Shown here piece by piece: positions 1 through 64,000 of a DNA stretch of 64,000 bases. The position numbers and the translations under genes are program-made. The stretch covers positions 2,074,770 through 2,138,769 of the forward strand of contig NZ_CP063767.1 of the NCBI RefSeq assembly GCF_015277515.1, given 5' to 3'. Under the pieces are notes generated by a model. That model did not search any database and was not told the origin of the DNA. It worked only from the letters and a program-made list of their open reading frames with translations. Source of the DNA: Thermophilibacter immobilis. GTDB taxonomy: Bacteria > Actinomycetota > Coriobacteriia > Coriobacteriales > Atopobiaceae. How positions within the stretch are numbered: the stretch's first letter is position 1; each line of letters begins with the position of its first letter.

Positions 1-102
1 ATCCCCACGCTGATTCTGTTCAAGGACGGCAAGCCTGCTCACACTATGGTGGGCAACACCCCCAAGCCCGAGCTCGTGGCAGAGCTTAAGGCAAACCTGT
101 AG
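1..102 (+). CDS. trxA: Thioredoxin, C-terminal end (partial)
   Basis: Only the last 33 codons lie in the window. They read IPTLILFKDGKPAHTMVG and end in AELKANL before TAG. The cis-Pro beta strand (IPTL), the FKDGK turn and the final helix are typical of thioredoxin. The CxxC active site would lie upstream of the window. Thioredoxin is a cytoplasmic dithiol reductant. The next gene's Shine-Dalgarno overlaps this stop codon, so the two are probably co-transcribed. Confidence 0.85.
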   Translation: MPTLILFKDGKPAHTMVGNTPKPELVAELKANL

Positions 103-109
103 GAGTTGC

Positions 110-835
110 ATGGGTTCCCCTATGAACTCTATTGTGCAGGGCGTTCGCTCCTTTGGAAGCGGCGCTCTGCATTTGATTCGCACGAACGCCCTCACGCTCG
201 CCCTTCTGGCCGCCGCACTCGTCTTCGTGATGCTCCTCGAGGACGTGGCCGAGGGTGAGATCATGCGTCTTGACGTTCTGGCCTACTGGTTCTTTGTCCA
301 GACGCTCCGCTCCGATGTGGTGACCCCCGTCATGGAGGGGTTCACCTCGCTCTCCTCGGTAGTGGTCGTTGCTGTCATGACACTGGTCGTGGCGGCACTC
401 GCCCCCGGCAAGGCACCGGGCTGGTGCGTCACCGTCAACATCGGGGGCGCCGGCGTGCTGAACATCCTGCTCAAGAACATCATCCAACGTCCCCGCCCGG
501 ACGGCTTTCGCCTTGTTGCCGAGAGCGGCTACAGCTTTCCCTCGGGACACTCCATGATCTCGATGGCGTTCTTCGGGCTCGTCATCTGGATGGTCTGGCA
601 CTACCATGAGGATGACGTCATGCGCTACGTATGGTGCGCTGTCTTTGGCCTCATCATCGCCCTGGTGGGCATCAGCAGAATCTACCTGGGCGTCCACTAC
701 GCCTCGGACGTGATCGCGGGCTTCTGCGTCTCGATCATCTGGCTCGTCTTCTACACAAAGATCATCGCGCCGCTCTTCATGCCCGACCTTCCCGTGCGAA
801 AGAGCGCGCAAAAGCAGATTTCTCCATCTCCGTAA
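110..835 (+). CDS. PAP2-family membrane phosphatase
   Basis: A 241-residue integral membrane protein with the three phosphatase signatures of the PAP2/BacA-independent lipid phosphatase family: KNIIQRPRP (about residues 122-130), YSFPSGHSM (about 144-152) and SRIYLGVHYASD (about 192-203). These carry the conserved Lys/Arg, the SGH histidine and the nucleophilic histidine. Five or six hydrophobic segments surround them. The family dephosphorylates lipid phosphates such as undecaprenyl-pyrophosphate or phosphatidic acid outside the membrane; the substrate here is not shown. The start at 110 follows AGGAG overlapping the trxA stop with short spacing. A second ATG at 122 is possible but badly spaced. 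Confidence 0.85.
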   Translation: MGSPMNSIVQGVRSFGSGALHLIRTNALTLALLAAALVFVMLLEDVAEGEIMRLDVLAYWFFVQTLRSDVVTPVMEGFTSLSSVVVVAVMTLVVAALAPGKAPGWCVTVNIGGAGVLNILLKNIIQRPRPDGFRLVAESGYSFPSGHSMISMAFFGLVIWMVWHYHEDDVMRYVWCAVFGLIIALVGISRIYLGVHYASDVIAGFCVSIIWLVFYTKIIAPLFMPDLPVRKSAQKQISPSP

Positions 836-836
836 A

Positions 837-910
837 GGGCAAAGGGGACTTGTCAGCAGCTTTTTCTCGTCTGGCCGAGTATCAAGGCTGCTGACAAGTC
901 CCCTTTGCCC
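837..910. repeat. 24-bp perfect inverted repeat between convergent genes
   Basis: Arms 837-860 and 887-910 are exact reverse complements, with a 26-base loop that begins with five T. The element fills the whole gap between the PAP2 stop and the convergent phosphoesterase stop. It may act as a bidirectional terminator, but the arms are far longer than usual and no T-run follows either arm. Confidence 0.8.
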
Positions 911-1375
911 CTACGGGAGCTCGATAATGCGTGCCTCGAGGATGGTTCCGTCGTCCCCGCACACGATGCGCCCCATCGAGGGTTGGGAGTGACGCGGATA
1001 GGTGGGGCTCCCGGGGTTCATCACCAAGGTCTTTGTCCATTCGTCGCGCTCCACGAAGGGCGTGTGCGTATGCCCGCAGATGGCGATGTCGCTCATCGAG
1101 AGGTTGAGGTGCTCGCGATAGTGATTGATCTGCCACTTGAGGCCGCTGCCATAGAAGATCTTCCTCGCCCTGACCAGGGGCCCGTAGTCGTAGGCCCAAT
1201 CGTTGTTGCCCAGGCACATCTGAACCGGAGCGATGTCGCAGAGGGTCCGATAATCGGAGGGCGAGCAGATGTCGCCCGCATGCACGATTACATTGGCACC
1301 CTGGAGGTTCTCCAGAAGTCCTGGAGAGAGAAACCCATGGGTGTCCGCGATGATGTCGTAACGCGTCTTTGTCAC
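911..1375 (-). CDS. YfcE/MJ0936-type metallophosphoesterase
   Basis: A 154-residue protein with the calcineurin-like phosphoesterase motifs in order: DTHG (residues 11-14), HAGDI (32-36), GNND (56-59) and GHTHTPF (100-106). The C-terminal NPGSPTYPR is typical of the YfcE family. These residues bind two metal ions, and the family hydrolyses phosphodiesters; the cellular substrate is unknown. The start is GTG at 1375, supported by AGAAAGG seven bases upstream. It lies 11 bp downstream of the LytR-type regulator on the same strand and may be the last gene of that operon. Confidence 0.85.
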   Translation of the reverse strand: MTKTRYDIIADTHGFLSPGLLENLQGANVIVHAGDICSPSDYRTLCDIAPVQMCLGNNDWAYDYGPLVRARKIFYGSGLKWQINHYREHLNLSMSDIAICGHTHTPFVERDEWTKTLVMNPGSPTYPRHSQPSMGRIVCGDDGTILEARIIELP

Positions 1376-1386
1376 AAAAAACCTTT

Positions 1387-2103
1387 CTAGAGGCCTAGGG
1401 CACGCTTGAGTGCGACCACGCGACGCCTCGAAACGGAGATCTTCTTGCCCTCGATTCCGCTGACCCCCAGCTGGAGAATGCCCGAGGAGATGACCTCGAC
1501 GTCTTCCACGTACTTGAGGTTCACGATGTAGCCCCGATGCACGCGGAAGAAGCCATGGGGCGCAAGCTTCTGCTCGAGCTTGGCGAGCGAGATGGTGGAC
1601 AAGAAGCGGTCATCGTCGGTATAGATGCAGGAGTAGTCGTCCTTTGCCTCGACATAGCGAATCTCATCGATGGGGACCAGGACCTTGCGGCCGCTCTTGA
1701 CCACGGGAATCCGCTCGACCGAGGAGTGCGTCTGAGGCTCGGGCTTCATGCGCGCCTGGACCTTGTCAAGCGCCTGGACAAGACGCTCCGGCTCAACTGG
1801 CTTCATCAGGTAGTCGATGGCATCCACCTCGAAGGCCTCGAGGGCATACTCGCTGTAGGCGGTCACGAAGACCACGGAGGGGGGGTTCTTGAGGCGGTGC
1901 AGGGCCTCGGCGAGCTGCATGCCTGACGTCTTGGGCATGGAGACGTCCAGGAACATGACGTCGGCCTTGCCGTCCATGAGCTTCTCGACGGCCTCGCGCG
2001 CACTCGAAGCCTCCGTGATGGCATCGACCCTACCGGTTTCCTCAAGCAGATATCGCAGCTCGGAACGGGCGGGAGCCTCATCATCAACGATCATAGCGCG
2101 CAT
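1387..2103 (-). CDS. LytTR-family response regulator
   Basis: A 238-residue response regulator. Residues 1-120 form a receiver with the acidic pair D7/D8, phospho-acceptor D53 in FLDVSMP, T/S in VTAYS and K in MKPVEP. Residues about 135-238 form a LytTR DNA-binding domain (IRYVEAKDDYSCIY, FFRVHRGYIVNLKYV). The start was set at 2103 (MRAMIVDDE), because in-frame sequence upstream lies inside the kinase gene and does not resemble a receiver. It overlaps the end of the kinase gene by 13 bp, which implies translational coupling. By analogy with LytSR/AgrCA pairs it probably senses envelope state, but no target is visible. Confidence 0.9.
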   Translation of the reverse strand: MRAMIVDDEAPARSELRYLLEETGRVDAITEASSAREAVEKLMDGKADVMFLDVSMPKTSGMQLAEALHRLKNPPSVVFVTAYSEYALEAFEVDAIDYLMKPVEPERLVQALDKVQARMKPEPQTHSSVERIPVVKSGRKVLVPIDEIRYVEAKDDYSCIYTDDDRFLSTISLAKLEQKLAPHGFFRVHRGYIVNLKYVEDVEVISSGILQLGVSGIEGKKISVSRRRVVALKRALGL

Positions 2104-3518
2104 GTGTCGGTCCCTTCGTATGTTGCGCCGGCACCGCCGGCTCCTTGGTTCTCCACGTTGCGGGCGGCGAGAGGAGGCCATACGGGCAGAGCCTCGCATG
2201 CGCCGACGAGCCTCAGCGTCACACACGTGCCCTCCCCCGGCTTCGACACGATCTCGACGCCTGACCCCGCGCCGAAGAAGCGCTCGATGCGTTCGGCGAC
2301 GTTGCGCAGGGCCATGCCGGCCCCCCTGCTCCCGCCACCCGACGGCCTCGGATCGTTGACGCCGGCCAGAAGCCGGTCTGCAACCGTATGATCCATGCCA
2401 AGGCCGTCGTCTGCGACGGCTATAAGGATATCATCACCGTCGGTCGCCACCTGAACGTCCACATGGAGCGTCCCCTCGTCGCGCATGGCATGGCGCACCG
2501 CGTTCTCCACGATGGGCTGCACCAGGAAGGACGGCACGGAGAGGCGCTCGCATCCCGGCTCGACGTGCTCGCTCTCGGAGATGCGATCCTCGCCAAAGCG
2601 GGCCTTCTCGATCTTGAGGTAGCGACGCGTCTGCTCGAGCTCCTGCGAGAGCGGGATGAGGGTCTTCTCGGAGTTCTCGAGCGTACGGCGATAGAAGAGG
2701 GAGAACTCGCGGAGGAGATCGCGCGCCTTCGTGGGGTTCGTGCGCGTAAACGAGGCGATCGTGTTGAGCGCGTTGAACAGGAAGTGTGGGTTGATCTGGG
2801 CCTGCAGGGCCTTGACCTCGGCACGGGCCGTGAGCTCGGCCTGACGGTCGAGCTCGTAGGACGAGAGCTGCGTAGACAGGAGCATCCCCAGCCCCTCGGC
2901 GATGCCCAGCTGCGTTCGGTCGATGTCCAGGTCGCGCCCGTAGTAGAGCTTGATCGTGCCCACGGCGCGCCCCTGCACGAGCAGCGGCACGATGATGCCA
3001 AAGGTATGGCTCTCGTGGCGGCTGCCCAAGACGAAGCGGCGCACGTCCTGCGTTGCCGCATCCATGGCCACGAACGTCTCCATGCGCTTGCTCTCAAGAA
3101 CCTCCAGCGTGGGCTTGGTGTTCTGGGAACCCGACCTAAAGCGCGACTCGAGCGTCCCCTCGTAGGCCAGCACCTGCGAGACGTCCGTGATGGCTATTGC
3201 CGCAGCGTTGGTCTCGGGCAGGAGCAGAGCGCAGATGGCGTGGGCGTTTTCTGCCGTGAGCCCTCCGCCGAGGTGCTCGAGGGTGTTCGAGGCGACGCGC
3301 AGGGTGCGCTCCGTCGCCTCGGAGCGCGTGTGCGAGGAGGTGAGGTTGACGGCCCCGCTCATGACGATGACGGCTGCAAAGCCGCAGCCCGCGAGCATGG
3401 CCACCACGAGGCGGCCGCTCTGGAGGCTCCAGGCGAGCGTCCCCGTTAGCACCAAGGCGCAGACGACCAGAAGCGCGTCGGCAGTCCTGCGCGAGCAGAT
3501 CCTCCCGCGCCGACTCAT
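2091..3518 (-). CDS. LytS/YehU-type sensor histidine kinase
   Basis: A 475-residue membrane kinase. Two hydrophobic helices lie at about residues 14-32 and 37-56. A GAF-like sensor region spans about 75-215, a coiled linker follows, and the His_kinase block QINPHFLFNALN carries phospho-acceptor H245. The ATP-binding domain has the N-box IVENAVRHA and DDGLGMD. The ATG at 3518 overlaps the glycosyltransferase stop as ATGA, and its own 3' end overlaps the response regulator start, so the three genes form one leftward, coupled unit. The signal is unknown. Confidence 0.9.
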   Translation of the reverse strand: MSRRGRICSRRTADALLVVCALVLTGTLAWSLQSGRLVVAMLAGCGFAAVIVMSGAVNLTSSHTRSEATERTLRVASNTLEHLGGGLTAENAHAICALLLPETNAAAIAITDVSQVLAYEGTLESRFRSGSQNTKPTLEVLESKRMETFVAMDAATQDVRRFVLGSRHESHTFGIIVPLLVQGRAVGTIKLYYGRDLDIDRTQLGIAEGLGMLLSTQLSSYELDRQAELTARAEVKALQAQINPHFLFNALNTIASFTRTNPTKARDLLREFSLFYRRTLENSEKTLIPLSQELEQTRRYLKIEKARFGEDRISESEHVEPGCERLSVPSFLVQPIVENAVRHAMRDEGTLHVDVQVATDGDDILIAVADDGLGMDHTVADRLLAGVNDPRPSGGGSRGAGMALRNVAERIERFFGAGSGVEIVSKPGEGTCVTLRLVGACEALPVWPPLAARNVENQGAGGAGATYEGTDTCAL

Positions 3519-4807
3519 TGCATACCATCCGTCAGCGGGGAAAACGCCCCCGTATCCGAGAAGGGGTCGGAGAGGGACCGCAGCGGCTCCTCGCCCTCAA
3601 CGGAGCCGCTCGCCTCGCCTGTACGCAGGATGGCGCTCTGCAGGTAGCGATCCTCCCAGAGCGCCGAGGCGATCGTGGGCCACACCATGGCGAACGAGAG
3701 GTAGCGCGAGCTCGAGGAGCGGGCGAACTTATCCGCCTCGTAGCGTCCGCGCGTAAGAATGCGCAGATACGAGGCTCGATCGGGCCCCACGATCAGACGC
3801 CTGAGCGCCGTCTGGAACACGCGGCGACGCACCTCGGAAGAGAGCCAGGGGGCTGGATAGGGCATGAGGGACTCGCGAGTGACCATCCTGAGGTCGCGGC
3901 GGGAGTTCATGGCATCGAGCTTGCGATACTCGTAGAGCCAGCGGTGCACGTTCTGCATGAAGAGGGACGGCATGGGGGCCATTTCCTCGGGCGGCTGCGA
4001 GCGCACGCACCAGGCGTTGTCAAACCAGACGTCGAGGCCGTTGGCACGCAGGTTCAGAAGGTAGTCCAGGTCCTCTCCGCGCGTGATGTAGGGGTCAAAG
4101 GGAATCTTGGTGAACGCTGCGGCGTGCAGGGCGCAGCAGCAGCCGCACATGTGATTGGAGCGCGTGATCCGCACGGGTCCCTGCGCCTTCTCCATGATCC
4201 TGTTGAAGTCGTCCGCCTTGGTCCAGTACTTCTCGCTCCAGGCGTCTGAGCCCTGGGCATAAGGGGAGCCGGAAGCATCGATGAAGAAGCCACTCTTAGC
4301 AAGGATCTGCAGGTTCTGCCGGGTGAGCGATCCCAGGCCGTAGACGGCGTTGACCAGGAAGTCGGGGTCGAGCACGACCTCGTCGTCATCGAGAAAGACC
4401 GCGACGTCGTACCCAAAGACCGAGGCCACCGCCAGGCCCATGTTCTTGATGGCACCGTAGCCACGCAAGGAGACCGTCTCACCCGTGACGTGATGGGCCA
4501 TCCTGCCCACGGCCTTCTCGACGTGCGCCGCCTCCTGGTCGCCAATGACGAGCGGGTTGAGCGAGGCGTGCGCGCGACAGATGCTGTTCACGCGAGCGCG
4601 GGCCGAATCGGCACATGACGGAGGTGCCACCACGAGAACCACCACGCGCAGGACGCCGCGCACCTGCTCGAGAGAGGCGAGGCACAGCTCGAGCTCCGGC
4701 AGGGGCTTGTCGATGGGTGTGGTGTAGTCGTAGACGCCGCGCTCCCCCAGGGTTCCGGGCTGGTTTCCCTGCGCCCAGTAGGAGGGGATGATGATGACGG
4801 GTCTCAC
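3515..4807 (-). CDS. Family 2-like glycosyltransferase
   Basis: A 430-residue cytosolic protein starting at GTG 4807, preceded by AGGAGG. The beginning, RPVIIIPSYWAQG, is a GT-A Rossmann start, and VAVFLDDDEV (about residues 136-145) supplies the DxD metal and nucleotide-sugar site. ITRGEDLDYLL (about 250) resembles the acceptor-side ED motif. No membrane segments are obvious. The sugar and acceptor cannot be read from sequence; the neighbours suggest an envelope polymer. It lies 8 bp after queT and overlaps the LytS-type kinase. Confidence 0.75.
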   Translation of the reverse strand: MRPVIIIPSYWAQGNQPGTLGERGVYDYTTPIDKPLPELELCLASLEQVRGVLRVVVLVVAPPSCADSARARVNSICRAHASLNPLVIGDQEAAHVEKAVGRMAHHVTGETVSLRGYGAIKNMGLAVASVFGYDVAVFLDDDEVVLDPDFLVNAVYGLGSLTRQNLQILAKSGFFIDASGSPYAQGSDAWSEKYWTKADDFNRIMEKAQGPVRITRSNHMCGCCCALHAAAFTKIPFDPYITRGEDLDYLLNLRANGLDVWFDNAWCVRSQPPEEMAPMPSLFMQNVHRWLYEYRKLDAMNSRRDLRMVTRESLMPYPAPWLSSEVRRRVFQTALRRLIVGPDRASYLRILTRGRYEADKFARSSSSRYLSFAMVWPTIASALWEDRYLQSAILRTGEASGSVEGEEPLRSLSDPFSDTGAFSPLTDGMQ

Positions 4808-4815
4808 GGGGCCTC

Positions 4816-5424
4816 CTAAGCTCGCGTCGCAGCGTCGTCTTTGAGCTTGCCGGGGAGCGGCGTCCTGCGCAGGGCTCGCGCGAGAGGCAGACCCAGGACG
4901 TACATGACCACGGCCTCGCCAAGGGCGGTGGCCACGAGGCCAAAGAGGTACATGGCCGGGTAGGCGCCGTCGAGAGCGATGCTGGTGAACGGAATCGTGT
5001 AGAAGCCAACGCCCCTGAGCAGGAGCGGGAGGTAGGCGGGCACGATAAGCGCGTTCGCGAGCACGGGGCCCAGAAGGGCGAGGGTGAGACGCGCGCGCAG
5101 GCGCCACGTGAGCCAGGCGCCCACCAAGGTGGCAAGTCCCCCAAAGACGACGTCGAGCATGCCGAGCATGCCGGTGCCGGACAAGGCGATGTTGGCAAGA
5201 TTGGCGATCACGCAGCCCAGCGCGAGGCCGGGAACGGCGTCGGCAGTGAACAGGGCCAGAACGCAGACCGCCTCCGAGACGCGAAACTGCACGGGCCCCC
5301 AGGCAAGGCTGCCCAGGAAGAGCATGGTAACCAGGGTGAGAGCCGCGTACGTGGCGGCAATCATTCCGATGCGAACGATTCTCTGGGTGCGGACCGCGGG
5401 CGCGGCCGTACGAGATGTGGACAA
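4816..5424 (-). CDS. queT: QueT-type transporter substrate-binding component
   Basis: A 202-residue protein with six hydrophobic segments and the QueT pattern WGPVQFRVSEAVCVLALFTADAV near residues 42-64, where the substrate-binding acidic residue lies. QueT proteins are S-components of energy-coupling-factor importers for queuosine precursors. No ECF ATPase or T-component is nearby, so it would use a shared module. The start is TTG at 5424, supported by the strong GGAGGT five to six bases upstream. I looked for a preQ1 riboswitch in the short leader and saw none that I could support. Confidence 0.8.
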   Translation of the reverse strand: MSTSRTAAPAVRTQRIVRIGMIAATYAALTLVTMLFLGSLAWGPVQFRVSEAVCVLALFTADAVPGLALGCVIANLANIALSGTGMLGMLDVVFGGLATLVGAWLTWRLRARLTLALLGPVLANALIVPAYLPLLLRGVGFYTIPFTSIALDGAYPAMYLFGLVATALGEAVVMYVLGLPLARALRRTPLPGKLKDDAATRA

Positions 5425-5568
5425 GGGTTACCTCCGTGAAGCGCGTGCGTGCGGGCGGGCAGCGGCTGCGGGCGCACAACCTACCGTGCTAATATTACCC
5501 CCATGTCAAACGAGGTGCACCCCGTCAATGGCGCGGCCACCCGGCTTTGGGCAACAAGAGGAGCCATC
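5425..5568. promoter_or_regulatory. Divergent queT / murT-gatD intergenic region
   Basis: A 144-bp gap between divergent genes. The only A/T-rich patch is GTGCTAATATTACCC near 5488-5502, a nearly symmetrical TAATAT that could act as a -10 element in either direction. No clear -35 partner was found. The GAGG preceding the ATG at 5569 is the murT-gatD ribosome-binding site. Confidence 0.4.
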
Positions 5569-7740
5569 ATGAATTCCCGCGCGAGAATCGCCTGCTGGGC
5601 GGGGGACGTCGCACACTGGGGCCTTGTCAACGTCCTGCGCCGCAACGGCGGCAACATCCCCGGGGCACTCGCGCTGCGCGTTGACCCGGCGCTTATCGGC
5701 TCGCTCGCCGCGGGGCTCGACCGCAGCGTCATGATCACGGGGACCAACGGCAAGACCACCACCACGGGCCTTATCGCCGACGCAATCGCCGCCGGGGGAG
5801 AGCGGGTGGTCTGCAACCGCGCGGGCAACAACATGGAGTCCGGCATCGCCGCCGCCCTGCTCCAGGGACGCCGTGAGAGCCCCCAGGTGGGCTGCCTCGA
5901 GTGCGACGAGCTCTACACCGTGCGCGTGCTGCCCCGCGTGCGACCGCGCGCGCTCGTTCTGCTCAATCTGTTTCGCGACCAGCTCGATCGCTACGGCGAG
6001 ATCGACCACACCCAAGACGTCATCGCCCAGGCGCTCGCGACCTCGCCTGAGACGCTGCTCGTCTACAACGCAGATGACCCCCTGTGCGCCGCCATCGCCG
6101 ACCGCGTTCCCAACCGGGGCGTTCCCCTTGGCGTCGACGAGCCCACGGGCCTTGAGGCGGATCGCGTCTCGGACAGCCGCTTTTGCGCGCGATGCAACGC
6201 CCCGCTTGACTACGCCTACGTCCACTATGGACAGCTGGGCTCCTATCGCTGTCCGAGCTGCGGCTGGGGGCGTCCCCAGCTCGCCTTTGCCGTACGCAAC
6301 GTCGAGCTGGGCCGCGACGGCTACTCCTTCGACGTGGAGGACCGCCGCGCGGATGCGCTCGTGACCCACCACCTGAGCTGCCGCTACAACGGTCTCTACA
6401 TGGTCTATAACATCGCGGCGGCCTTTGCTGCCGCGCTCGTCATGGGGACAGACGCCCAGAGGTTCCAAGGCGTGCTCGATGCTTATCGTCCGGCGTCTGG
6501 GCGCGGCCGGACCTTCTCGGTAGGCGGGCGCGACGTGATGTCCAACCTTGCCAAGAATCCCACGGGGTTCGATCGCATGCTTCAGGAGATCAAGACCGAG
6601 AACGGCCAGCTCATGGCCTTTTTCCTCAACGATAAGGATGCCGACGGCCACGACGTCTCCTGGATCTGGGACGTGGACTTCGAGCGCCTGGGGGACCTCC
6701 CCGACCTCGAGCGCATCTTCGTCGGGGGCACCCGTGCCCACGACCTGGCGGTGCGCCTCAAGTATGCGGACCTCCCCGCGCAGCCCGTGGTCATCCAGAA
6801 CCTGGGGGACGCGCTGCGGCAGTGCGCCGATCAGCCGCTGGAGCGCACGCTCCACGTGGTGGCCAATTACACCGCGTTTCCTCCGGTCGTGGCCGAGCTC
6901 GGACGTCTGGAGAAGAACTTTGCCCCGGCCACGTCTGGGGCCCAGGCTAGCGTACAGGCATCTGCGGGCACACGCTCGGACGCTGCTCCGCTTCCCGCTC
7001 CCCTCGCTCTCGACCACCCCCTGCGCATCGTCCACCTCTACCCGGACGCGCTCAACCTCTACGGAGACGGGGGCAACATCGCGTCACTTCAGAAGCGCTG
7101 CGCGTGGCGCGACATCCCCGTCGACGTTGACCAGGTGCTCATGGGACAGGAGCTCGACCTCTTTGACGCCGATGTCGTCTTGCTTGGCGGTGGCTCCGAT
7201 CGCGACCAGCTCGCCGTGGCCCACGAGCTCCGGGGTCAGCGCGAGAAGCTCGCCTCCTACGTTGCCGACGGCGGCGCCCTCCTGGCCATCTGCGGGGGCT
7301 ACCAGCTGCTGGGCACCTCCTATCAGATGGGCGACGAGAACATCGAGGGCCTGGGCATCCTCGACCTTGTGACCACGGCGGCGAGCACGCGCCTCATTGG
7401 CAACATGGCCGTGAACTCATCCTTGTGCGCCGAGCCCATCGTGGGCTTTGAGAACCACGCCGGCCGCACCGTGCTGGGCGCGAGCGAGACCCCCCTGGGC
7501 GTGAGCCTGGTCCCTGGGACCGGCAACAACGGTGAGGACGGCGGCGAGGGCATCCTCCACAAGGGAGTCGTGGGCACCTATCTACATGGTCCCATACTGC
7601 CCAAGAACCCCGGCGTGACCGACTGGCTCATCGCGCATGCCCTGCGCCGCCGCGGGCTCGCCGTCGAACTCGCCCCCCTCGACGACACCGCCGAGAAGGC
7701 CGCCCACAACGTGGCCCTTAAGATCGCCCGCCGAAAGTAG
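5569..7740 (+). CDS. MurT-GatD fusion: lipid II isoglutaminyl synthase in one chain
   Basis: A 723-residue protein. Residues 1-455 are MurT-like: the Mur-ligase P-loop GTNGKTTT (58-65), a Cys4 zinc ribbon (C206, C209, C228, C231) and the C-terminal catalytic block FFLNDKDADGHDVSWIWD (351-368). After a low-complexity Ala/Ser linker (about 453-482), residues 483-715 are a GatD-type glutamine amidotransferase with nucleophile C575 in AICGGYQLLG and H673 in TYLHGPIL. The known complex amidates the D-Glu of lipid II stem peptide to D-isoglutamine using glutamine. In most Gram-positives MurT and GatD are two adjacent genes. Here one frame runs through both, with no stop. Start chosen at ATG 5569 after GAGG; the in-frame sequence further upstream is not family-like. 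Confidence 0.9.
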   Translation: MNSRARIACWAGDVAHWGLVNVLRRNGGNIPGALALRVDPALIGSLAAGLDRSVMITGTNGKTTTTGLIADAIAAGGERVVCNRAGNNMESGIAAALLQGRRESPQVGCLECDELYTVRVLPRVRPRALVLLNLFRDQLDRYGEIDHTQDVIAQALATSPETLLVYNADDPLCAAIADRVPNRGVPLGVDEPTGLEADRVSDSRFCARCNAPLDYAYVHYGQLGSYRCPSCGWGRPQLAFAVRNVELGRDGYSFDVEDRRADALVTHHLSCRYNGLYMVYNIAAAFAAALVMGTDAQRFQGVLDAYRPASGRGRTFSVGGRDVMSNLAKNPTGFDRMLQEIKTENGQLMAFFLNDKDADGHDVSWIWDVDFERLGDLPDLERIFVGGTRAHDLAVRLKYADLPAQPVVIQNLGDALRQCADQPLERTLHVVANYTAFPPVVAELGRLEKNFAPATSGAQASVQASAGTRSDAAPLPAPLALDHPLRIVHLYPDALNLYGDGGNIASLQKRCAWRDIPVDVDQVLMGQELDLFDADVVLLGGGSDRDQLAVAHELRGQREKLASYVADGGALLAICGGYQLLGTSYQMGDENIEGLGILDLVTTAASTRLIGNMAVNSSLCAEPIVGFENHAGRTVLGASETPLGVSLVPGTGNNGEDGGEGILHKGVVGTYLHGPILPKNPGVTDWLIAHALRRRGLAVELAPLDDTAEKAAHNVALKIARRK

Positions 7741-7994
7741 CTAACTCGTCGCCCCCCTGCGCAGGACGTGACAGATCAGCCTTCTCGCTCTGATCCGCGG
7801 ATTCGCGTCCTTTCAGCGGCGAGTGCGTAGAAGTCCGCGTTTCTCGTGCGCCTGGCCTTCCGCCAACTGGGAAAACGTCCCCTAAAAGGTAAGCTTTCTC
7901 GCAAAGACAGCCTGACTTCTACGCACTCGCCGCTGAAAGGACGCGGGCGCAGCACTCCCCTCGCACTTCTCTACCTCGCGCTCGCTTGACGGAA
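7741..7994. other. Non-coding gap carrying a long hairpin
   Basis: No gene is visible between murT-gatD and the convergent pyruvate oxidoreductase. The stretch is dominated by the 32-bp inverted repeat at 7804-7945, followed by the oxidoreductase terminator. Confidence 0.6.
7804..7945. repeat. 32-bp perfect inverted repeat, 78-bp spacer
   Basis: Arms 7804-7835 and 7914-7945 are exact reverse complements. The spacer has no open frame of note. The perfect match over 32 bp is far beyond a rho-independent terminator, and no flanking duplication was recognised. Confidence 0.85.
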
Positions 7995-8024
7995 AAGGGC
8001 CCCCAGCCGAAGTCGGGGGCCCTT
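7995..8024 (-). terminator. Terminator of the pyruvate oxidoreductase gene
   Basis: GGGCCCCC (7997-8004) pairs with GGGGGCCC around a 10-base loop. On the minus strand the stem is followed by a short T tract (CCCTTTTCC), as expected just after the stop at 8048. Confidence 0.8.
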
Positions 8025-8047
8025 GTCACGTGCGCTTACGAGAGAGC

Positions 8048-11000
8048 CTACTCCTCGTTGTAGAGCGTTACGAGCTTCTTGAGGTGCGCGTAACGGTTCA
8101 TGGCCGCCTCTTCATTCTCGACAAAGAGGTCCTTCGCACGCTCCGGGAAGGCGCGGGTCAGGCTGGCGTAGCGCGCCTCGTTCATCAGAAAGTCCTGGTA
8201 TCCACCCGTCGGCTCCTTGGAGTCGAGCGTGAACTTCTTGCCCTTCGGGGCAGCCGGGTTGAAGCGGAAGAGGTTCCAGTAGCCGCACTCGACGGCCTTC
8301 TTCATCTCGGGCTGGCAGTTCTGCATGCCGCCCTTCTTGATGGAGTGCATCTCGCAGGGGCTGTATCCAATGATGAGGGACGGACCGTCGAAAGCCTCGG
8401 CCTCGTTGATGGCCCTGAGGGTCTGCATCGGGTTGGCGCCCATGGCGACCTGAGCCACGTAGATGGAGCCGTAGCTCATCGCGATCTCGGCAAGGCTCTT
8501 CTTCTTGGTGACCTTGCCCGCGGCGGCGAACTGCGCCACCTGACCGAGGTTAGAGGCCTTGGAGGCCTGGCCACCGGTGTTGGAGTAGACCTCGGTGTCG
8601 AAGACGAAGACGTTCACGTTGTTGCCAGAGGCGAGCACGTGATCAAGGCCGCCAAAGCCGATGTCGTACGCCCAGCCGTCGCCGCCGAAGATCCAGAAGG
8701 ACTTCTTAGTGAGGAAGGACTTGTTGGCAAGAATCTCCTTGGCCACCGCATCATCGCTCTTCTCGAGCTCGTCCGCGAAGGCAAGTGCCGCGGTCCTGCT
8801 GGTCGTAGCGTCCGTGCGCGCCTCAAGCCACGCGGTCGCGGCAGTGGCGAGCGCGTCGGAGGCGTTTCCGGACTCGAGCAGCTTCTGGGTGTCGGCGACA
8901 AGCTTGTCCTGGACGGCCATGTAGCCCAGCTCGAGTCCCAGACCGTGCTCGGCGTTGTCCTCGAACAGGGAGTTGTTCCACGCGGGGCCATGCCCCTCGT
9001 CATTAACGGTAAACGGCGAGGTAGCGGCCGGGTTGCCCCAGATCGAGGAGCAGCCGGTGGCGTTGGAGATGAACATGCGATCGCCGAAGATCTGCGTGAC
9101 GAGACGCGCGTAGCTCGTCTCGGCGCAGCCGGCGCAGGAACCGGAGAACTCAAGGTAAGGCTTGGCGAACTGGCTGCCCTTGACGTTCGTGGGGTTGATG
9201 AGCTCCTTCTTCTCGGAGACCTTGTTGACCGCGTAGTCCCACACGGGGATCTGGTCGTGCTCGTCCTCTTGCGGGACCATGCTGAGGGCCTGCTTCGGGC
9301 AAATCTTGACGCAGTTGGTGCAGCCCATGCAGTCGAGCGGCGAGATGGTGATTGTGAAGGTCAGACCGTCCATGTCCTTGCCCTTGGCGTCAAGGCGACG
9401 CATGTTCTGGGGCGCGGCGGCCGCCTCTTCCTCGTTCATGACAATCGGGCGAATCGTGGCGTGCGGGCACACGTAGGAGCACTGGTTGCACTGGATGCAC
9501 TTGGTCTCGTCCCAGTGGGACACCATGAAGGTGACGCCGCGCTTCTCGTACTGCGAGGCGCCGAGCTCGAACTGGCCGTCGGCGTGCTCCATGAACGCCG
9601 AGACGGGCAGAGAGTCGCCGTCCATGCGGTTGATGGGCCCGAGGAGCTCCTCGACCTGGCGCACGATGGCCGCGCGGCCCTCGAGCTTGACCGGGGCCTT
9701 CTCGTCGCTGGCGTTGGCCCAGTCGGCGGGAACCCCGAACTGGTGATACGCGGTGGCGCCGGCGTCGATCGCCTTGTGGTTGGAGTCGACGATGGCCTGG
9801 CCCTTCTTCATATAGGACTTGGTGGCAGCATCCTTCATGTACTTGACGGCTTCGGCCTCGGGCAGAACCTTGGCCAGCGAGAAGAACGCGGACTGCAGCA
9901 CCGTGTTGGTGCGCTTGCCCATGCCCACCTTGGCGGCCAGATCAACGGCGTCGATGAGGTAGACCTTGACGCCGTTCTTGGCGATGTAGCGCTTGGCGAC
10001 CGCCGGCAGGTGCTCGGCGAACTCCTCGTCAGACCACTGGCAGTTCACCAGGAAGGTGCCGCCCGGCTTGACGTCGCGGACCATCGGGAAGCCCTTGACG
10101 ATGTAGCTGGGGTTGTGGCAGGCCACGAAGTCGGCCTTGCTCACGTAATACGGAGAGCGAATCGGCGAGTCACCAAAGCGCAGGTGGCTGACCGTGACGC
10201 CACCGGTCTTCTTGGAGTCGTACTGGAAGTAGGCCTGGACGTACTTGTCGGTGTGGTCACCGATGATCTTGATGGAGTTCTTGTTGGCGCCCACGGTACC
10301 GTCGCCGCCGAGGCCCCAGAACTTGCACTCGATGGTCGTCGGGTCGGCCGTGTTGGGAGCCTCCGGGTCCTCGGGAAGCGAGAGGTTCGTGACGTCGTCC
10401 ACGATGCCGACGGTGAACTCGCGACGGGGCTCGTCTTTCTTGAGCTCCTCGTAGATTGCAAAGGCAGACGCGGGAGGCGTGTCCTTGGAACCAAGGCCAT
10501 AGCGACCGCCGACAACCTTGATGCCCGTCTTGCCAGCCTCGTACAGCGCGGCGATGACGTCCTCGTAGAGGGGCTCGCCGATGGAGCCCGGCTCCTTGGT
10601 GCGGTCCATGACGGCGATCTTCTTGGCCGTCTTGGGGAGCACGTCGACGAAGCGCTCGATGGAGAACGGGCGATACAGGCGCACCTTCACCAGGCCGACC
10701 TTCTCGCCATGGGCGTTGAGATAGTCGATGACCTCCTCGAGCACGTCGCAGAAGGAGCCCATGCAGATGACGACGCGATCGGCGTCGGGCGCGCCATAGT
10801 AGTTGAACAGGCCGTAGTCAGTGCCAAGCTTCTTGTTGACCTCGTTCATGTAGCCCTCGACGACGTCGGGGAGCTCATCATAGGCGGTGTTGCAGGCCTC
10901 GCGGTGCTGGAAGAAGACGTCGCCGTTCTCGTGGCTGCCGCGGGCATGAGGATGCTCGGGGTTGAGCGCATGGTCTCGGAACTCCTGGACTGCCTCCATG

Positions 11001-11587
11001 TCGAGCATGTCCTTGAGGTCGTCGAAGTCCCAGACGGCAACCTTCTGGATCTCGTGAGAGGTGCGGAAGCCGTCGAAGAAGTTCACGAACGGCACCTTGC
11101 CCTTGATGGCGGCGAGGTGGGCGACGGGCGAGAGGTCCATGACCTCCTGGACGTTACCCTCGGCGAGCATGCCAAAGCCGGTCTGGCGGCAGGCCATGAC
11201 GTCGGAGTGGTCACCAAAGATGTTGAGCGCGTGGGTGGCGACGGTACGCGCGCTCACGTGGAAGACGGCCGGTAGGCCCTCTCCGGCGATCTTGTACATG
11301 TTGGGAATCATGAGGAGCAGGCCCTGGGAGGCCGTGTAGGTGCTGGTCAGCGCGCCGGCACCAAGAGAGCCGTGAACCGTGCCCGAGGCACCGCCCTCAG
11401 ACTCCATCTCCACGACCTTGACCGGTGTGCCAAAGACGTTCTTCATGCCCTGGGCCGCCCACTGGTCAACGTGGTCAGCCATGGGGCTCGACGGGGTGAT
11501 CGGGTAGATGCCCGCCACCTCGGTATATGCATACGAGACGTATGCAGCGGCTTCGTTGCCGTCCATGGACTTGAACTTACGCGCCAT
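8048..11587 (-). CDS. nifJ: Pyruvate:ferredoxin (flavodoxin) oxidoreductase
   Basis: A 1179-residue single-chain enzyme of the usual length, containing all fused domains. An N-terminal pyrimidine-binding domain has YPITPSSPMAD near residue 28. A ferredoxin insert carries two 4Fe-4S motifs (CIQCNQCSYVCP near 690 and CMGCTNCVKICP near 750). SCAGCAETSY begins the TPP domain, with GDGWAYDIGFGGLDH and NTGGQ near 970-1000. It converts pyruvate and CoA to acetyl-CoA, CO2 and reduced ferredoxin, the core of anaerobic pyruvate use. The start at 11587 (MARKFKSMDGNEA) has AAGGAGAGG upstream. It appears monocistronic. Confidence 0.97.
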   Translation of the reverse strand: MARKFKSMDGNEAAAYVSYAYTEVAGIYPITPSSPMADHVDQWAAQGMKNVFGTPVKVVEMESEGGASGTVHGSLGAGALTSTYTASQGLLLMIPNMYKIAGEGLPAVFHVSARTVATHALNIFGDHSDVMACRQTGFGMLAEGNVQEVMDLSPVAHLAAIKGKVPFVNFFDGFRTSHEIQKVAVWDFDDLKDMLDMEAVQEFRDHALNPEHPHARGSHENGDVFFQHREACNTAYDELPDVVEGYMNEVNKKLGTDYGLFNYYGAPDADRVVICMGSFCDVLEEVIDYLNAHGEKVGLVKVRLYRPFSIERFVDVLPKTAKKIAVMDRTKEPGSIGEPLYEDVIAALYEAGKTGIKVVGGRYGLGSKDTPPASAFAIYEELKKDEPRREFTVGIVDDVTNLSLPEDPEAPNTADPTTIECKFWGLGGDGTVGANKNSIKIIGDHTDKYVQAYFQYDSKKTGGVTVSHLRFGDSPIRSPYYVSKADFVACHNPSYIVKGFPMVRDVKPGGTFLVNCQWSDEEFAEHLPAVAKRYIAKNGVKVYLIDAVDLAAKVGMGKRTNTVLQSAFFSLAKVLPEAEAVKYMKDAATKSYMKKGQAIVDSNHKAIDAGATAYHQFGVPADWANASDEKAPVKLEGRAAIVRQVEELLGPINRMDGDSLPVSAFMEHADGQFELGASQYEKRGVTFMVSHWDETKCIQCNQCSYVCPHATIRPIVMNEEEAAAAPQNMRRLDAKGKDMDGLTFTITISPLDCMGCTNCVKICPKQALSMVPQEDEHDQIPVWDYAVNKVSEKKELINPTNVKGSQFAKPYLEFSGSCAGCAETSYARLVTQIFGDRMFISNATGCSSIWGNPAATSPFTVNDEGHGPAWNNSLFEDNAEHGLGLELGYMAVQDKLVADTQKLLESGNASDALATAATAWLEARTDATTSRTAALAFADELEKSDDAVAKEILANKSFLTKKSFWIFGGDGWAYDIGFGGLDHVLASGNNVNVFVFDTEVYSNTGGQASKASNLGQVAQFAAAGKVTKKKSLAEIAMSYGSIYVAQVAMGANPMQTLRAINEAEAFDGPSLIIGYSPCEMHSIKKGGMQNCQPEMKKAVECGYWNLFRFNPAAPKGKKFTLDSKEPTGGYQDFLMNEARYASLTRAFPERAKDLFVENEEAAMNRYAHLKKLVTLYNEE

Positions 11588-11668
11588 ATCCTCTCCTTCT
11601 CGTTTCCGTAAACGCTGGGGACCCCCGTGGCCCCAGATCGTTCTCATTCACAAGGAGCATGACTGAGC

Positions 11669-11686
11669 GTGGGCGCAAGCGCCCAC
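11669..11686. promoter_or_regulatory. Small perfect hairpin upstream of nifJ
   Basis: The 18-base palindrome GTGGGCGCAAGCGCCCAC lies about 80 bp upstream of the nifJ start, in a region that becomes A/T-rich further out. It could be a leader hairpin or an operator. No -10/-35 pair was assigned with confidence. Confidence 0.4.
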
Positions 11687-11876
11687 ATATACCGACAGTC
11701 TACCCCCGTAGAGACGACTGCGGTTCAGCTTATCCCGCTTTTCTAGCTCTCATGCTCTTTTCTCCTTAATCTGTCCTTTTAAAGAAGCGCAGTTAAATAC
11801 CTCTTTCCTCACTAGGAATTAGGTCCGGGACTTCGTCAGCATGCTAGAATCTTCGAAATGTTCTGAGAGGAGGGCC

Positions 11877-12662
11877 ATGCAGGACGCACCTCGCGGAGGT
11901 GGCTCGTCTCGCCCCCGACGCGCAGCCGGACGCGGAGACGACCGCGCCACCGAGAAGAGGGGTCGCCGGCGCCTGATTTTGGGAGGCATCGGCGTAATCG
12001 CGATGCTTGCGCTTGCGCTCCTGGCGCTCTTCTCGTCCTGCTCCGGACCAACGGGGCAGGCCCCCGAGGGGCAGGAGAATGTCAAAGAGACTCCCGCGGA
12101 GCCCTCCTCCGAGTCCGACGAATCCGGCGATGGGGAGCCGAGCAGCACCCCGCAAGATCAATGGCGCCAGGGCGAGATGCCCTACCTCTATCAAACCGAC
12201 CCCCAGTGGGCAGACGTCGCATACTCAAACGGGACCTTCGCGGAGCAGGGGTGCGGGCCCACCGCGCTCTCCATGGTCTACATCTACCTGACGGGAAAGA
12301 CGGACCTCGACCCTGGCGCGATGGCAGCGTTCAGCACCGGGAACGGCTATGCGACCGACCAGGACGGGAGCTCCTGGGAGCTCATGACTGAGGGTGCCCA
12401 GAAGCTGGGCCTTTCGAGCGAGGTATTGTCCGCCGTGTCCAGCCGGCTCGAAGAGGAGCTCGAGGCGGGCCACCCCCTCATCTGCGTCATGGAGCCGGGA
12501 ACGTTCACGAAGGTGGGCCACTATATTGTGCTGGAGCGAATGGGGCAGGACGCCAAGGTAGTCGTCCACGACTCCAACAGCGTGGGGCGCAGCATGAGGA
12601 CGTGGGACCTCGACCTTATCTGCGCAGAGGCCAGCAATATCTGGAGCTTCTCGCTCGCCTAG
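11877..12662 (+). CDS. Membrane-anchored C39-like cysteine peptidase domain protein
   Basis: A 261-residue protein. An Arg-rich cytosolic start (1-31) precedes one hydrophobic segment (33-54) ending in SSCS, which could be a signal anchor or a poor lipobox. A Ser/Glu/Asp-rich spacer (60-98) follows, then a C39-like papain-fold domain. The likely catalytic set is C126 in EQGCGPTALSMV, H215 in KVGHYIVLE and D232 in VHDSNS. The family includes surface peptidases and amidases; the substrate is not visible. The start at 11877 was chosen because AGGAGG lies five bases upstream. An in-frame ATG at 11841 lacks such a site. Confidence 0.75.
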   Translation: MQDAPRGGGSSRPRRAAGRGDDRATEKRGRRRLILGGIGVIAMLALALLALFSSCSGPTGQAPEGQENVKETPAEPSSESDESGDGEPSSTPQDQWRQGEMPYLYQTDPQWADVAYSNGTFAEQGCGPTALSMVYIYLTGKTDLDPGAMAAFSTGNGYATDQDGSSWELMTEGAQKLGLSSEVLSAVSSRLEEELEAGHPLICVMEPGTFTKVGHYIVLERMGQDAKVVVHDSNSVGRSMRTWDLDLICAEASNIWSFSLA

Positions 12663-12802
12663 GACTTAGCCGCCGGCGAGCGGCGCGGAGCCGCACCAAC
12701 CCGCGACGGCCAACCCGCAAGCGCCGCATATGCCCCGTCAGATATGGCGTTGAAAAGCCTCGCAGGGCACTTGCGGCACATATCTTTCTCTAAACGCAGC
12801 AA

Positions 12803-12819
12803 GCGCCCCGTGGGGGCGC
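12803..12819. terminator. Possible hairpin between convergent genes
   Basis: GCGCCCC and GGGGCGC pair around a three-base loop, between the C39-like gene and the convergent unknown gene. No T-run follows in either direction, so terminator activity is uncertain. The rest of the 12663-12901 gap shows nothing else. Confidence 0.45.
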
Positions 12820-12901
12820 CCTTCAGTCCGTTCGGCGGGGCGCTCCACGCATGTATCGGCTCGCAAACGCCATAGGTGCCCCGCCATACGCAGGGGACGC
12901 G

Positions 12902-13567
12902 TTAGCGGCGCGTCGTAGACAGGAGCTTCTCGTAGTCTCTGGCAAAGTGCTGCGCGCAGGGCCCCTGCGCGTCGTCGGCACCCACGACCCCGTGCTCGTC
13001 CGAGACGAGAAAGGCCTCGTCGTACGCAACGTTTCCCTGCAAGAGGGCATGGGCAAGCCCCGCGCGACGCGTGACGACAAGTCCCTCGGCGCGCGCAAGG
13101 TCGGACACGAGCGTGGCCGCACCCGAGGGACGCTCGCTCGGCTCGATGCCCCAGACGAGCTGCCCCTCCCGCACGAGCCAGAGCGTCTCGGGCGAGACAC
13201 CCGTGGAGCGGGCTTCGCGCGCGGCCAGGCGCACACGGGAGGCGAGCTCCGATACGCTGATCGTCTCCAGGGGCTCGTAGGGACCCACGCTCATGGCGGC
13301 CTGGCCGCGCTCGTCGACGACGAGCATGAGCACGCCGTCGGGGTGCTCGCCGGAGCCATCCCCCAGCGTCCACTCAATGTGCTGCTTGGCCCAGGCGACG
13401 AGCTGCGTGGACACGGGCACCCCGTTGACGCGGCGCTGGGCAAGGGCGCGCAGGTGGCGATTCTCCAGGGGAAGCAGATGATGCGCGAGGCGCCACCGGC
13501 AGACCAAGGCGGGACGCCCCAGCGTGAAGCCCTCCACCTGCGTGCTTGCGTTTCGCTCCTCGTGCAT
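12902..13567 (-). CDS. Conserved-looking protein of unknown function
   Basis: A 221-residue soluble protein starting MHEERNASTQVEGF, with GGAGGAGG just upstream of ATG 13567. I do not recognise a named family. The run VNGVPVSTQLVAWAKQHIEW and the strand-like DGVLMLVVDERGQAAMSVGP suggest an alpha/beta fold; distant likeness to class IV aminotransferase-like proteins is possible but not supported by a lysine motif. There is no signal peptide or membrane segment. Codon use matches the neighbours, so it is probably a real backbone gene. Confidence 0.6.
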   Translation of the reverse strand: MHEERNASTQVEGFTLGRPALVCRWRLAHHLLPLENRHLRALAQRRVNGVPVSTQLVAWAKQHIEWTLGDGSGEHPDGVLMLVVDERGQAAMSVGPYEPLETISVSELASRVRLAAREARSTGVSPETLWLVREGQLVWGIEPSERPSGAATLVSDLARAEGLVVTRRAGLAHALLQGNVAYDEAFLVSDEHGVVGADDAQGPCAQHFARDYEKLLSTTRR

Positions 13568-13637
13568 GGGTCCTCCTCCGTATATCGCCGGGCTCATTTT
13601 ATCCGTTAGGCGTCTGCGGGGCCCCAGACACAACAGA

Positions 13638-13665
13638 TCCCGACCAGCGGGGGCGCTGGCCGGGA
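13638..13665 (-). terminator. Hairpin after the surface-protein gene
   Basis: TCCCGACCAGC pairs with GCTGGCCGGGA (one G-U) around a six-base loop, 44 bp past the stop of the beta-helix protein. It lacks a clear T-run, so the call rests on position and stem strength. Confidence 0.5.
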
Positions 13666-13708
13666 CTGGGGGGTCATTAAAGGCACGAGAAATGCAGGTC
13701 CGAATCAC

Positions 13709-16426
13709 TTATCGGTGCCTACGGGCCACAACGGCTCCCGCACCAAGAGCAACGACCCCTAGGACGGCCGCCGTGGCGAAGGACGCCCACGAGGTGGCGT
13801 CGCCTGTTCGGGGCACGAGGACATCGTCAGACGACACCGCACCCACAACCTCGTTATTGGAGGAGCCCAGCTTGTACCAGCCAGCGTAGACGGTCGTGTC
13901 CTCAGTGATGGGGACGGAGAAGTCGAACTCCCTGGTAAGTCCCTTGTCCGCGTACCAGTGGGCAAAGGTGTAGCCCACAGCGGTGGGCAGGGAGGAGGGG
14001 GCGGAGACAGTCGCACCGTCCTCGACCTCGACGACCACGTCATCGACGCCGCTCACCCCAAAGACGAACGTCACCTGATGCGTTGTGGGCTCGGGCTCTG
14101 GGTCCTCAACGGGGTCTCCGTTCTCATCGACGAGCGTGCCCATGGAGGCCTCAGCGTAGCGCGGGAAGACCTTGAGGGTGCCTGTGGGGGGAGCCAGGAC
14201 GCCAAAGTCGGGATCCTCTCCCCAGTAGTTGCCACTTAGGTCCACCTCATCCGTGCCGAAGTTGTACACGGGCGCGAGAATCTGGTTGCCCGCGGCGACG
14301 ACGTGGGCGCCGTCCTCGAGGTAGAGCGCCGCGTCATTGTCGGCAGAAAGGACGTTGCCCGCGAGATGGGCCGTGGCGCCGTCGAAGACGTCAATCGCCA
14401 CGCTTCCACTTGCCTGCCTGGCAAGGGCGCTGCCCGCCATGCCGGAGATGGTGGCGTTGATGATTCTGGCGGTGCCGCTGCGCAGGACGATCCCCCTCTG
14501 GGGAGCCGCGCTCTGTCCGCCGAAGCCCGTAATCGTGGTGCCGTTAATCGTGACGCTGCCCGTGGTGCTCGTGTCGATGCCGTCATTCTGGAAGCCCGTG
14601 ATGGTACCTCCGGTGATGGAGAGGTCCCCAGAGCCCCCAAAGACGACGCCGCGACCAGAGGGGGTTTCGCCCGTGCGCGCCGGGGAGGCAGCGGGGACGG
14701 GGCTCATGTCCTTGATGGTCACCCCGTCAAGCGTGAGGTCACCGCCCGCGACATAGACGCCGTCGATGCTCGAGCCGGGGGCGGAGGGGCCGGAGAGGGT
14801 GACGTTTCTGAGCGCAAGATCCGTGTTGGAGTAGACCGTGGGCCACGCTGTGAGGTCATCGAGGTACGTTCTTGGGGAGCAGGTCTGCGGGTCGAAGGCA
14901 ATGACGGCCTCCCCCTCGGATGGACCCTCGATGGTGAGCGACTTGTCGGTGAGGTCGAGGCATCCCACGTGCTCGCCCGCGCTCGGCACGACGGTGTCTC
15001 CCGTCTGCGCCGCCTCGACGGCGTCCGCGAGCGTGAGGTAACCCTGCGCTCCGATGCGCGCAGCCGCCTTGCCGTACCAGCCGCCGCCAAGGTCCTCACC
15101 CGAGCTTCCAAGGTCGATGGCGACGTTGTCGGGGTCCTCGGTGAACACCGCGGCCTTGCTCGCATCGCCCGAGAAGGAGACGCTGCCGCCGTTCTTCTCG
15201 TTGACCACGAGCGCACCGCCTCGGTCGACGTTCGCGGCATACCAGGAGCCCTCGCCGGTGACCAGCGTGAGAGGGCCATCGACGGTGATGGTCGAGCCGT
15301 TGCTCACAAGGGGGGCTCCCACGGTGGACGCGCTGTGGTCAAGCGTCACGTTTTGCAGGGAGACGCCCGCGCAGCCATAGACGTCGAGCGCGTGGCGGTT
15401 GGCGGAGGTTGCGACGAGCCTCACGTCCCTGAGGGTGAGGTTCGTGCAGCTCTGAGGCTTCACGAGATTGAGCTGGCCGAACTCGTCCGCGGTGAAGTCC
15501 CCGGCTGCGGTGATGGTGTGACCGTTGCCCTCAATGGTGAGGTCATTCTTGTCCATGATGTTCAGGGTACTGCCAAGCTCAAGATCGCTTTGCAGAGAAA
15601 GAACCGCGCCCGTCGGGGACTGCTCGATAACCTGATCCTCGAAGTCGGCGACGGCGTCGTCGGCCTTGACGGTGAGGCCCGCTCCCGTGAGCGTGACGCG
15701 GTTGTTGCGAATGGGGGCATAGATCGGGTCAGACGCGTACTCGTTACCCGAGAAGTCGACCGTGACGCCGTCAAGCGTCAGGGTGTCCCCTTCGCCCAGG
15801 TTGGCGTTGGCAATCCAAGAGGAGACGGTGACGTTGGTTAGGCGCGCATCGCCGATGTTGCCAGGTGTTCCAGCGTTGTTGAAGTAGATGGAGCCCGAGT
15901 TTCCTCCGTCGACGGGAAGCACCCCTGAGTCGCTCATCGAGAAGTTCTTACCGAGAATCTCGATGGCCTTGTTGACCTCCCTCTTGCAGATGATGTTCAC
16001 GTCGTTTATGGTGACGTCGGAACCAGAGACGGTGATGAAGTTCTGCGTGGGCCAGGCACCATCTGACCTGACGACGCTACTCGTGAGGGTCGCCCCGTTT
16101 CCATTGATGGTGATGTTGTTGGCCGCGAGGGGGAGGTACCAGCCTACGCGTCCGCTGGCCTGCACGTCCTCGTACTGCGCGAGCTGATCCTCGCCCAGAT
16201 CATACGTGCCCGACGCGAGGTTCCACGTCTGGCCGTCGGCCTGATTCTTGATGGCGCGGGCAAGATCGTCTGCGCTGGCGATGCTCACCACCAGGCCCTG
16301 ATCGCCCCCGTCCTCACCTTGGGTCGTGGGGTCAGCCAGAGCAGTGGTGCTCAGCGCGGGCGCCATTCCCATGACCGCCGCAAGGGCCAAAAGAATGACT
16401 ACGCGCATGCGTGCCCGTATGTTCAC
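13709..16426 (-). CDS. Secreted right-handed beta-helix surface protein with LPXTG-like anchor
   Basis: A 905-residue cell-surface protein. Residues 1-31 are a signal peptide ending ALA. Residues about 45-720 are rich in parallel beta-helix rungs of the pectate-lyase/NosD type (for example NNITINGNGATLTSS, LTLDGVTVDFSG, SITGGTITGFQNDGI). An InlB-like B repeat (about 780-850, ending TTVYAGWY) precedes a C-terminal VPRTGD, a hydrophobic segment and RRHR, which is a variant sortase signal with VPRTG in place of LPXTG. No lyase catalytic residues were identified, so an adhesin role is as likely as carbohydrate cleavage. GTG 16426 has AAGGGAG upstream. No sortase gene is nearby. Confidence 0.85.
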   Translation of the reverse strand: MNIRARMRVVILLALAAVMGMAPALSTTALADPTTQGEDGGDQGLVVSIASADDLARAIKNQADGQTWNLASGTYDLGEDQLAQYEDVQASGRVGWYLPLAANNITINGNGATLTSSVVRSDGAWPTQNFITVSGSDVTINDVNIICKREVNKAIEILGKNFSMSDSGVLPVDGGNSGSIYFNNAGTPGNIGDARLTNVTVSSWIANANLGEGDTLTLDGVTVDFSGNEYASDPIYAPIRNNRVTLTGAGLTVKADDAVADFEDQVIEQSPTGAVLSLQSDLELGSTLNIMDKNDLTIEGNGHTITAAGDFTADEFGQLNLVKPQSCTNLTLRDVRLVATSANRHALDVYGCAGVSLQNVTLDHSASTVGAPLVSNGSTITVDGPLTLVTGEGSWYAANVDRGGALVVNEKNGGSVSFSGDASKAAVFTEDPDNVAIDLGSSGEDLGGGWYGKAAARIGAQGYLTLADAVEAAQTGDTVVPSAGEHVGCLDLTDKSLTIEGPSEGEAVIAFDPQTCSPRTYLDDLTAWPTVYSNTDLALRNVTLSGPSAPGSSIDGVYVAGGDLTLDGVTIKDMSPVPAASPARTGETPSGRGVVFGGSGDLSITGGTITGFQNDGIDTSTTGSVTINGTTITGFGGQSAAPQRGIVLRSGTARIINATISGMAGSALARQASGSVAIDVFDGATAHLAGNVLSADNDAALYLEDGAHVVAAGNQILAPVYNFGTDEVDLSGNYWGEDPDFGVLAPPTGTLKVFPRYAEASMGTLVDENGDPVEDPEPEPTTHQVTFVFGVSGVDDVVVEVEDGATVSAPSSLPTAVGYTFAHWYADKGLTREFDFSVPITEDTTVYAGWYKLGSSNNEVVGAVSSDDVLVPRTGDATSWASFATAAVLGVVALGAGAVVARRHR

Positions 16427-16744
16427 CGCTTCTCCCTTCGCACCTCAGGTGCTCTTTTGGGTGCCGTCGCGAGCTTCGTCTCGAGCGTATCGACGCTGTA
16501 GATTGATAACCATCTGAAAAATACCCCCTCCAATAATAAAAAAGCAATGGTTGCATGCACAATTTTTTGTGAGTGGGTCAGGAGTGCCTACAGAAGGCCT
16601 CCCTGTGAATGCTGCCATATGCTGCTGTTTTCCTACCACATACGAGTTTTTAGAACGCTGATGGGGCATATATGAGGCTATATGTCCCTCTTACGCTCAC
16701 AATAAGTAGTATTTAATACTTTATCTATTTGTGCAAAACAAAAA
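16427..16744. other. A/T-rich leader region upstream of the surface-protein gene
   Basis: About 320 bp with no convincing gene. It is clearly richer in A/T than its surroundings (for example AATAATAAAAAAGC near 16530) and probably holds the promoter of the leftward surface protein. No -10/-35 pair could be fixed. A near-palindrome GGGCATATATG...TATATGTCCC lies near 16663-16688. Confidence 0.5.
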
Positions 16745-16780
16745 GGCGCGCCCCGCGAGTGTCAGCCCGCGGGGCGCGCC
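16745..16780 (-). terminator. purH terminator
   Basis: A 13-bp perfect G/C stem (16745-16757 with 16768-16780) and a 10-base loop, followed on the minus strand by TTTTTGTTTTG. This is a classical rho-independent terminator, 28 bp past the purH stop. Confidence 0.9.
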
Positions 16781-16807
16781 TCAGGTGTTATAAAATCGGC
16801 CTTGTTT

Positions 16808-18433
16808 CTAGTGCCTGAAGTGGCGCGTTCCCGTGAACACCATGGCGATGCCGTGCTCGTCGCAGGCGGCGACGGACTCGTCGTCACGCTTGGAGCCGCC
16901 CGGTTGGATGATGCAGGTCACGCCATGTTCGGCGAGCACGTCCACGTTGTCGCGAAACGGGAAGAAGGCGTCTGAGGCGCAGGCGTAGCCGCCCGGCTCG
17001 GCCCCCATGCGCGCGCACGCCTCGTCGGCGCGCTTGCAGGCGAGAAGCGCCGAGTCGACGCGGTTGGGCTGACCTGGTCCCATACCGATGCCCGCCCTGC
17101 CCTTGGAGATGAGGATGGCGTTTGACTTGACGCCCTTGCAGACGCGCCACGCAAAGAGGAGCTCGTTCATCTCGGCCGTAGTGGGCGTGCGCTTGGTGGG
17201 GACGATGAAGGTCGAGGGGTCCTCCGAGACCGTGTCCACGCACTGCACGAGCATGCCCCCGTCGATGGAGCGCAGCTCGAGCGCCGCATGGTCACCCGTC
17301 CCGCCCGTGGCCAGCACGCGCAGGTTCTTGCGACGGGCCAGGCGCTCGAGGGCCTCGGGCGTGTAGCTCGGGGCAATGAGCACCTCCACAAACTGCTTGT
17401 TCTTGTCGGCGAAGTGCTCCACGAGGTTATAGGGCACCTCGCGGTTGCAGGCGATGATGCCACCGAAGGCGGACTTGGGGTCGCAGGCAAAGGCGCGGTC
17501 ATAGGCGGTCGTGACGTCGGCGGCCATCGAGCAGCCACAGGGGTTCTGGTGCTTGAGGATCACGCAGGCCGGCTCGTCGAACTCGCGCACGAGGCTCCAC
17601 GCGGCATCGGCGTCCAGGTAGTTGTTGTAGCTGAGGGGCTTGCCCTGAATCTGCGGCGCGGCCGCAAGCGGGTGGTCGGAGGACACCAGGGACGCAAACC
17701 CGTCCGCGAAGCGATAGACGGCCGCAGTCTGGTGGGGGTTCTCGCCGTAACGGAGATCCTCGAGCTTCTCGAGGTAGATGCCAAACTCGTCGGGGGTGAC
17801 GGGGCTCTCCTGTCGCGCGCTCTCCTCGGTGTCGAGCTGGTCGCCCAGCCAGATGGCGATGGCCGTGTCATAGGAGGCCGTGGTCTCGAAGGCCTTGAGC
17901 TGGAGCTCCCGACGGACGGCGCGCGTGGTGGCACCGGCGTGGGTGCGCATCTCACCCAGCACGAGGTCGTAGTCGTCGGGGTCCGTGACCACGGTCACGG
18001 AGTCGGCGTTCTTGGCGGCGGAGCGCAGCATGGATGGGCCGCCGATGTCGATGTGCTCGATCGCGTCCGCGAAGCTGACCTCGGGGTCGGCCACGGTCTT
18101 CTCGAACTCATAGAGGTTCACGCAGACAAGGTCGATCATGTTGATACCGTGCGCGGCGGCCTCCGCCATGTGCTCTGCGGAGTCGCGGCGCGCGAGCAGG
18201 CCGCCGTGGACCTTGGGGTGCAGCGTCTTCACGCGACCGTCCATCATCTCGGGAAAGCCCGTGTACTCCTCGATGGGGACGACCCTCACCCCCGCATCCG
18301 TCAGAGTGCGCGCCGTGCCGCCCGTCGAGACGACCTCGACGCCAAACTCGTCCTCGAGCGTCCGGGCGAACTCGACCACGCCGGTCTTGTCGGTCACCGA
18401 GACGAGCGCGCGCTTGATAGGTGTGTCTTCCAT
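16808..18433 (-). CDS. purH: Bifunctional AICAR formyltransferase / IMP cyclohydrolase
   Basis: A 541-residue protein covering both catalytic halves. The N-terminal IMP cyclohydrolase (about 1-200) begins [15 protein letters not shown] and has STGGTA and [14 protein letters not shown]. The C-terminal AICAR transformylase contains LKHQNPCGC with the catalytic Lys and nearby His region, YGENPHQ, and ends [10 protein letters not shown]. It performs the last two steps of IMP synthesis, using 10-formyl-THF. ATG 18433 follows AGGAGG at ideal spacing. It stands alone with its own terminator. Confidence 0.97.
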
Positions 18434-18502
18434 GGAGCCTCCTTGGGTAGAGCGACCGCATGTTGTACCGTAGTTTCCACCATAACGCAGCTAGGAGAGA
18501 AC

Positions 18503-19156
18503 ATGAGTAAGATGCAGGGCGGCGTAACCTACCGTCCTTTTGAAACGTCTGACTTCGATGCCGTCGCCACTTTGCTCAACCGACTCTGGTGCTCTGAACT
18601 TATCCCCGAGGCCGGTGAGCTCGCCAGTCGCATCGAGCTCTCGGGCTACCTTGCCCAGACGACTCATTCGCTCGTCGCCGAGCTCGATGATGAGCTCGTG
18701 GGGGCGATGCTCCTGGCCGAGCTTGACCGCGTTCCCAGAGACGCAACCGCCTGGCGCAGAAGGCACAGCAGGCTCGTGCGCCTGTCGCACAGGAACGCCC
18801 ACCTCGCGCGCGAGGTCGCAAAGAACTCCGACGTCATCGACGAGGAGAGTCGCCTAGCGGAAGACTTTGCCGCGTCGGGTGCGGCTGAGGGTGCGGCCGT
18901 CATGAAGCTTCTTGTCGTGGACCCCGCGACGCACGGAAGGGGGATCGGCGGGCACCTCTTCGGGGAGGCGCGGCGCTATCTTCGTGAGGAGGGTGCCGAG
19001 GGCTTTTTCCTGCTCACCGATGACGGCTGCGACGTCTCGTTTTATGACTACAAGGGACTCGCTCGTACCATGACACGGCCTTCGCAGATCGAGTCGCCCG
19101 CCGGTGGCAATGGCGTGGACGACTTCAATCTCTACGTCTACGCAGATCGACTCTAG
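18503..19156 (+). CDS. GNAT-family N-acetyltransferase
   Basis: A 217-residue protein with the acetyl-CoA-binding motif A: VMKLLVVDPATHGRGIGGHLF (strand 4 and the RGxGxG-type turn) near residues 133-153, followed by the helix GEARRYLREEG. The N-terminal YRPFETSDFDAVATL is a typical GNAT start. The substrate is unknown. ATG 18503 follows AGGAGAGAAC. It is divergent from purH. Its TAG stop is immediately followed by the repeat at 19159. Confidence 0.8.
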   Translation: MSKMQGGVTYRPFETSDFDAVATLLNRLWCSELIPEAGELASRIELSGYLAQTTHSLVAELDDELVGAMLLAELDRVPRDATAWRRRHSRLVRLSHRNAHLAREVAKNSDVIDEESRLAEDFAASGAAEGAAVMKLLVVDPATHGRGIGGHLFGEARRYLREEGAEGFFLLTDDGCDVSFYDYKGLARTMTRPSQIESPAGGNGVDDFNLYVYADRL

Positions 19157-19158
19157 CG

Positions 19159-19349
19159 GCTCAGTTTAGGCCTTCGACGCACGCTTTCTGATTTTGCGAC
19201 GCAGTTTGGGCTTTCGATACACGTCTATACGGAGCTGCTCGTCTGACAGTTTTCTCGTCATCTGGGAGAACTTCAGAATTGAGCAAAAAGAAGAAATCAA
19301 TATCCTATTTTCAAACCATGAGGACATGTGTTGAAGGCCCAAACTGAGC
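19159..19349. repeat. 190-bp intergenic element with three copies of a ~23-nt repeat
   Basis: GCTCAGTTTAGGCCTTCGACGCA (19159-19181) is repeated in direct orientation around 19200-19222 (GCAGTTTGGGCTTTCGATACA). It also occurs inverted at 19327-19349, where the reverse complement reads GCTCAGTTTGGGCCTTCAACACA. The outer copies match at about 20 of 23 positions, making imperfect terminal inverted repeats. The interior is A/T-richer than the flanks and has no convincing gene. Confidence 0.7.
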
Positions 19350-19425
19350 ACTGCGGGGCCGCGCTCGCCCTGTGCTACCCTCTGTCCGAAGAAAAATGAT
19401 ACTAACTACCTCTCGGAGAACAGCG

Positions 19426-20415
19426 ATGCCCACCATCGGACCTGGCCCTACGGGCGTGCGCGGCCGCTTTGCCCCCACGCCGTCCGGGCGCATGCACCTG
19501 GGAAACGTCTTTTCCGCCCTCATGGCCTGGCTCTCCGTACGCTCCGCAGGCGGCACGCTCGTGCTGCGCATCGAGGACCTTGACCCGAGGGCGCAGGACC
19601 GTACGGTCGCCGCGCGGCTTGTGGACGACCTCGTCTGGCTGGGGCTCGACTGGGATGAGGGACCCTTCTTCCAGAGCGAGCGCGGGGAGCTCTACGACAG
19701 CGCAATCGCGCGCCTCACGGCGGCGAACCTTACCTACCCCTGCTTCTGCACGCGCTCCGAGCTGCATGCGGCCACGGCTCCCCATGCTTCTGACGGCACC
19801 TATCTGTACCAGGGAACCTGTCGCAATCTCTCTGCCGCCGAGGTGACCCGCCGCTCAAAGCGGCGCGCGCCTGCGACGCGGCTGCGCGTCCCCCTCGCGA
19901 AGGACCCCGCTGGAACCATCACGTGGTCCGACCTCGTCTTTGGCCCCCAACGCGAGGTACTGGCACGCGAGTGCGGCGACTTCCTCGTACGCAGAAGCGA
20001 CGGGGTGACGGCCTACCAGCTCGCCGTAGTCGTGGACGACGCCCTTATGGGCGTGAACCAGGTCGTGCGCGGGCGTGACCTGCTGGAGTCCTCGGCGCGC
20101 CAGATCTACCTCGCGCGGCTCCTCGGGTTCAACGAACCGTGCTACGCACACGTGCCCCTGCTCGTGGCCCCCGACGAACGCCGCCTCTCCAAGCGCGAGC
20201 GTGACCTCGACCTCGGAAGTCTGCGTGCGCGCGGCATTCGTGCCGAGCGCGTCACGGGAGAGCTCGCGGCCGCAGCCGGACTGGTCGACCGCGGCTGTGA
20301 GGCCGCGCCGTCCGAGCTCGTGGGTTCCTTCTCGTGGGACAAGCTCGCCGCTCAACGAGGCAACATTGTGGTGGACGAGAGATTTCTCCACCGCCTTCTG
20401 CCCCTCCCCAGATAA
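19426..20415 (+). CDS. gluQ: Glutamyl-Q tRNA(Asp) synthetase
   Basis: A 329-residue protein resembling the catalytic half of glutamyl-tRNA synthetase: RFAPTPSGRMHLGN (HIGH region, residues 14-27), RIEDLDPRA, a CFC plus distal Y/C zinc-site pattern (YPCFCTRSEL ... YLYQGTC), and RRLSKRERD in the KMSKS position. The anticodon-binding domain of true GluRS is absent. GluQ glutamylates queuosine at position 34 of tRNA(Asp), which fits a queuosine-precursor transporter (queT) in the same window. ATG 19426 follows CGGAGAA; an earlier in-frame ATG at 19372 is less well supported. Confidence 0.88.
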   Translation: MPTIGPGPTGVRGRFAPTPSGRMHLGNVFSALMAWLSVRSAGGTLVLRIEDLDPRAQDRTVAARLVDDLVWLGLDWDEGPFFQSERGELYDSAIARLTAANLTYPCFCTRSELHAATAPHASDGTYLYQGTCRNLSAAEVTRRSKRRAPATRLRVPLAKDPAGTITWSDLVFGPQREVLARECGDFLVRRSDGVTAYQLAVVVDDALMGVNQVVRGRDLLESSARQIYLARLLGFNEPCYAHVPLLVAPDERRLSKRERDLDLGSLRARGIRAERVTGELAAAAGLVDRGCEAAPSELVGSFSWDKLAAQRGNIVVDERFLHRLLPLPR

Positions 20416-20489
20416 GATTTTCTCGCTCAAGAAGGCCGTGATGTTGTGGGCGGGAGCCGTTGTGGGGTATCATGCTTGAGCACCAGTTC

Positions 20490-20581
20490 GGAGAGCTGAC
20501 CGAGAGGCCGAAGGTGCTCGCCTGCTAAGCGAGTATAGGATGCAAATCCTATCTGGGGTTCGAATCCCCAGCTCTCCGCCA
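20490..20581 (+). tRNA. tRNA-Ser (GCT)
   Basis: Acceptor GGAGAGC pairs with GCTCTCC. The anticodon loop CTGCTAA gives GCT, reading AGC/AGU. A long variable arm (GTATAGGATGCAAATCCTATC) is diagnostic of a class II tRNA. The T loop is GTTCGAATC and CCA is encoded. Confidence 0.95.
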
Positions 20582-20589
20582 GAATGCTC

Positions 20590-20624
20590 GAGCCCGTCCT
20601 CCCAAGGAGGGCGGGCTCTTTTTT
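20590..20624 (+). terminator. Terminator after tRNA-Ser
   Basis: GAGCCCGTCCTCC pairs with GGAGGGCGGGCTC and is followed by a six-T run. Confidence 0.9.
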
Positions 20625-20719
20625 ATGTGCAACGTCCCCCTAGCGTCCACACGACTTTGCTCTTTTTCTTTTTCCGCCTTGACGCAGAGGGGGCACCGTG
20701 GCATTATTTCTGATTGCAC

Positions 20720-20796
20720 GCGGCGTTACCTCAGCTGGATAGAGGACCTGACTACGAATCAGGGCGTCATAGGTTCGAATCCTATACGCCGCACCA
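20720..20796 (+). tRNA. tRNA-Arg (ACG)
   Basis: Acceptor GCGGCGT pairs with ACGCCGC. The anticodon loop CTACGAA gives ACG (wobble A probably edited to inosine). The T arm is TAGGTTCGAATCCTA and CCA is encoded at 20794-20796. Confidence 0.95.
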
Positions 20797-20805
20797 TGCG
20801 CGCAC

Positions 20806-20836
20806 GAGGGGCTCCCAAAGGGGCCCCTCTTTTTTA
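20806..20836 (+). terminator. Terminator after tRNA-Arg(ACG)
   Basis: GAGGGGC and GCCCCTC form a stem, followed by TTTTTT. It overlaps the decayed 3' end of deoC on the other strand. Confidence 0.9.
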
Positions 20837-20906
20837 CATCATCACATTCAACCTAACCGCACGGCGCACGGATACGATCTGCTCCATCTCGTCACGCGCA
20901 TATTTC
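20832..20906 (-). pseudogene. deoC: deoC remnant, distal fragment beyond the IS
   Basis: Reading leftward from the 8-bp duplication at 20899-20906, the frame continues the interrupted deoC as WKYARDEMEQIVSVRRA and soon stops at TAA. Precise removal of the insertion sequence joins the two fragments in frame. Even then the product would be only about 130 residues, against about 220 for deoxyribose-phosphate aldolase. The catalytic C-terminal half was therefore lost separately, ending next to the tRNA-Arg terminator. Confidence 0.7.
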
Positions 20907-22255
20907 GGGTTAAAGGACAAAACGTGTTGCTGATCTGTCACGTTCTTGCAGGTAACACCCCAATAAGGTGGGTCTATAGTTGGTCCCTCCCAACTACGAG
21001 GATGGACAGAACGTGTTGCTGATCCCGCCTATCGTCCCAGCTAAATGCCCATAAGCATGCCATGTTAGTTGCCTGTGTCGACGTCGACGGAGGCAGGCGG
21101 TCCGATGGGCAAGGTGAGGTGCCCCTACTGCGGGGGCAAGACCAAGAGGAGTGGCAGGACGACCGCAGGGAGGCAGCGCTGGAGATGCCTCACCTGCGGG
21201 GCAACGTTCGTCCATGGGATAGATGCTTCCGCGAAGACGTTGGACGGGTTCCTGACATGGCTGCTCTCCGGTGAGAGACAGTCCGACCTGCCGGGTGGCG
21301 GGAGGACCTTCAGGAGGAGGACCTCCAGGTTCTGGGACATATGGCCCCTGCCTCCCCTCGTGGACGAGGTCTTCGATGTCGTCTACGTCGACGGGATATG
21401 GGTCGCTCGCGACGTCGTCGTGCTCATAGCCTGCACGGACGAGCATGTCCTCGGGTGGTACGTGGCAAGAAGCGAGAACTCGCGTGCCTGGTCGGCCCTG
21501 CTGGCCCGCATCGCCCCTCCCGGCGTGGTGGTGGGTGACGGCGGCTCGGGGTTCGCCAAGGCCGCCAGGCGCATGTGGCCCACCACGAGGGTCCAGCGTT
21601 GCACCTTCCATGCCTTCTGCCAGGTCAGAAGGTACACCACCTCACGTCCCAAGCTTAGGGCGGGCGTCGAGCCCTATGACCTCGCGTGCCGGCTGCCGCA
21701 TGTTGCCAGCTCCGAGCAGGCGGCCGCCTGGATGGTCTCCTACGCGTCATGGTGCTCGCGCTGGGGTGCGTTCCTGGCCGAGCGCACCCGTGACGAGCGC
21801 GGACACCTGGCCTACACCCACGAGAGGCTCGTCAGGGCGAGAGGCTCGCTTACGACCCTCGTCAGGCAGGGGACGCTCTTCACCTACGTCGACCCTGGCC
21901 TCACGGGCGTGCTCGGGCCTCTGCCGGCAACGAACAACAGGATAGAGGGCGGCGTGAACGCCCAGCTGAGACGCATGCTGAGGGATCACAGGGGCCTCAG
22001 CACGACCAGAGGGATCAAGGCCGTCTACTGGTGGTGCTATCTGCACACGGAGTGCCCCCTGCCCGCTGCGCAGATCCTGAAGGTGATGCCCACGGATGAC
22101 CAGATCGCCCGGGCATATCGCAACATCACCTACGGGCAGAGAAGCGAAGAACCGATGGAGTGGGGTGATGGCCTGGTCTGGCAGGATCTGCACCAGTCGG
22201 TCCCCTGGCGTTCGGACTGGGACTAGTCATAGCAACACGTTTTGTCCTATAACCC
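20907..22255 (+). mobile_element. IS256-family (IS1249-like) insertion sequence with 8-bp target duplication
   Basis: A 1349-bp element. The ends GGGTTAAAGGACAAAACG... and ...CGTTTTGTCCTATAACCC form inverted repeats of about 25 bp with one mismatch in the first 20. The target duplication CATATTTC occurs at 20899-20906 and again at 22256-22263. One transposase gene fills the interior. The left end holds a second inner copy of the subterminal sequence (21004-21024). The target is a deoC gene. Confidence 0.9.
21105..22226 (+). CDS. IS1249-like transposase with N-terminal zinc ribbon
   Basis: A 373-residue transposase. Residues 6-31 form a CxxC...CxxC zinc ribbon (CPYC, CLTC). The mutator-type DDE core follows: YVDGIWVARD, VVVGDGGSG, the family signature QRCTFHAF, and NNRIEGGVN with the catalytic Glu. 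These place it in IS256/IS1249. ATG 21105 is preceded by GGAGGCAGGCGG; a TTG 36 bp earlier is possible. The frame is intact and the flanking duplication exact, so the insertion may be recent. Confidence 0.88.
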   Translation: MGKVRCPYCGGKTKRSGRTTAGRQRWRCLTCGATFVHGIDASAKTLDGFLTWLLSGERQSDLPGGGRTFRRRTSRFWDIWPLPPLVDEVFDVVYVDGIWVARDVVVLIACTDEHVLGWYVARSENSRAWSALLARIAPPGVVVGDGGSGFAKAARRMWPTTRVQRCTFHAFCQVRRYTTSRPKLRAGVEPYDLACRLPHVASSEQAAAWMVSYASWCSRWGAFLAERTRDERGHLAYTHERLVRARGSLTTLVRQGTLFTYVDPGLTGVLGPLPATNNRIEGGVNAQLRRMLRDHRGLSTTRGIKAVYWWCYLHTECPLPAAQILKVMPTDDQIARAYRNITYGQRSEEPMEWGDGLVWQDLHQSVPWRSDWD

Positions 22256-22586
22256 CATATTTCCAGTTTCCTGCCTTGACCTCAGTAAGATCGACCACGC
22301 AGTCAATCTCGTTCGCGCCGCTGGCAAGGGCGTCTTTGATCTCGAAGACCTTGGCAGCAACCGAGCTCTGACCAAGGGAAAACCCGATGGACGCACCCGT
22401 ATGGACATCCGTCCCCGCCAGGAGCTCCGAGCAGAGCCGTGACTGGACGGAGTTCACCGCAACCATCCTAAAGTGATAGCGCTTTGCCTGGTCGCAGAGC
22501 ACCCGCATGTCCTCGTGCGTGGCATCGGGATGAAGGTTGGTGTGACCGACGAGGCGGGCAAGACCATCGATGGTGTAGCGCCTCAT
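22256..22586 (-). pseudogene. deoC: deoxyribose-phosphate aldolase, N-terminal half, cut by IS
   Basis: The 110 residues before the insertion are clearly DeoC: MRRYTIDGLARLVGHTNLHP, VNSVQSRLCSELLAGT, VHTGASIGFSLGQSS and SGANEIDCVVDL. The active-site lysine region lies in the missing half. DeoC splits deoxyribose-5-phosphate into glyceraldehyde-3-phosphate and acetaldehyde. The start 22586 has GGGGAG upstream. It lies 29 bp behind the LexA-controlled small gene on the same strand and may be co-transcribed with it. Confidence 0.85.
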
Positions 22587-22615
22587 GGCAGTCTCCCCAG
22601 AATCTTGCAGTCAGC

Positions 22616-22999
22616 TCAATGGTACGCGATGCGCCGGCAGTCGGCGCGCGCGGGCCTGAACTGCAGGCCGCTCCGGTCTCCCATCCCCGTGAAGACGTAG
22701 GGGATGCCCGTGCGATCGCAGAGGTCCATCAGATCTGCAAGGTCATAACGCTCCCGAGTGAGAAAGTCCCAGAGGGAGCCCTCCCCACCAGAAAATCCGA
22801 TTCGCTCGATTAGGGCGTCAAGTGCGGCAGGCTTCAGAAAGATTCGCAGACTGCGCTCCTTGTCCCCATAGGCGATGAGCGTGGAGGGACCCGAGAGGTC
22901 CTCTCGCAGCACGATGCCGCCCCCCTCGCGCGCCACCGACATTCTGCGCACGTCGCCGGCCCGCTCGAAACGCGCGACCTCAAACTCCCCCATGAGAAT
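22616..22999 (-). CDS. Small protein of unknown function under apparent SOS control
   Basis: About 127 residues if read from GTG 22999 (AAAGG five bases upstream); ATG 22993 is an alternative. I recognise no family. Visible features are an N-terminal basic strand region (FEVARFERAGDVRRMSV), a central LSGPSTLIAYGDKERSLRIFL and a helical SLWDFLTRERYDLADLMDLCDR. There is no signal peptide or membrane segment. Two LexA-type boxes overlap its promoter, so it should be induced by DNA damage. The decayed deoC follows in the same direction. Confidence 0.6.
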   Translation of the reverse strand: MLMGEFEVARFERAGDVRRMSVAREGGGIVLREDLSGPSTLIAYGDKERSLRIFLKPAALDALIERIGFSGGEGSLWDFLTRERYDLADLMDLCDRTGIPYVFTGMGDRSGLQFRPARADCRRIAYH

Positions 23000-23033
23000 C
23001 ACCCAGACCTTTCTTGTCACCTTCCCTTGTTCC

Positions 23034-23069
23034 AGTATACCCAAACATATGTTCTAGGAACACATGTTC
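23034..23069 (-). promoter_or_regulatory. Promoter with two LexA (SOS) boxes
   Basis: GAACACATGTTC (23058-23069) matches the Gram-positive LexA core GAAC-N4-GTTC exactly. AAACATATGTTC (23043-23054) matches with one difference. On the minus strand a -10 element TATACT lies at 23039-23034, so the boxes occupy the spacer and -35 region, where repressor binding would block transcription. Confidence 0.8.
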
Positions 23070-23082
23070 TTTTTATAGTTGG

Positions 23083-23110
23083 AAAAGGGCCGCCTGAACA
23101 AGGGCGGCCC
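23083..23110 (-). terminator. serS terminator
   Basis: GGGCCGCC pairs with GGCGGCCC and is followed by TTTT on the minus strand, 25 bp past the serS stop. It separates serS from the SOS-controlled gene. Confidence 0.85.
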
Positions 23111-23134
23111 CAAGAGAAGACGAGGGTCTTCTGG

Positions 23135-24418
23135 CTATTCGGGCTTGATGGCCTCGATGCCACCCATGTAGGGGCGCAGGGCCTCGGGGACTGTCACCGT
23201 GCCGTCCGCGTTCTGGTAGTTCTCGATGATGGCTGCCATGGTGCGGCCCACGGCCAGGCCGGAGCCGTTCAGGGTGTGCACGAAGCGCGTCCCCTTGAAC
23301 TCGGAGGGGTCCCGGTAGCGGATGTTGGCGCGCCGCGCCTGGAAGTCCCAGCAGTTGGAGCAGGAGGAGATCTCCTTGTAGGCGTTGTAGCTGGGCAGCC
23401 ACACCTCGAGGTCGTAGCACTTGCGCGCCGAGAAGCCGATGTCCCCGGTGCAGAGCGTGACCACGTGATAAGGAAGGCCCAGCGCCTGGAGCACGAGCTC
23501 GGCCTCGGACACCATGCTCTCGAGCTGGTCCATGGAATCCTCGGGGCGTGAGAACTTGACCATCTCGACCTTGTCGAACTCGTGCACGCGGATGATGCCG
23601 CGCGTGTCGCGGCCCGCCGAGCCCGCCTCCTCGCGGAAGCACGGCGTGAAGGCGGTATACCACAGCGGGAGCTGAGCTCCGTCGAGAACCTCGTCGCGGT
23701 GGATGTTGGTCAGCATGACCTCGGCCGTGGGAATGAGATAGAGGTCGGGGTTCACGTGATAGAGGTCCTCCTCGAACTTGGGCAGCTGCCCCGTGCCAAA
23801 GAGGGTGTCGTGGTTGGTGATGACGGGGGGCCACCACTCCTTGAAGCCGGCCTTGGTGTGCAAATCGATCATGAAGTTGATAAGGGCGCGCTCCATGCGA
23901 GCGCCCAGGCCGCCCAAGAGGTAGAAGCGCGTGCCCGCGAGCTTGACGCCGCGGTCGAAGTCAATGATGCCCAGCTCGGGGCCAAGGTCCCAGTGCGCCT
24001 GAGGCTCGAATTCGAACTCACGCGGCGTACCCCAGCGGCGGGCCTCGGGATTGTCGGAGTCGTCCTTGCCGTAGGGCACGTTCGGGTCGGGGATGTTGGG
24101 AATGCGACTGACCAGGTCAAAGAGATCCGCCTCGACCTCGCCGCGGCGGGCGTCGAGCTCGGCGATGCGATCCTTGTTGGCCGCGACCCGCGCCTTGGCG
24201 GCCTCGGCCTCGTCCTTCTTGCCCTCGCGCATGAGCCCGCCGATCTTCTTGGACGTGGCGTTGCGCTCGGCCTGGAGGCCCTCGACCTCGGAGATGACGT
24301 GACGACGCTCTTCATCGAGCTCAAAGAACCGCTCGCGATCCCAGTGCGCGTTCTGGCGAGACGCGCACGAATGGTCCACGAGATCAGGGTTCTCACGGAC
24401 GAACTTGATGTCGAGCAT
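23135..24418 (-). CDS. serS: Seryl-tRNA synthetase
   Basis: A 427-residue class II synthetase. Residues 1-105 form the tRNA-binding helical arm ([14 protein letters not shown] and a long coiled coil). The catalytic core has motif 2 [21 protein letters not shown] (as FREEAGSAG...RGIIRVH) and motif 3 [22 protein letters not shown] and [13 protein letters not shown] are also SerRS-specific. The start at 24418 is the family start; the longer upstream frame is non-homologous. GGAGAG precedes it. The leader has a TATACT -10 shared with the divergent small gene, and no T-box was recognised. Confidence 0.97.
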
Positions 24419-24515
24419 GGTGGCTCTCCGTTCCTGCCTGTTTGCTGCCTTGCGGTCGCAAGGCATCCCGAGTATATACTTGTGTTCATAAAACGCGACG
24501 CGCTCGGGAGGCGGC

Positions 24516-24719
24516 ATGCAGGCGATCGGGAACTTATTCACGTGGCTCTTCAACGACAGGAACGGCGTCATCGCCTTGGTTCTGGGAGGCATCGTCTTGT
24601 GCCTCGTCATCTCAATCGTCATGGAGCGCAAGACCAAGCGTCAGTACTTCAACCACGAGAAGGGCGAGGACGACTGGGACCTCTTTGGCGATGACGAGGA
24701 CGAAGGCGAGGAGCAATAG
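24516..24719 (+). CDS. Small single-pass membrane protein
   Basis: Sixty-seven residues: a hydrophobic segment (about 17-36, [20 protein letters not shown]), a basic stretch (ERKTKR) and a strongly acidic C-terminus ([16 protein letters not shown]). GGAGGC precedes the ATG. I do not recognise a family. The charge layout suggests the tail is cytosolic. It is divergent from serS with a shared promoter region. Confidence 0.6.
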
Positions 24720-24759
24720 TCCTTCGTCGCCGCGCCCCTCACATCCTATGCGCACAAAA

Positions 24760-24783
24760 AGCCCCCGACCAAGGCCGGGGGCT
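24760..24783. terminator. Bidirectional terminator
   Basis: AGCCCCCG...CGGGGGCT stem. Read leftward it is followed by TTTTTG, serving tRNA-Leu. Read rightward it is followed by CCTTCTT, serving the small membrane protein gene. Confidence 0.8.
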
Positions 24784-24793
24784 CCTTCTTTAC

Positions 24794-24880
24794 TGGTGCG
24801 GGCGAAAGGACTTGAACCTTCATGAGATTGCTCTCATACGGACCTGAACCGTACGCGTCTGCCAATTCCGCCACGCCCGC
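24794..24880 (-). tRNA. tRNA-Leu (CAG)
   Basis: On the minus strand the acceptor GCGGGCG pairs with CGCCCGC. The anticodon loop TTCAGGT gives CAG. A class II variable arm is present (TGAGAGCAATCTCA), followed by T loop GTTCAAGTC and encoded CCA. Confidence 0.95.
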
Positions 24881-24973
24881 GTGCTGCGTAAGTTTAGCGC
24901 ATCAACCGCAGCGTGCCAAGGAGTTTTTCTGGCAGCCGCCTCGTCATGAGCCTCGCGGAGGGAGTCTACTTTT

Positions 24974-25040
24974 CCGACCATACCCGAACGCGTGTTTAAG
25001 GTCCAAAATCGCCCCAAACGAGGCGTTCGGGCATGGTCGG
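24974..25040. repeat. 18-bp inverted repeat between divergent genes
   Basis: CCGACCATACCCGAACGC (24974-24991) and GCGTTCGGGCATGGTCGG (25023-25040) pair at 17 of 18 positions around a 31-base loop. It sits upstream of both tRNA-Leu and the kinase gene, so it cannot be the usual 3' terminator of either. Confidence 0.75.
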
Positions 25041-25152
25041 CACGTGCGCGCCAGCCGTGCGCAGCGCGTAGAGGGGCACGCCCAATGGCATGCGGGGTAG
25101 AATGGCCCCACAAACACACGGCAGCACGCAGCTCAAAAGACGAGGAGAAGCC

Positions 25153-26928
25153 GTGAGTGACACGCCGACCATCGTACGTCCCGGCGCGGCCCCCAAGCCA
25201 GGCGACACCCCTCCCGACGAGGTTCTTCTGGGAAGGTATCGCGTTTTGGCACGACGGGGCACCGGCGGGTTTGGCACCGTCTGCACCTGCTGGGACACGC
25301 GCCTGCAACGGCGCGTGGCCATCAAGCGCATGCCGCTGCTTTCCCAAAACGGCACAACCACGGCCGAGGAGGCCCTAGCAGAGGCGCGCACCGCCTGCAT
25401 GCTCGCCCACCCCAACATCGTGACCGTCTTTGACTTCGAGACCGATGGCTCCTATGCCTACCTGGTCATGGAGTACGTCGACGGGCTCAACCTCGCCGAG
25501 CTTCTCGCGCGCGTGGAGGGGGGCCGCCTCACGTACGAGGAGTGCGCCCACATGCTCCAGTCCGTCACACGCGCCCTCTCGTTTGCCCACGAGAACCGCG
25601 TGCTGCACCTGGACATCAAGCCCACCAACATCATGATCGACCGCCAGGGCGTCGTGAAGCTCGCCGACTTTGGCATGGCCGCGCTCGCCTCGGCCGCAGG
25701 CTACGGCGGGGCGCGCGGGGGCACCGTGGGCTACATGCCACCCGAGCAGATCGAGGGGCTTCTCGTGGACGAGCGCGCCGACGTCTTCTCGCTCGCGGTT
25801 GTGGTATGGCAGTCCCTCACGGGCTCCGACCCCTTCCTTGCGCCCAGTGCCGCCGCCTCGCGCGACAAGATTCAGAAGGGCCCCACGCGCGCGCTCTCCA
25901 AGGACTGCCCCGAGCTCGCGGGCGAACCCGAGCGGGTCCTGCTCAGCGCGTTGGCCCCCGTGACCTCCGAGCGCACGACCTCGGTGCGGCAGCTCGCGGG
26001 CGAACTCCTTGCCTTCCTGGGCCCCACAGAGAACGGAGCCGCCTCGCTCTCCTCTCTCGTCGAGCAGTCCGAGCAGGACGAGCCTGCCGAGAGAACCTCC
26101 TGGGAGGTGCGCCACCTCCCGCTGAACGTGCGCTACCCCTGGCTCGCGAGCGCGCTCGTCCGAGCGCTCACCGCCCTTCTGGTGCTGCTGGCTGCGCACC
26201 CCCTGCTCTCCGCACTGGCGGGTGAGAGCCCGCAGGCCATGGTCGTGGCCCTTCTCGTCATCTGCGGCGCCTCGGCTCTCTGGCCTCCTTTGGGCTCGGC
26301 CCTCGTGGGGGCGCTGCTCTGCGGAGCGCTCCTCATGACCACCCCAACCGTAGCGTCATTTCTCCTGGCAGCGCTGAGCGCGCTCGGGCTCGGGGGCTGG
26401 TGGGTCTTCGCGGGACGCCGCGAGCACCTAGCCTCGGCGGCAGTCCTTCTGCCGTGCTGCCTCGCCTCGCCGCTGACGGGAGCCGGCCTCGCAGGCTTTG
26501 CCCTCGACCCCGCCCCCGCCGCGCTCACCGGGGTGGTGGGCTACCTCATGGGCAGCCTCTTTCACCTCACGTCCGCAGCGGATTTCGCGGCCTCTCCCAC
26601 CGTGGCGGCACTGCTGGTCTCCTGGGGGCGACCCTCGTTTTGGCTCATGGCCGCCGGTGCCGCCGCGTGTGCGGCCGTGTCCTCGGCGGTGGCTTTGCGA
26701 GGGAGCATGGCCGCTGGTGTGACGGGGCAGTCCCTTGGCCTTATGTGCATCATCCTTTTTGAGGTTCTCGCAGCTAGAATGGAGAATAGCGGTATATGGA
26801 TGCCTCCCGATGGGGAGTCTGTGGCCCTTGCGGTAATCTTGTTCGTGTTTTTGTGCATCGCGACGGTCCTAAGAGGTCCGCTCTTTGAGGAGCGGGAAGG
26901 CGAGGATATCAATGAGTTTCCTCAGTGA
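25153..26928 (+). CDS. Serine/threonine protein kinase with multi-pass C-terminus
   Basis: A 591-residue protein. The kinase domain (about 25-280) has the glycine loop RRGTGGFGTV, VAIK lysine, catalytic loop HLDIKPTN, DFG (DFGMA) and MPPEQ. HLD replaces HRD, as in some bacterial kinases, so it is a non-RD kinase that may need no loop phosphorylation. Residues about 330-580 are six or more hydrophobic segments with no extracellular sensor domain, unlike PASTA kinases. GTG 25153 follows GAGGAGAAG. It leads the fhaA-fhaB-pstP operon and overlaps fhaA by 17 bp. Confidence 0.88.
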   Translation: MSDTPTIVRPGAAPKPGDTPPDEVLLGRYRVLARRGTGGFGTVCTCWDTRLQRRVAIKRMPLLSQNGTTTAEEALAEARTACMLAHPNIVTVFDFETDGSYAYLVMEYVDGLNLAELLARVEGGRLTYEECAHMLQSVTRALSFAHENRVLHLDIKPTNIMIDRQGVVKLADFGMAALASAAGYGGARGGTVGYMPPEQIEGLLVDERADVFSLAVVVWQSLTGSDPFLAPSAAASRDKIQKGPTRALSKDCPELAGEPERVLLSALAPVTSERTTSVRQLAGELLAFLGPTENGAASLSSLVEQSEQDEPAERTSWEVRHLPLNVRYPWLASALVRALTALLVLLAAHPLLSALAGESPQAMVVALLVICGASALWPPLGSALVGALLCGALLMTTPTVASFLLAALSALGLGGWWVFAGRREHLASAAVLLPCCLASPLTGAGLAGFALDPAPAALTGVVGYLMGSLFHLTSAADFAASPTVAALLVSWGRPSFWLMAAGAAACAAVSSAVALRGSMAAGVTGQSLGLMCIILFEVLAARMENSGIWMPPDGESVALAVILFVFLCIATVLRGPLFEEREGEDINEFPQ

Positions 26929-28054
26929 TTTCGAGGGGCGTATCGGCTCCGTGTTCGGGGCTGCCCCCCAGGGCTACACCGAGCCCTTCTCCTTCAAGAA
27001 GCTTGCCAAGCGGGCCGCACGCGAGATGGAAAACGAGACGTACGAGATCGACGGCGTCGACACCGCGCCCGCGCTCTACACCGTGCTGGTCTCCTCGTCT
27101 GACGACGCGCTCATGCGCCCCCTCTACGAGCAGATCACCTACGAGATATCCACGCTCATGACTGCGCAGGCGCAGAAGAAGAACTACGCCTTCGTGGGCA
27201 ACCCCCTCGTGCGCTTCATGGTCGATCCCTCCCTCAAGTCGGGAAAGTTCGCCGTCTTCGCCGAGAACGTCGACTCCCGCACGCTCACGCGCCTGCGGGA
27301 GGAGGAGCGCGCCTTCTTGGGCGGCAACTCGAGCGTCGGGGGCGCTGCGGCGCAGATTCAGCGTCGAGGCCCTCAGCCTCAGGCATCGCGCCCCGCGCGC
27401 CACGAGGAAGCCCCGCTCTCGACGCCGCTCGTGACACCGGCCTCCGTGCCCTTCTCGGACACCGACGCTGGGCTCGGCGTCGTTCCGGGAGACTTTGACG
27501 AGCCCCTCCCCGTGGCCTCCGCCTCCGCGTCCACCCCCATGCCCGTCGCCGTGGCAAATGCGCCCGTTGTCGCCGAGGGGGCACGACCCATGTCCATTCC
27601 CGTTCCTCAGACGCAGCGCCGCAACGTGCCCCTCGTGGACCCGCATCACGCCGCCGCGCAGACCAGCACCGAGAGCCCCGCCGCCTATGCGGCCCCTGTC
27701 GTCGAGACCTCCGGGCACGGCGTCGCCGACGTCCGCGCCCGCGCGAGCGCGTCGGCCCCCCGGGCCACCTGCCTTCTCATCGACCGGCAGACTGGGCGCA
27801 CCTTCACGGGCACGGCCCCGTCCGCCGTCATCGGGCGCGAGCGCTCGCAGGCGCAGATCGTCCTGCGCGACCCCAATGTCTCGCGCCGCCACGCCGAGCT
27901 CTCCTTCGACGGGCGCGACTGGCACGTCACCGATCTCAACTCGACCAACGGAACGCTGGTCAACGATGTCGACGTGACTGACTGCGTCCTGCGCGACGGC
28001 GACCTGCTCACCGTGGGCCTCGTGAACCTTGAGTTCAGGGAGAACCTGCAATGA
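26912..28054 (+). CDS. fhaA: FhaA-like protein (DUF3662 + FHA)
   Basis: A 380-residue protein. Residues 1-125 match the DUF3662 N-domain of actinobacterial FhaA (SFLSDFEGRIGSVFG, FKKLAKRAAREME, YTVLVSSSDD). A Pro/Ala-rich linker covers about 135-285, and an FHA domain about 288-378 has GRERSQAQIVL, SRRHAEL and NSTNGTLVND. FHA domains bind phosphothreonine. In mycobacteria FhaA docks phosphorylated MviN/FtsZ-linked factors. The operon place between kinase and fhaB matches that role. Confidence 0.9.
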   Translation: MSFLSDFEGRIGSVFGAAPQGYTEPFSFKKLAKRAAREMENETYEIDGVDTAPALYTVLVSSSDDALMRPLYEQITYEISTLMTAQAQKKNYAFVGNPLVRFMVDPSLKSGKFAVFAENVDSRTLTRLREEERAFLGGNSSVGGAAAQIQRRGPQPQASRPARHEEAPLSTPLVTPASVPFSDTDAGLGVVPGDFDEPLPVASASASTPMPVAVANAPVVAEGARPMSIPVPQTQRRNVPLVDPHHAAAQTSTESPAAYAAPVVETSGHGVADVRARASASAPRATCLLIDRQTGRTFTGTAPSAVIGRERSQAQIVLRDPNVSRRHAELSFDGRDWHVTDLNSTNGTLVNDVDVTDCVLRDGDLLTVGLVNLEFRENLQ

Positions 28055-28464
28055 TCGACCTCGTCCTCTTCCTGGGGCGCGTCCTGCTCGTCGTCGTCCT
28101 CTATGTCTTCCTGTTCGCGGTCATGCGCACGGGCGTGGGCCTCGTGCGCGGCCAGCGCCGCGACACGGCCATCTGGGCGGTTGACGTCGAGAAGGGCACG
28201 CGCTTGCTGCGCGGCCTGCACGTGGACATCCTGGGGCCGGTCGTCGTCGGGCGCTCGTCGTCGTCAGACATCGTCGTCGACGAGCCCTACGTCTCGGCCT
28301 CGCACGCGCGCTTCACGCTGCAGGGCCCCGCCCTCGTCCTCGAGGACCTGGGATCCACCAATGGGACGCTCGTCAACGGCCATCCCATCGGGCAGGCCGT
28401 CACGCTGAGAGAGGCCGACGAGGTCCAGGTCGGTGACACCATCATGCGCGTGAGTCGCGGATGA
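28051..28464 (+). CDS. fhaB: FhaB-like membrane FHA protein
   Basis: A 137-residue protein with one N-terminal membrane helix (3-25) and an FHA domain with GRSSSSDIVV, SASHARF and GSTNGTLVNG. The start ATG overlaps the fhaA stop (ATGA), and its own stop overlaps pstP in the same way, so the block is translationally coupled. Confidence 0.9.
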   Translation: MIDLVLFLGRVLLVVVLYVFLFAVMRTGVGLVRGQRRDTAIWAVDVEKGTRLLRGLHVDILGPVVVGRSSSSDIVVDEPYVSASHARFTLQGPALVLEDLGSTNGTLVNGHPIGQAVTLREADEVQVGDTIMRVSRG

Positions 28465-29726
28465 GTACGGATCAGATACAGACGCTTCGTGCGACCGGGC
28501 CCGCCAACGCTCCCGGTCGCGCCGAGATGACCGTCGAGGGCCGCATGGGCGCAGACGCCATATCGGGCTCCAACGAGTTCCTCTCGTGGGGAACCCGTAG
28601 CGACGTGGGCCTCGTACGCAGCCACAACGAGGACTCGTTTCTTCTCCGCACGCCCCTCTTCGTGGTCTGCGACGGCATGGGCGGCCACGCCGCGGGCGAG
28701 GTCGCAAGCTCCATCGCCGTCGAGACCATCGGCGAGCAGGCGCCGGGAACCGCCGACGACGTCCTTCTGGGCGCAGCCGTCGAGGCAGCCAACCTGGCCG
28801 TCATCAAGGGGGCCGAGGACGGCGTGGGCAAGCCCGGCATGGGCTGCACCGCAACCGCGGTGCTCATCAGCAAGAACAAGATGGCCGTGGCCCATGTGGG
28901 CGACTCGCGCGCCTACATGCTCCACCACGGGACCCTCGTGCGCATCACGCACGATCACTCCTACGTCGAGGAGCTCGTGGACTCGGGGCAGATCACGGCC
29001 GACGAGGCACGCACGCACCCCTCGCGCTCCATCATCACCCGCGCGCTGGGCTCTGACCCCGACATGTACGCCGATCACTTCTCGCTCGAGGTCAGCGACG
29101 GAGACCGCGTGATTCTGTGCTCCGACGGCCTTTCGAGCATGATCCCCGACAGCGACATCGAGGCCGTGGCCGTCTCGAGCGCCACGCCGCAGCAGGCGGC
29201 GGACAACCTCGTGGGGGCAGCCCTCACGGCCGGAGGATCCGACAACGTGACCGCCCTGGTGGTCGACATCCTCAACGACGGCGTGGCGGACGCCACGCGC
29301 TCTCAGCTCACCAAGCGTATCTTCGCCATCGCGGGAATTCTGCTGGCCACCGTGGCCGTCTGCCTCGCAGGCGTGCTCTTCTTTATCAGAAACGAGTGGT
29401 ACCTCGGGGTGAGCGACGGAAACGTTGCCGTCTACCAGGGCGTCAACGCAGACCTTCTGGGCCTTCCGCTCTATGATCTCGTGAGCACGAGCGCCGTCGC
29501 GACCTCCGACTTGCCCACCTCCGTGCAGGACCAGCTCGAGGCGGGAATCCGCGTCCAGAACCAGGAGAGCGCCCAGCAGACCCTCGACTCCTACAGCCAG
29601 CAAATCAGCGACGAGAAGAGCCGGGCACAGGAGGTCGCCGTGGAGGCCCGCTCGGGAAGCGATCCCACGGTCGAGACGGCAACCCCCACGGACACCACGA
29701 CCTCGGACCAGAGCGAGGGCGACTGA
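28461..29726 (+). CDS. pstP: PP2C-type Ser/Thr phosphatase (PstP/Stp)
   Basis: A 421-residue phosphatase. The PP2C domain (about 40-275) has [35 protein letters not shown] and [11 protein letters not shown], supplying the metal-binding aspartates. A membrane helix at about 286-309 is followed by an extracytoplasmic Ser/Thr/Asp-rich tail. It dephosphorylates targets of the neighbouring kinases. An N-terminal extension of about 40 residues precedes the catalytic domain. Confidence 0.92.
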
Positions 29727-29727
29727 C

Positions 29728-32688
29728 ATGAGGAGAAAACTCTACGTCAGAGGACGGACGCGCGGAGACGTCGAGGCCATGACCTCGTCCTTCTTGCCCG
29801 CAGCGGGACGTCAGCAGCACTCGCGGCGCAACACCGAGCTCTTCCTGCTCTGCCTGGCGGCCGTGCCGGTCCTGCTCCTCTACGCCCTGTACGTCCTCAA
29901 CGCCAACGCCGAGGTCACGCCTTCCACGCTGGGGCTGCCCCTTGCGCTGTTCGCCGCCTTCGCCGTGGCCCACGTGGCCATTCGCTGGCTGGCGCCGGCC
30001 GCCGACCCGGCCATTCTCCCCATCGTCTTCACGCTCTCGGGGATTGGCATCACCTTCCTCACCAGGCTTGCGCCCACCCTGGCCGTCAGCCAGGTAGTCT
30101 GGCTGTTCCTCTCGGTCGCCGTCATGGTAGCCGTGCTCTTCGTGGTCAAGAACCTCGATGGGCTCACCCAGTACAAGTACACCCTGGGCTTCATAGGCAT
30201 CGTCTTGCTCCTGCTCCCCATGCTCATAGGCACCGAGAAGGGCGGCTCCAAGCTCTGGATCTACATCGGGGGGTTCGGCTTCCAGCCTGGTGAGTTCGCC
30301 AAGATCTTCATCGTGCTGTTTCTGGCCTTCTACCTCGCCGGCAACCGAGAGGCCCTCTCGGTGTCCATGCGCAGCTTTGGCCCCTTCAAGCTGCCGCGCC
30401 TTCGCATGCTGATGCCCGTGTTCGTTATGTGGGGCATCAGCCTCCTGCTCGTCGTCTTCGAGAAGGACCTGGGGAGCGCCCTACTCTTCTTCGTGTTCTT
30501 TGTCATCATGCTCTACGTCTCCACGGGGCGCGTGAGCTATGTGATTGTGAGCCTGCTTCTGCTGGCCATAGGTGGGGTCGCCTGCTACTACCTGTTCAGC
30601 CACGTCCAGACCCGCGTGAACATCTGGCTCGACCCCTGGAAGGATGCCTCGGGAGGCGGCTACCAGATCGTGCAGTCCCTCTACTCGCTCGCAGACGGCG
30701 GCCTGGTGGGAACCGGCATCGGCAAGGGCTTGGCCACCATCATCCCCGTCGTCGAGAGCGACTTCATCTTCTCGGCCATCGGCGAGGAGATGGGGCTTCT
30801 GGGCGCCTCGGGCGTGCTCATCTTGTTCCTGCTTCTGTGCGTGCGCGGCTTTGCCACGGCCGCGCGGGCCAAGTCCGACTCGTCCGCCTTCGCAGCAGTC
30901 GGCCTCACGTGCGCCCTGTGCTTCCAGGCCTTTCTCATCGTGGGCGGCGTCACCAAGTTCCTGCCGCTCACGGGCGTCACGCTGCCCTTCATGAGCCAGG
31001 GCGGCACCTCGCTTCTGGCGAGCTTCGTCATCGTGGGGCTTCTGCTGCGCGCGGGCGACGAGGGCACCGGCCAGGAGACCGAGATGGCGAGCAACCCCGG
31101 TAACCCCGAGGACCGCCTGGGATCAAAGATCGCGTTTCCCGGAAGGCTCGCCGCAGCGGGGACGCATGCCGCTGACGTCGTGCGCGGAAGCCATGCGCGC
31201 GGCCACTTTGGCCTGCAGACCCCCGAGTCAGGCGTGCTCGGCCGCGTCGCGCTCGGAAAGCGCCTCACCAACCTGGTCACGGTCTTCGCCGTCCTGTTTG
31301 CCGCGCTCATAGCCAACCTGACCTACGTCCAGCAAATTGACGCGAGTCGCGTTCAGAACCTCCCCACGAACAACCACACGATCGCGAAGAGCGCCTACGT
31401 AGAACGCGGCGCCATCATCACGTCCGACGGCGTCACCCTGGCGGAGAGCGTCGAACAGGCCGATGGCACGTACCTGCGCAGCTATCCGCAGGGGACGCTC
31501 GCGCGTCACACGGTGGGCTACATCTCCACGCAGTACGGGACCACGGGCGTCGAGGCATCCATGAACGAGACCCTCACCGGCCATGCCGACTACTCGACCT
31601 GGAAGGGCGCTCTGTACTCGATGGCCGGCGTCGAGCAGTCGGGCTCCACCGTCGCGCTGACCATAAACTCGAAGATCCAGGAGGCAGCCGAGAACGCCCT
31701 GGACGGCTACACCGGTGCCATCGTGGTGCTCGACCCCAAGACCGGAGCGGTTCTGGCCAAGGCGTCCAACCCCACCTACTCGGTCGATGACCTGGACAGC
31801 ATCATCTCCTCGGGCACGGGCGGACAACTCCTGGACCGCTCGACCCAGGCGCTTTACTCCCCCGGCTCCACCTTCAAGGCCATCACGCTCGCTGCCGCGC
31901 TCGACACGGGCACGGCGAACCTCACGGACGTCTACGACGCCAGCCCCGCAATCCAGATCGGCGGCGCCGAGATCTCCAACTACGGCTACTACGACTACGG
32001 CGCCCCCACGCTCAAGGAGGCCCTCGCACTGTCCTCCAACACCGTGTTCGCCCAGGTGGGCAGCGAGGTGGGAGCGAGCACGCTCGTGCGCTACGCCGAT
32101 GCCTTTGGCTACGGGCAGGCTCTGGGACAGGACTTCTCGTGCGTAACCTCGCTCATGCCCGACCCCGCCGAGATGACCGAGTGGGAAACCGCCTGGGCGG
32201 CCTGCGGCCAGCCCGTGGGCCAACACGCAAGCCCCGCCGGCCCGCAGACCACCATCATGCAGAACGCCGTGGTCGCCCAGACGATCGCCAACGGCGGAGT
32301 CACCATGAACCCCTACGTCGTGGACCACATCCTCTCTCCTGAGGGGACCACCACCTCCACCACCACGGCGCGCTCTCTCGGACAGGCCATCTCGGCCGAC
32401 ACCGCCTCCCAGCTCAAGGAGGCCATGCTCGGAGTCGTCGACCACGGGACCGGCCAGCGCGCCCAGATCACGGGCACGCAGGTCGCCGGCAAGACCGGAA
32501 CCGCCCAGGTCGAGAACGGCAACATCAACTCGTTCTTCATCGGCTTCGCGCCGTATGACAACCCGACGCTGGTCATCTCGGTCTGCGTCGAGGGACAGGG
32601 AGAAGACGTCGAGGGCTTTGCGGCCTCTTTGGCCGGACAGGTGCTCGCCTCCTCGCTCAACGTCCAGTCATCCGGCTCCGACACCTGA
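29728..32688 (+). CDS. SEDS (RodA/FtsW) glycosyltransferase fused to a penicillin-binding transpeptidase
   Basis: A 986-residue protein joining two usually separate enzymes. Residues about 38-442 are a ten-helix SEDS polymerase with the predicted catalytic D302 in WLDPWKD and the [10 protein letters not shown] signature near 421. A linker of about 70 residues leads to a single helix (about 514-532) and a class B PBP. The transpeptidase motifs are SPGSTFK (nucleophile S714), SSN (769-771) and KTGTAQ (K922). It would polymerise and cross-link peptidoglycan in one chain. In mycobacteria rodA and pbpA are neighbouring genes at this position. No stop or frameshift separates the halves. Confidence 0.93.
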
Positions 32689-32811
32689 TGGAGGCAGACG
32701 ATCAAGACAAAACGAAGCAGAAACGCAGCAAAAACGTAGCAGGGCATCGCGGCGATGGTGCCTCAGAAAAAGGAACGCGGGCAAGCCGCGAGTGTGATAA
32801 GGAGAGATCGT

Positions 32812-34812
32812 ATGCCAGGGATGGTTCTCGGCGGGCGCTACCAGGTCCAGGACAAGATTGGTACAGGAGGCATGGCCACGGTCTTCCGCGGCCATGACGA
32901 GGTGCTCGGCCGCACCGTCGCCGTCAAGACGATGCTGCCCCAGTATGCGACCGACCCCTCCTTCGCGGCGCGCTTCAAGCAGGAGGCGCAGGCCGCGGCG
33001 GCACTGCAGAGCCCCTATATTGTCTCGGTCTACGACTGGGGCAAGGACGCGGACACCTACTACATCGTCATGGAGTACCTGCGGGGCACCGACCTCAAGA
33101 GCGGCATCCGCAAGCACGGCGCCCTTGACTGCAAGAAGGTCGCCCAGATCGGCTCGCAAATCGCGCAGGCCCTCTCCGTGGCCCACAAGCACGACATCAT
33201 CCACCGCGACATCAAGCCGCAGAACATCATGGTGCAGCCCGACGGCAACATCAAGGTGATGGACTTTGGCATCGCGCGCGCCAAGAACAGCCACCTCACC
33301 ACCGACAACTCCGTCCTGGGCACTGCCCACTACGTCTCCCCCGAGCAGACTCAGGGCAAGGAGCTCGGCCCCACGACCGACCTCTACTCGCTGGGTATCG
33401 TGATGTACGAGGCCTCGACCGGGCAGGTCCCCTTCCAGGGCGACGATGCCATAACCGTAGCGCTCAAGCAGGTCAACGAGCAGCCCAAGCCGCCCAGCCA
33501 GCTCAATCCCGCCGTTGACCCCTCGCTCGAGTCGATCATCCTCAAGTGCATGCAGAAGGACCCCGCGGCGCGCTTCCAGACGGCCGACGAGCTCTACCGG
33601 ACCCTGCGCGACTACCTTGCGGGCCGGATGCAGTCCGTCAACAGCGCGACGGCCCTGCTTCCCGCCGCAGCCACGACCGCGCTCGATCGCACCGGGGCCA
33701 CCGGGGCCACGAACGCCCTTCCCGCCGTGGACCGCACGGGCAGATTCCGCCCGCAGAGCGCAACCGAGCAGGCCGCCGATCAGGAGGCCGAGAGGGCCCA
33801 CAAGAAGAAGCGCAACATCATCCTGGGCGTCGTGGGGGCCCTTGCGCTCATCGCCGTGATCATCTTCGCCGTCACCTCGATGCTAGGCTCCTCCACGACG
33901 GCAAAGGCCGTCCCCAACCTTCTGGGCTACACCCAAGACGAGGCCGTTCAGAAGATCGAGGAGGAGGGCTTCGAGGTGGGGTCGGTCAACTCCAAGTACG
34001 ACTCCTCGGTCGCGGAGGGCAAGGTCTGCGACCAGGACCCCGCCGCCAACCTCCAGATGCCCGAGGGCTCCACGGTAAACATCTGGGTCTCGAAGGGGGC
34101 CGAGCCGGCGGAGGAGGTCGAGGTTCCTGACCTCACGAACAAGTCCGCCGCCGATGCGGAGAGCGCCCTGGAGGCCGTGGGGCTCGTGGGCAAGGTTGGC
34201 TCCGAGGAGGAGAGCGACGACGTGGGCGCAGGCAAGGTGAGCTCACAGGATCCCAAGGCCGGAACGACCGCCAAGGCCGGAGACACCGTCACATTCCACC
34301 TCTCGACCGGTCCCTCGCAGGTCGTCGTGACCAACGTGGTGGGTGACGACGAGAGCACCGCCACCTCGCGACTCAAGCAGGCGGGCTTCAAGGTGAGCGT
34401 GCAGAGCGTGAGCTCGAGCAGTGTGTCCAAGGGCACCGTCGTCTCCACGGACCCCGGCGTCAACACGTCCGCCGACAAGGGTGCCACCATCACCCTCTAC
34501 GTCTCGAGCGGGCCGGAGAGCGTCTCGATTACCGACGTCACGGGTTGGAGCTACGCGGACGCCAAGGCGGAGCTCGAGGGCGCAGGCTTCACGGTCAAGC
34601 TCGCAAGCGGGAGCAGCGCCGAGGGCATCGTCACGAAGCAGTCCGCCACCGGGTCGGCAACGGCGGGCACCACGATCACCCTTACCACGCAGGCTGCCTC
34701 CACCGATGGAACAGGGGCCGACAAGAACCCGACGAACGGCGGCGGGAGCGACGCGGGCAGCGGCACAAACGGCACTAGTAACAGCACGAGCGCCAACAGT
34801 AGCAACGGCTAG
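32812..34812 (+). CDS. pknB: PASTA-domain Ser/Thr kinase PknB
   Basis: A 666-residue receptor kinase. The kinase domain (about 8-270) has GTGGMATVF, K39 in VAVKTM, IHRDIKPQNIM, DFGIARA and YVSPEQ. A juxtamembrane segment and one helix (about 331-355) lead to four extracellular PASTA repeats (roughly 362-425, 430-495, 499-562, 566-620) and a Ser/Gly/Asn-rich tail. PASTA domains bind muropeptides or lipid II, coupling wall state to phosphorylation. ATG 32812 follows AAGGAG; the in-frame sequence back to 32755 is not kinase-like. Confidence 0.95.
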   Translation: MPGMVLGGRYQVQDKIGTGGMATVFRGHDEVLGRTVAVKTMLPQYATDPSFAARFKQEAQAAAALQSPYIVSVYDWGKDADTYYIVMEYLRGTDLKSGIRKHGALDCKKVAQIGSQIAQALSVAHKHDIIHRDIKPQNIMVQPDGNIKVMDFGIARAKNSHLTTDNSVLGTAHYVSPEQTQGKELGPTTDLYSLGIVMYEASTGQVPFQGDDAITVALKQVNEQPKPPSQLNPAVDPSLESIILKCMQKDPAARFQTADELYRTLRDYLAGRMQSVNSATALLPAAATTALDRTGATGATNALPAVDRTGRFRPQSATEQAADQEAERAHKKKRNIILGVVGALALIAVIIFAVTSMLGSSTTAKAVPNLLGYTQDEAVQKIEEEGFEVGSVNSKYDSSVAEGKVCDQDPAANLQMPEGSTVNIWVSKGAEPAEEVEVPDLTNKSAADAESALEAVGLVGKVGSEEESDDVGAGKVSSQDPKAGTTAKAGDTVTFHLSTGPSQVVVTNVVGDDESTATSRLKQAGFKVSVQSVSSSSVSKGTVVSTDPGVNTSADKGATITLYVSSGPESVSITDVTGWSYADAKAELEGAGFTVKLASGSSAEGIVTKQSATGSATAGTTITLTTQAASTDGTGADKNPTNGGGSDAGSGTNGTSNSTSANSSNG

Positions 34813-34821
34813 CCCGTTCCC

Positions 34822-36555
34822 ATGGAGCGCCCTGCGAATGTCGTGCTGCTCTTTGCCGCAACGGCAGAGCGCCGCCGCGAGCTAAGAAGCGCGCTCGAGC
34901 GAGAAGCCCATCGGTGCCGGGAAGTCGGCAACCTGAGGGAGCTGGCCGACGCCTTGGGTCAAGGGCCCGATGACGTCGCGGCCGCTCTTGTTGACCTCTC
35001 GGATGCTTCCGGGAGCGGCTATGCCGCCCTCAAGGCGCTGAACACAAACGCTACGGGGAGAAGGATCCCCGCCGTAGCGCTTCTGGGCATCGGCGGCGGG
35101 AGGGCCCAGGGCAAGGCCCTCTCACTCGGAGCCCTTTCATGCGTCCAAGGTCCCTGCGATCCCAGGTCACTGCTTCATGCCCTCGACAACGTCATCCGTC
35201 TGTGTGGGGCACAGGCGCCCACCAAGGAGACGCAAGCAGGCTCAGCGGTGTCTCTCTCCAGCCGGGAGGAGTTTCTCGACCGGGCAACGCGAATGATCTC
35301 CGGTCACGAGCCAGGTCACTATGTGCTCTCCTATCTAAACATCCTCCGCTTCACCGCCCTGAACAAGCGCTACGGTGAGCGGCGGGGCGACGAGGTGCTT
35401 GCGCATGTGGCACGCAGCCTCGCGAGCTTTGCCGGGCCCCTCGACGCGGTCGGCTGCCACTATGTCTCCGATCGCTTCGTTTTGCTCTACCCCAGGGAAT
35501 GCCTGGACTCGAAAGGGCCGGATCTGTGCCGCGCGCAGGCAGAGAATCCACCCGGCCTGAGCCGAGGCATCAAGATCAACGTGGGTCGATGCGTCGCAGA
35601 CGACCCGTCTGTCTCCGTCAGAAGCCTTGTGAGCAGGGCCGCTCTCGCAGAGGAGTCCATTCGGTCCAGATATGACGCCTACGTCGCGACCTTTGACGAG
35701 TCGATGCGCAGCCGCTTGCTGTTCGAGCAGGAAATCGCATCCGAGATGTTCAGCGCCCTGCACGAGGGACAGTTCGAGATGTGGCTCCAGCCACAGTATG
35801 ACCACGCGACGGGAGTTCCCATCGGGGCCGAGGCGCTCGTTCGCTGGCATCGTCCCAAGAGTGCCCGGCTCGTGCTGGTTGAGGGCATCATTGATGACCA
35901 ATCGGCACTGTGGGGCCTTTCGAATTCGGACGCGATCATCAAGGACATCATTAACTCACAGCTCCCTGAAGGACCATTCTCTCGCCTTCATGCTGAGCGT
36001 ATCTACACGGGCGAGGCCACGCTTCTCGGAGATCTAGCCGATGTACTTCGATGGAACGTCACTGGCTCAGTCGGTGACGTCCGCGAGGAGGGGTATCGCG
36101 CGCTCCTCGAGTTCGGTTTGGTCCTAGTTCGCCGCAAGGGCCTCTCCATGGCCTTGGACACCAGACACTGCGATTCCCATCATTTTCGAGTGCGTTTCGG
36201 GAACGTTGTCGATTTTCTCGACCACACGTTGGCCGAGCGGGGCGGCCCAGTCAAGAACTATGAACTCTACCGGAAGGTAACGTTTGGGCGCGATTTGTTA
36301 GTGGAGGCAGACCCAGGACGCTTCACCAGCGCACCAGCCCAAAGCTACATTCAGTACGCCGTCGAGGACTTCGACACCATCGGGTTGCGTAACGATACGT
36401 GTGCCTATCTCGCCGACGCATTCTCCATCCTCAACGACACGGCAATCCGCATCGCCGGGAACCCTTATGCACGCATCGCACCTGACTCGGCCGAACTGCG
36501 CGATGAGTGGGTGAGGACCCTTACGAAGGTCACACAAGGTTGGGGAGCGCCCTAG
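34822..36555 (+). pseudogene. Degenerate REC-GGDEF-EAL gene cut and fused in frame to unrelated sequence
   Basis: A 577-codon frame made of two parts. Residues 1-130 resemble a receiver without the usual acidic pocket. Residues 148-285 are a GGDEF domain with RRGDEV at the active site (187-192), so probably inactive. Residues 300-345 begin an EAL domain (WLQPQYDHATG, GAEALVRWHRPK). From about residue 346 (nt 35,857) similarity stops. The remaining 230 residues show no c-di-GMP motif and no family I recognise. Either the gene is a deletion scar joining host and mobile-element DNA, or a novel fusion; I favour the scar. Confidence 0.65.
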
Positions 36556-36647
36556 AGGCGCGCCTATGCATCAGAAGCCGCCCGCCCCTCCCCTCAGTCC
36601 GCCAAGATCGATAGGGAGGAACGAGCTAAGCTAAAGGAAAGTTTAAC

Positions 36648-36848
36648 ATGAATGATTCCACCGTGGGTGTCACCGACACCCGAAACTCGCAGCTGCTCGG
36701 CCACGAGCGCTTGTTCGGCATACCCGACGTATGCCAACTCACTGGCTTCGGTAAGGCCACCGCGTCGAAGTTCATGAAGGAAAGCGGCCGTGCCATCCGT
36801 GTGCACGGCCGGCTCTTTCTCTTGCAGTCCAGCCTCTTCGCCTTCTTG
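36648..36848 (+). pseudogene. Small HTH (excisionase-like) gene interrupted by IS256 copy 1
   Basis: Sixty-seven codons precede the insertion. Residues 22-60 (LFGIPDVCQLTGFGKATASKFMKE ... HGRLFLL) resemble the winged-helix/MerR-type fold of excisionases and element DNA-binding proteins. Removing the IS and one target duplicate restores the frame through HEMEASDPCSL to TGA at 38347-38349, giving 78 residues. That restored stop overlaps the ATG of the next gene at 38337, which supports the reconstruction. AAGGAAAG precedes the ATG. Confidence 0.75.
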
Positions 36849-38305
36849 GGTAGTGTCGCGAATGTTGGTGTAAGGGGTTATCGCCCAGAATCGTTACGTG
36901 TGCATCATAGCAGTTCTACGCAGCCCTCCTCTTCTGCCCGGCTGACTCCATCGCCACCGCTATCAACCTTGTAGCCCTCTGCTTGTCCTCCTCGGTCGCT
37001 TCGATCGGCTCTGCCGGCTTGGGGTCCTCTTTCAACGCGGCCAGTGAATCAGGGGCAATGTAGCAGCGCGACGACCAGTCCTCGTCCATCTCGCAGCATA
37101 CGGCACCGATCAGGCGAATCAGTGATTTCGTCGATGGGAACACCTGCACGACGCGGCTACGGCGCTTGATCTCGCGGTTTGCCCGCTCCTGCACGTTGTC
37201 GGTGCGCAGACGACGTCTGTGCTCGACGGGGAAGTCCAGATGTGCAAGCGCGTCTACCTCGGCTTCTTCCAGCAGCTCCGCGGCTGCGGAGCCGGACCTG
37301 CCTATCTCGTCGATCGCCACATGGTAGGCCTCGCGCACCATGACCGGATCGCTTTCCCCGAAGACGGCCTGCATCGCCTTGCCCGCCATGGCACGCTGCA
37401 TCCTCGTCTTCAGCAGCGAGCAGACGTCGCGTTCCAGATGCACTATGCAACGCTGCCAGGTCGCGCCGGGGAAGCATTCGGACATCGCCTTCCTCAGGCC
37501 CTCGTGGGCGTCTGTCGTGACGCAACGCACGCCCTTGATTCCACGCGTGCGGAGGCCTTTGAGAAAGCCCTTCCAAGATGCATATGACTCGGTGTCGACG
37601 CAGTCGAATCCCACGAACCGGCGGATGCCATCCGCGCCGCAGCCTATGGCTGTGACGGCCGCCATCGAAGATGTGTGGGCGCCGTTTCGTGCCTTTATAT
37701 AAGTGGCGTCGATCCAGAGGTAGGGAAACTCGATGTCCTCGAAGGTCTGGTGCTGCAGGTCGGCCGCCTCCTCATCCAATGTCCCGCAGATGCGGCTGAC
37801 CTGGCTCGCGCTCATCTTGGCGACACCGAGCCTTGCTGCTACCTTCTCGACCTTCCTGGTCGAGACGCCTGTGGCATACATCTCCGCCACGGCCGCCACC
37901 ACGGCACGGTCCGTGCGGGAATAGCGCTCGATGACGTCATCGGGGAAGTAGCTCCCCATGCGCAGCTTGGGTATCCTCATCGTGATCTCGCCGACGCTGG
38001 TGACGAGCCTGCGCTCGCGGTAGCCGTTGCGGGAGTTGCCGTCTTCGCAGAGCATATCGGCCTGCGTGGCCATGACCTCGTTGACGAGCGTCTCCACGAG
38101 CGTTCTTCCCAACTCTCGCAGATCGATCATTCCGTCATCGTGCTTCGGCATCGCATCGGGTAAAGTATCCATTGCGGTCATCGCCTTTCCCTGAATCCGT
38201 TTTCTTGGTCGTCAGCAGATTCTAGACGATGGCCGTATTCTCGTATTCAGGCTATTCCAGCCCTCAACTCAAACTTTTCCTTACACCAACATTCGGCACG
38301 CAATC
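36849..38305 (-). mobile_element. IS256-family element, copy 1, with 8-bp target duplication
   Basis: A 1457-bp element ending in imperfect 27-bp inverted repeats (GGTAGTGTCGCGAATGTTGG... against GATTGCGTGCCGAATGTTGG..., 21 of 27 matching, the inner 16 identical). CCTTCTTG flanks it on both sides (36841-36848 and 38306-38313). It carries one leftward transposase gene. A second copy at 51733-53189 appears identical throughout. Confidence 0.93.
36916..38181 (-). CDS. IS256-family (mutator) transposase, copy 1
   Basis: A 421-residue transposase with the DDE residues in WIDATYIKAR, TTDAHEGLR and NVQERANREIKRR. The IS256 signature WQRCIVHLERDV is present, and the N-terminal helical DNA-binding region is intact (NGYRERRL, RIPKLRMGSYFP). 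The frame is intact, so the element may still be active. ATG 38181 follows GGGAAAGG; a second ATG three codons later is possible. Confidence 0.95.
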   Translation of the reverse strand: MTAMDTLPDAMPKHDDGMIDLRELGRTLVETLVNEVMATQADMLCEDGNSRNGYRERRLVTSVGEITMRIPKLRMGSYFPDDVIERYSRTDRAVVAAVAEMYATGVSTRKVEKVAARLGVAKMSASQVSRICGTLDEEAADLQHQTFEDIEFPYLWIDATYIKARNGAHTSSMAAVTAIGCGADGIRRFVGFDCVDTESYASWKGFLKGLRTRGIKGVRCVTTDAHEGLRKAMSECFPGATWQRCIVHLERDVCSLLKTRMQRAMAGKAMQAVFGESDPVMVREAYHVAIDEIGRSGSAAAELLEEAEVDALAHLDFPVEHRRRLRTDNVQERANREIKRRSRVVQVFPSTKSLIRLIGAVCCEMDEDWSSRCYIAPDSLAALKEDPKPAEPIEATEEDKQRATRLIAVAMESAGQKRRAA

Positions 38306-38336
38306 CCTTCTTGCACGAGATGGAGGCGAGCGACCC

Positions 38337-39197
38337 ATGCAGCCTCTGAAGACCATGGCCGAATGCCTAGACGAAACCGCGCGCTCCATCATCGATGCGA
38401 AGCCCATAGGCCACATTCACCACAGGCAGCTCGATAGGCTGCTCGGCGGCATAAGGCCGCATCTGATAATGGTTCCGGCAGCCCCCGGCGTCGGGAAGAC
38501 TACCTTCGTACATGAAATCGGCGACCACTGGGCCGCTTCCGGCCATCCCGTCGTTTTCTTCGAGGGCGAGCTATCCAAGCCCTCCTTGCTCGGAAAAAGC
38601 CTAACCCGCCTCACGAAGGGTGTGCTCACGACAACGGCAATGTTCAATAGCCCGCTTGATAGCGAGAGTCGCGCTCTCTTTAACGATGCTCTCAAGATCT
38701 ACCGCGAGTGCATCGCGCCCCGCCTGTTCATCTGCGACGGTCCCATTCAGTACAAGACCATGCGCGATGCCGTCGCCATTGCCGCAGACCGCTTTGGCGA
38801 GGCCCCGTTGGTCGTGTGCGACTACGCCCAGATTGTCTCACTCCCGCCCGAACTCCAGACGCTTGACGAGCGCGTTGGCCTCAAGCTGGTTGCCTCGCAG
38901 CTCCGCCTCATCGTCGACGAGCTTCAGTGCCCCCTCATCGCCATCTCATCAATTAATCGCACCAACTACGACAAGCAGGTCGCAGGCCTTGACTCCGTCG
39001 GCGGCTGTAGTGCCTTTGAGTATGGAGCCGACGTCATATGCGGCCTGTCAGTCGAGGGGAAAGGCTCCGAGCGTTTCGAGAACATGGAGAAACCGATTCG
39101 TCCCATAGTCGCCTCGGTGACGAAGAACCGCTACGGCCTCTGTGGGCATGTTGGTTTTACTTTCGACGCACCGCGTGCCACCTTCATTGAGCGTTAA
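38337..39197 (+). CDS. DnaB/RecA-like ATPase of a mobile element
   Basis: A 286-residue P-loop protein: Walker A APGVGKTTF near residue 50, Walker B LVVCDYAQIV near 160, and ISSINR near 205, following the DnaB C-terminal helicase layout. The DnaB N-terminal domain is missing. Such short DnaB-like proteins occur in integrative elements and phage, probably for element replication. Its ATG overlaps the stop of the reconstructed HTH gene, so the two were once coupled. IS copy 1 now separates it from its native promoter. Confidence 0.7.
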   Translation: MQPLKTMAECLDETARSIIDAKPIGHIHHRQLDRLLGGIRPHLIMVPAAPGVGKTTFVHEIGDHWAASGHPVVFFEGELSKPSLLGKSLTRLTKGVLTTTAMFNSPLDSESRALFNDALKIYRECIAPRLFICDGPIQYKTMRDAVAIAADRFGEAPLVVCDYAQIVSLPPELQTLDERVGLKLVASQLRLIVDELQCPLIAISSINRTNYDKQVAGLDSVGGCSAFEYGADVICGLSVEGKGSERFENMEKPIRPIVASVTKNRYGLCGHVGFTFDAPRATFIER

Positions 39198-39358
39198 CCA
39201 GGTCATCTGGGCAAACCTCTATCGCAGGTAGGGGTGAACAGTACTTGCCGCAACCCTACCTGCAAGAAGTAATCGATTGCACTGACCTCAACCTCATTCA
39301 AAGCATCTCGGCTGACGGGGCATCCGCATACCCTGCCGGCCAACCGATTGGAGTATCC

Positions 39359-39580
39359 ATGAACAAGTTCGAGACCATCAGCCGCATCCACCTCCATACC
39401 AAGCTCGCGGAGTTCGGGCTTGACCAGCCCCTCGATGAGCACGACCTTGCCCTGCAGCTGCTCAACACAGAGTTGCGCCTCGCAAAGACCGAGGAGGAGC
39501 TCAGAGTTATCGAAGAGGCCATCGACAGCCACGGCATCCGTATGGACTGGCCGAATACGGAGTACGAGCAGGAATTCTAA
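39359..39580 (+). CDS. Small acidic protein, mobile element
   Basis: Seventy-three residues, MNKFETISRIHLHTKLAEFG onward. It is largely helical with a heptad-like stretch (LALQLLNTELRLAKTEEELRVIEEA, about 30-54), suggesting a short coiled coil. TTGGAG precedes the ATG. It lies between the DnaB-like ATPase and the mobilization genes. I do not recognise a family. Confidence 0.5.
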   Translation: MNKFETISRIHLHTKLAEFGLDQPLDEHDLALQLLNTELRLAKTEEELRVIEEAIDSHGIRMDWPNTEYEQEF

Positions 39581-39587
39581 CACGAAG

Positions 39588-39620
39588 GCCGCTGCAGCCC
39601 AATGGTGGGTTGCAGCGGCC
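39588..39620. promoter_or_regulatory. Hairpin ahead of the mobilization genes: terminator or candidate oriT
   Basis: GGCCGCTGCAGCCCA and TGGGTTGCAGCGGCC pair with one G-U across three bases, followed by CATTTTGG and then the ribosome-binding site of the ribbon-helix-helix gene. The position directly upstream of a MobC/relaxase pair is where oriT is often found. A simple terminator is the alternative. Confidence 0.45.
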
Positions 39621-39634
39621 ATTTTGGAGGAGCC

Positions 39635-40099
39635 ATGAACGAGAAATCAAACGAGAAGGGACAGATCAAATCCATCAGGTTTGACGAGGAGACCTATCGC
39701 CGTATCAAAGCCTACGCAGCCGGGTCGGGCGTCACCGACAGCGCCGCCATCCGAGAGCTGGTCGTGAAGGGCCTCTCCGTGGATGGCCTGGGTCTCTACA
39801 GCACGGAGCTGGGCGAGTACCTGCGCACCACGATGAATGGGTGTCTCGCCAGCTTCGAGGAGGCACTGAGGCGCAGGAACGACGAGGCGGAGGATAGGCT
39901 GGCCCGCGTGACCAGCCGCTCCACCAAGGGGGCGCTCGTGGCCGCGCTCGTGGCCTGCGACCTCGCGAAGGGCCTCTTCGAGGGGTTGGCGGACGTGTCC
40001 GTGGAGGACGTGTACCGCGCCTACGCCAGGCAGGCCGGCGAACTGCAGGCCGGACGCTCGATCGATGAGGTGAAGGCCGATGCCCGCGCGGGGCGGTAG
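39635..40099 (+). CDS. Ribbon-helix-helix mobilization accessory protein (MobC-like)
   Basis: A 154-residue protein. The N-terminus IKSIRFDEETYRRIKAYA ... DSAAIRELVVKGL is a ribbon-helix-helix DNA-binding domain. The rest is helical. GGAGGAGCC precedes the ATG. Its 3' end overlaps the relaxase start by 20 bp. Such proteins bind oriT and help the relaxase nick. Confidence 0.7.
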   Translation: MNEKSNEKGQIKSIRFDEETYRRIKAYAAGSGVTDSAAIRELVVKGLSVDGLGLYSTELGEYLRTTMNGCLASFEEALRRRNDEAEDRLARVTSRSTKGALVAALVACDLAKGLFEGLADVSVEDVYRAYARQAGELQAGRSIDEVKADARAGR

Positions 40100-41438
40100 C
40101 GCCGTCATCGTGAACCATCGCGTCGCGCTGTCGGGTACCAAGGCGCGCGCTGCGGTGGTCAGCCACCGCGTCGAGTACGTCGCCACGAGGCCGGGCTGCG
40201 ACCGGTCGGCCACCGAGGCCGACCTCGCCCGCGCCCGCGAGCGCGAGGCCTTCGTGGGCTACCTCGGCTGCCGTCCGGGCTCGACGGCCCTCTTCGACGC
40301 CGACGGCGCGGTCTCGCTCGCCGAGGCGCGCCGCAGGCTCGATGCCTGCGGCGGCGCGGTCGTGTGCAGCGTCATCTCCGTGCGCCGAGAGGACTGCGAG
40401 CGCTTCGGCCTGGACACCAAGGAGGGCTGGCAGGCGTACGCCCGCGCCAACCTCACGCGCGAGTACGCCCGCATGATGGGCATACCTGAGTCGCGGGTGG
40501 GGTGGGTGGCAGCCCACCACCTCAACAGCGAGGCCAACCAGCACATACACGTGCTGGCGTTCGACAAGGCGGGGCGGTTCGACCGCCTCATGGCAAAGCC
40601 GGACCTCGAGCGCGCCCGGCGCGACCTCACGGAGGCCGCCGTCGCCCCGGAGGTCGCAAGGCTGGGGCTGGAGCGCGAGACCGCCCGCGAGCGGGTGGTC
40701 GAGATCCTGCGGAGCATGGACGGGGCCTCCCTCTCCCGTGGCGTGGAGCTGCCCCCGGAGGGTCGCGTCTCCTACGCGCACCTCCGGAGGTGGCACCCCG
40801 AGGCCACGCGCCAGGTGGAGTCCGCCGTGGGGCGGGCCGCCGAGGAGCGGCCCGAGCTTCGCGCGGCGCTCGACGCGCACGCAAGTGCGTGTGTCGGGCT
40901 GGCAGACCTCAGGGGACTCGGCGGTGCCGAGCGCGGGGCCTATCTCGCCAAGGCCGACGCCGACGTACGCGCCCGCGCGTGCAACGCGGCCCTCAGGGCG
41001 ATGTCGCCCGAGCGCCGGACGTCCCCGAGGCCCGCGCCCGAGGACGGTCCTGCGGCCACGAGGAGGCGCGAGCGGGCCGTGGGGCGCGAGCTTGCCGCGT
41101 GCATGGGCAAGCGCCAGACGGCGGAGGCCGTCGCCGCCGCGCGCGAGGGCCACCCCGTGCCCAAGTCCGCCGTGAGGGGATGTCCCTCGTTCGAGGCCTT
41201 GGGGCGGCACTCGCCCGCGCCCCTGGAGTCCGCGCTCTCGGGTGCGTCGCGCGCCTTCGCGAGCGCCATGCCCGACGGGCGGCGAGACCCCGACGAGGAG
41301 GCGAGGACGATGCTGCGCGCCCTGTCCCGCGTCGCCGTGCGCGCATTGCTGCGCGCCCCCGGCGCACTCGGCACCGCCGCGAGGGTGGCGGTCGCCGTGT
41401 CGCAGCCGATCAGGACGATCATGAGCATCTCGATGTGA
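40080..41438 (+). CDS. Putative relaxase (MobL/MobP-like)
   Basis: A 452-residue protein. The block HHLNSEANQHIHVLAFDKAGRF (around residues 147-168) gives a metal-binding histidine cluster (HH...HIHV) as in MobL/MobP-type relaxases. The first 120 residues include YVATRPGCDRS with a candidate catalytic tyrosine. The C-terminal half is Ala/Arg-rich and helical. It would nick oriT and lead the strand into a recipient. GAGGTGAAGG precedes the start inside the mobC-like gene. The exact Mob family needs a profile search. Confidence 0.65.
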   Translation: MPARGGSAVIVNHRVALSGTKARAAVVSHRVEYVATRPGCDRSATEADLARAREREAFVGYLGCRPGSTALFDADGAVSLAEARRRLDACGGAVVCSVISVRREDCERFGLDTKEGWQAYARANLTREYARMMGIPESRVGWVAAHHLNSEANQHIHVLAFDKAGRFDRLMAKPDLERARRDLTEAAVAPEVARLGLERETARERVVEILRSMDGASLSRGVELPPEGRVSYAHLRRWHPEATRQVESAVGRAAEERPELRAALDAHASACVGLADLRGLGGAERGAYLAKADADVRARACNAALRAMSPERRTSPRPAPEDGPAATRRRERAVGRELAACMGKRQTAEAVAAAREGHPVPKSAVRGCPSFEALGRHSPAPLESALSGASRAFASAMPDGRRDPDEEARTMLRALSRVAVRALLRAPGALGTAARVAVAVSQPIRTIMSISM

Positions 41439-41448
41439 GGAGTGGGAC

Positions 41449-43404
41449 ATGGGACACCAGAGGTCGAAGTCGTTCAACGAGCCCTTCGCGCCGCGCGCCC
41501 TGCGCGGGGGCACCGTCGCGCTGGCGCTCGCCGTCGCGGCGTGCGTGGCACTGGCGTGCTGGTGGCCGACGCTTCGGGCGGCGGTCTGGGACGCGATGGC
41601 GCCATTCTCGGGCGGCTCGGCCATGCTGGCGGATCTCGAGCCGCCGCAGGGCCTCGATGGAACAGGGTCCGGCCCCGAGGCCGCGCTCGCGGCAATCGGG
41701 CTGGACGGCACCGCCCTCGCCATGGGCTGCGCCGTCACCGTCGCGGCGTTCGCGGCCATGTGGGGTTGGAGCGAGCTCGCCGCGTGGCGCTCACTCCACG
41801 ACGGGACGTGGGTCGGGGGCTCGCGCTCCGGCGTGCGCACCCACGGCGACGCATGGCTCGAGAGCAGGCCATCGGCCCTCCGGCGCGCCACCTACGGCTG
41901 GGTGCCCGGAAAGGCGCCGGAGGGCGGCAACCTCGTGGTGGGTGAGCTGGGTAGCTCCGTCCGCCTCGTCGACGCCGTCCATGCCGCGCTCCTCGCCGGC
42001 AGCGGCGGAGGCAAGAGCCGCCGCGTCATCATCGAGACCCTGTGCGTGAACATGTGCTCTGGCAATTCGGTGATGGTCAACGACGTGAAGGGCGAGCTGC
42101 GTGCCTTCACCGAGGCCTGGGTGCGCTCAAGGGGCACACACGACGTCGTGGCCGTGAGGTTCGACGCGCCCGCCGGTTCGATGCGCTTCGACCCGCTGGC
42201 CCGCGCCGGGGAGGCCCTCGCCTCGGGCGGCGCGGGGGCGGCCACGCGCGAGCTTCGCGAGCTCGCCAGGTGCGTCGTTCCGCAGGCCCTCTCGGGGCAG
42301 CCCTTCTTCTCTGACGGCGCGCGCAACGTGTTCGTGGGCCTATGCCTGTTCGTCCTTTCGAACCCCGTGGTGCCGGACGAGTGCCGCAACCTCCGCACCG
42401 TGCAGGCGCTGCTCGCGCCGACGGACGGCTCCTCACCGGTCGAGCGCGTGGCCTCGCTGGCCGCATCGCTCGGGCCCGGCGACCCGGCGCTCCCCTTCCT
42501 TGCCGGGGTCTCCGGCGACGGGGGCGGAGGACAGGGCATCATCTCCACGCTCCAGAACTACCTCGTCGAGTTCGCGGACGAGGACGTCTCCCTCATGCTC
42601 CATGACAACGAGGTCGACCTCGCGGCGGCGGGCAGGCGCCCCACCGTCGTCTACGTCAGCTCGAGCTCGGCGACCGGCAACCGCGACCGCCTGGTCCAGG
42701 CCTTCTGGTCCCAGGCGCTCTCGGCCCTGCGCGTGGAGGCCGCCGTCCACGGCGGCCGGCTCCCCGTGAGGACCATGCTGCTGCTGGACGAGTTCGCGGC
42801 GATCGGCAAGATCGATAGGCTGCTCAGGGACCTGGGCGAGATACGCAGCGCGGGCCTGAGCGTCGTCTGCGCGTTCCAGAGCCTGAACCAGCTCGAGAGC
42901 CGTGCCGGCTACACCAAGGCCGAGGCCGAGACGGTCCTGGACCTCCTCGGCGACAAGGTGATCCTCTCGGTCGAGAACGTCGAGACGGCCAGGAAGCTCT
43001 CCGACTCCATGGGCACATACGGCGCAACGACCAGGAGCCAGAGCAGGAGCAGGGGCGCCAACACCTCGTCCGCCGGTTCCAGCGAATCGGTCATGCGGCG
43101 ACCCCTCATAAGCCCCGACGAGCTCATGAGGTGGACGGCCAAGGGCACGGGCGCGCTCGTCATGCGCGGCTCCGGGACGCTCGCTCTTCCCAGCCGCGAC
43201 GTCACCGAGACCTTCCTGGGCAGGGAGCTTGGCATGACGTCGCCGGAGGCCGAGAGGGCCATGATGGAGGCTGCCCTCGTCGACGGCGAGATTCGCAACG
43301 CCGAACTGCCACCGGTCTGGGACGGCACCGGAGCCGCCGCCATCGACGCCGACGAGGCCCCCAAGGCCAAGGCAAGCATCCCAAGTGTCCCCGTGGGTTT
43401 CTAA
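41449..43404 (+). CDS. VirD4/TraG-type coupling protein
   Basis: A 651-residue ATPase. Two N-terminal membrane helices (about 20-40 and 85-105) precede Walker A LLAGSGGGKSRR (about 180-191), NDVKGEL, and Walker B MLLLDEFAAIG (about 443-453) followed by CAFQSLNQL. These are T4CP signatures. It would bring the relaxase-DNA complex to a secretion channel. No other type IV secretion gene lies in the window, so transfer would rely on another element. GAGGAGTGGG precedes the ATG. Confidence 0.88.
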   Translation: MGHQRSKSFNEPFAPRALRGGTVALALAVAACVALACWWPTLRAAVWDAMAPFSGGSAMLADLEPPQGLDGTGSGPEAALAAIGLDGTALAMGCAVTVAAFAAMWGWSELAAWRSLHDGTWVGGSRSGVRTHGDAWLESRPSALRRATYGWVPGKAPEGGNLVVGELGSSVRLVDAVHAALLAGSGGGKSRRVIIETLCVNMCSGNSVMVNDVKGELRAFTEAWVRSRGTHDVVAVRFDAPAGSMRFDPLARAGEALASGGAGAATRELRELARCVVPQALSGQPFFSDGARNVFVGLCLFVLSNPVVPDECRNLRTVQALLAPTDGSSPVERVASLAASLGPGDPALPFLAGVSGDGGGGQGIISTLQNYLVEFADEDVSLMLHDNEVDLAAAGRRPTVVYVSSSSATGNRDRLVQAFWSQALSALRVEAAVHGGRLPVRTMLLLDEFAAIGKIDRLLRDLGEIRSAGLSVVCAFQSLNQLESRAGYTKAEAETVLDLLGDKVILSVENVETARKLSDSMGTYGATTRSQSRSRGANTSSAGSSESVMRRPLISPDELMRWTAKGTGALVMRGSGTLALPSRDVTETFLGRELGMTSPEAERAMMEAALVDGEIRNAELPPVWDGTGAAAIDADEAPKAKASIPSVPVGF

Positions 43405-43752
43405 GAACTTGCTACGCATGTGAGCTGCACAAGGGCAGAATCCGTAGCGGGATGCCGCCACGGCGTTTACATGGCACGAGGCGGCAACCTAGGGGGCTGA
43501 CCTGCCCTTCCGAACCCGGCGAGCCGGGTTGCGCCGCACGCTCGTAATGCCCTCTTATCCTGCGCTCCCCTTCCAAGCGTCCTTGGCGAGGAGGGGAGGC
43601 CCTTCCCCTCGGCACGCCGTCAGGTGTTCCTGGTGTGCCGAGGGGCGGCCGCGGGAGGGCTTGGCTGCGACCGTGGCCCGCGAGAAGAGACGACCGCCCA
43701 GGTTTCCCCGAGCGGTCGTCTCTTCGCTCCCAGCGGTTATGAGTATCTAGGG
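43405..43752. other. Non-coding gap with several hairpins after the coupling-protein gene
   Basis: No supported gene. It holds AACCCGGCGAGCCGGGTT near 43515, an 11-bp perfect stem at 43605-43645 (CCCCTCGGCAC / GTGCCGAGGGG), and a 14-bp perfect stem at 43684-43725. The mobilizable element may end here, but no attachment-site repeat was identified. Confidence 0.5.
43684..43725. terminator. Long hairpin next to the yraN remnant
   Basis: GAAGAGACGACCGC and GCGGTCGTCTCTTC pair perfectly around a 14-base loop, 27 bp past the stop of the leftward yraN-like frame. No T-run follows. Confidence 0.55.
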
Positions 43753-44073
43753 CTACTCCTCCCAGCTGTAGGCGCCGATGAGGTGGCGCAGGCGTGCGCA
43801 GCGCTCGCCGACGATGTTGAGGGCGATGACGTCCACGCGGACGCCCTCGGCCTCGGGATGCACCGCGAGCCAGAGCAGGGCGAGCCTGCGGCACCTGGCC
43901 TGCTCCGCCTTGTCGATGGCGAGCTCGGGCATAAGGTCGGAGCCCTCCCCGAGCCTGCGAGCGGTCTTCACGAGCACGAGGACGGGCGTGCCCTCGTCCT
44001 CGGCCACGACGTCGACCTCCCCCACGGCGCACCGCCAGTCGCGCTCGAGCGCAAGCAACCAAGTAAACAACAC
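43753..44073 (-). pseudogene. 5'-truncated YraN/UPF0102 nuclease-like gene
   Basis: The frame from residue about 10 reads RDWRCAVGEVDVVAEDEGTPVLVLVKTARRLGEG, matching the UPF0102 core (Glu-x-Asp-hydrophobic and VxVK), then a normal C-terminal end. The usual N-terminal helix (GRxGEDxAxxYL) is missing. Upstream sequence changes abruptly to A/T-rich DNA near 44,060, next to tRNA-Ala. It is therefore a broken backbone gene at the edge of foreign DNA. Confidence 0.7.
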
Positions 44074-44144
44074 CTTAACATCAGGAATAAACGAAAAATC
44101 GAATAGCCCGGAAATGCAGTAAAATCAAGGGGTTCCGAACACAT

Positions 44145-44220
<76 letters not shown>

Positions 44221-44230
44221 AAAACAATAA

Positions 44231-44262
44231 GCCACAAGGCCAAAACCTTGTGGCTTTCGTTT
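44231..44262 (+). terminator. Terminator after tRNA-Ala
   Basis: AGCCACAAGG and CCTTGTGGCT pair around six bases and are followed by TTCGTTTT. Confidence 0.85.
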
Positions 44263-44561
44263 TACCTATCAGACCGGGCACTTGATAAAGAGCAAAGCAT
44301 AAAAAGAGACGCCGTTGCACATTACTGCACACGACCGCGCCTCTTTTTTGCATATCATCCTTACCCCCTTCACGTATAGAAGCGGAAGCACTTGATTTGG
44401 CAGAAAAAAGTAATTATACTGAACCTATTTAACTTTATTCCATATCTGCGCTATCATAAGATAAATTTGTAATTCTCTGTTTTCACGGCGGCATGACGGC
44501 GGATTGTGCCGGCGCGGTCGGCTTTTTGACAGAGTGTCATAAATACGGGGAGGCGTTTGTT
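44263..44561. other. A/T-rich non-coding start of the foreign region
   Basis: About 300 bp without a gene. Base composition drops sharply after about 44,280. The stretch TTGCACATTACTGCACACGACC near 44,318 is a two-fold repeat of TGCACA spaced as in some tyrosine-recombinase core sites, but no second attachment site was found. AGTAATTATACTG near 44,409 could hold a -10 element. Confidence 0.4.
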
Positions 44562-45752
44562 TTGTCGAAAAAAAAGACAATGATTGTTTCCAATATTTTT
44601 CTGATCGGGCTGGTCAGCTTTTTTATGGATATGAGTACGGAAATGATCTACCCGATCATTCCTCTGTACCTGACGGCGGTTCTCGGGGCGACGCCGGCCA
44701 TCGTCGGCGTGATCGAAGGCGTTGCGGAAAGCGTGGCTTCCCTTCTGAAAGTGGCGAGCGGCTACATCGGGGACCGATATCAAAATAAAAAACGGTTGGC
44801 TTTCCTCGGGTATTCCGCCTCGGTGCTCTATAAGTTCGTCCTTCTGATAGCCGGCTCGTGGGGCGGCGTGCTGGCGGCGCGGGTGATCGACCGCACCGGC
44901 AAGGGGATCCGGACCGCCCCGCGCGACGCCCTGGTGGCGCAGTCGAGTGAAAAAGGGAAACTGGGCGGTTCCTTCGGTTTACATAAGATGCTCGATATGG
45001 CGGGGTCTTCCCTCGGGGCCCTTTTTGCTTTTCTGTTTATCGCCTTCGGAATGAAATATCGCCCGGCGTTCCTCTGGTCCGTCATTCCGGGCGTCGTCGC
45101 CGTGGCAATCATTCCGCTGATCCGGGAAGAAAAAGGTGCCGTCCAAAAACAACGGAGGCTGGTCTTTCGGGGCCTGAAACTGGACGCAAGGCTGAAATGG
45201 TATTTTGCCGTTATCTTCCTTTTCTGTCTCGGCAACTCTTCCAACGCCTTTCTGCTGCTCAAGGCGCAGTCGCGCGGATTTTCCACCTCCGAGGTGATGC
45301 TGCTCTATCTGATTTTCAACGTTTCCGCGTCGATCCTGGCGATCCCGGCCGGCCGGCTGTCGGACCGGTTCGGCAGAAGCAGGATTCTGGTTCCCGGTTA
45401 TCTGATCTACGGACTGGTCTATCTGGGGTTTGCCCTGCTGACCTCGAAAGTCTCCCTGCTGATTCTGTTTGTCGCCTACGGCGTTTATACCGCTTTTATC
45501 AGCGGAGCGGAACGGGCCTTGATCGCGGAAGCGTCGCCGGCGGAATATAAGGGAACCGTGCTCGGCATCTACGGCATGCTGCAGGGCTTCGGCCTCCTGT
45601 TCTCCTCCATGATCGCCGGCGGGATGTGGAATGTCTGGGGCTCCGACGCGCCGTTCTGGTTCGGCGGCGTTCTGGGCATCGTCTCCGCACTGCTGATCGC
45701 CGTCATCCTCCGCTCCGGGAAAGGGCGGAAAGCGATGAGCCGTTCGGTTTGA
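44562..45752 (+). CDS. MFS transporter
   Basis: A 396-residue protein with about twelve hydrophobic helices. The MFS loop 2-3 motif appears as GYIGDRYQNKKR, with DRTGKGIRTAPRD after helix 4 and GRLSDRFGRSR in the second half. The substrate is unknown; resistance-type exporters share these features. The start is TTG 44562, supported by GGGGAGG eight bases upstream; no ATG fits. Codon use (GAA, AAA, GGA) and the A/T-richer DNA differ from the backbone, pointing to transfer from a Firmicutes-like donor. Confidence 0.85.
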   Translation: MSKKKTMIVSNIFLIGLVSFFMDMSTEMIYPIIPLYLTAVLGATPAIVGVIEGVAESVASLLKVASGYIGDRYQNKKRLAFLGYSASVLYKFVLLIAGSWGGVLAARVIDRTGKGIRTAPRDALVAQSSEKGKLGGSFGLHKMLDMAGSSLGALFAFLFIAFGMKYRPAFLWSVIPGVVAVAIIPLIREEKGAVQKQRRLVFRGLKLDARLKWYFAVIFLFCLGNSSNAFLLLKAQSRGFSTSEVMLLYLIFNVSASILAIPAGRLSDRFGRSRILVPGYLIYGLVYLGFALLTSKVSLLILFVAYGVYTAFISGAERALIAEASPAEYKGTVLGIYGMLQGFGLLFSSMIAGGMWNVWGSDAPFWFGGVLGIVSALLIAVILRSGKGRKAMSRSV

Positions 45753-45827
45753 AACTGGAACGGAAAAGAATCTTCAGAAAAAGCGGCCGCTGCCGCCGCA
45801 GAAAATCTTGATCTTGAGGTGAAAGAG

Positions 45828-46484
45828 TTGGAACAGCTCACATTCCGGGATGTTTTCTACCGACAGGGCGGAAAAGAAATTCTCAAAGACGTCTCGGCAC
45901 AGTTTTCAGCCGGCGACTTTGTCTCCATTGTCGGCCCTTCCGGAAGCGGAAAAAGCACCTTTTTACGGCTGTGCTGCCATCTGATCAGTCCGACGGAAGG
46001 AAAAATCTTCTTCCATGGGAAGGATATGCTTCAGGAAGACCCGATCGGGCTGCGGAAAAAAATCAGCTACTGTTTTCAGGAGCCGGTCCTCTGGGGGAAT
46101 ACGGTGGAAGACAACGTCGCGTTCCCCTACCGCGTCAGGGACCGGAAGATCGACCGGGAAAAAATCGTTTCGCTGCTCGCCCGCTTCCATCTGGACGAAA
46201 GCTATCTTTCGCATGAGGTCAAAGGGCTGTCGGGAGGGGAAAAACAAAGGATTTCCCTGGTCCGCACGCTGCTTTTCGAGCCGGAGATTTTGCTGCTGGA
46301 CGAAGTGACTTCCGCGCTCGACGCCGAGAACGCGGAGCTGGTTGAAAAGGAAATTCTGCGGATGAACCGGAAGGGCGTCACGGTTCTGTGGGTCACCCAC
46401 AACGATGCCCAGAGCCGGAAATACGCCGACCGGCTGCTGACTCTGGAAAACGGCCGAATTCAATCATCGGAGGAAATCAAATGA
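45828..46484 (+). CDS. ABC ATPase of FetAB/YbbLM exporter family
   Basis: A 218-residue ATPase with Walker A GPSGSGKST, signature LSGGEKQR, Walker B ILLLDEVTSALD and switch H in WVTHND. It overlaps the following FetB-type permease (ATGA), the usual pair of the iron-efflux FetAB system; metal specificity is an inference. TTG 45828 was chosen because GAGGTG lies six bases before it. GTG 45819 would have no site. Confidence 0.8.
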   Translation: MEQLTFRDVFYRQGGKEILKDVSAQFSAGDFVSIVGPSGSGKSTFLRLCCHLISPTEGKIFFHGKDMLQEDPIGLRKKISYCFQEPVLWGNTVEDNVAFPYRVRDRKIDREKIVSLLARFHLDESYLSHEVKGLSGGEKQRISLVRTLLFEPEILLLDEVTSALDAENAELVEKEILRMNRKGVTVLWVTHNDAQSRKYADRLLTLENGRIQSSEEIK

Positions 46485-47239
46485 ACGGTGCGAATATCAG
46501 CGACGTCTCTCTTCTGATGGCATCTTCGTTAGTTCTCGTCTCCCTGCTGTTTTCCTATTTTCAGAAACTCAGGCTGGAAAAAGAGACCCTCATCAGCGTG
46601 ATCCGGGCAGTCATCCAGCTCTTTGCGGTGGGATATGTCCTTCAGTTTATCTTCGGACTCCGCAACCCGGCCGTCACGACGCTGATTGTGCTCTTCATGA
46701 CCTTCAACGCGGCCTTGAATGCGGCCAAGCGGGGAAAAGGGATCAAAAACGGGATTCTGATTTCTTTCCTTTCCATTTTAGTCGGCGCAGGCGCCACGCT
46801 TTCCGTCCTGGTCCTCTCCGGCGCAGTGCGGTACGAGGCGAACCAGATCATTCCGATCAGCGGCATGATCATCAGCAACGCCATGGTCGCCATCGGCCTG
46901 TGCTACCGGCAGCTCACCGGCAATTTCAAAAGCCGGAGGAGCGAAGTGGAAATCAAGCTTTCGCTGGGCGCGGACCTTCTTCCGGCTTCGATGGATATTC
47001 TCCGGGACTCGATCCGCACGGGGATGGTTCCCACCATCGACTCCACGAAGACGCTGGGAATCGTCTCCCTTCCCGGCATGATGTCTGGGCTGATCCTTGC
47101 CGGCACATCTCCTCTCATGGCGATCCGGTACCAGATCATGGTGACATTCATGCTGCTTTCGACGACCGCGATCGCCTCGTTCATGGCCTGTTTCCTCGCT
47201 TACCGAAATTTTTTCAATGAAAGGAAGCAGCTGATTTAA
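46481..47239 (+). CDS. FetB/YbbM-type permease
   Basis: A 252-residue membrane protein with seven hydrophobic segments. The UPF0014/FetB pattern is present: VIRAVIQLFAVGYVL near residue 40 and LPGMMSGLILAGTSPLMAIRYQ near 203-224. The ATG overlaps the ATPase stop, and GGAGGAAA lies upstream. It is thought to export iron or related metals with its ATPase, which suits a metal/metalloid resistance island. Confidence 0.85.
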   Translation: MNGANISDVSLLMASSLVLVSLLFSYFQKLRLEKETLISVIRAVIQLFAVGYVLQFIFGLRNPAVTTLIVLFMTFNAALNAAKRGKGIKNGILISFLSILVGAGATLSVLVLSGAVRYEANQIIPISGMIISNAMVAIGLCYRQLTGNFKSRRSEVEIKLSLGADLLPASMDILRDSIRTGMVPTIDSTKTLGIVSLPGMMSGLILAGTSPLMAIRYQIMVTFMLLSTTAIASFMACFLAYRNFFNERKQLI

Positions 47240-47490
47240 TTGACAGGACAACCGGTCTGTAACATTTTTGCCTGCCGTTCACGTCGTCGAGTGGCTCATC
47301 GTTGCTTATCACCGGTAAAAAGCAATGGATAACCTGAAAATGAAGCCCAAGGCTGCAGCTTCCCGGGTTCTGTTTTATAAATTTTTTCCCCGACATATTG
47401 ACATTCATCGATATGAGCATATAATATAGATGAATTTGAATGAAATCGACGCATGTCTATCTTAATGCAGAACTGGGAGGCGTACAGAAA
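47240..47490. promoter_or_regulatory. arsR promoter and candidate ArsR operator
   Basis: TTGACA (47398-47403) and TATAAT (47420-47425) are spaced 16 bp. The inverted repeat ATTCATC...GATGAAT (47403-47435) brackets the -10 element, as expected for an autoregulated ArsR site. The first part of the gap shows no gene. Confidence 0.7.
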
Positions 47491-47820
47491 ATGAAATATT
47501 CCCACGCGGAATATGCCCCGGTGTTTAAGGCGCTGTCCGACGAAACGCGGCTGAAGATCGTCGAGATGCTTTCCTGCGGCGAAATGTGCGCCTGCGACAT
47601 ACTGGAATCCTTCAAGATCACGCAGCCTACCCTTTCCTACCACATGAAGATCCTGACGGATTGCGGCCTTGTGAACGGCAGGCGCGAAGGAGCCTGGATG
47701 AGGTATACGATCAACGTCAAAAAGGTTTCCGCCATAAAAAGATTCTGGGACGAAATCACATCGGAGCATCGGGATTGTATCTGTAATAATGTCGAGGAGG
47801 CAGGAAAATGCGAATCATAA
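47491..47820 (+). CDS. arsR: ArsR-family metalloregulator
   Basis: A 109-residue winged-helix repressor: VFKALSDETRLKIVEML, CGEMCACDILESF with the paired cysteines of the alpha3-type arsenite site, and ITQPTLSYHMKILTDCGLV as recognition helix. GGGAGG precedes the ATG. It overlaps the next gene by 13 bp and lies under the bracketed promoter, so it should repress the operon until As(III) binds. Confidence 0.88.
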   Translation: MKYSHAEYAPVFKALSDETRLKIVEMLSCGEMCACDILESFKITQPTLSYHMKILTDCGLVNGRREGAWMRYTINVKKVSAIKRFWDEITSEHRDCICNNVEEAGKCES

Positions 47821-49451
47821 TCATAGGTGCAGTTGCTTCCGGAACTTCCGCAGCGGCAAAAGCAAGAAGGAACAGCGAAAGCGCCGAAATCGTTGTCTAT
47901 GACAAGGACAGCTTTATTTCTTATTCCGGCTGTGGTATGCTCTATTACATCGGCGGCGAAGTCGAAAACGCAGATGGACTCACCCCACGCGATTCTGCGT
48001 TTTTCAAGAGCAAATACAATGTGGATATTTTAACCCGCCATGAAGTTCTCTCGATTGACCCCGGAAAAAAGGTTTTGGAAGTAAAAGACCTTACCACAGG
48101 AGAGGTGTTTTCCGATTCGTATGACAAGCTGGTGATCGCAACCGGCGCGCAGGCGTTTGTTCCGCCGATCAAGGGCGCAGACGGACGGCACGTCTTTACC
48201 TTGCGCAATATCGGTGACATGAACCGCATCAAAACTTATATCGACGGAAATAGCCCGAAGCGTGCGGCGATCATCGGGACAGGCTTCATCGGGCTGGAAG
48301 TCTGTGAAAATCTGAAAAAACTCGGTTTAGAAGTGACTCTGCTGGAAAAGCTGCCGCAAGTAACACCAGGGCTCGACAGCGACATGGCAGTCTATGTGCA
48401 GGACCATATCGAAAAGAACAGCGTTCCTGTCCTGACAGGCGTTTCTATTACGGAGATCACGGAAAGCGGTGTCATCTTGTCGGACGGCAAAGAGATTCCT
48501 GCGGATCTGGTTCTGATCTCCGCCGGGGTCCGCCCCAACACGGCATTGGCCAAAGCGGCGGAGATTGAGCTTGGCGTTTCCGGTGCGATCCGTGTGAACA
48601 CAAAGATGCAAACCAGCCAGCCGGACATCTATGCCTGCGGCGACTGTATCGAACAATTTCATGCGGTGACGGGGAAACCGGTTTACCGGCCGCTGGGTTC
48701 TACGGCCAACAAGACCGGCAGAATCGCAGGTGACAGCATGACGGGCGGTGATCTGGAGTTCAGAGGCATCCTCGGTACCGGAATCTTCAAAATATTTGAT
48801 ATGACGGTAGCGCAGACCGGCCTTTCCGAACATGAGGCGCTTGCTTTGGGTTATCATGTTTAGGTTTGCCACAACATCAAGCCCAACAGGCCGGAATACA
48901 TGGGCGGCCGGGAAATGGTCATCAAGGGAATCGCCGACCGCGTGAGCGGTAGGCTTCTGGGTGCGCAGATTGTCGGATATGAGGGCGTGGACAAGAGAAT
49001 CGACGTGTTTGTAACAGCGATTACCTTCAAGGCGAAGGTAGAAGATCTTTTCCATCTCGATCTGGCCTATGCCCCGCCGTTTTCCACCATAAAGGATCCG
49101 GTGATGTACACCGGCATGATCCTGGACAATGTCGTTCACAGAGGCAGGCCGCTGATCACGGCGCAGGAGCTCGATACCCTGATGCAGTCCGGGAAACCCT
49201 ATACGTTGATCGACACCAGAGCTGCCGTACAATATAAACAGGGACATATCGAAACCGCGAAAAGTATCCCGCATGCCAAAGTAAGAGCCACGGCTGAGGC
49301 GCTGGATCGGGACGTTATCACGGTTACCTACTGCAATAAGGGCGTGACCGGAAACGCAGCGCAGAACATCCTGATCAACGACGGATTTCAAAAAGCATAT
49401 AACCTCTCGGGAGGATATAAGCATTACTGTAAAATACATTCAGAGAAATAA
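47808..49451 (+). pseudogene. CoA-disulfide-reductase-type flavoprotein with rhodanese domain, split by an in-frame TAG
   Basis: One 548-codon frame with a single TAG at 48861-48863. Part 1 (351 residues) has the FAD fold IIIGAVASGTSAA, active-site Cys in YSGCGMLYYIGG, NAD site IIGTGFIGLEVCENL and the DIYACGDC motif. Part 2 continues in the same frame with HNIKPNRPEYMGGREM, the dimerisation region and a rhodanese domain with VTYCNKGVTGN (catalytic Cys). A restart at ATG 48900 would lack the start of the dimer domain. Most simply this is a recent nonsense mutation; sequencing error is the alternative. Such reductases accompany some ars operons. Confidence 0.8.
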
Positions 49452-49490
49452 ATCGGTTATTCTGTTCTTGTAACAAATGGTCAACGAGAA

Positions 49491-49569
49491 CATATAATAT
49501 GCGTATATGAGCATTCATTAATATAATCGTCGGTTACAGAAAACATCGTAGGTACGCAAAGAAGGTGAA
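49491..49569 (+). promoter_or_regulatory. Second ars promoter-like region
   Basis: CATATAATAT (49491-49500) and ATATGAGCAT (49505-49514) echo the same words found in the arsR promoter at 47411-47427. This suggests a second ArsR-controlled promoter ahead of the truncated arsR and acr3. A -35 element is less clear. Confidence 0.5.
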
Positions 49570-49851
49570 ATGTGCGTTTGTGAGATCGAAGCGGTGCTAA
49601 ACCTGTCGCAGTCTAACACGTCCAGACATCTCACGGCATTGAAACAGTGCGGCATTCTCGACAGTTTTAAAAAAGCGCAATGGACTTATTATCGGATCAA
49701 TGACCGATTTAAGCGGGAAAATGCTAAACTTTTGGGCTATCTCCAGGACGGCTTAAAAGAACTTCCGACCTATCAGGCCGATCAGGAGGCATATAAAAAG
49801 TATGATAGTCAAAATCTATGTGATTGTATCACTCCACAACAAGGGTTTTAA
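49570..49851 (+). pseudogene. Second ArsR-family gene, N-terminus missing
   Basis: Ninety-three codons starting at MCVCEIEAVLNLSQSNTSRHL, so the metal-site helix and recognition helix are present. The first 35-40 residues (the ALADPTRL helices) are absent. Codons upstream of the ATG read GTQRGE and then lose likeness. AAGAAGGTGAA would permit translation of the fragment. A deletion probably fused a promoter region to the middle of the gene. DNA binding by the fragment is doubtful. Confidence 0.7.
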
Positions 49852-49896
49852 AAACTGTGAGTCCAAATATTTACGCTGATTTGGGGGCAATGATTG

Positions 49897-50976
49897 ATGA
49901 GTGATGAAAAAACACAAGGCATTGGTTTCTTTGAGAAGTATCTGCCGGTTTGGGTGCTTCTCTGTATGGCGGCGGGCATTCTGATCAGTAAATTTCTGCC
50001 GGTAATTCCTGCATTTCTGGAAAAACTTCAGTACGCGCAGCAGAATATCCCGATCGCGATTCTGATCTGGATCATGATTTATCCCATGATGCTGAAGATC
50101 AATTTCCAGTCCGTCAAAAACGTGGGAAAGCACCCCCTCGGTATCCTCATATCGAGCGGGAGCAGTTGGGCGATCAAACCATTTCTGATGCTGGGGCTGG
50201 CGACTCTCTTTCTTAAAATCGTATTCAGCGCCTTTATCCCCGCCGACCTGGCACAAAATTTTGTTACAGGCGCGGTCCTGTTGGGGACGGCTCCCTGCAC
50301 CGCGATGGTGTTTGTCTGGAGCAATCTCGCCAAAGGCGACCCGGCGCACACCCTTGTACAGGTTTCGGTCAACGATCTGCTGATTCTTGTTCTGTTTGTC
50401 CCGCTGGTTTCTTTCCTGCTCGGCGTAAACAACGTTCAGATCCCCTGGAATACCCTTGTTTTCTCAGTCGTGCTCTTTGTTGTGGTCCCTTTGGTCGGGG
50501 GTGCTGTTACACGAGTCACAATGATCAAAAAAATGGGAGAAACGGCTTTCAATGAAAAATTCGTTTCCAAGTTTGACAATGTAACGACGCTGGGCCTGCT
50601 GCTGACTTTGATCATCATTTTTTCATTCCAAGGCAACATTCTCTTGGAAAAACCGCTTTATGTTCTGATGATTGCCGTACCGCTGATTCTCCAGAATCTT
50701 ATCTCCTCTACGTTTACCTATTTGCTGTGCAAATGGACAAAACAGCCGCATAATATAGCGGCGCCGGCATCCCTGATTGCCGCTTCCGACTTCTTTGAAC
50801 TTTCGGTCGCGGTAGCAATCTCGCTGTTCGGCCCAAACTCGCCGGTCGTGCTGGCCTGCACCGTTGGAGTCCTTACGGAAGTCCCTGTGATGCTGATGCT
50901 TGTCAGAATCATTACGAAAACCAAAGACTGGTATTACAAAGGCTGGCATTCTAAAAAACCCGCCGTTAACAATTAA
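49897..50976 (+). CDS. acr3: Arsenite efflux permease Acr3
   Basis: A 359-residue protein with ten hydrophobic segments and the Acr3 signatures GTAPCTAMVFVW (essential Cys in helix 4, near residue 130) and SVNDLLILVLFVPLV. KWTKQPHNIAAPASLIAASDFFELSVAVAISLFG is cut here to its key residues ASDFFELSVA. It exports As(III) by proton exchange, possibly aided by ArsA. ATG 49897 follows GGGGGCAATGATTG. Confidence 0.93.
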   Translation: MSDEKTQGIGFFEKYLPVWVLLCMAAGILISKFLPVIPAFLEKLQYAQQNIPIAILIWIMIYPMMLKINFQSVKNVGKHPLGILISSGSSWAIKPFLMLGLATLFLKIVFSAFIPADLAQNFVTGAVLLGTAPCTAMVFVWSNLAKGDPAHTLVQVSVNDLLILVLFVPLVSFLLGVNNVQIPWNTLVFSVVLFVVVPLVGGAVTRVTMIKKMGETAFNEKFVSKFDNVTTLGLLLTLIIIFSFQGNILLEKPLYVLMIAVPLILQNLISSTFTYLLCKWTKQPHNIAAPASLIAASDFFELSVAVAISLFGPNSPVVLACTVGVLTEVPVMLMLVRIITKTKDWYYKGWHSKKPAVNN

Positions 50977-50999
50977 TTTTATTTTAGGAGATGTCTGAT

Positions 51000-51392
51000 A
51001 TGAAAAAAATGCAGATTTTTGAGCCTGCCATGTGCTGCCCGACCGGGCTGTGCGGCGTTGGGGTCGACCCCGAACTGCTCAGGGTTTCCACCGTGCTGAA
51101 CACGCTCAAGAAAAACGGGGTTACGGTCGAAAGATTCAATCTGTCCAGCGCGCCGCAGCAATTCATGAGCAACAGGGCCGTCAACCACTTTATCAACACA
51201 AAGGGCGTTGATGGGCTGCCCGTCACTGTTTTGGACGGAGAAATCGTGATTGCGGGCCGGTATCCCTCCAATGAAGAGTTTGCCAACCTGCTCGGAGTTC
51301 CGGAAACTCTGTTCGACGGAAAGCCGAAGACTGTCAAGGTCACTCCGAGAAGGTCGGACGGATGCGGTTGCTCGGGAGGAAAGTGCTGCTGA
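51000..51392 (+). CDS. arsD: Arsenic metallochaperone ArsD
   Basis: A 130-residue protein with the ArsD start MQIFEPAMCCPTGLCG, where the vicinal Cys pair and third Cys bind As(III). LPVTVLDGEIVIAGRYPS is the thioredoxin-like strand pair. The C-terminal CGCSGGKCC may add metal ligands. It hands arsenite to ArsA. GGAG precedes ATG 51000. The arsA partner downstream is truncated. Confidence 0.93.
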   Translation: MKKMQIFEPAMCCPTGLCGVGVDPELLRVSTVLNTLKKNGVTVERFNLSSAPQQFMSNRAVNHFINTKGVDGLPVTVLDGEIVIAGRYPSNEEFANLLGVPETLFDGKPKTVKVTPRRSDGCGCSGGKCC

Positions 51393-51445
51393 TTCGGTTC
51401 ATACTTTCTGCTGGGAAAGAGATTTAGCACTTCTAACAAGATGAT

Positions 51446-51510
51446 AGGAGCATATCTTCCCAAATCAATGTTGTGAATTTTTCACAAGGGACGAGAATGC
51501 TCCTTTTCTT
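51446..51510 (+). terminator. Structured terminator between arsD and arsA
   Basis: AGGAGCAT (51446-51453) pairs with ATGCTCCT (51497-51504) and is followed by TTTCTTTTT. An inner hairpin TTGTGAA/TTCACAA lies at 51471-51487. It would reduce arsA expression or act as an attenuator. Confidence 0.6.
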
Positions 51511-51536
51511 TTTATCGAAAATTGGAGGTTATCATC

Positions 51537-51732
51537 ATGGAGAATTTTAATCCACAATCGATCAGGTTGGCAAAATATCTATTTTACACGGGAAAAGGTG
51601 GAGTTGGAAAAACATCGACGGCATGTGCTACGGCCGTTACCCTTGCGGATAGCGGAAAAAAGGTCCTTTTAATCAGCACGGACCCCGCCTCGAATTTACA
51701 GGACGTTTTCTATACAGAGCTTACAAACAAAG
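51537..51732 (+). pseudogene. arsA: Arsenite-stimulated ATPase ArsA, cut by IS256 copy 2
   Basis: Only 65 codons remain, beginning [19 protein letters not shown] and including the deviant Walker [10 protein letters not shown] and [12 protein letters not shown]. Full ArsA has about 580 residues in two ATPase halves. The frame runs two codons into the insertion sequence and stops. GGAGGTTATC precedes the ATG. Acr3 can work without ArsA, so resistance may persist. Confidence 0.92.
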
Positions 51733-53189
51733 GGTAGTGTCGCGAATGTTGGTGTAAGGGGTTATCGCCCAGAATCGTTACGTGTGCATCATAGCAGTTC
51801 TACGCAGCCCTCCTCTTCTGCCCGGCTGACTCCATCGCCACCGCTATCAACCTTGTAGCCCTCTGCTTGTCCTCCTCGGTCGCTTCGATCGGCTCTGCCG
51901 GCTTGGGGTCCTCTTTCAACGCGGCCAGTGAATCAGGGGCAATGTAGCAGCGCGACGACCAGTCCTCGTCCATCTCGCAGCATACGGCACCGATCAGGCG
52001 AATCAGTGATTTCGTCGATGGGAACACCTGCACGACGCGGCTACGGCGCTTGATCTCGCGGTTTGCCCGCTCCTGCACGTTGTCGGTGCGCAGACGACGT
52101 CTGTGCTCGACGGGGAAGTCCAGATGTGCAAGCGCGTCTACCTCGGCTTCTTCCAGCAGCTCCGCGGCTGCGGAGCCGGACCTGCCTATCTCGTCGATCG
52201 CCACATGGTAGGCCTCGCGCACCATGACCGGATCGCTTTCCCCGAAGACGGCCTGCATCGCCTTGCCCGCCATGGCACGCTGCATCCTCGTCTTCAGCAG
52301 CGAGCAGACGTCGCGTTCCAGATGCACTATGCAACGCTGCCAGGTCGCGCCGGGGAAGCATTCGGACATCGCCTTCCTCAGGCCCTCGTGGGCGTCTGTC
52401 GTGACGCAACGCACGCCCTTGATTCCACGCGTGCGGAGGCCTTTGAGAAAGCCCTTCCAAGATGCATATGACTCGGTGTCGACGCAGTCGAATCCCACGA
52501 ACCGGCGGATGCCATCCGCGCCGCAGCCTATGGCTGTGACGGCCGCCATCGAAGATGTGTGGGCGCCGTTTCGTGCCTTTATATAAGTGGCGTCGATCCA
52601 GAGGTAGGGAAACTCGATGTCCTCGAAGGTCTGGTGCTGCAGGTCGGCCGCCTCCTCATCCAATGTCCCGCAGATGCGGCTGACCTGGCTCGCGCTCATC
52701 TTGGCGACACCGAGCCTTGCTGCTACCTTCTCGACCTTCCTGGTCGAGACGCCTGTGGCATACATCTCCGCCACGGCCGCCACCACGGCACGGTCCGTGC
52801 GGGAATAGCGCTCGATGACGTCATCGGGGAAGTAGCTCCCCATGCGCAGCTTGGGTATCCTCATCGTGATCTCGCCGACGCTGGTGACGAGCCTGCGCTC
52901 GCGGTAGCCGTTGCGGGAGTTGCCGTCTTCGCAGAGCATATCGGCCTGCGTGGCCATGACCTCGTTGACGAGCGTCTCCACGAGCGTTCTTCCCAACTCT
53001 CGCAGATCGATCATTCCGTCATCGTGCTTCGGCATCGCATCGGGTAAAGTATCCATTGCGGTCATCGCCTTTCCCTGAATCCGTTTTCTTGGTCGTCAGC
53101 AGATTCTAGACGATGGCCGTATTCTCGTATTCAGGCTATTCCAGCCCTCAACTCAAACTTTTCCTTACACCAACATTCGGCACGCAATC
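51733..53189 (-). mobile_element. IS256-family element, copy 2, without target duplication
   Basis: A 1457-bp copy that appears base-identical to copy 1 and in the same orientation. The flanking octamers differ: AAACAAAG on the left and CATCGGCA on the right. The left flank is arsA and the right flank is a Z1-domain gene, both cut. The missing duplication marks this as a product of recombination or IS-mediated deletion, not a simple insertion. Confidence 0.93.
51800..53065 (-). CDS. IS256-family (mutator) transposase, copy 2
   Basis: A 421-residue protein identical to the copy 1 transposase, with intact DDE motifs (WIDATYIK, TTDAHEG, NVQERANREI). The identity of both copies suggests recent movement within this genome. 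Confidence 0.95.
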   Translation of the reverse strand: MTAMDTLPDAMPKHDDGMIDLRELGRTLVETLVNEVMATQADMLCEDGNSRNGYRERRLVTSVGEITMRIPKLRMGSYFPDDVIERYSRTDRAVVAAVAEMYATGVSTRKVEKVAARLGVAKMSASQVSRICGTLDEEAADLQHQTFEDIEFPYLWIDATYIKARNGAHTSSMAAVTAIGCGADGIRRFVGFDCVDTESYASWKGFLKGLRTRGIKGVRCVTTDAHEGLRKAMSECFPGATWQRCIVHLERDVCSLLKTRMQRAMAGKAMQAVFGESDPVMVREAYHVAIDEIGRSGSAAAELLEEAEVDALAHLDFPVEHRRRLRTDNVQERANREIKRRSRVVQVFPSTKSLIRLIGAVCCEMDEDWSSRCYIAPDSLAALKEDPKPAEPIEATEEDKQRATRLIAVAMESAGQKRRAA

Positions 53190-54315
53190 CATCGGCATCA
53201 TCGAACACCTTGGTTGCGCCGAAGTAATCCGAGGACTCTTCAAGGGTGTAGATAAAGCTTGAGGGGAAGAGATCCCGTCCGTATTTTTCGGTGTCTAGAT
53301 CAGGGTCAATGAGAATGTTGGCGAAAGGGGTCGCCGTATAGCCAACGTAGCAGCAGCGAGAGAAGAAATTGAGGATGTTTCTAATCTGCCCGTTGATCCG
53401 CGTCGGCTCATCATTGCGTTTTTCCTTCTTGTATTTTCCATTGATTGAGGCGTTATCGGCTTCGTCATCGATAAGGAGAAGCTGATCGTTCTCGTTTGCG
53501 TTGCAGTTGAGCCACTCATAAACTTGCTTCAGAGAGTTACTGTTCTTCTTTATTACGAAGAGCCAAGGCTCGTTTGTATTGAGGGTTTGGATACCCTTGA
53601 GCGCGGTAGCTCGGGCTTTGTTAAAGTCAGCATCACGTGAAGTGCATGAAATTGGCCACCTGTTGGTGACGTCCTTGCCTACGCCGACGGGCTCGATCTT
53701 ATCGTTCTCGATAATATTGCGACCAGTGAAGCCATCCTCAAGGCGCCGCTGCGTCTGGTTTCTCAGGACGTTGTGCACCCCAGCCATCACGATGATGATT
53801 CGGTACCCAGCGTCGGCAGCTCGGCAAATCAAGCCGATATAGTTTGCAGTTTTTCCTGATTGTACAGATGCAACGACGAGCCCTCGCCGCTCGAAGGCAT
53901 TTCCTGCCATCGGGTTTGCCATAAGGTCGAGCACGTTGCGCGTATCGTCCTCGACAGACCTGACTGCCGCCGGTGCCCACTTCTTTGTTCTCAACAGATA
54001 CTGCTTGTAGCGATTCCAGTAGAACCAGTCGATTTCATCTTTGGTTTCGTTTAACCAAGGGTGCGTCTGCTCGTCAGAGTACGCAAAGCCAAGACGCTTC
54101 GTGATCGCAAGCTCAGCGCAGTATGAATTAACAAGACTATCGATTGTTGAGCTGCGATCCAAACGCACGCTCGGATAGATGGAGGCGAACGCATCATATA
54201 TATGTTCGTACCACTCCCTAACCTCAATCTCCTTTGGGGTTTTGTCGAGTTCTTGAAAATGCTGTCGTACGGCGTTATTGACCTGCTCAACGAATTCTTC
54301 ATTTTCTGATTTCAT
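53190..54315 (-). pseudogene. Z1-domain superfamily II helicase, C-terminus removed at the IS junction
   Basis: The first 375 codons of a Z1 protein remain. Visible motifs are GLVVASVQSGKTANYIGLI (Walker A-like), IIVMAGVHNVLRNQT, LLLIDDEADNASING (Walker B DEAD-like) and YVGYTATPFANIL (motif III). Z1 proteins are usually much longer, so the second helicase lobe and beyond are gone. The frame ends inside the IS after about 19 foreign codons. Its ATG overlaps the MORC-like gene stop (ATGA). Z1 helicases co-occur with MORC-type ATPases in restriction-linked operons. Confidence 0.85.
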
Positions 54316-55775
54316 TGCGTCTCCTTGATTCCGCCAAGAGCTTCAAGGGTATCTGCCCATCGATTTCTAAAAGGATCGGCGCTCTTCATAATCGAAAGGA
54401 TAACATCTTCATCATGCCCTTGTTGCTTCAGCGAGCCAAAGAAAGTGCGTGCTGCTTCAGCCAACTCATCATCACCTATCGATTTGAAGGCAACGGACTC
54501 CTCATTTACAGAAAGATCGTAGAAAAGCGCCTCACGAGGGAATGCTGACTCAATAACCCCCAAGACCATGTCAAAGCTTCGAGCATTCCCGTCACCTAGA
54601 GATTCCCTGAAGTTCTTTATTATTGGGTTATCCCTGTTGATGGTATAGACGGTCTTGTCCCCTTCTCTGTTCGAATTCCACGTGGGAAAGAGCTCGGGAC
54701 TCGTGAGCACTGTGCCGCGATGGCGATATACCTTTCTGGAGGGGGCGCCAATCGTTGCAATCAGCGCCTTTACGCGAGTGCGCACGGCCTCAGGCATCTG
54801 AGCAGAGACCTTTTTCACGTCAATCTTCCAAAGCTCATCTTGGTTGACGCCTATATCGATTTTTACACGCGACAACTGCGTCAACGCCGTCTTGCGGGCC
54901 AAGCCGAACCAAGTGCCATAAAGGATGAGGCGCTTTGCGCGAAGATACACGCCCTGACTTCTTAGGTATCCCTCTTGGAGGCCATACTTTTCATATTCTT
55001 GTGCAGAGCTGTAATTGGAGCGGTGGGGGAGAGTGAAAACCTGCATCGTGACTCCGGGGCAGATAACCTCGGTCGGAGAAGACTGCGTTGCTTTGTTTGA
55101 TGTGTTGAAAGGATCGATGGGATCGAGGGTCTGATTGTTGACCTTGATTGAGATGCGAGTGAGGTCATGCTCGCCAGCTAAGTATCTATGAAAGACAAGC
55201 GAAAGATAGTCCTGTGCTTCACTAATGATACGATCGTAGTCGGTTTTTCCCGAGCACTTAGCACCTGTAAGCCGGTCAAGGTTCTCCCAGAGAACAAGGG
55301 TGCCATTCTCTCCAATTTGGTCAACAAGAGGTATATCGGTTGCATCTGAGTATTCGATGACATGCCAGCTGTTGGTGCTCACAACAAGATCTAGATCCCA
55401 AGTAAATGCGGACAGTTGTCCATTCCTTCTTGAGGCAACGGTCAACCTTCGACATTGGGAAAATGAAGCGGTTTTCAGACCGAGTCCAAATCGGCCCAAG
55501 TCATTCAGAGCACGTTCCTGTCTCGGATCAGAACTTCCGAGGCGCATAGACTGCTTTAGTTCTTCCCTGCAAAGCCCTTCTCCGTTATCAATGATGCCGA
55601 TCATAAAATGTTCAATAGGGAGAGCAAGGACGATGACCTCTGTGGCATTGGCGGAAATTGAGTTATCGATGATATCTGCAAGTGCGCTGTTGAATGAGTA
55701 GCCGATGTCCCGCAGGCTCTCGATGAGAATACCTGGCTCAGGATCAAGTCTGACTTCTTCGGTTGAATCTGTCAT
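54312..55775 (-). CDS. MORC-type GHKL ATPase of a restriction-linked defence operon
   Basis: A 487-residue protein. The N-terminal GHKL ATPase has N-box ALADIIDNSIS (31-41), G1 IIDNGEGL (61-68) and G2 GRFGLGLKTAS (94-104). A central S5-like transducer contains the pattern around RVKIDIGVNQDELWKIDVKK, where a conserved lysine contacts ATP in MutL-like folds. The C-terminal 100 residues are helical. Published genome analysis links bacterial MORC ATPases and Z1 helicases with methylases and nucleases; none survives here. Start 55775 (MTDSTEEVRLDPEPG) is preceded by AAAGGG very closely, so the true start could be slightly upstream. Confidence 0.85.
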   Translation of the reverse strand: MTDSTEEVRLDPEPGILIESLRDIGYSFNSALADIIDNSISANATEVIVLALPIEHFMIGIIDNGEGLCREELKQSMRLGSSDPRQERALNDLGRFGLGLKTASFSQCRRLTVASRRNGQLSAFTWDLDLVVSTNSWHVIEYSDATDIPLVDQIGENGTLVLWENLDRLTGAKCSGKTDYDRIISEAQDYLSLVFHRYLAGEHDLTRISIKVNNQTLDPIDPFNTSNKATQSSPTEVICPGVTMQVFTLPHRSNYSSAQEYEKYGLQEGYLRSQGVYLRAKRLILYGTWFGLARKTALTQLSRVKIDIGVNQDELWKIDVKKVSAQMPEAVRTRVKALIATIGAPSRKVYRHRGTVLTSPELFPTWNSNREGDKTVYTINRDNPIIKNFRESLGDGNARSFDMVLGVIESAFPREALFYDLSVNEESVAFKSIGDDELAEAARTFFGSLKQQGHDEDVILSIMKSADPFRNRWADTLEALGGIKETQ

Positions 55776-56161
55776 CCCTTTACACCAGCCTCTCATGCTT
55801 CGGGGGACCAAGGGTGTCTGGTCGCAATAGAGATCTTCATGCTTGTCGTAGGATAAGCCTGATTATCAAACAACGTCGAGTCCTTCCTAAGGAAACAACG
55901 ACGAACCAACCGAGGCTGACGAGATGGTGCTACATGAAATCGCATTAGGAACATCGAATAAGATATATCACCAGTACCACGGTATCAGAAATGCACGACA
56001 TGAATGCAACGCTTCAGAAGGCGCATTTGATGGGTCGATGTTGTGGCGGTAAGCAGACGCTATGTAATCCTAACGTTCGGTTTTTGGCGAGACGGAAGAA
56101 GGGGTGCTGACGTTTTTCCACATCTCCCTATGCCGCTAGCTGTTGCGTGCCAGGACGTTGT

Positions 56162-56413
56162 TTACACGTGACATGGGCGGAAGACCCCCAAGCGGTTAAG
56201 TCCTTCTATCTCGGGTATCGAAAACTGGCCCCGCTCGCTCACGATGCCCTTAACGTAGTCGAAGGCCTCGCCCGCCTCGGAGTCGTACTCGATCGTGTAC
56301 CAGCCCTATCCGTTGGGGGGGACGTAGGAGAAGAGTATGCAGGCCTTCGGGTTTTCCTGCTCCTCCGTTGCGTAGAGCCTTGGCGGCGCTCCCTGAGAAG
56401 CGGCGCCAAGGCT
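56162..56413 (-). pseudogene. DUF2958-like remnant with in-frame stop
   Basis: Leftward translation gives PPRLYATEEQENPKACILF, then FSYVPPNG, a TAG, GWYTIEYDSEAGEAFDYVKG and ERGQFSIPEIEGLNRLGV before TAA. The order (LYxTE, WY-T-EYD, FxYVxG, G-FS-xE) follows DUF2958 proteins of mobile elements. The internal TAG and the lack of a start codon mark it as a pseudogene. Confidence 0.6.
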
Positions 56414-56725
56414 TCATGTGAAGAATTGCGAGAACAAACGGCCTCATCGCAAGTTAATCAACGGATGAAACCCGACCAAAATGAAAGAGAACTGGAGGCT
56501 CAATAGCCTCCGGCCCTCGAAGGAGCTATTCGGTTGTATGCCTACTTGCTCACCCGCACTGTCTCTTCTTCACGAGTTCACAGAAATCCGCGACGCTTAT
56601 CAGCCAGCCCTGCTGCAAAGGGGCGTAGGTTTCGAACAGCGGTTTCGGCACGACACTTCCTTCATAGAAAATCTTTTCACCCGTTTTTCACCCTAGCCAC
56701 CACGAGCGTTGCATGAGAAAAGAAA

Positions 56726-56757
56726 GCAGGCCAGACGATTTAACCTGTCTGGCCTGC
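56726..56757. terminator. Terminator after tRNA-Arg(CCT)
   Basis: GCAGGCCAGAC pairs perfectly with GTCTGGCCTGC around ten bases. The minus-strand side runs into CTTTCTTTTCTC and the plus-strand side into GCTTTTTC. Confidence 0.85.
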
Positions 56758-56765
56758 GCTTTTTC

Positions 56766-56841
56766 TGGTGCCCCCGGGCCGATTCGAACGGCCGACACCC
56801 GCTTTAGGAGAGCGGTGCTCTATCCCCTGAGCTACGAAGGC
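56766..56841 (-). tRNA. tRNA-Arg (CCT)
   Basis: On the minus strand the acceptor GCCTTCG pairs with CGGGGGC (two G-U). The D arm is TAGCTCAGGGGATAGAGC, the anticodon loop CTCCTAA gives CCT, the T arm is GGCCGTTCGAATCGGCC, and CCA is encoded. It borders the accessory block. Confidence 0.93.
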
Positions 56842-56882
56842 AGGAAACGATAGTCTACCACCAGAGCTCGCGGCGAAAAAGG

Positions 56883-57539
56883 CTACTTCTTGGCACCCTT
56901 GCCCTGAGCCTTGGCAGCTTCCTTCTGGGCCCTCTTGGCGTTCTGCGCGCTGCGCTCCTTCTCGAAGAGGTCCATGATCTTCTTGTCGGTCAGTCCCTGC
57001 ACGCGCGCCTCGGCCTCGCGGCGATAGGGACGTCGCTTGACCAGGTCGTAGATGAAGCTGCCGATGATGAAGACATAGGCCGCCACGAGCGAGGCAACCG
57101 AGAGAACGCCCTGCATCGTGGTGTAGTTGTCGTTGCCCTCGAGGACGTAGCCCGCGATGAGCGAGATCACTGCCAGGCCAAAGCCGACGCCCATGAGGAT
57201 GAAGAAAATCTTCTCACTTGCCTTGTAGCCGGGGATGCCGCGCAGCACGAGATCATAGGCGCGATTGCGCAGGTCGTCCTGCTCGCGCTCCTTGCGCTTG
57301 CGCTCCCTCTTCTGCTCCTTGGTCTCGGCCGGTGCGCCCACCACGCCCTTCTTGGGCTTAGACGAGACGCGCACCGAGGAGGCAGCCTCGCGCGCGGGCT
57401 TGGCATTGGCCGCGGACCTACGCGAGAAGCCCTTCTTCTCGTCATCGTCCTTGGTGGCCTCGGCCTCCTTCTTGGGCAGGCCGACGGTGTTCTCCTGCGC
57501 CTCGCGGCGCGCTCCGTCGATGGTCTTACGCAGTGACAT
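56883..57539 (-). CDS. Two-helix membrane protein of unknown function
   Basis: A 218-residue protein. Residues 1-85 are highly charged (Lys/Glu/Arg/Ala) and probably disordered. Hydrophobic segments lie at about 110-130 (IFFILMGVGFGLAVISLIAG) and 143-165. The C-terminus from 175 is charged and helical (EARVQGLTDKKIMDLFEKER). I do not recognise a family. Its start overlaps the purC 3' end by 14 bp, so it is translated from the purC message. Confidence 0.65.
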   Translation of the reverse strand: MSLRKTIDGARREAQENTVGLPKKEAEATKDDDEKKGFSRRSAANAKPAREAASSVRVSSKPKKGVVGAPAETKEQKRERKRKEREQDDLRNRAYDLVLRGIPGYKASEKIFFILMGVGFGLAVISLIAGYVLEGNDNYTTMQGVLSVASLVAAYVFIIGSFIYDLVKRRPYRREAEARVQGLTDKKIMDLFEKERSAQNAKRAQKEAAKAQGKGAKK

Positions 57540-58422
57540 GGGTCTCCTTCAGGGGCTTGAACTCTGTGCCGACAATGATCTGGAAGGCCTCCTGGTAGCG
57601 CTCGGAGGTTCCCCCGATGACGTTGGCGGGGATGCGCGGGGGCTCGCCGGTCATGTCCCAGTTGGCGCTCAGCCAGTCGCGCACGTACTGCTTGTCGTAG
57701 CTCGGCTGGACGTGGCCCTCCGCATAGCCCTGGGCAGGCCAGAAGCGGCTGGAGTCCGGCGTGAGGCACTCGTCAATGAGGGTGAGCTTGCCGTCGATGA
57801 ACCCAAACTCGAACTTGGTGTCCGCGATGATGATGCCGCGCGTGGCCGCATACTCGGCTGCGGCCCGATAGATGGCAAGGGAGGCGTCACGCAGCTGAGC
57901 GGCGACGTCGTCGCCCACGAGCTGGGCACAGCGCTCGTAGGAGATGTTCTCGTCGTGGTCCCCCAGGGCGGCCTTGGTAGACGGGGTGAAGATGGGCTCG
58001 GGAAGCTGGGAGGCCTCGGTCAGGCCCGTGGGGAGCTTGATGCCGCAGACGGTGCCGTCCGCGTCGTAGGTCTTCTTGCCGGAGCCCGTGAGGTAGCCGC
58101 GCACGATGCACTCGATGGGCACCGTCTGGGCCTTCTTGACGAGCATGAAGCGCCCGGCCAGGTAGTCCTCGTAGGGCTTGAACTCCTCGGGGAGGTCGGC
58201 CACGTCGCAGGAAACCAGGTGATTGGGCATGAGGCCCGCGAAGCGCTCGAACCAGAACGCGGAGATGCGCGTCAGAATCTCGCCCTTGTGGGGGATCTCA
58301 TCGGGCAGGATAAAGTCATAGGCACTGATGCGGTCGGACGCGACCATGAGCAGGCGGTCTTTGCAGTCGTAGATATCGCGCACCTTGCCGTGAGAGTCCG
58401 GGCGAAGCCCCATAGTTGCCAC
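57526..58422 (-). CDS. purC: SAICAR synthetase
   Basis: A 298-residue enzyme: GKVRDIYD near the start, VASDRISAYDFIL, PIECIVRGYLTGSG, IIIADTKFEFGF and LIDECLTPDSSRFWP. It joins aspartate to CAIR using ATP in purine synthesis. The start is GTG 58422, with AAAGGGG seven to eight bases upstream. The ATG three codons later has no properly spaced site. The frame further upstream is not family-like. Confidence 0.95.
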   Translation of the reverse strand: MATMGLRPDSHGKVRDIYDCKDRLLMVASDRISAYDFILPDEIPHKGEILTRISAFWFERFAGLMPNHLVSCDVADLPEEFKPYEDYLAGRFMLVKKAQTVPIECIVRGYLTGSGKKTYDADGTVCGIKLPTGLTEASQLPEPIFTPSTKAALGDHDENISYERCAQLVGDDVAAQLRDASLAIYRAAAEYAATRGIIIADTKFEFGFIDGKLTLIDECLTPDSSRFWPAQGYAEGHVQPSYDKQYVRDWLSANWDMTGEPPRIPANVIGGTSERYQEAFQIIVGTEFKPLKETHVTA

Positions 58423-58491
58423 AGCCAATCCCCTTTCTGTGTCATCCGTTACCGAATCAGTATAGCGCCGCTCAGGCTCTTTCCTCGGCAA

Positions 58492-58573
58492 GCCCGCGAG
58501 GGTGCCCCGCGCGCAGCTCAGCAGGCGCACCCTTTGCGACGGGAACTGTCGAGCGCGGGGCGCCCTCGCGGGC
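58492..58573. repeat. 21-bp inverted repeat downstream of the histidine kinase gene
   Basis: GCCCGCGAGGGTGCCCCGCGC (58492-58512) and its near reverse complement at 58553-58573 differ at one position (a G-U pair), around a 40-base loop. It begins only 3 bp past the kinase stop. It may be a terminator, but no T-run follows. Confidence 0.75.
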
Positions 58574-58576
58574 GCC

Positions 58577-60127
58577 CTACTTCTCCTGCAGCGTCTGGGC
58601 GAGACTGCGACGCTGGCGGTTCTGTGGAATCCTGATCGTGAAGATCGTCCCCTTGCCCAGCTCGGACTCAACGAGGATCGTCCCGTTGTGGCGGTCCACG
58701 ATCTCCTTGGTGATGGAAAGCCCCACGCCCAAGCCCCCCGAGACGCGTTCGCGGCTCACGTCGGAGCGCCAGAAGCGCGAGAAGGCCTGCGGGATGTCTT
58801 CCTTGGCGATGCCGATGCCCGTGTCCTGCACGGACACCAGGAAGTCCGCCTTGTCCTGGCGCAGGGAAACCTTAATCCAGCCGTCCTCGTTGGTGTAGCG
58901 CATGGCGTTGCTCATGAGGTTCACGATGGCCTCGCGCAGCAGGTCGGGGTCCACGTCCGCGTAGAGCTCCCCGTGGGCCGTCTCGTCAACGAAACGCAGG
59001 TGAAGTCCCCTTTCATGGAAGAGTTGATGCTGGGAGGAGACGAGGCTCTTGACCAAGTAGACCACGTCCGTGCGCTCTGCCTTGAACTCGGTCGAGCCGT
59101 TCTCCAGGCGCGAGAGCTTGAGCATCGCGTCGATGAGGCGAGAAAGACGTCGGACCTCCGAGGCCACGACCTCGAAGTGCTCGTCGTCGGCGGGAAGGAC
59201 CCCGTCCTGCATGGCCTCGACGGTAGCCTGCATGGCCATGAGGGGCGTGCGCAGCTCGTGGGCCACGTCCCCGGTGAGGCGGTGCTCGAGCTTGAGGTCG
59301 CGCTCGATCGTGGAGGCCATGTCGTCGAAAGTCTCGCCAAGCTGCCCGACCTCGTCTGTGCCGCCCACGCCCGTGCGAGCCGTAAGGTCGCCGTTTCTGA
59401 GCTGCTTGGCCGTGGAGGTGATGCGCTGGATCGGCTTGGCCACCGTGCGGGACACGAAGTAGCCGATCACGCAGGCGAGCACGGTCGCGATGCCCGCCGC
59501 CGTGGCGATGGCGCCGTAGGAGTTGGAGCGGAAGGATGCGTCGCTCTTAGTGAGAAGAGCCTCGGAGCCGGAGGCCCACAGGCGCACTGTCCCTACCACG
59601 GTCCCGTCCGCGTCGGTGACGGGCGAGCTGACCAGCGCCTCGGATGCGGCGGGCGCGCCGGCGGAGACGCCGGTCACCTCGGTGTGGCTCGCTGATCCAG
59701 AGGCGGCGCTCGGACGCGCCCAGGTGTCGTCGTACAGAACGGTCCCGTCGACGTCGAGGACTTGGACCACGATGTCCGACGAGATGGACGAAGCGATGGC
59801 TGCGGCGGAGGCCACGTCCTTGTCGAGGACGCCCCCCTCCTCGTAGGCCTCGGAGAGCGTCGCGGCCGTGGAGTTTGCCACGTCCTGCATGTTCTGACGG
59901 GTGTAGGCCATAAACTGGCCCTCCCACACCACGGCGAGGACGACCACCAGCACCACGGCCGTCATCACGGCGGTGAGCGCAAAGGCAAGCGTCAGCCTCG
60001 TGGCATAGGGCCGGCCGCCCTTGGGGTCGGGCTTGATGGTGTTCCACGAACCACGAGAAGACGAGGGCCGCTCGGAGCCGCCCTCGTCCACATGCGCGTT
60101 TCTCCCAACCACAAAGCGTGCCGACAT
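58577..60127 (-). CDS. Membrane sensor histidine kinase (HAMP-HisKA)
   Basis: A 516-residue kinase. A cytosolic Ser/Arg-rich start precedes helix 1 (about 44-68). The extracytoplasmic sensor covers about 72-200, helix 2 about 205-226, and a HAMP domain follows. HisKA has phospho-acceptor H290 in VAHELRTPLMAMQ. The ATPase has NLMSNAMRYT, VQDTGIGI and GLGVGLSITKEIV. It pairs with the OmpR-type regulator 9 bp upstream. The stimulus is unknown. AGGGGCGG precedes ATG 60127. Confidence 0.93.
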   Translation of the reverse strand: MSARFVVGRNAHVDEGGSERPSSSRGSWNTIKPDPKGGRPYATRLTLAFALTAVMTAVVLVVVLAVVWEGQFMAYTRQNMQDVANSTAATLSEAYEEGGVLDKDVASAAAIASSISSDIVVQVLDVDGTVLYDDTWARPSAASGSASHTEVTGVSAGAPAASEALVSSPVTDADGTVVGTVRLWASGSEALLTKSDASFRSNSYGAIATAAGIATVLACVIGYFVSRTVAKPIQRITSTAKQLRNGDLTARTGVGGTDEVGQLGETFDDMASTIERDLKLEHRLTGDVAHELRTPLMAMQATVEAMQDGVLPADDEHFEVVASEVRRLSRLIDAMLKLSRLENGSTEFKAERTDVVYLVKSLVSSQHQLFHERGLHLRFVDETAHGELYADVDPDLLREAIVNLMSNAMRYTNEDGWIKVSLRQDKADFLVSVQDTGIGIAKEDIPQAFSRFWRSDVSRERVSGGLGVGLSITKEIVDRHNGTILVESELGKGTIFTIRIPQNRQRRSLAQTLQEK

Positions 60128-60136
60128 GGGCCGCCC

Positions 60137-60859
60137 CTACTTTTCTGCGGACTCGGCTGCCTTCTCGGGAGCCTCGAAGCGATATCCCACGCCGTGCACG
60201 GTGTAGAGCCACCGCGGGTTGCGCGGGTCGTCGCCCAACTTGGCGCGCAGGTTCTTGACATGGGAGTCAATCGTGCGCTCGTAGCCCTCGAAGTCGTAAC
60301 CCAGGACCTTCTCGACGAGCTCCATGCGCGTGTAGACGCGACCGGGATAGCGTGCGAGCGTGGTGAGCAGCTTGAACTCGGAGGCGGTGAGGTCGACCTC
60401 GGAGCCCTCGACAAGAACCTTGTGGCCCGAGATGTCAATCACGAGGTCGCCAAAGTCGAGCACCTCGAGGGCGGGCTCGGCCTCGGTGTGGGCGCGACGC
60501 AAGAGGGCGCGCACGCGCGCCACGAGCTCGCGCGGCGAGAAAGGCTTGATCAGGTAGTCGTCCGCGCCCAGCTCCAGGCCAATGATGCGATCCTCGACCT
60601 CGCCCTTGGCCGTGAGCATGATGATGGGGACGTTCGAGGTCTCGCGAATGGCGCGGCAGACGCGCTCACCCGAGAGCTTGGGCAGCATGAGGTCAAGAAT
60701 CACGAGGTCAAAGGAGTGCTTCTCGAACTCCTCGACCGCGCTTTGGCCGTCTCCCACGCCGCGCACGATGTAGCTCTCGCGCTCGAGGTAGGCCGCGACG
60801 GCGTCACGGATGGCCTTCTCGTCCTCAACCAGCAGGATCTTCTTCTCGTCTGAAGCCAC
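60137..60859 (-). CDS. OmpR/PhoB-family response regulator
   Basis: A 240-residue regulator. The receiver has E12/D13, phospho-acceptor D56 in VILDLMLP, T in MLTAKG and K in IKPFSPREL. The C-terminal winged helix has LTASEFKLLTTLARYPGRVYTR, YERTIDSHVKNLRAKLG and VHGVGYRF. The GTG start 60859 has AGGAGG six bases upstream. It is the first gene of the two-component operon. Confidence 0.95.
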   Translation of the reverse strand: MASDEKKILLVEDEKAIRDAVAAYLERESYIVRGVGDGQSAVEEFEKHSFDLVILDLMLPKLSGERVCRAIRETSNVPIIMLTAKGEVEDRIIGLELGADDYLIKPFSPRELVARVRALLRRAHTEAEPALEVLDFGDLVIDISGHKVLVEGSEVDLTASEFKLLTTLARYPGRVYTRMELVEKVLGYDFEGYERTIDSHVKNLRAKLGDDPRNPRWLYTVHGVGYRFEAPEKAAESAEK

Positions 60860-60953
60860 AGCGGCCTCCTTGTTTCTTACTTGCTCTGCGTCACAGAACT
60901 AATGACCATAAGTGTCTCCTAGTGTACCCCACCAAAGCTCAGGAGATTCGCAC

Positions 60954-62159
60954 TTACAGCTGGAAGGTACGTACCGTCACGGAGGCGGGGTATCCGGTGT
61001 CGGCATCCTTGACCGTCGAGAAGCTCACAAAGAGGTCGCAGTCGCCCGCGCGCGCCGGGAACTCCCCGTAGTCCACCACCCGATCGGCGGCGGGAAGTGA
61101 TGCGTAGGTCTGGTTGGCAAGGTCGACCACCAGATACGATGAGCTGCTCTTGATGACAAAGACGTCACCCTTGCCGCAGCAGCACTCGGAGGGCTCGAGC
61201 GCGACGCGCGCGAACCCGCCCGCCGACGTTCCCAGATAGGTGCCCATCTGGCCGAGAAGCCCGCCCGAGCCGTAGTTCGCCTCCACGGACACGCAGAGGC
61301 GCTCGCCCACGCGCGTCGCCCTGAAGGGCTTAACCGTCACGGGCATCACCAGCTGGTCGAGCTTGGTGGCGAGGTCGTCGGAGAGCGAGTAGGCCGTCAC
61401 GCCGTAGTAGACCCCCTCGCTCGCGCGCACGCGCGGCGCGAGCACAACGGCGTCGCCGGAGACCTCGGGCCTGGTCGCAAAGCGCCCGGGGGACTCGACG
61501 ACGGACTGGGCGGAGGCGTCTCCCAGATGCCAGAGGTAGCAGAAGGAGTGCTCGGCGGTCTTGGTGCCACTCGCCGCGGGCTGGACCTGCCAGACCACGC
61601 TCGATCCCGAGACGGCGAAGGGTGCGGGATCGTAGTCGGAGGTCCCCTGCCACAGGGTGCTCGTTTCGCCCGTGAGCGTTCCCGCCGAGAAGGCCGCGGC
61701 GTAGAGGGTCCAGTCGCGCGTGGCAAGGTCGAGCTCGACCCACGCATAGGCGGCGTCCGAGCAGCGCACGTCGTAGATGGCCATCATGGCGGCGCTTCCC
61801 ACCGGGGCGGACACGACCTCGCTGATCGCGCCTGACGCGAGCGAGAGGGCGGACCCCTTGACCATGGGGGTCGCCGAGGACCCCGCCGTCGTCACGGGAA
61901 TCCAGCTTCCTTCGGCCGGGCGCAGGACGCTCCCCAGGGGAATCGTCCAGGTGCTCGTCGCCTCAAGCGTCGTCGAGACGCTCTCGAAGGCGTCCGTCAC
62001 GCTCACCGCGGAGTCGGCGTCCACGACCACCGGGTCGGAATCCGTGGTCTCCTCGGAGGAGTGCGTGCAGCCGGCCAGAATTCCCACCGCAGCTGCGGCG
62101 GCAGTCCCTGCGGCCGTGGCTTTGAAGAAGGAGCGTCTGGTAAGCTTGGGCGCGCGCAT
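60954..62159 (-). CDS. Tat-exported lipoprotein, predicted extracellular beta-rich domain
   Basis: A 401-residue protein. LTRRSFFKATAAG is a twin-arginine motif, and VGILAGCTH gives a lipobox with Cys at about residue 31, so it should be a folded lipoprotein on the outer face of the membrane. The mature part has repeated strand-rich blocks with Trp/Gly/Ser (WVELDLATRDWTLYAAAF, SSSYLVVDLANQTYASL), resembling a propeller. I recognise no enzyme motif. CCC in SECCCGKGD near residue 335 is unusual. AGGAGG lies upstream with long spacing. Confidence 0.7.
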   Translation of the reverse strand: MRAPKLTRRSFFKATAAGTAAAAAVGILAGCTHSSEETTDSDPVVVDADSAVSVTDAFESVSTTLEATSTWTIPLGSVLRPAEGSWIPVTTAGSSATPMVKGSALSLASGAISEVVSAPVGSAAMMAIYDVRCSDAAYAWVELDLATRDWTLYAAAFSAGTLTGETSTLWQGTSDYDPAPFAVSGSSVVWQVQPAASGTKTAEHSFCYLWHLGDASAQSVVESPGRFATRPEVSGDAVVLAPRVRASEGVYYGVTAYSLSDDLATKLDQLVMPVTVKPFRATRVGERLCVSVEANYGSGGLLGQMGTYLGTSAGGFARVALEPSECCCGKGDVFVIKSSSSYLVVDLANQTYASLPAADRVVDYGEFPARAGDCDLFVSFSTVKDADTGYPASVTVRTFQL

Positions 62160-62174
62160 AAGCCGTCAGCCCTC

Positions 62175-62438
62175 CTAGCTCGCGAGCTTCTCGGCGGCGA
62201 GAAGGGCCTTGGACATCTGATCGGCGCACGAGGTCGTGCGCCGTCCGCAGGTGTTGCCCGCGAGAAGCTCCGCGACCTCGTCGACCGAGCGTCCCTGGAC
62301 CAGCCTGCTCACGGCCTTGAGGTTGCCGTTGCAGCCCCCCTCGAACGCGACGTCCTCTATGATCGTGCCGTCGTCGGAGAGATCAATGTGGATGGCACGG
62401 GCGCACACGCCGTGCGGGGTGAAGTCGTAGTGCAGCAT
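62175..62438 (-). CDS. TSCPD-domain protein
   Basis: An 87-residue protein covering the TSCPD fold: HGVCARAIHIDLSDDGTIIEDVAFEGGCNGNL near the start and AGNTCGRRTTSCADQ near the end, with four conserved cysteines. Related domains form the C-terminus of vitamin-B12-type ribonucleotide reductases; stand-alone copies are of unknown function and may bind metal. AAAGGA precedes ATG 62438. It lies between purB and the Tat lipoprotein, all leftward. Confidence 0.8.
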   Translation of the reverse strand: MLHYDFTPHGVCARAIHIDLSDDGTIIEDVAFEGGCNGNLKAVSRLVQGRSVDEVAELLAGNTCGRRTTSCADQMSKALLAAEKLAS

Positions 62439-62475
62439 GGTTTCCTTTCTTGAGAGGTGCTGTGGGGTGCTCCGT

Positions 62476-63819
62476 CTAGAAGCTGAGCTTCTCGAGCCGG
62501 TCGAAGACCACGCCCGTGTGCGTGAGGAAGGAGCGCGGATCGAAGATGGCGTCGAGCTCGTCGGCGTCCACGGTGCAGCGCGGGTCAGACTCGAGCTTCT
62601 GGCGAAACGTGGTGCCCGACTTGCACTGCTGGATCTCGCGCCAGGTGGCCATGGCGTTCTCCTGCACGATCTGGTAGGCATCCTCACGCGTGATGTTGGT
62701 CTCCACGAGGGCGAGCAGCACCTTGGAGGAGTAGATGAGACCGCGGGTCTTGTTGAGGTTGGCCAGCATCTGGGCCGGGTAGAGAATCAGGCCGTCGACG
62801 ATACGGATGAGGCAGTGCAGCATGTGGTCGAGGGCAATGAAGGAGTCCGCCTGCGCCACGCGCTCGGCAGAGCTGTGCGAGATGTCGCGCTCGTGCCAGA
62901 GGGCCACGTTGTCAAAGGCCACCTGGGCGTTGGCCTTGACCACGCGCGAGAGGCCGCAGACCTTCTCGACGGTGATGGGGTTGCGCTTGTGCGGCATGGC
63001 CGAGCTGCCCTTCTGCCCCTTCCTGAACGGCTCCTCAGCCTCGAGGGTGTCGGTCTTCTGGAGGTTTCTGACCTCGGTGGCAATGCGCTCGCAGGTGGCC
63101 GCGCAGGTGGCCAGGACCCCGGCGAGGTAGGCGTGATGGTCGCGCGAGACGACCTGCGTGGAAAGGGGGTCGGCGTCAAGGCCCAGGTGCTCGCAGACAT
63201 ACTTCTCGACGAGGGGGTCTATGGAGGAGTAGGTGCCCACCGCGCCGGAGATGGCCCCGAAGGCCACGTTCTTGCGAGCGTCCTCGAGGCGGTCAAGGTC
63301 ACGCCTGAGCTCCCAGGCCCAGCTGCCGAACTTCATGCCAAAGGTCATGGGCTCGGCGTGGATGCCGTGGGTGCGGCCCACGCACAGGGTGTCGCGCTCC
63401 TCGAAGGCGCGGCGGCGGCAGATCTCGCCGAGCTGGCGGACGTCGTCGATGAGGATGTCGGTGGCCTGGACGAGCTGGTAGCACAGGGCCGTGTCGCCCA
63501 GGTCGGAGCTCGTCATGCCAAAGTGAACCCAGCGGCTGGGCTTGAGGTCTCCCTCGGGCACGTCGGCGTCTATGTAGGAGCCCATGTTGGTGAGAAAAGC
63601 GATGACGTCATGGTTGGTGACAGCCTCGATCTGGTCGACCTCGTCCTTGTTGAACGCGGCGTGCGCGCGAATCCAGGCCGCCTCCTCGCGGGTGATGCCA
63701 CTCTGGCCCAGCTCGGCCTGGGCCTCGCAGGCAAGGACCTCGATCTCCTGCCAGATGGCGTACTTGTTCTCCAGCGAGAAGATGTGACCCATCTCGGGAC
63801 GGGTATAGCGATCGATCAT
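62476..63819 (-). CDS. purB: Adenylosuccinate lyase
   Basis: A 447-residue enzyme with TSSDLGDTA, GRTHGIHAEPMTFG and the superfamily signature SSAMPHKRNP (around residue 275, with the catalytic-loop serine). It cleaves SAICAR and adenylosuccinate, releasing fumarate. The start 63819 (MIDRYTRPEM) has AGGAGGAG upstream. The sequence from 63820 to 64000 shows no gene. Confidence 0.96.
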   Translation of the reverse strand: MIDRYTRPEMGHIFSLENKYAIWQEIEVLACEAQAELGQSGITREEAAWIRAHAAFNKDEVDQIEAVTNHDVIAFLTNMGSYIDADVPEGDLKPSRWVHFGMTSSDLGDTALCYQLVQATDILIDDVRQLGEICRRRAFEERDTLCVGRTHGIHAEPMTFGMKFGSWAWELRRDLDRLEDARKNVAFGAISGAVGTYSSIDPLVEKYVCEHLGLDADPLSTQVVSRDHHAYLAGVLATCAATCERIATEVRNLQKTDTLEAEEPFRKGQKGSSAMPHKRNPITVEKVCGLSRVVKANAQVAFDNVALWHERDISHSSAERVAQADSFIALDHMLHCLIRIVDGLILYPAQMLANLNKTRGLIYSSKVLLALVETNITREDAYQIVQENAMATWREIQQCKSGTTFRQKLESDPRCTVDADELDAIFDPRSFLTHTGVVFDRLEKLSF

Positions 63820-64000
63820 GGGGCTCCTCCTGCAGCATTGGGCAACAGTGCGTGGGGGTTTGATTCTAGCGCAGAGACGCGGCATCACAGCGGCGTCACG
63901 CCCTTAATCGGAGGGCAACGCGGCCGGCGTCCAACATGGGGAGCCACACTACGTGCCTATGCCTCACGACCCTCGTCGGCTGCGAGAGCCGCCGTGGCCT

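Follow-up and report, generated by a model that had tools for sequence, protein, structure and literature searches.

A conserved small gene behind LexA boxes probably belongs to the SOS regulon of Atopobiaceae and of a sister family within Coriobacteriales

In the SOS response, the repressor LexA holds its target genes silent until RecA brings about LexA self-cleavage and the genes are derepressed. The closest described systems to the locus reported here are YneA, DivS and SosA, SOS-induced division inhibitors that are membrane proteins encoded beside lexA (PMC6851548, PMC13396833). We analysed a 64,000-nucleotide stretch of the Thermophilibacter immobilis genome (hereafter the window), which carries on its minus strand, at 22616..22993, a small gene that resembles these systems in being an apparently LexA-controlled small gene of a Gram-positive relative. 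The position next to lexA is taken in this genome by another gene (L009:1893-2333 on G000:C1), Pfam-confirmed as encoding a transmembrane and LysM protein, which diverges from lexA and precedes nrdR; LexA-type boxes lie in the promoter common to the two. A LysM/membrane protein diverging from lexA was found in 17/17 of the checked genomes that carry the small gene (by Pfam here, by eye elsewhere); it was not seen in the sampled genomes of the sister family described below, most of which hold a different small membrane-type open reading frame there. Judged by this lexA-inhibitor-nrdR arrangement, the LysM gene appears to fill the YneA/DivS division-inhibitor slot. We rejected an assignment of the small protein itself to the YneA/DivS/SosA type: unlike those inhibitors, it has no hydrophobic (transmembrane) segment or LysM domain, its gene lies beside serS rather than lexA, and the separate LysM gene stands at lexA.

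The LysM gene also bears on a related reading, in which the small protein is a second SOS checkpoint factor that arrests cell division or the initiation of replication from the cytoplasm, like SulA, and not from the membrane, like YneA. Strong control by doubled boxes is generally known to be typical of checkpoint genes, and the product is a small, soluble protein that evolves fast; against this, the lexA-nrdR interval already holds a fitting YneA/DivS candidate in all 17 of the gene-carrying genomes examined, and no known inhibitor family was matched in Pfam or NCBIfam. Because of the LysM gene by lexA, we marked division inhibition down; a second inhibitor is conceivable but is not our first guess, and we regard this reading as rather unlikely.

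The small gene would encode 125 amino acids from the ATG at 22993, or possibly 128 from the GTG at 23002. The longest open reading frame uses a TTG start and spans 142 amino acids, but since its first codon would precede the point where transcription is expected to begin, one of the other two starts should be the real one. The ATG coincides with the start position in relatives, and the GTG has an AAAGG 5 bases upstream and the better Shine-Dalgarno spacing. The neighbouring gene is deoC, of which the first 110 of 236 residues are left. The preliminary description had called this downstream gene decayed; it is indeed broken, though not simply decayed, since an IS1249-family insertion sequence at 20902-22260 (transposase at 21069-22226; 30-nt imperfect inverted repeats at 20902-20931 and 22231-22260) interrupts it behind residue 110, and its distal half was not found in the window. 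No constant operon partner accompanies the small gene, the next gene differing between relatives and being in this genome the insertion-broken deoC.

Read along the minus strand, the promoter consists of a perfect distal LexA (SOS) box GAACATGTGTTC (23069-23058), 3 bases, a proximal box GAACATATGTTT with one mismatch (23054-23043), GGG, and the -10 element TATACT (23039-23034), with the box centres 15 bp apart. With an assumed 17-bp spacer, the -35 hexamer falls inside the distal box and the spacer is occupied by the proximal one, and LexA bound at either site should therefore block RNA polymerase. Both boxes, and the way they cover the -35 region and the spacer before TATACT, had been described beforehand, and our reading of the sequence agrees with that description. 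Most close relatives likewise have a TATA-type -10 element behind the proximal box.

A LexA protein of matching specificity is encoded in the genome, with the LexA DNA-binding domain (PF01726, LexA_DNA_bind) and the Peptidase_S24 domain (PF00717) in L009:1051-1755. The lexA promoter of this genome carries GAACAAATGTTT and a weaker second box, and GAACN4GTTY-type boxes are present in the lexA promoter of 30/30 genomes of the order that were examined. Boxes also precede recA (L047), ruvCAB (L048), uvrB (L061), a Y-family polymerase gene (L054) and a gene for a BrxC/D-family ATPase (L094); the boxes of the small gene, which overlap its promoter, have the same specificity as the lexA, recA and ruvCAB sites of this genome. 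We considered whether the boxes could serve another repressor with the same half-site, given that S24-type phage repressors are generally known to be able to bind similar palindromes; this is highly improbable in view of the same motif before lexA, recA, ruvC, uvrB and the Y-family polymerase gene, and in the lexA promoters of all 30 genomes.

The motif is sparse in this genome of 2.16 Mb, where the perfect GAACN4GTTC occurs at 12 sites (55 for the reversed control pattern) and RAACN4GTTY at 38 sites (146 for the reversed control), and the boxes of the small gene are the only pair of consensus sites closer than 100 bp. Boxes with one mismatch are not over-represented within the window (15 observed against 25 expected), so their count alone is uninformative. 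To rank the 38 RAACN4GTTY sites, we scored them with a matrix whose weights were trained on lexA promoters from other genomes of the order. The proximal and distal boxes of the small gene came 3rd and 6th of 38, respectively, and the lexA, recA, ruvCAB, uvrB and Y-family polymerase sites were all within the top 11.

Several other sites emerged from this survey. The 4th-ranked of the 38, a strong LexA-type box GAACATATGTTT at L094:1490-1501 (G000:C1:1766889), lies ~55 bp upstream of the BrxC/BrxD-family ATPase gene (PF10923, E 1.8e-169), and a BREX-like or related system under SOS control is possible on this arrangement. Of all LexA-type palindromes in the genome, the two with the highest scores are found in the gap between rlmN and parB (L051/L096, G000:C1:2157338), where no obvious gene stands behind the site, and within the coding sequence of a Jag-like protein close to the contig end (L052, G000:C1:2160672). 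A CGCGTGTTT-type palindrome beside GGTCCAAAATCG recurs in similar copies at 24986-25014 of the window and at ~1460-1520 of L055; these sequences may represent an intergenic element that is dispersed in the genome and imitates a LexA box. The LexA DNA-binding model had a second match in the genome (L010:1498-2604), which is not LexA; from its sequence it resembles a sugar kinase of the PfkB type that carries a winged helix at its N terminus.

To examine conservation, homologues were collected by protein searches only, in which the boxes played no part. A single-sequence search found the protein encoded in 93/140 Atopobiaceae genomes, including 30/31 of the same genus, and a profile (A2) built on diverse members reached 155/398 genomes of the class and brought in a sister family from the same order, probably Coriobacteriaceae/Collinsella. 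At the reach of these searches, the family was found only in Atopobiaceae and this sister family of Coriobacteriales. All 8 relatives from the genome_contigs set, which bear the names Olsenella or Atopobiaceae, carry a box, doubled in 7 of them. Among 110 upstream regions, which come from related genomes and are hence not independent, though with diverged flanking promoter sequence, RAACN4GTTY was present in 101, the perfect palindrome in 91 and two sites in 36, as against 7 and 0 for the consensus and the perfect palindrome, respectively, in 1657 control flank windows of the same length. Of the 9 regions without a consensus box, most have near-boxes with one base changed, such as GAACATATGTAC and TACATTTGTTC in L179. 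In the sister family, a perfect box stands at 19/19 loci, all of them located by the protein profile alone. The distance and placement of the sites relative to the -10 element differ between genera, indicating that the site itself is kept and not merely the surrounding sequence.

The boxes persist down to ~20% protein identity, and serS lies upstream in 71/92 loci, drawn from both families, which shows the loci to be orthologous even at this level of divergence. For the converse test, we inspected ~540 bp behind serS in each of 22 genomes that the earlier searches had left unmatched, and neither a box nor such a gene was found there; in one of these genomes (G161) a later profile located the gene ~1 kb further on, leaving 21 negatives over the ~540 bp. 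Taken with the encoded LexA and the ranked boxes, this conservation makes it almost certain, as far as sequence can tell, that the small gene belongs to the LexA/SOS regulon. The idea that the boxes arose by chance before a decaying reading frame could appeal to the broken deoC next door, but it is already refuted by the conservation of the boxes (101/110 upstream regions against 7/1657 control windows) and by an excess of third-position changes in the codons.

Under a further reading, the gene belongs to a mobile element or a toxin-antitoxin system that has come under SOS control. Such an origin would suit the insertion sequence that adjoins the gene in this genome, the mobile-element-like setting of one box-less relative (below) and the selfish nature of many SOS genes. 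It fits poorly with a gene that keeps its place near serS in two families and has no partner gene; in addition, phage and plasmid records and PADLOC gave no match, and the sole match on a viral contig was a gene beside tRNA-Arg whose sequence matched a chromosomal copy, that is, host DNA. Linkage to mobile elements is weak, and we consider this reading improbable.

Two other genomes carry box-less relatives that are paralogues (L199:3089-3358 and L200:3993-4376), one of them in DNA that looks mobile-element-like; going by these sequences, the domain of the small protein also exists outside SOS control. A phylum-wide search returned a single distant protein from a different family (G657, E 5.5e-5), which has no LexA box and whose own relatives are too weak for judging kinship.

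Between relatives, changes at third codon positions are roughly twice as frequent as those at second positions, indicating purifying selection on the small protein. Searches of Pfam, NCBIfam, PHROG and PADLOC with the protein and its diverse relatives (14-19 members in the case of Pfam and NCBIfam) gave no match, and a PDB sequence search yielded only hits with an E of 0.03 or more, in keeping with the initial view that the gene belongs to no recognised family. The same Pfam/NCBIfam searches, with the protein and 14-19 diverse members, found no match to DinI, UmuD, YolD or any further curated family of SOS accessory proteins. Two AlphaFold runs agreed on a compact alpha/beta fold (pLDDT 78, pTM 0.70), in the order strand-strand-strand-helix-strand-three helices-strand, followed by a floppy C-terminal tail. 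Fold searches of PDB and viral models yielded nothing at an E of 0.001 or better, and all Z scores from VIA-align were 6.0 or less. The recurring weak neighbours of the model were the XRCC4/SAS-6/CCDC61 head domains (Z 3.6-5.1; for SAS-6 up to 5.1 over 85 residues) and the PC4/Whirly/PUR folds (Z up to ~4.8, for Whirly), both groups tied with unrelated chains and with Foldseek E above 0.05 (0.1 or more for the XRCC4/SAS-6 superfamily); we take this resemblance of a predicted model as no evidence of kinship. Neither by sequence nor by fold was a clear match obtained.

Across 14 diverse Atopobiaceae members, five residues (E31, G35, D87, D90 and D93) do not vary. The three aspartates are spaced i, i+3 and i+6 on a predicted helix (85-95) and by this spacing should line one of its faces. 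The sister family retains the glycine, and also the tyrosine that follows the helix, but has lost the aspartates, so the acidic face cannot be a family-wide mechanism. No catalytic motif was recognisable in the protein.

The aspartate face raises the possibility that the protein modulates the RecA filament or a translesion polymerase in the manner of DinI or of UmuD/YolD, docking through an acidic helix. Consistent with this, the acidic positions are invariant in the 14 Atopobiaceae members, and the Y-family polymerase gene of this genome also has a LexA box; the sister family, however, does not retain these positions, no sequence match to the DinI, UmuD or YolD families was found, and Y-family polymerases are as common in genomes without the gene. 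We hold this specific role to be doubtful, and we rank it about equal with the second checkpoint factor discussed above.

Overall, the small gene is probably best explained as a LexA-repressed SOS gene whose product is a lineage-specific soluble accessory protein that binds a component of the damage response. LexA dimers would sit side by side on the two boxes, over the -35 region and spacer, and exclude RNA polymerase; when LexA cleaves itself under the action of RecA bound to single-stranded DNA, the two boxes would be vacated and the gene switched on, an induction that we infer from the promoter. The product would be a small, soluble, compact alpha/beta protein, inherited vertically near serS, that binds or modulates a component such as the RecA filament, the Y-family polymerase or the replication or checkpoint machinery, and in Atopobiaceae the likeliest contact face would be the three invariant aspartates on one helix. 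An accessory binding protein is the most likely product in view of the missing catalytic motif and operon partner and the presence of a YneA-like inhibitor elsewhere in the genome. Genomes that have the small gene and genomes that lack it alike encode LexA and Y-family polymerases, the polymerases being equally common without it, so the protein is not an obligate partner of either and is accessory; as both are universal, their co-occurrence with the gene is itself uninformative. That the protein is a binding-type modulator rather than an enzyme or a toxin we consider evenly balanced, and the molecular role as proposed is put forward tentatively. The preliminary description had named the gene a candidate new SOS effector: its standing as an SOS gene is borne out by the encoded LexA, the ranked boxes and their conservation, and that it is an effector is what we infer.

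The preservation of a LexA site over two families, while the protein diverges to ~20% identity, makes it likely that the gene matters for surviving DNA damage. The Coriobacteriales (Olsenella, Atopobium and probably Collinsella) are abundant bacteria of the human gut and mouth, and their SOS response appears to be so far undescribed: a search of the open literature, outside which most subscription journals lie, found no relevant paper on LexA or SOS in Coriobacteria, Olsenella or Collinsella. The evidence raises what began as a single promoter to a conserved SOS-regulon gene shared by two families, and this gene offers a ready target for study, comprising one small soluble protein, one promoter and many relatives.

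Compared with known SOS proteins, the product is like SulA, the enterobacterial FtsZ inhibitor, in being a cytosolic small protein that is apparently LexA-controlled, but it has no sequence match to SulA, and the division-inhibitor slot here appears to be taken by the LysM protein. With DinI, the E. coli modulator of the RecA filament, it shares small size, solubility, apparent LexA control and, in its Atopobiaceae members, an acidic face on one helix; it differs in giving no sequence match and in that its acidic face is not family-wide, and the length and the order of secondary-structure elements differ as well. It is possible, though we lean against it, that the protein is the first representative of a separate class of SOS effectors restricted to two families of Coriobacteriales, novel in fold and action and distinct from repair enzymes, YneA/SulA-type inhibitors and DinI/UmuD homologues. 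The protein family appears new, and the kind of system to which it belongs, a LexA-regulated gene, is a known one.
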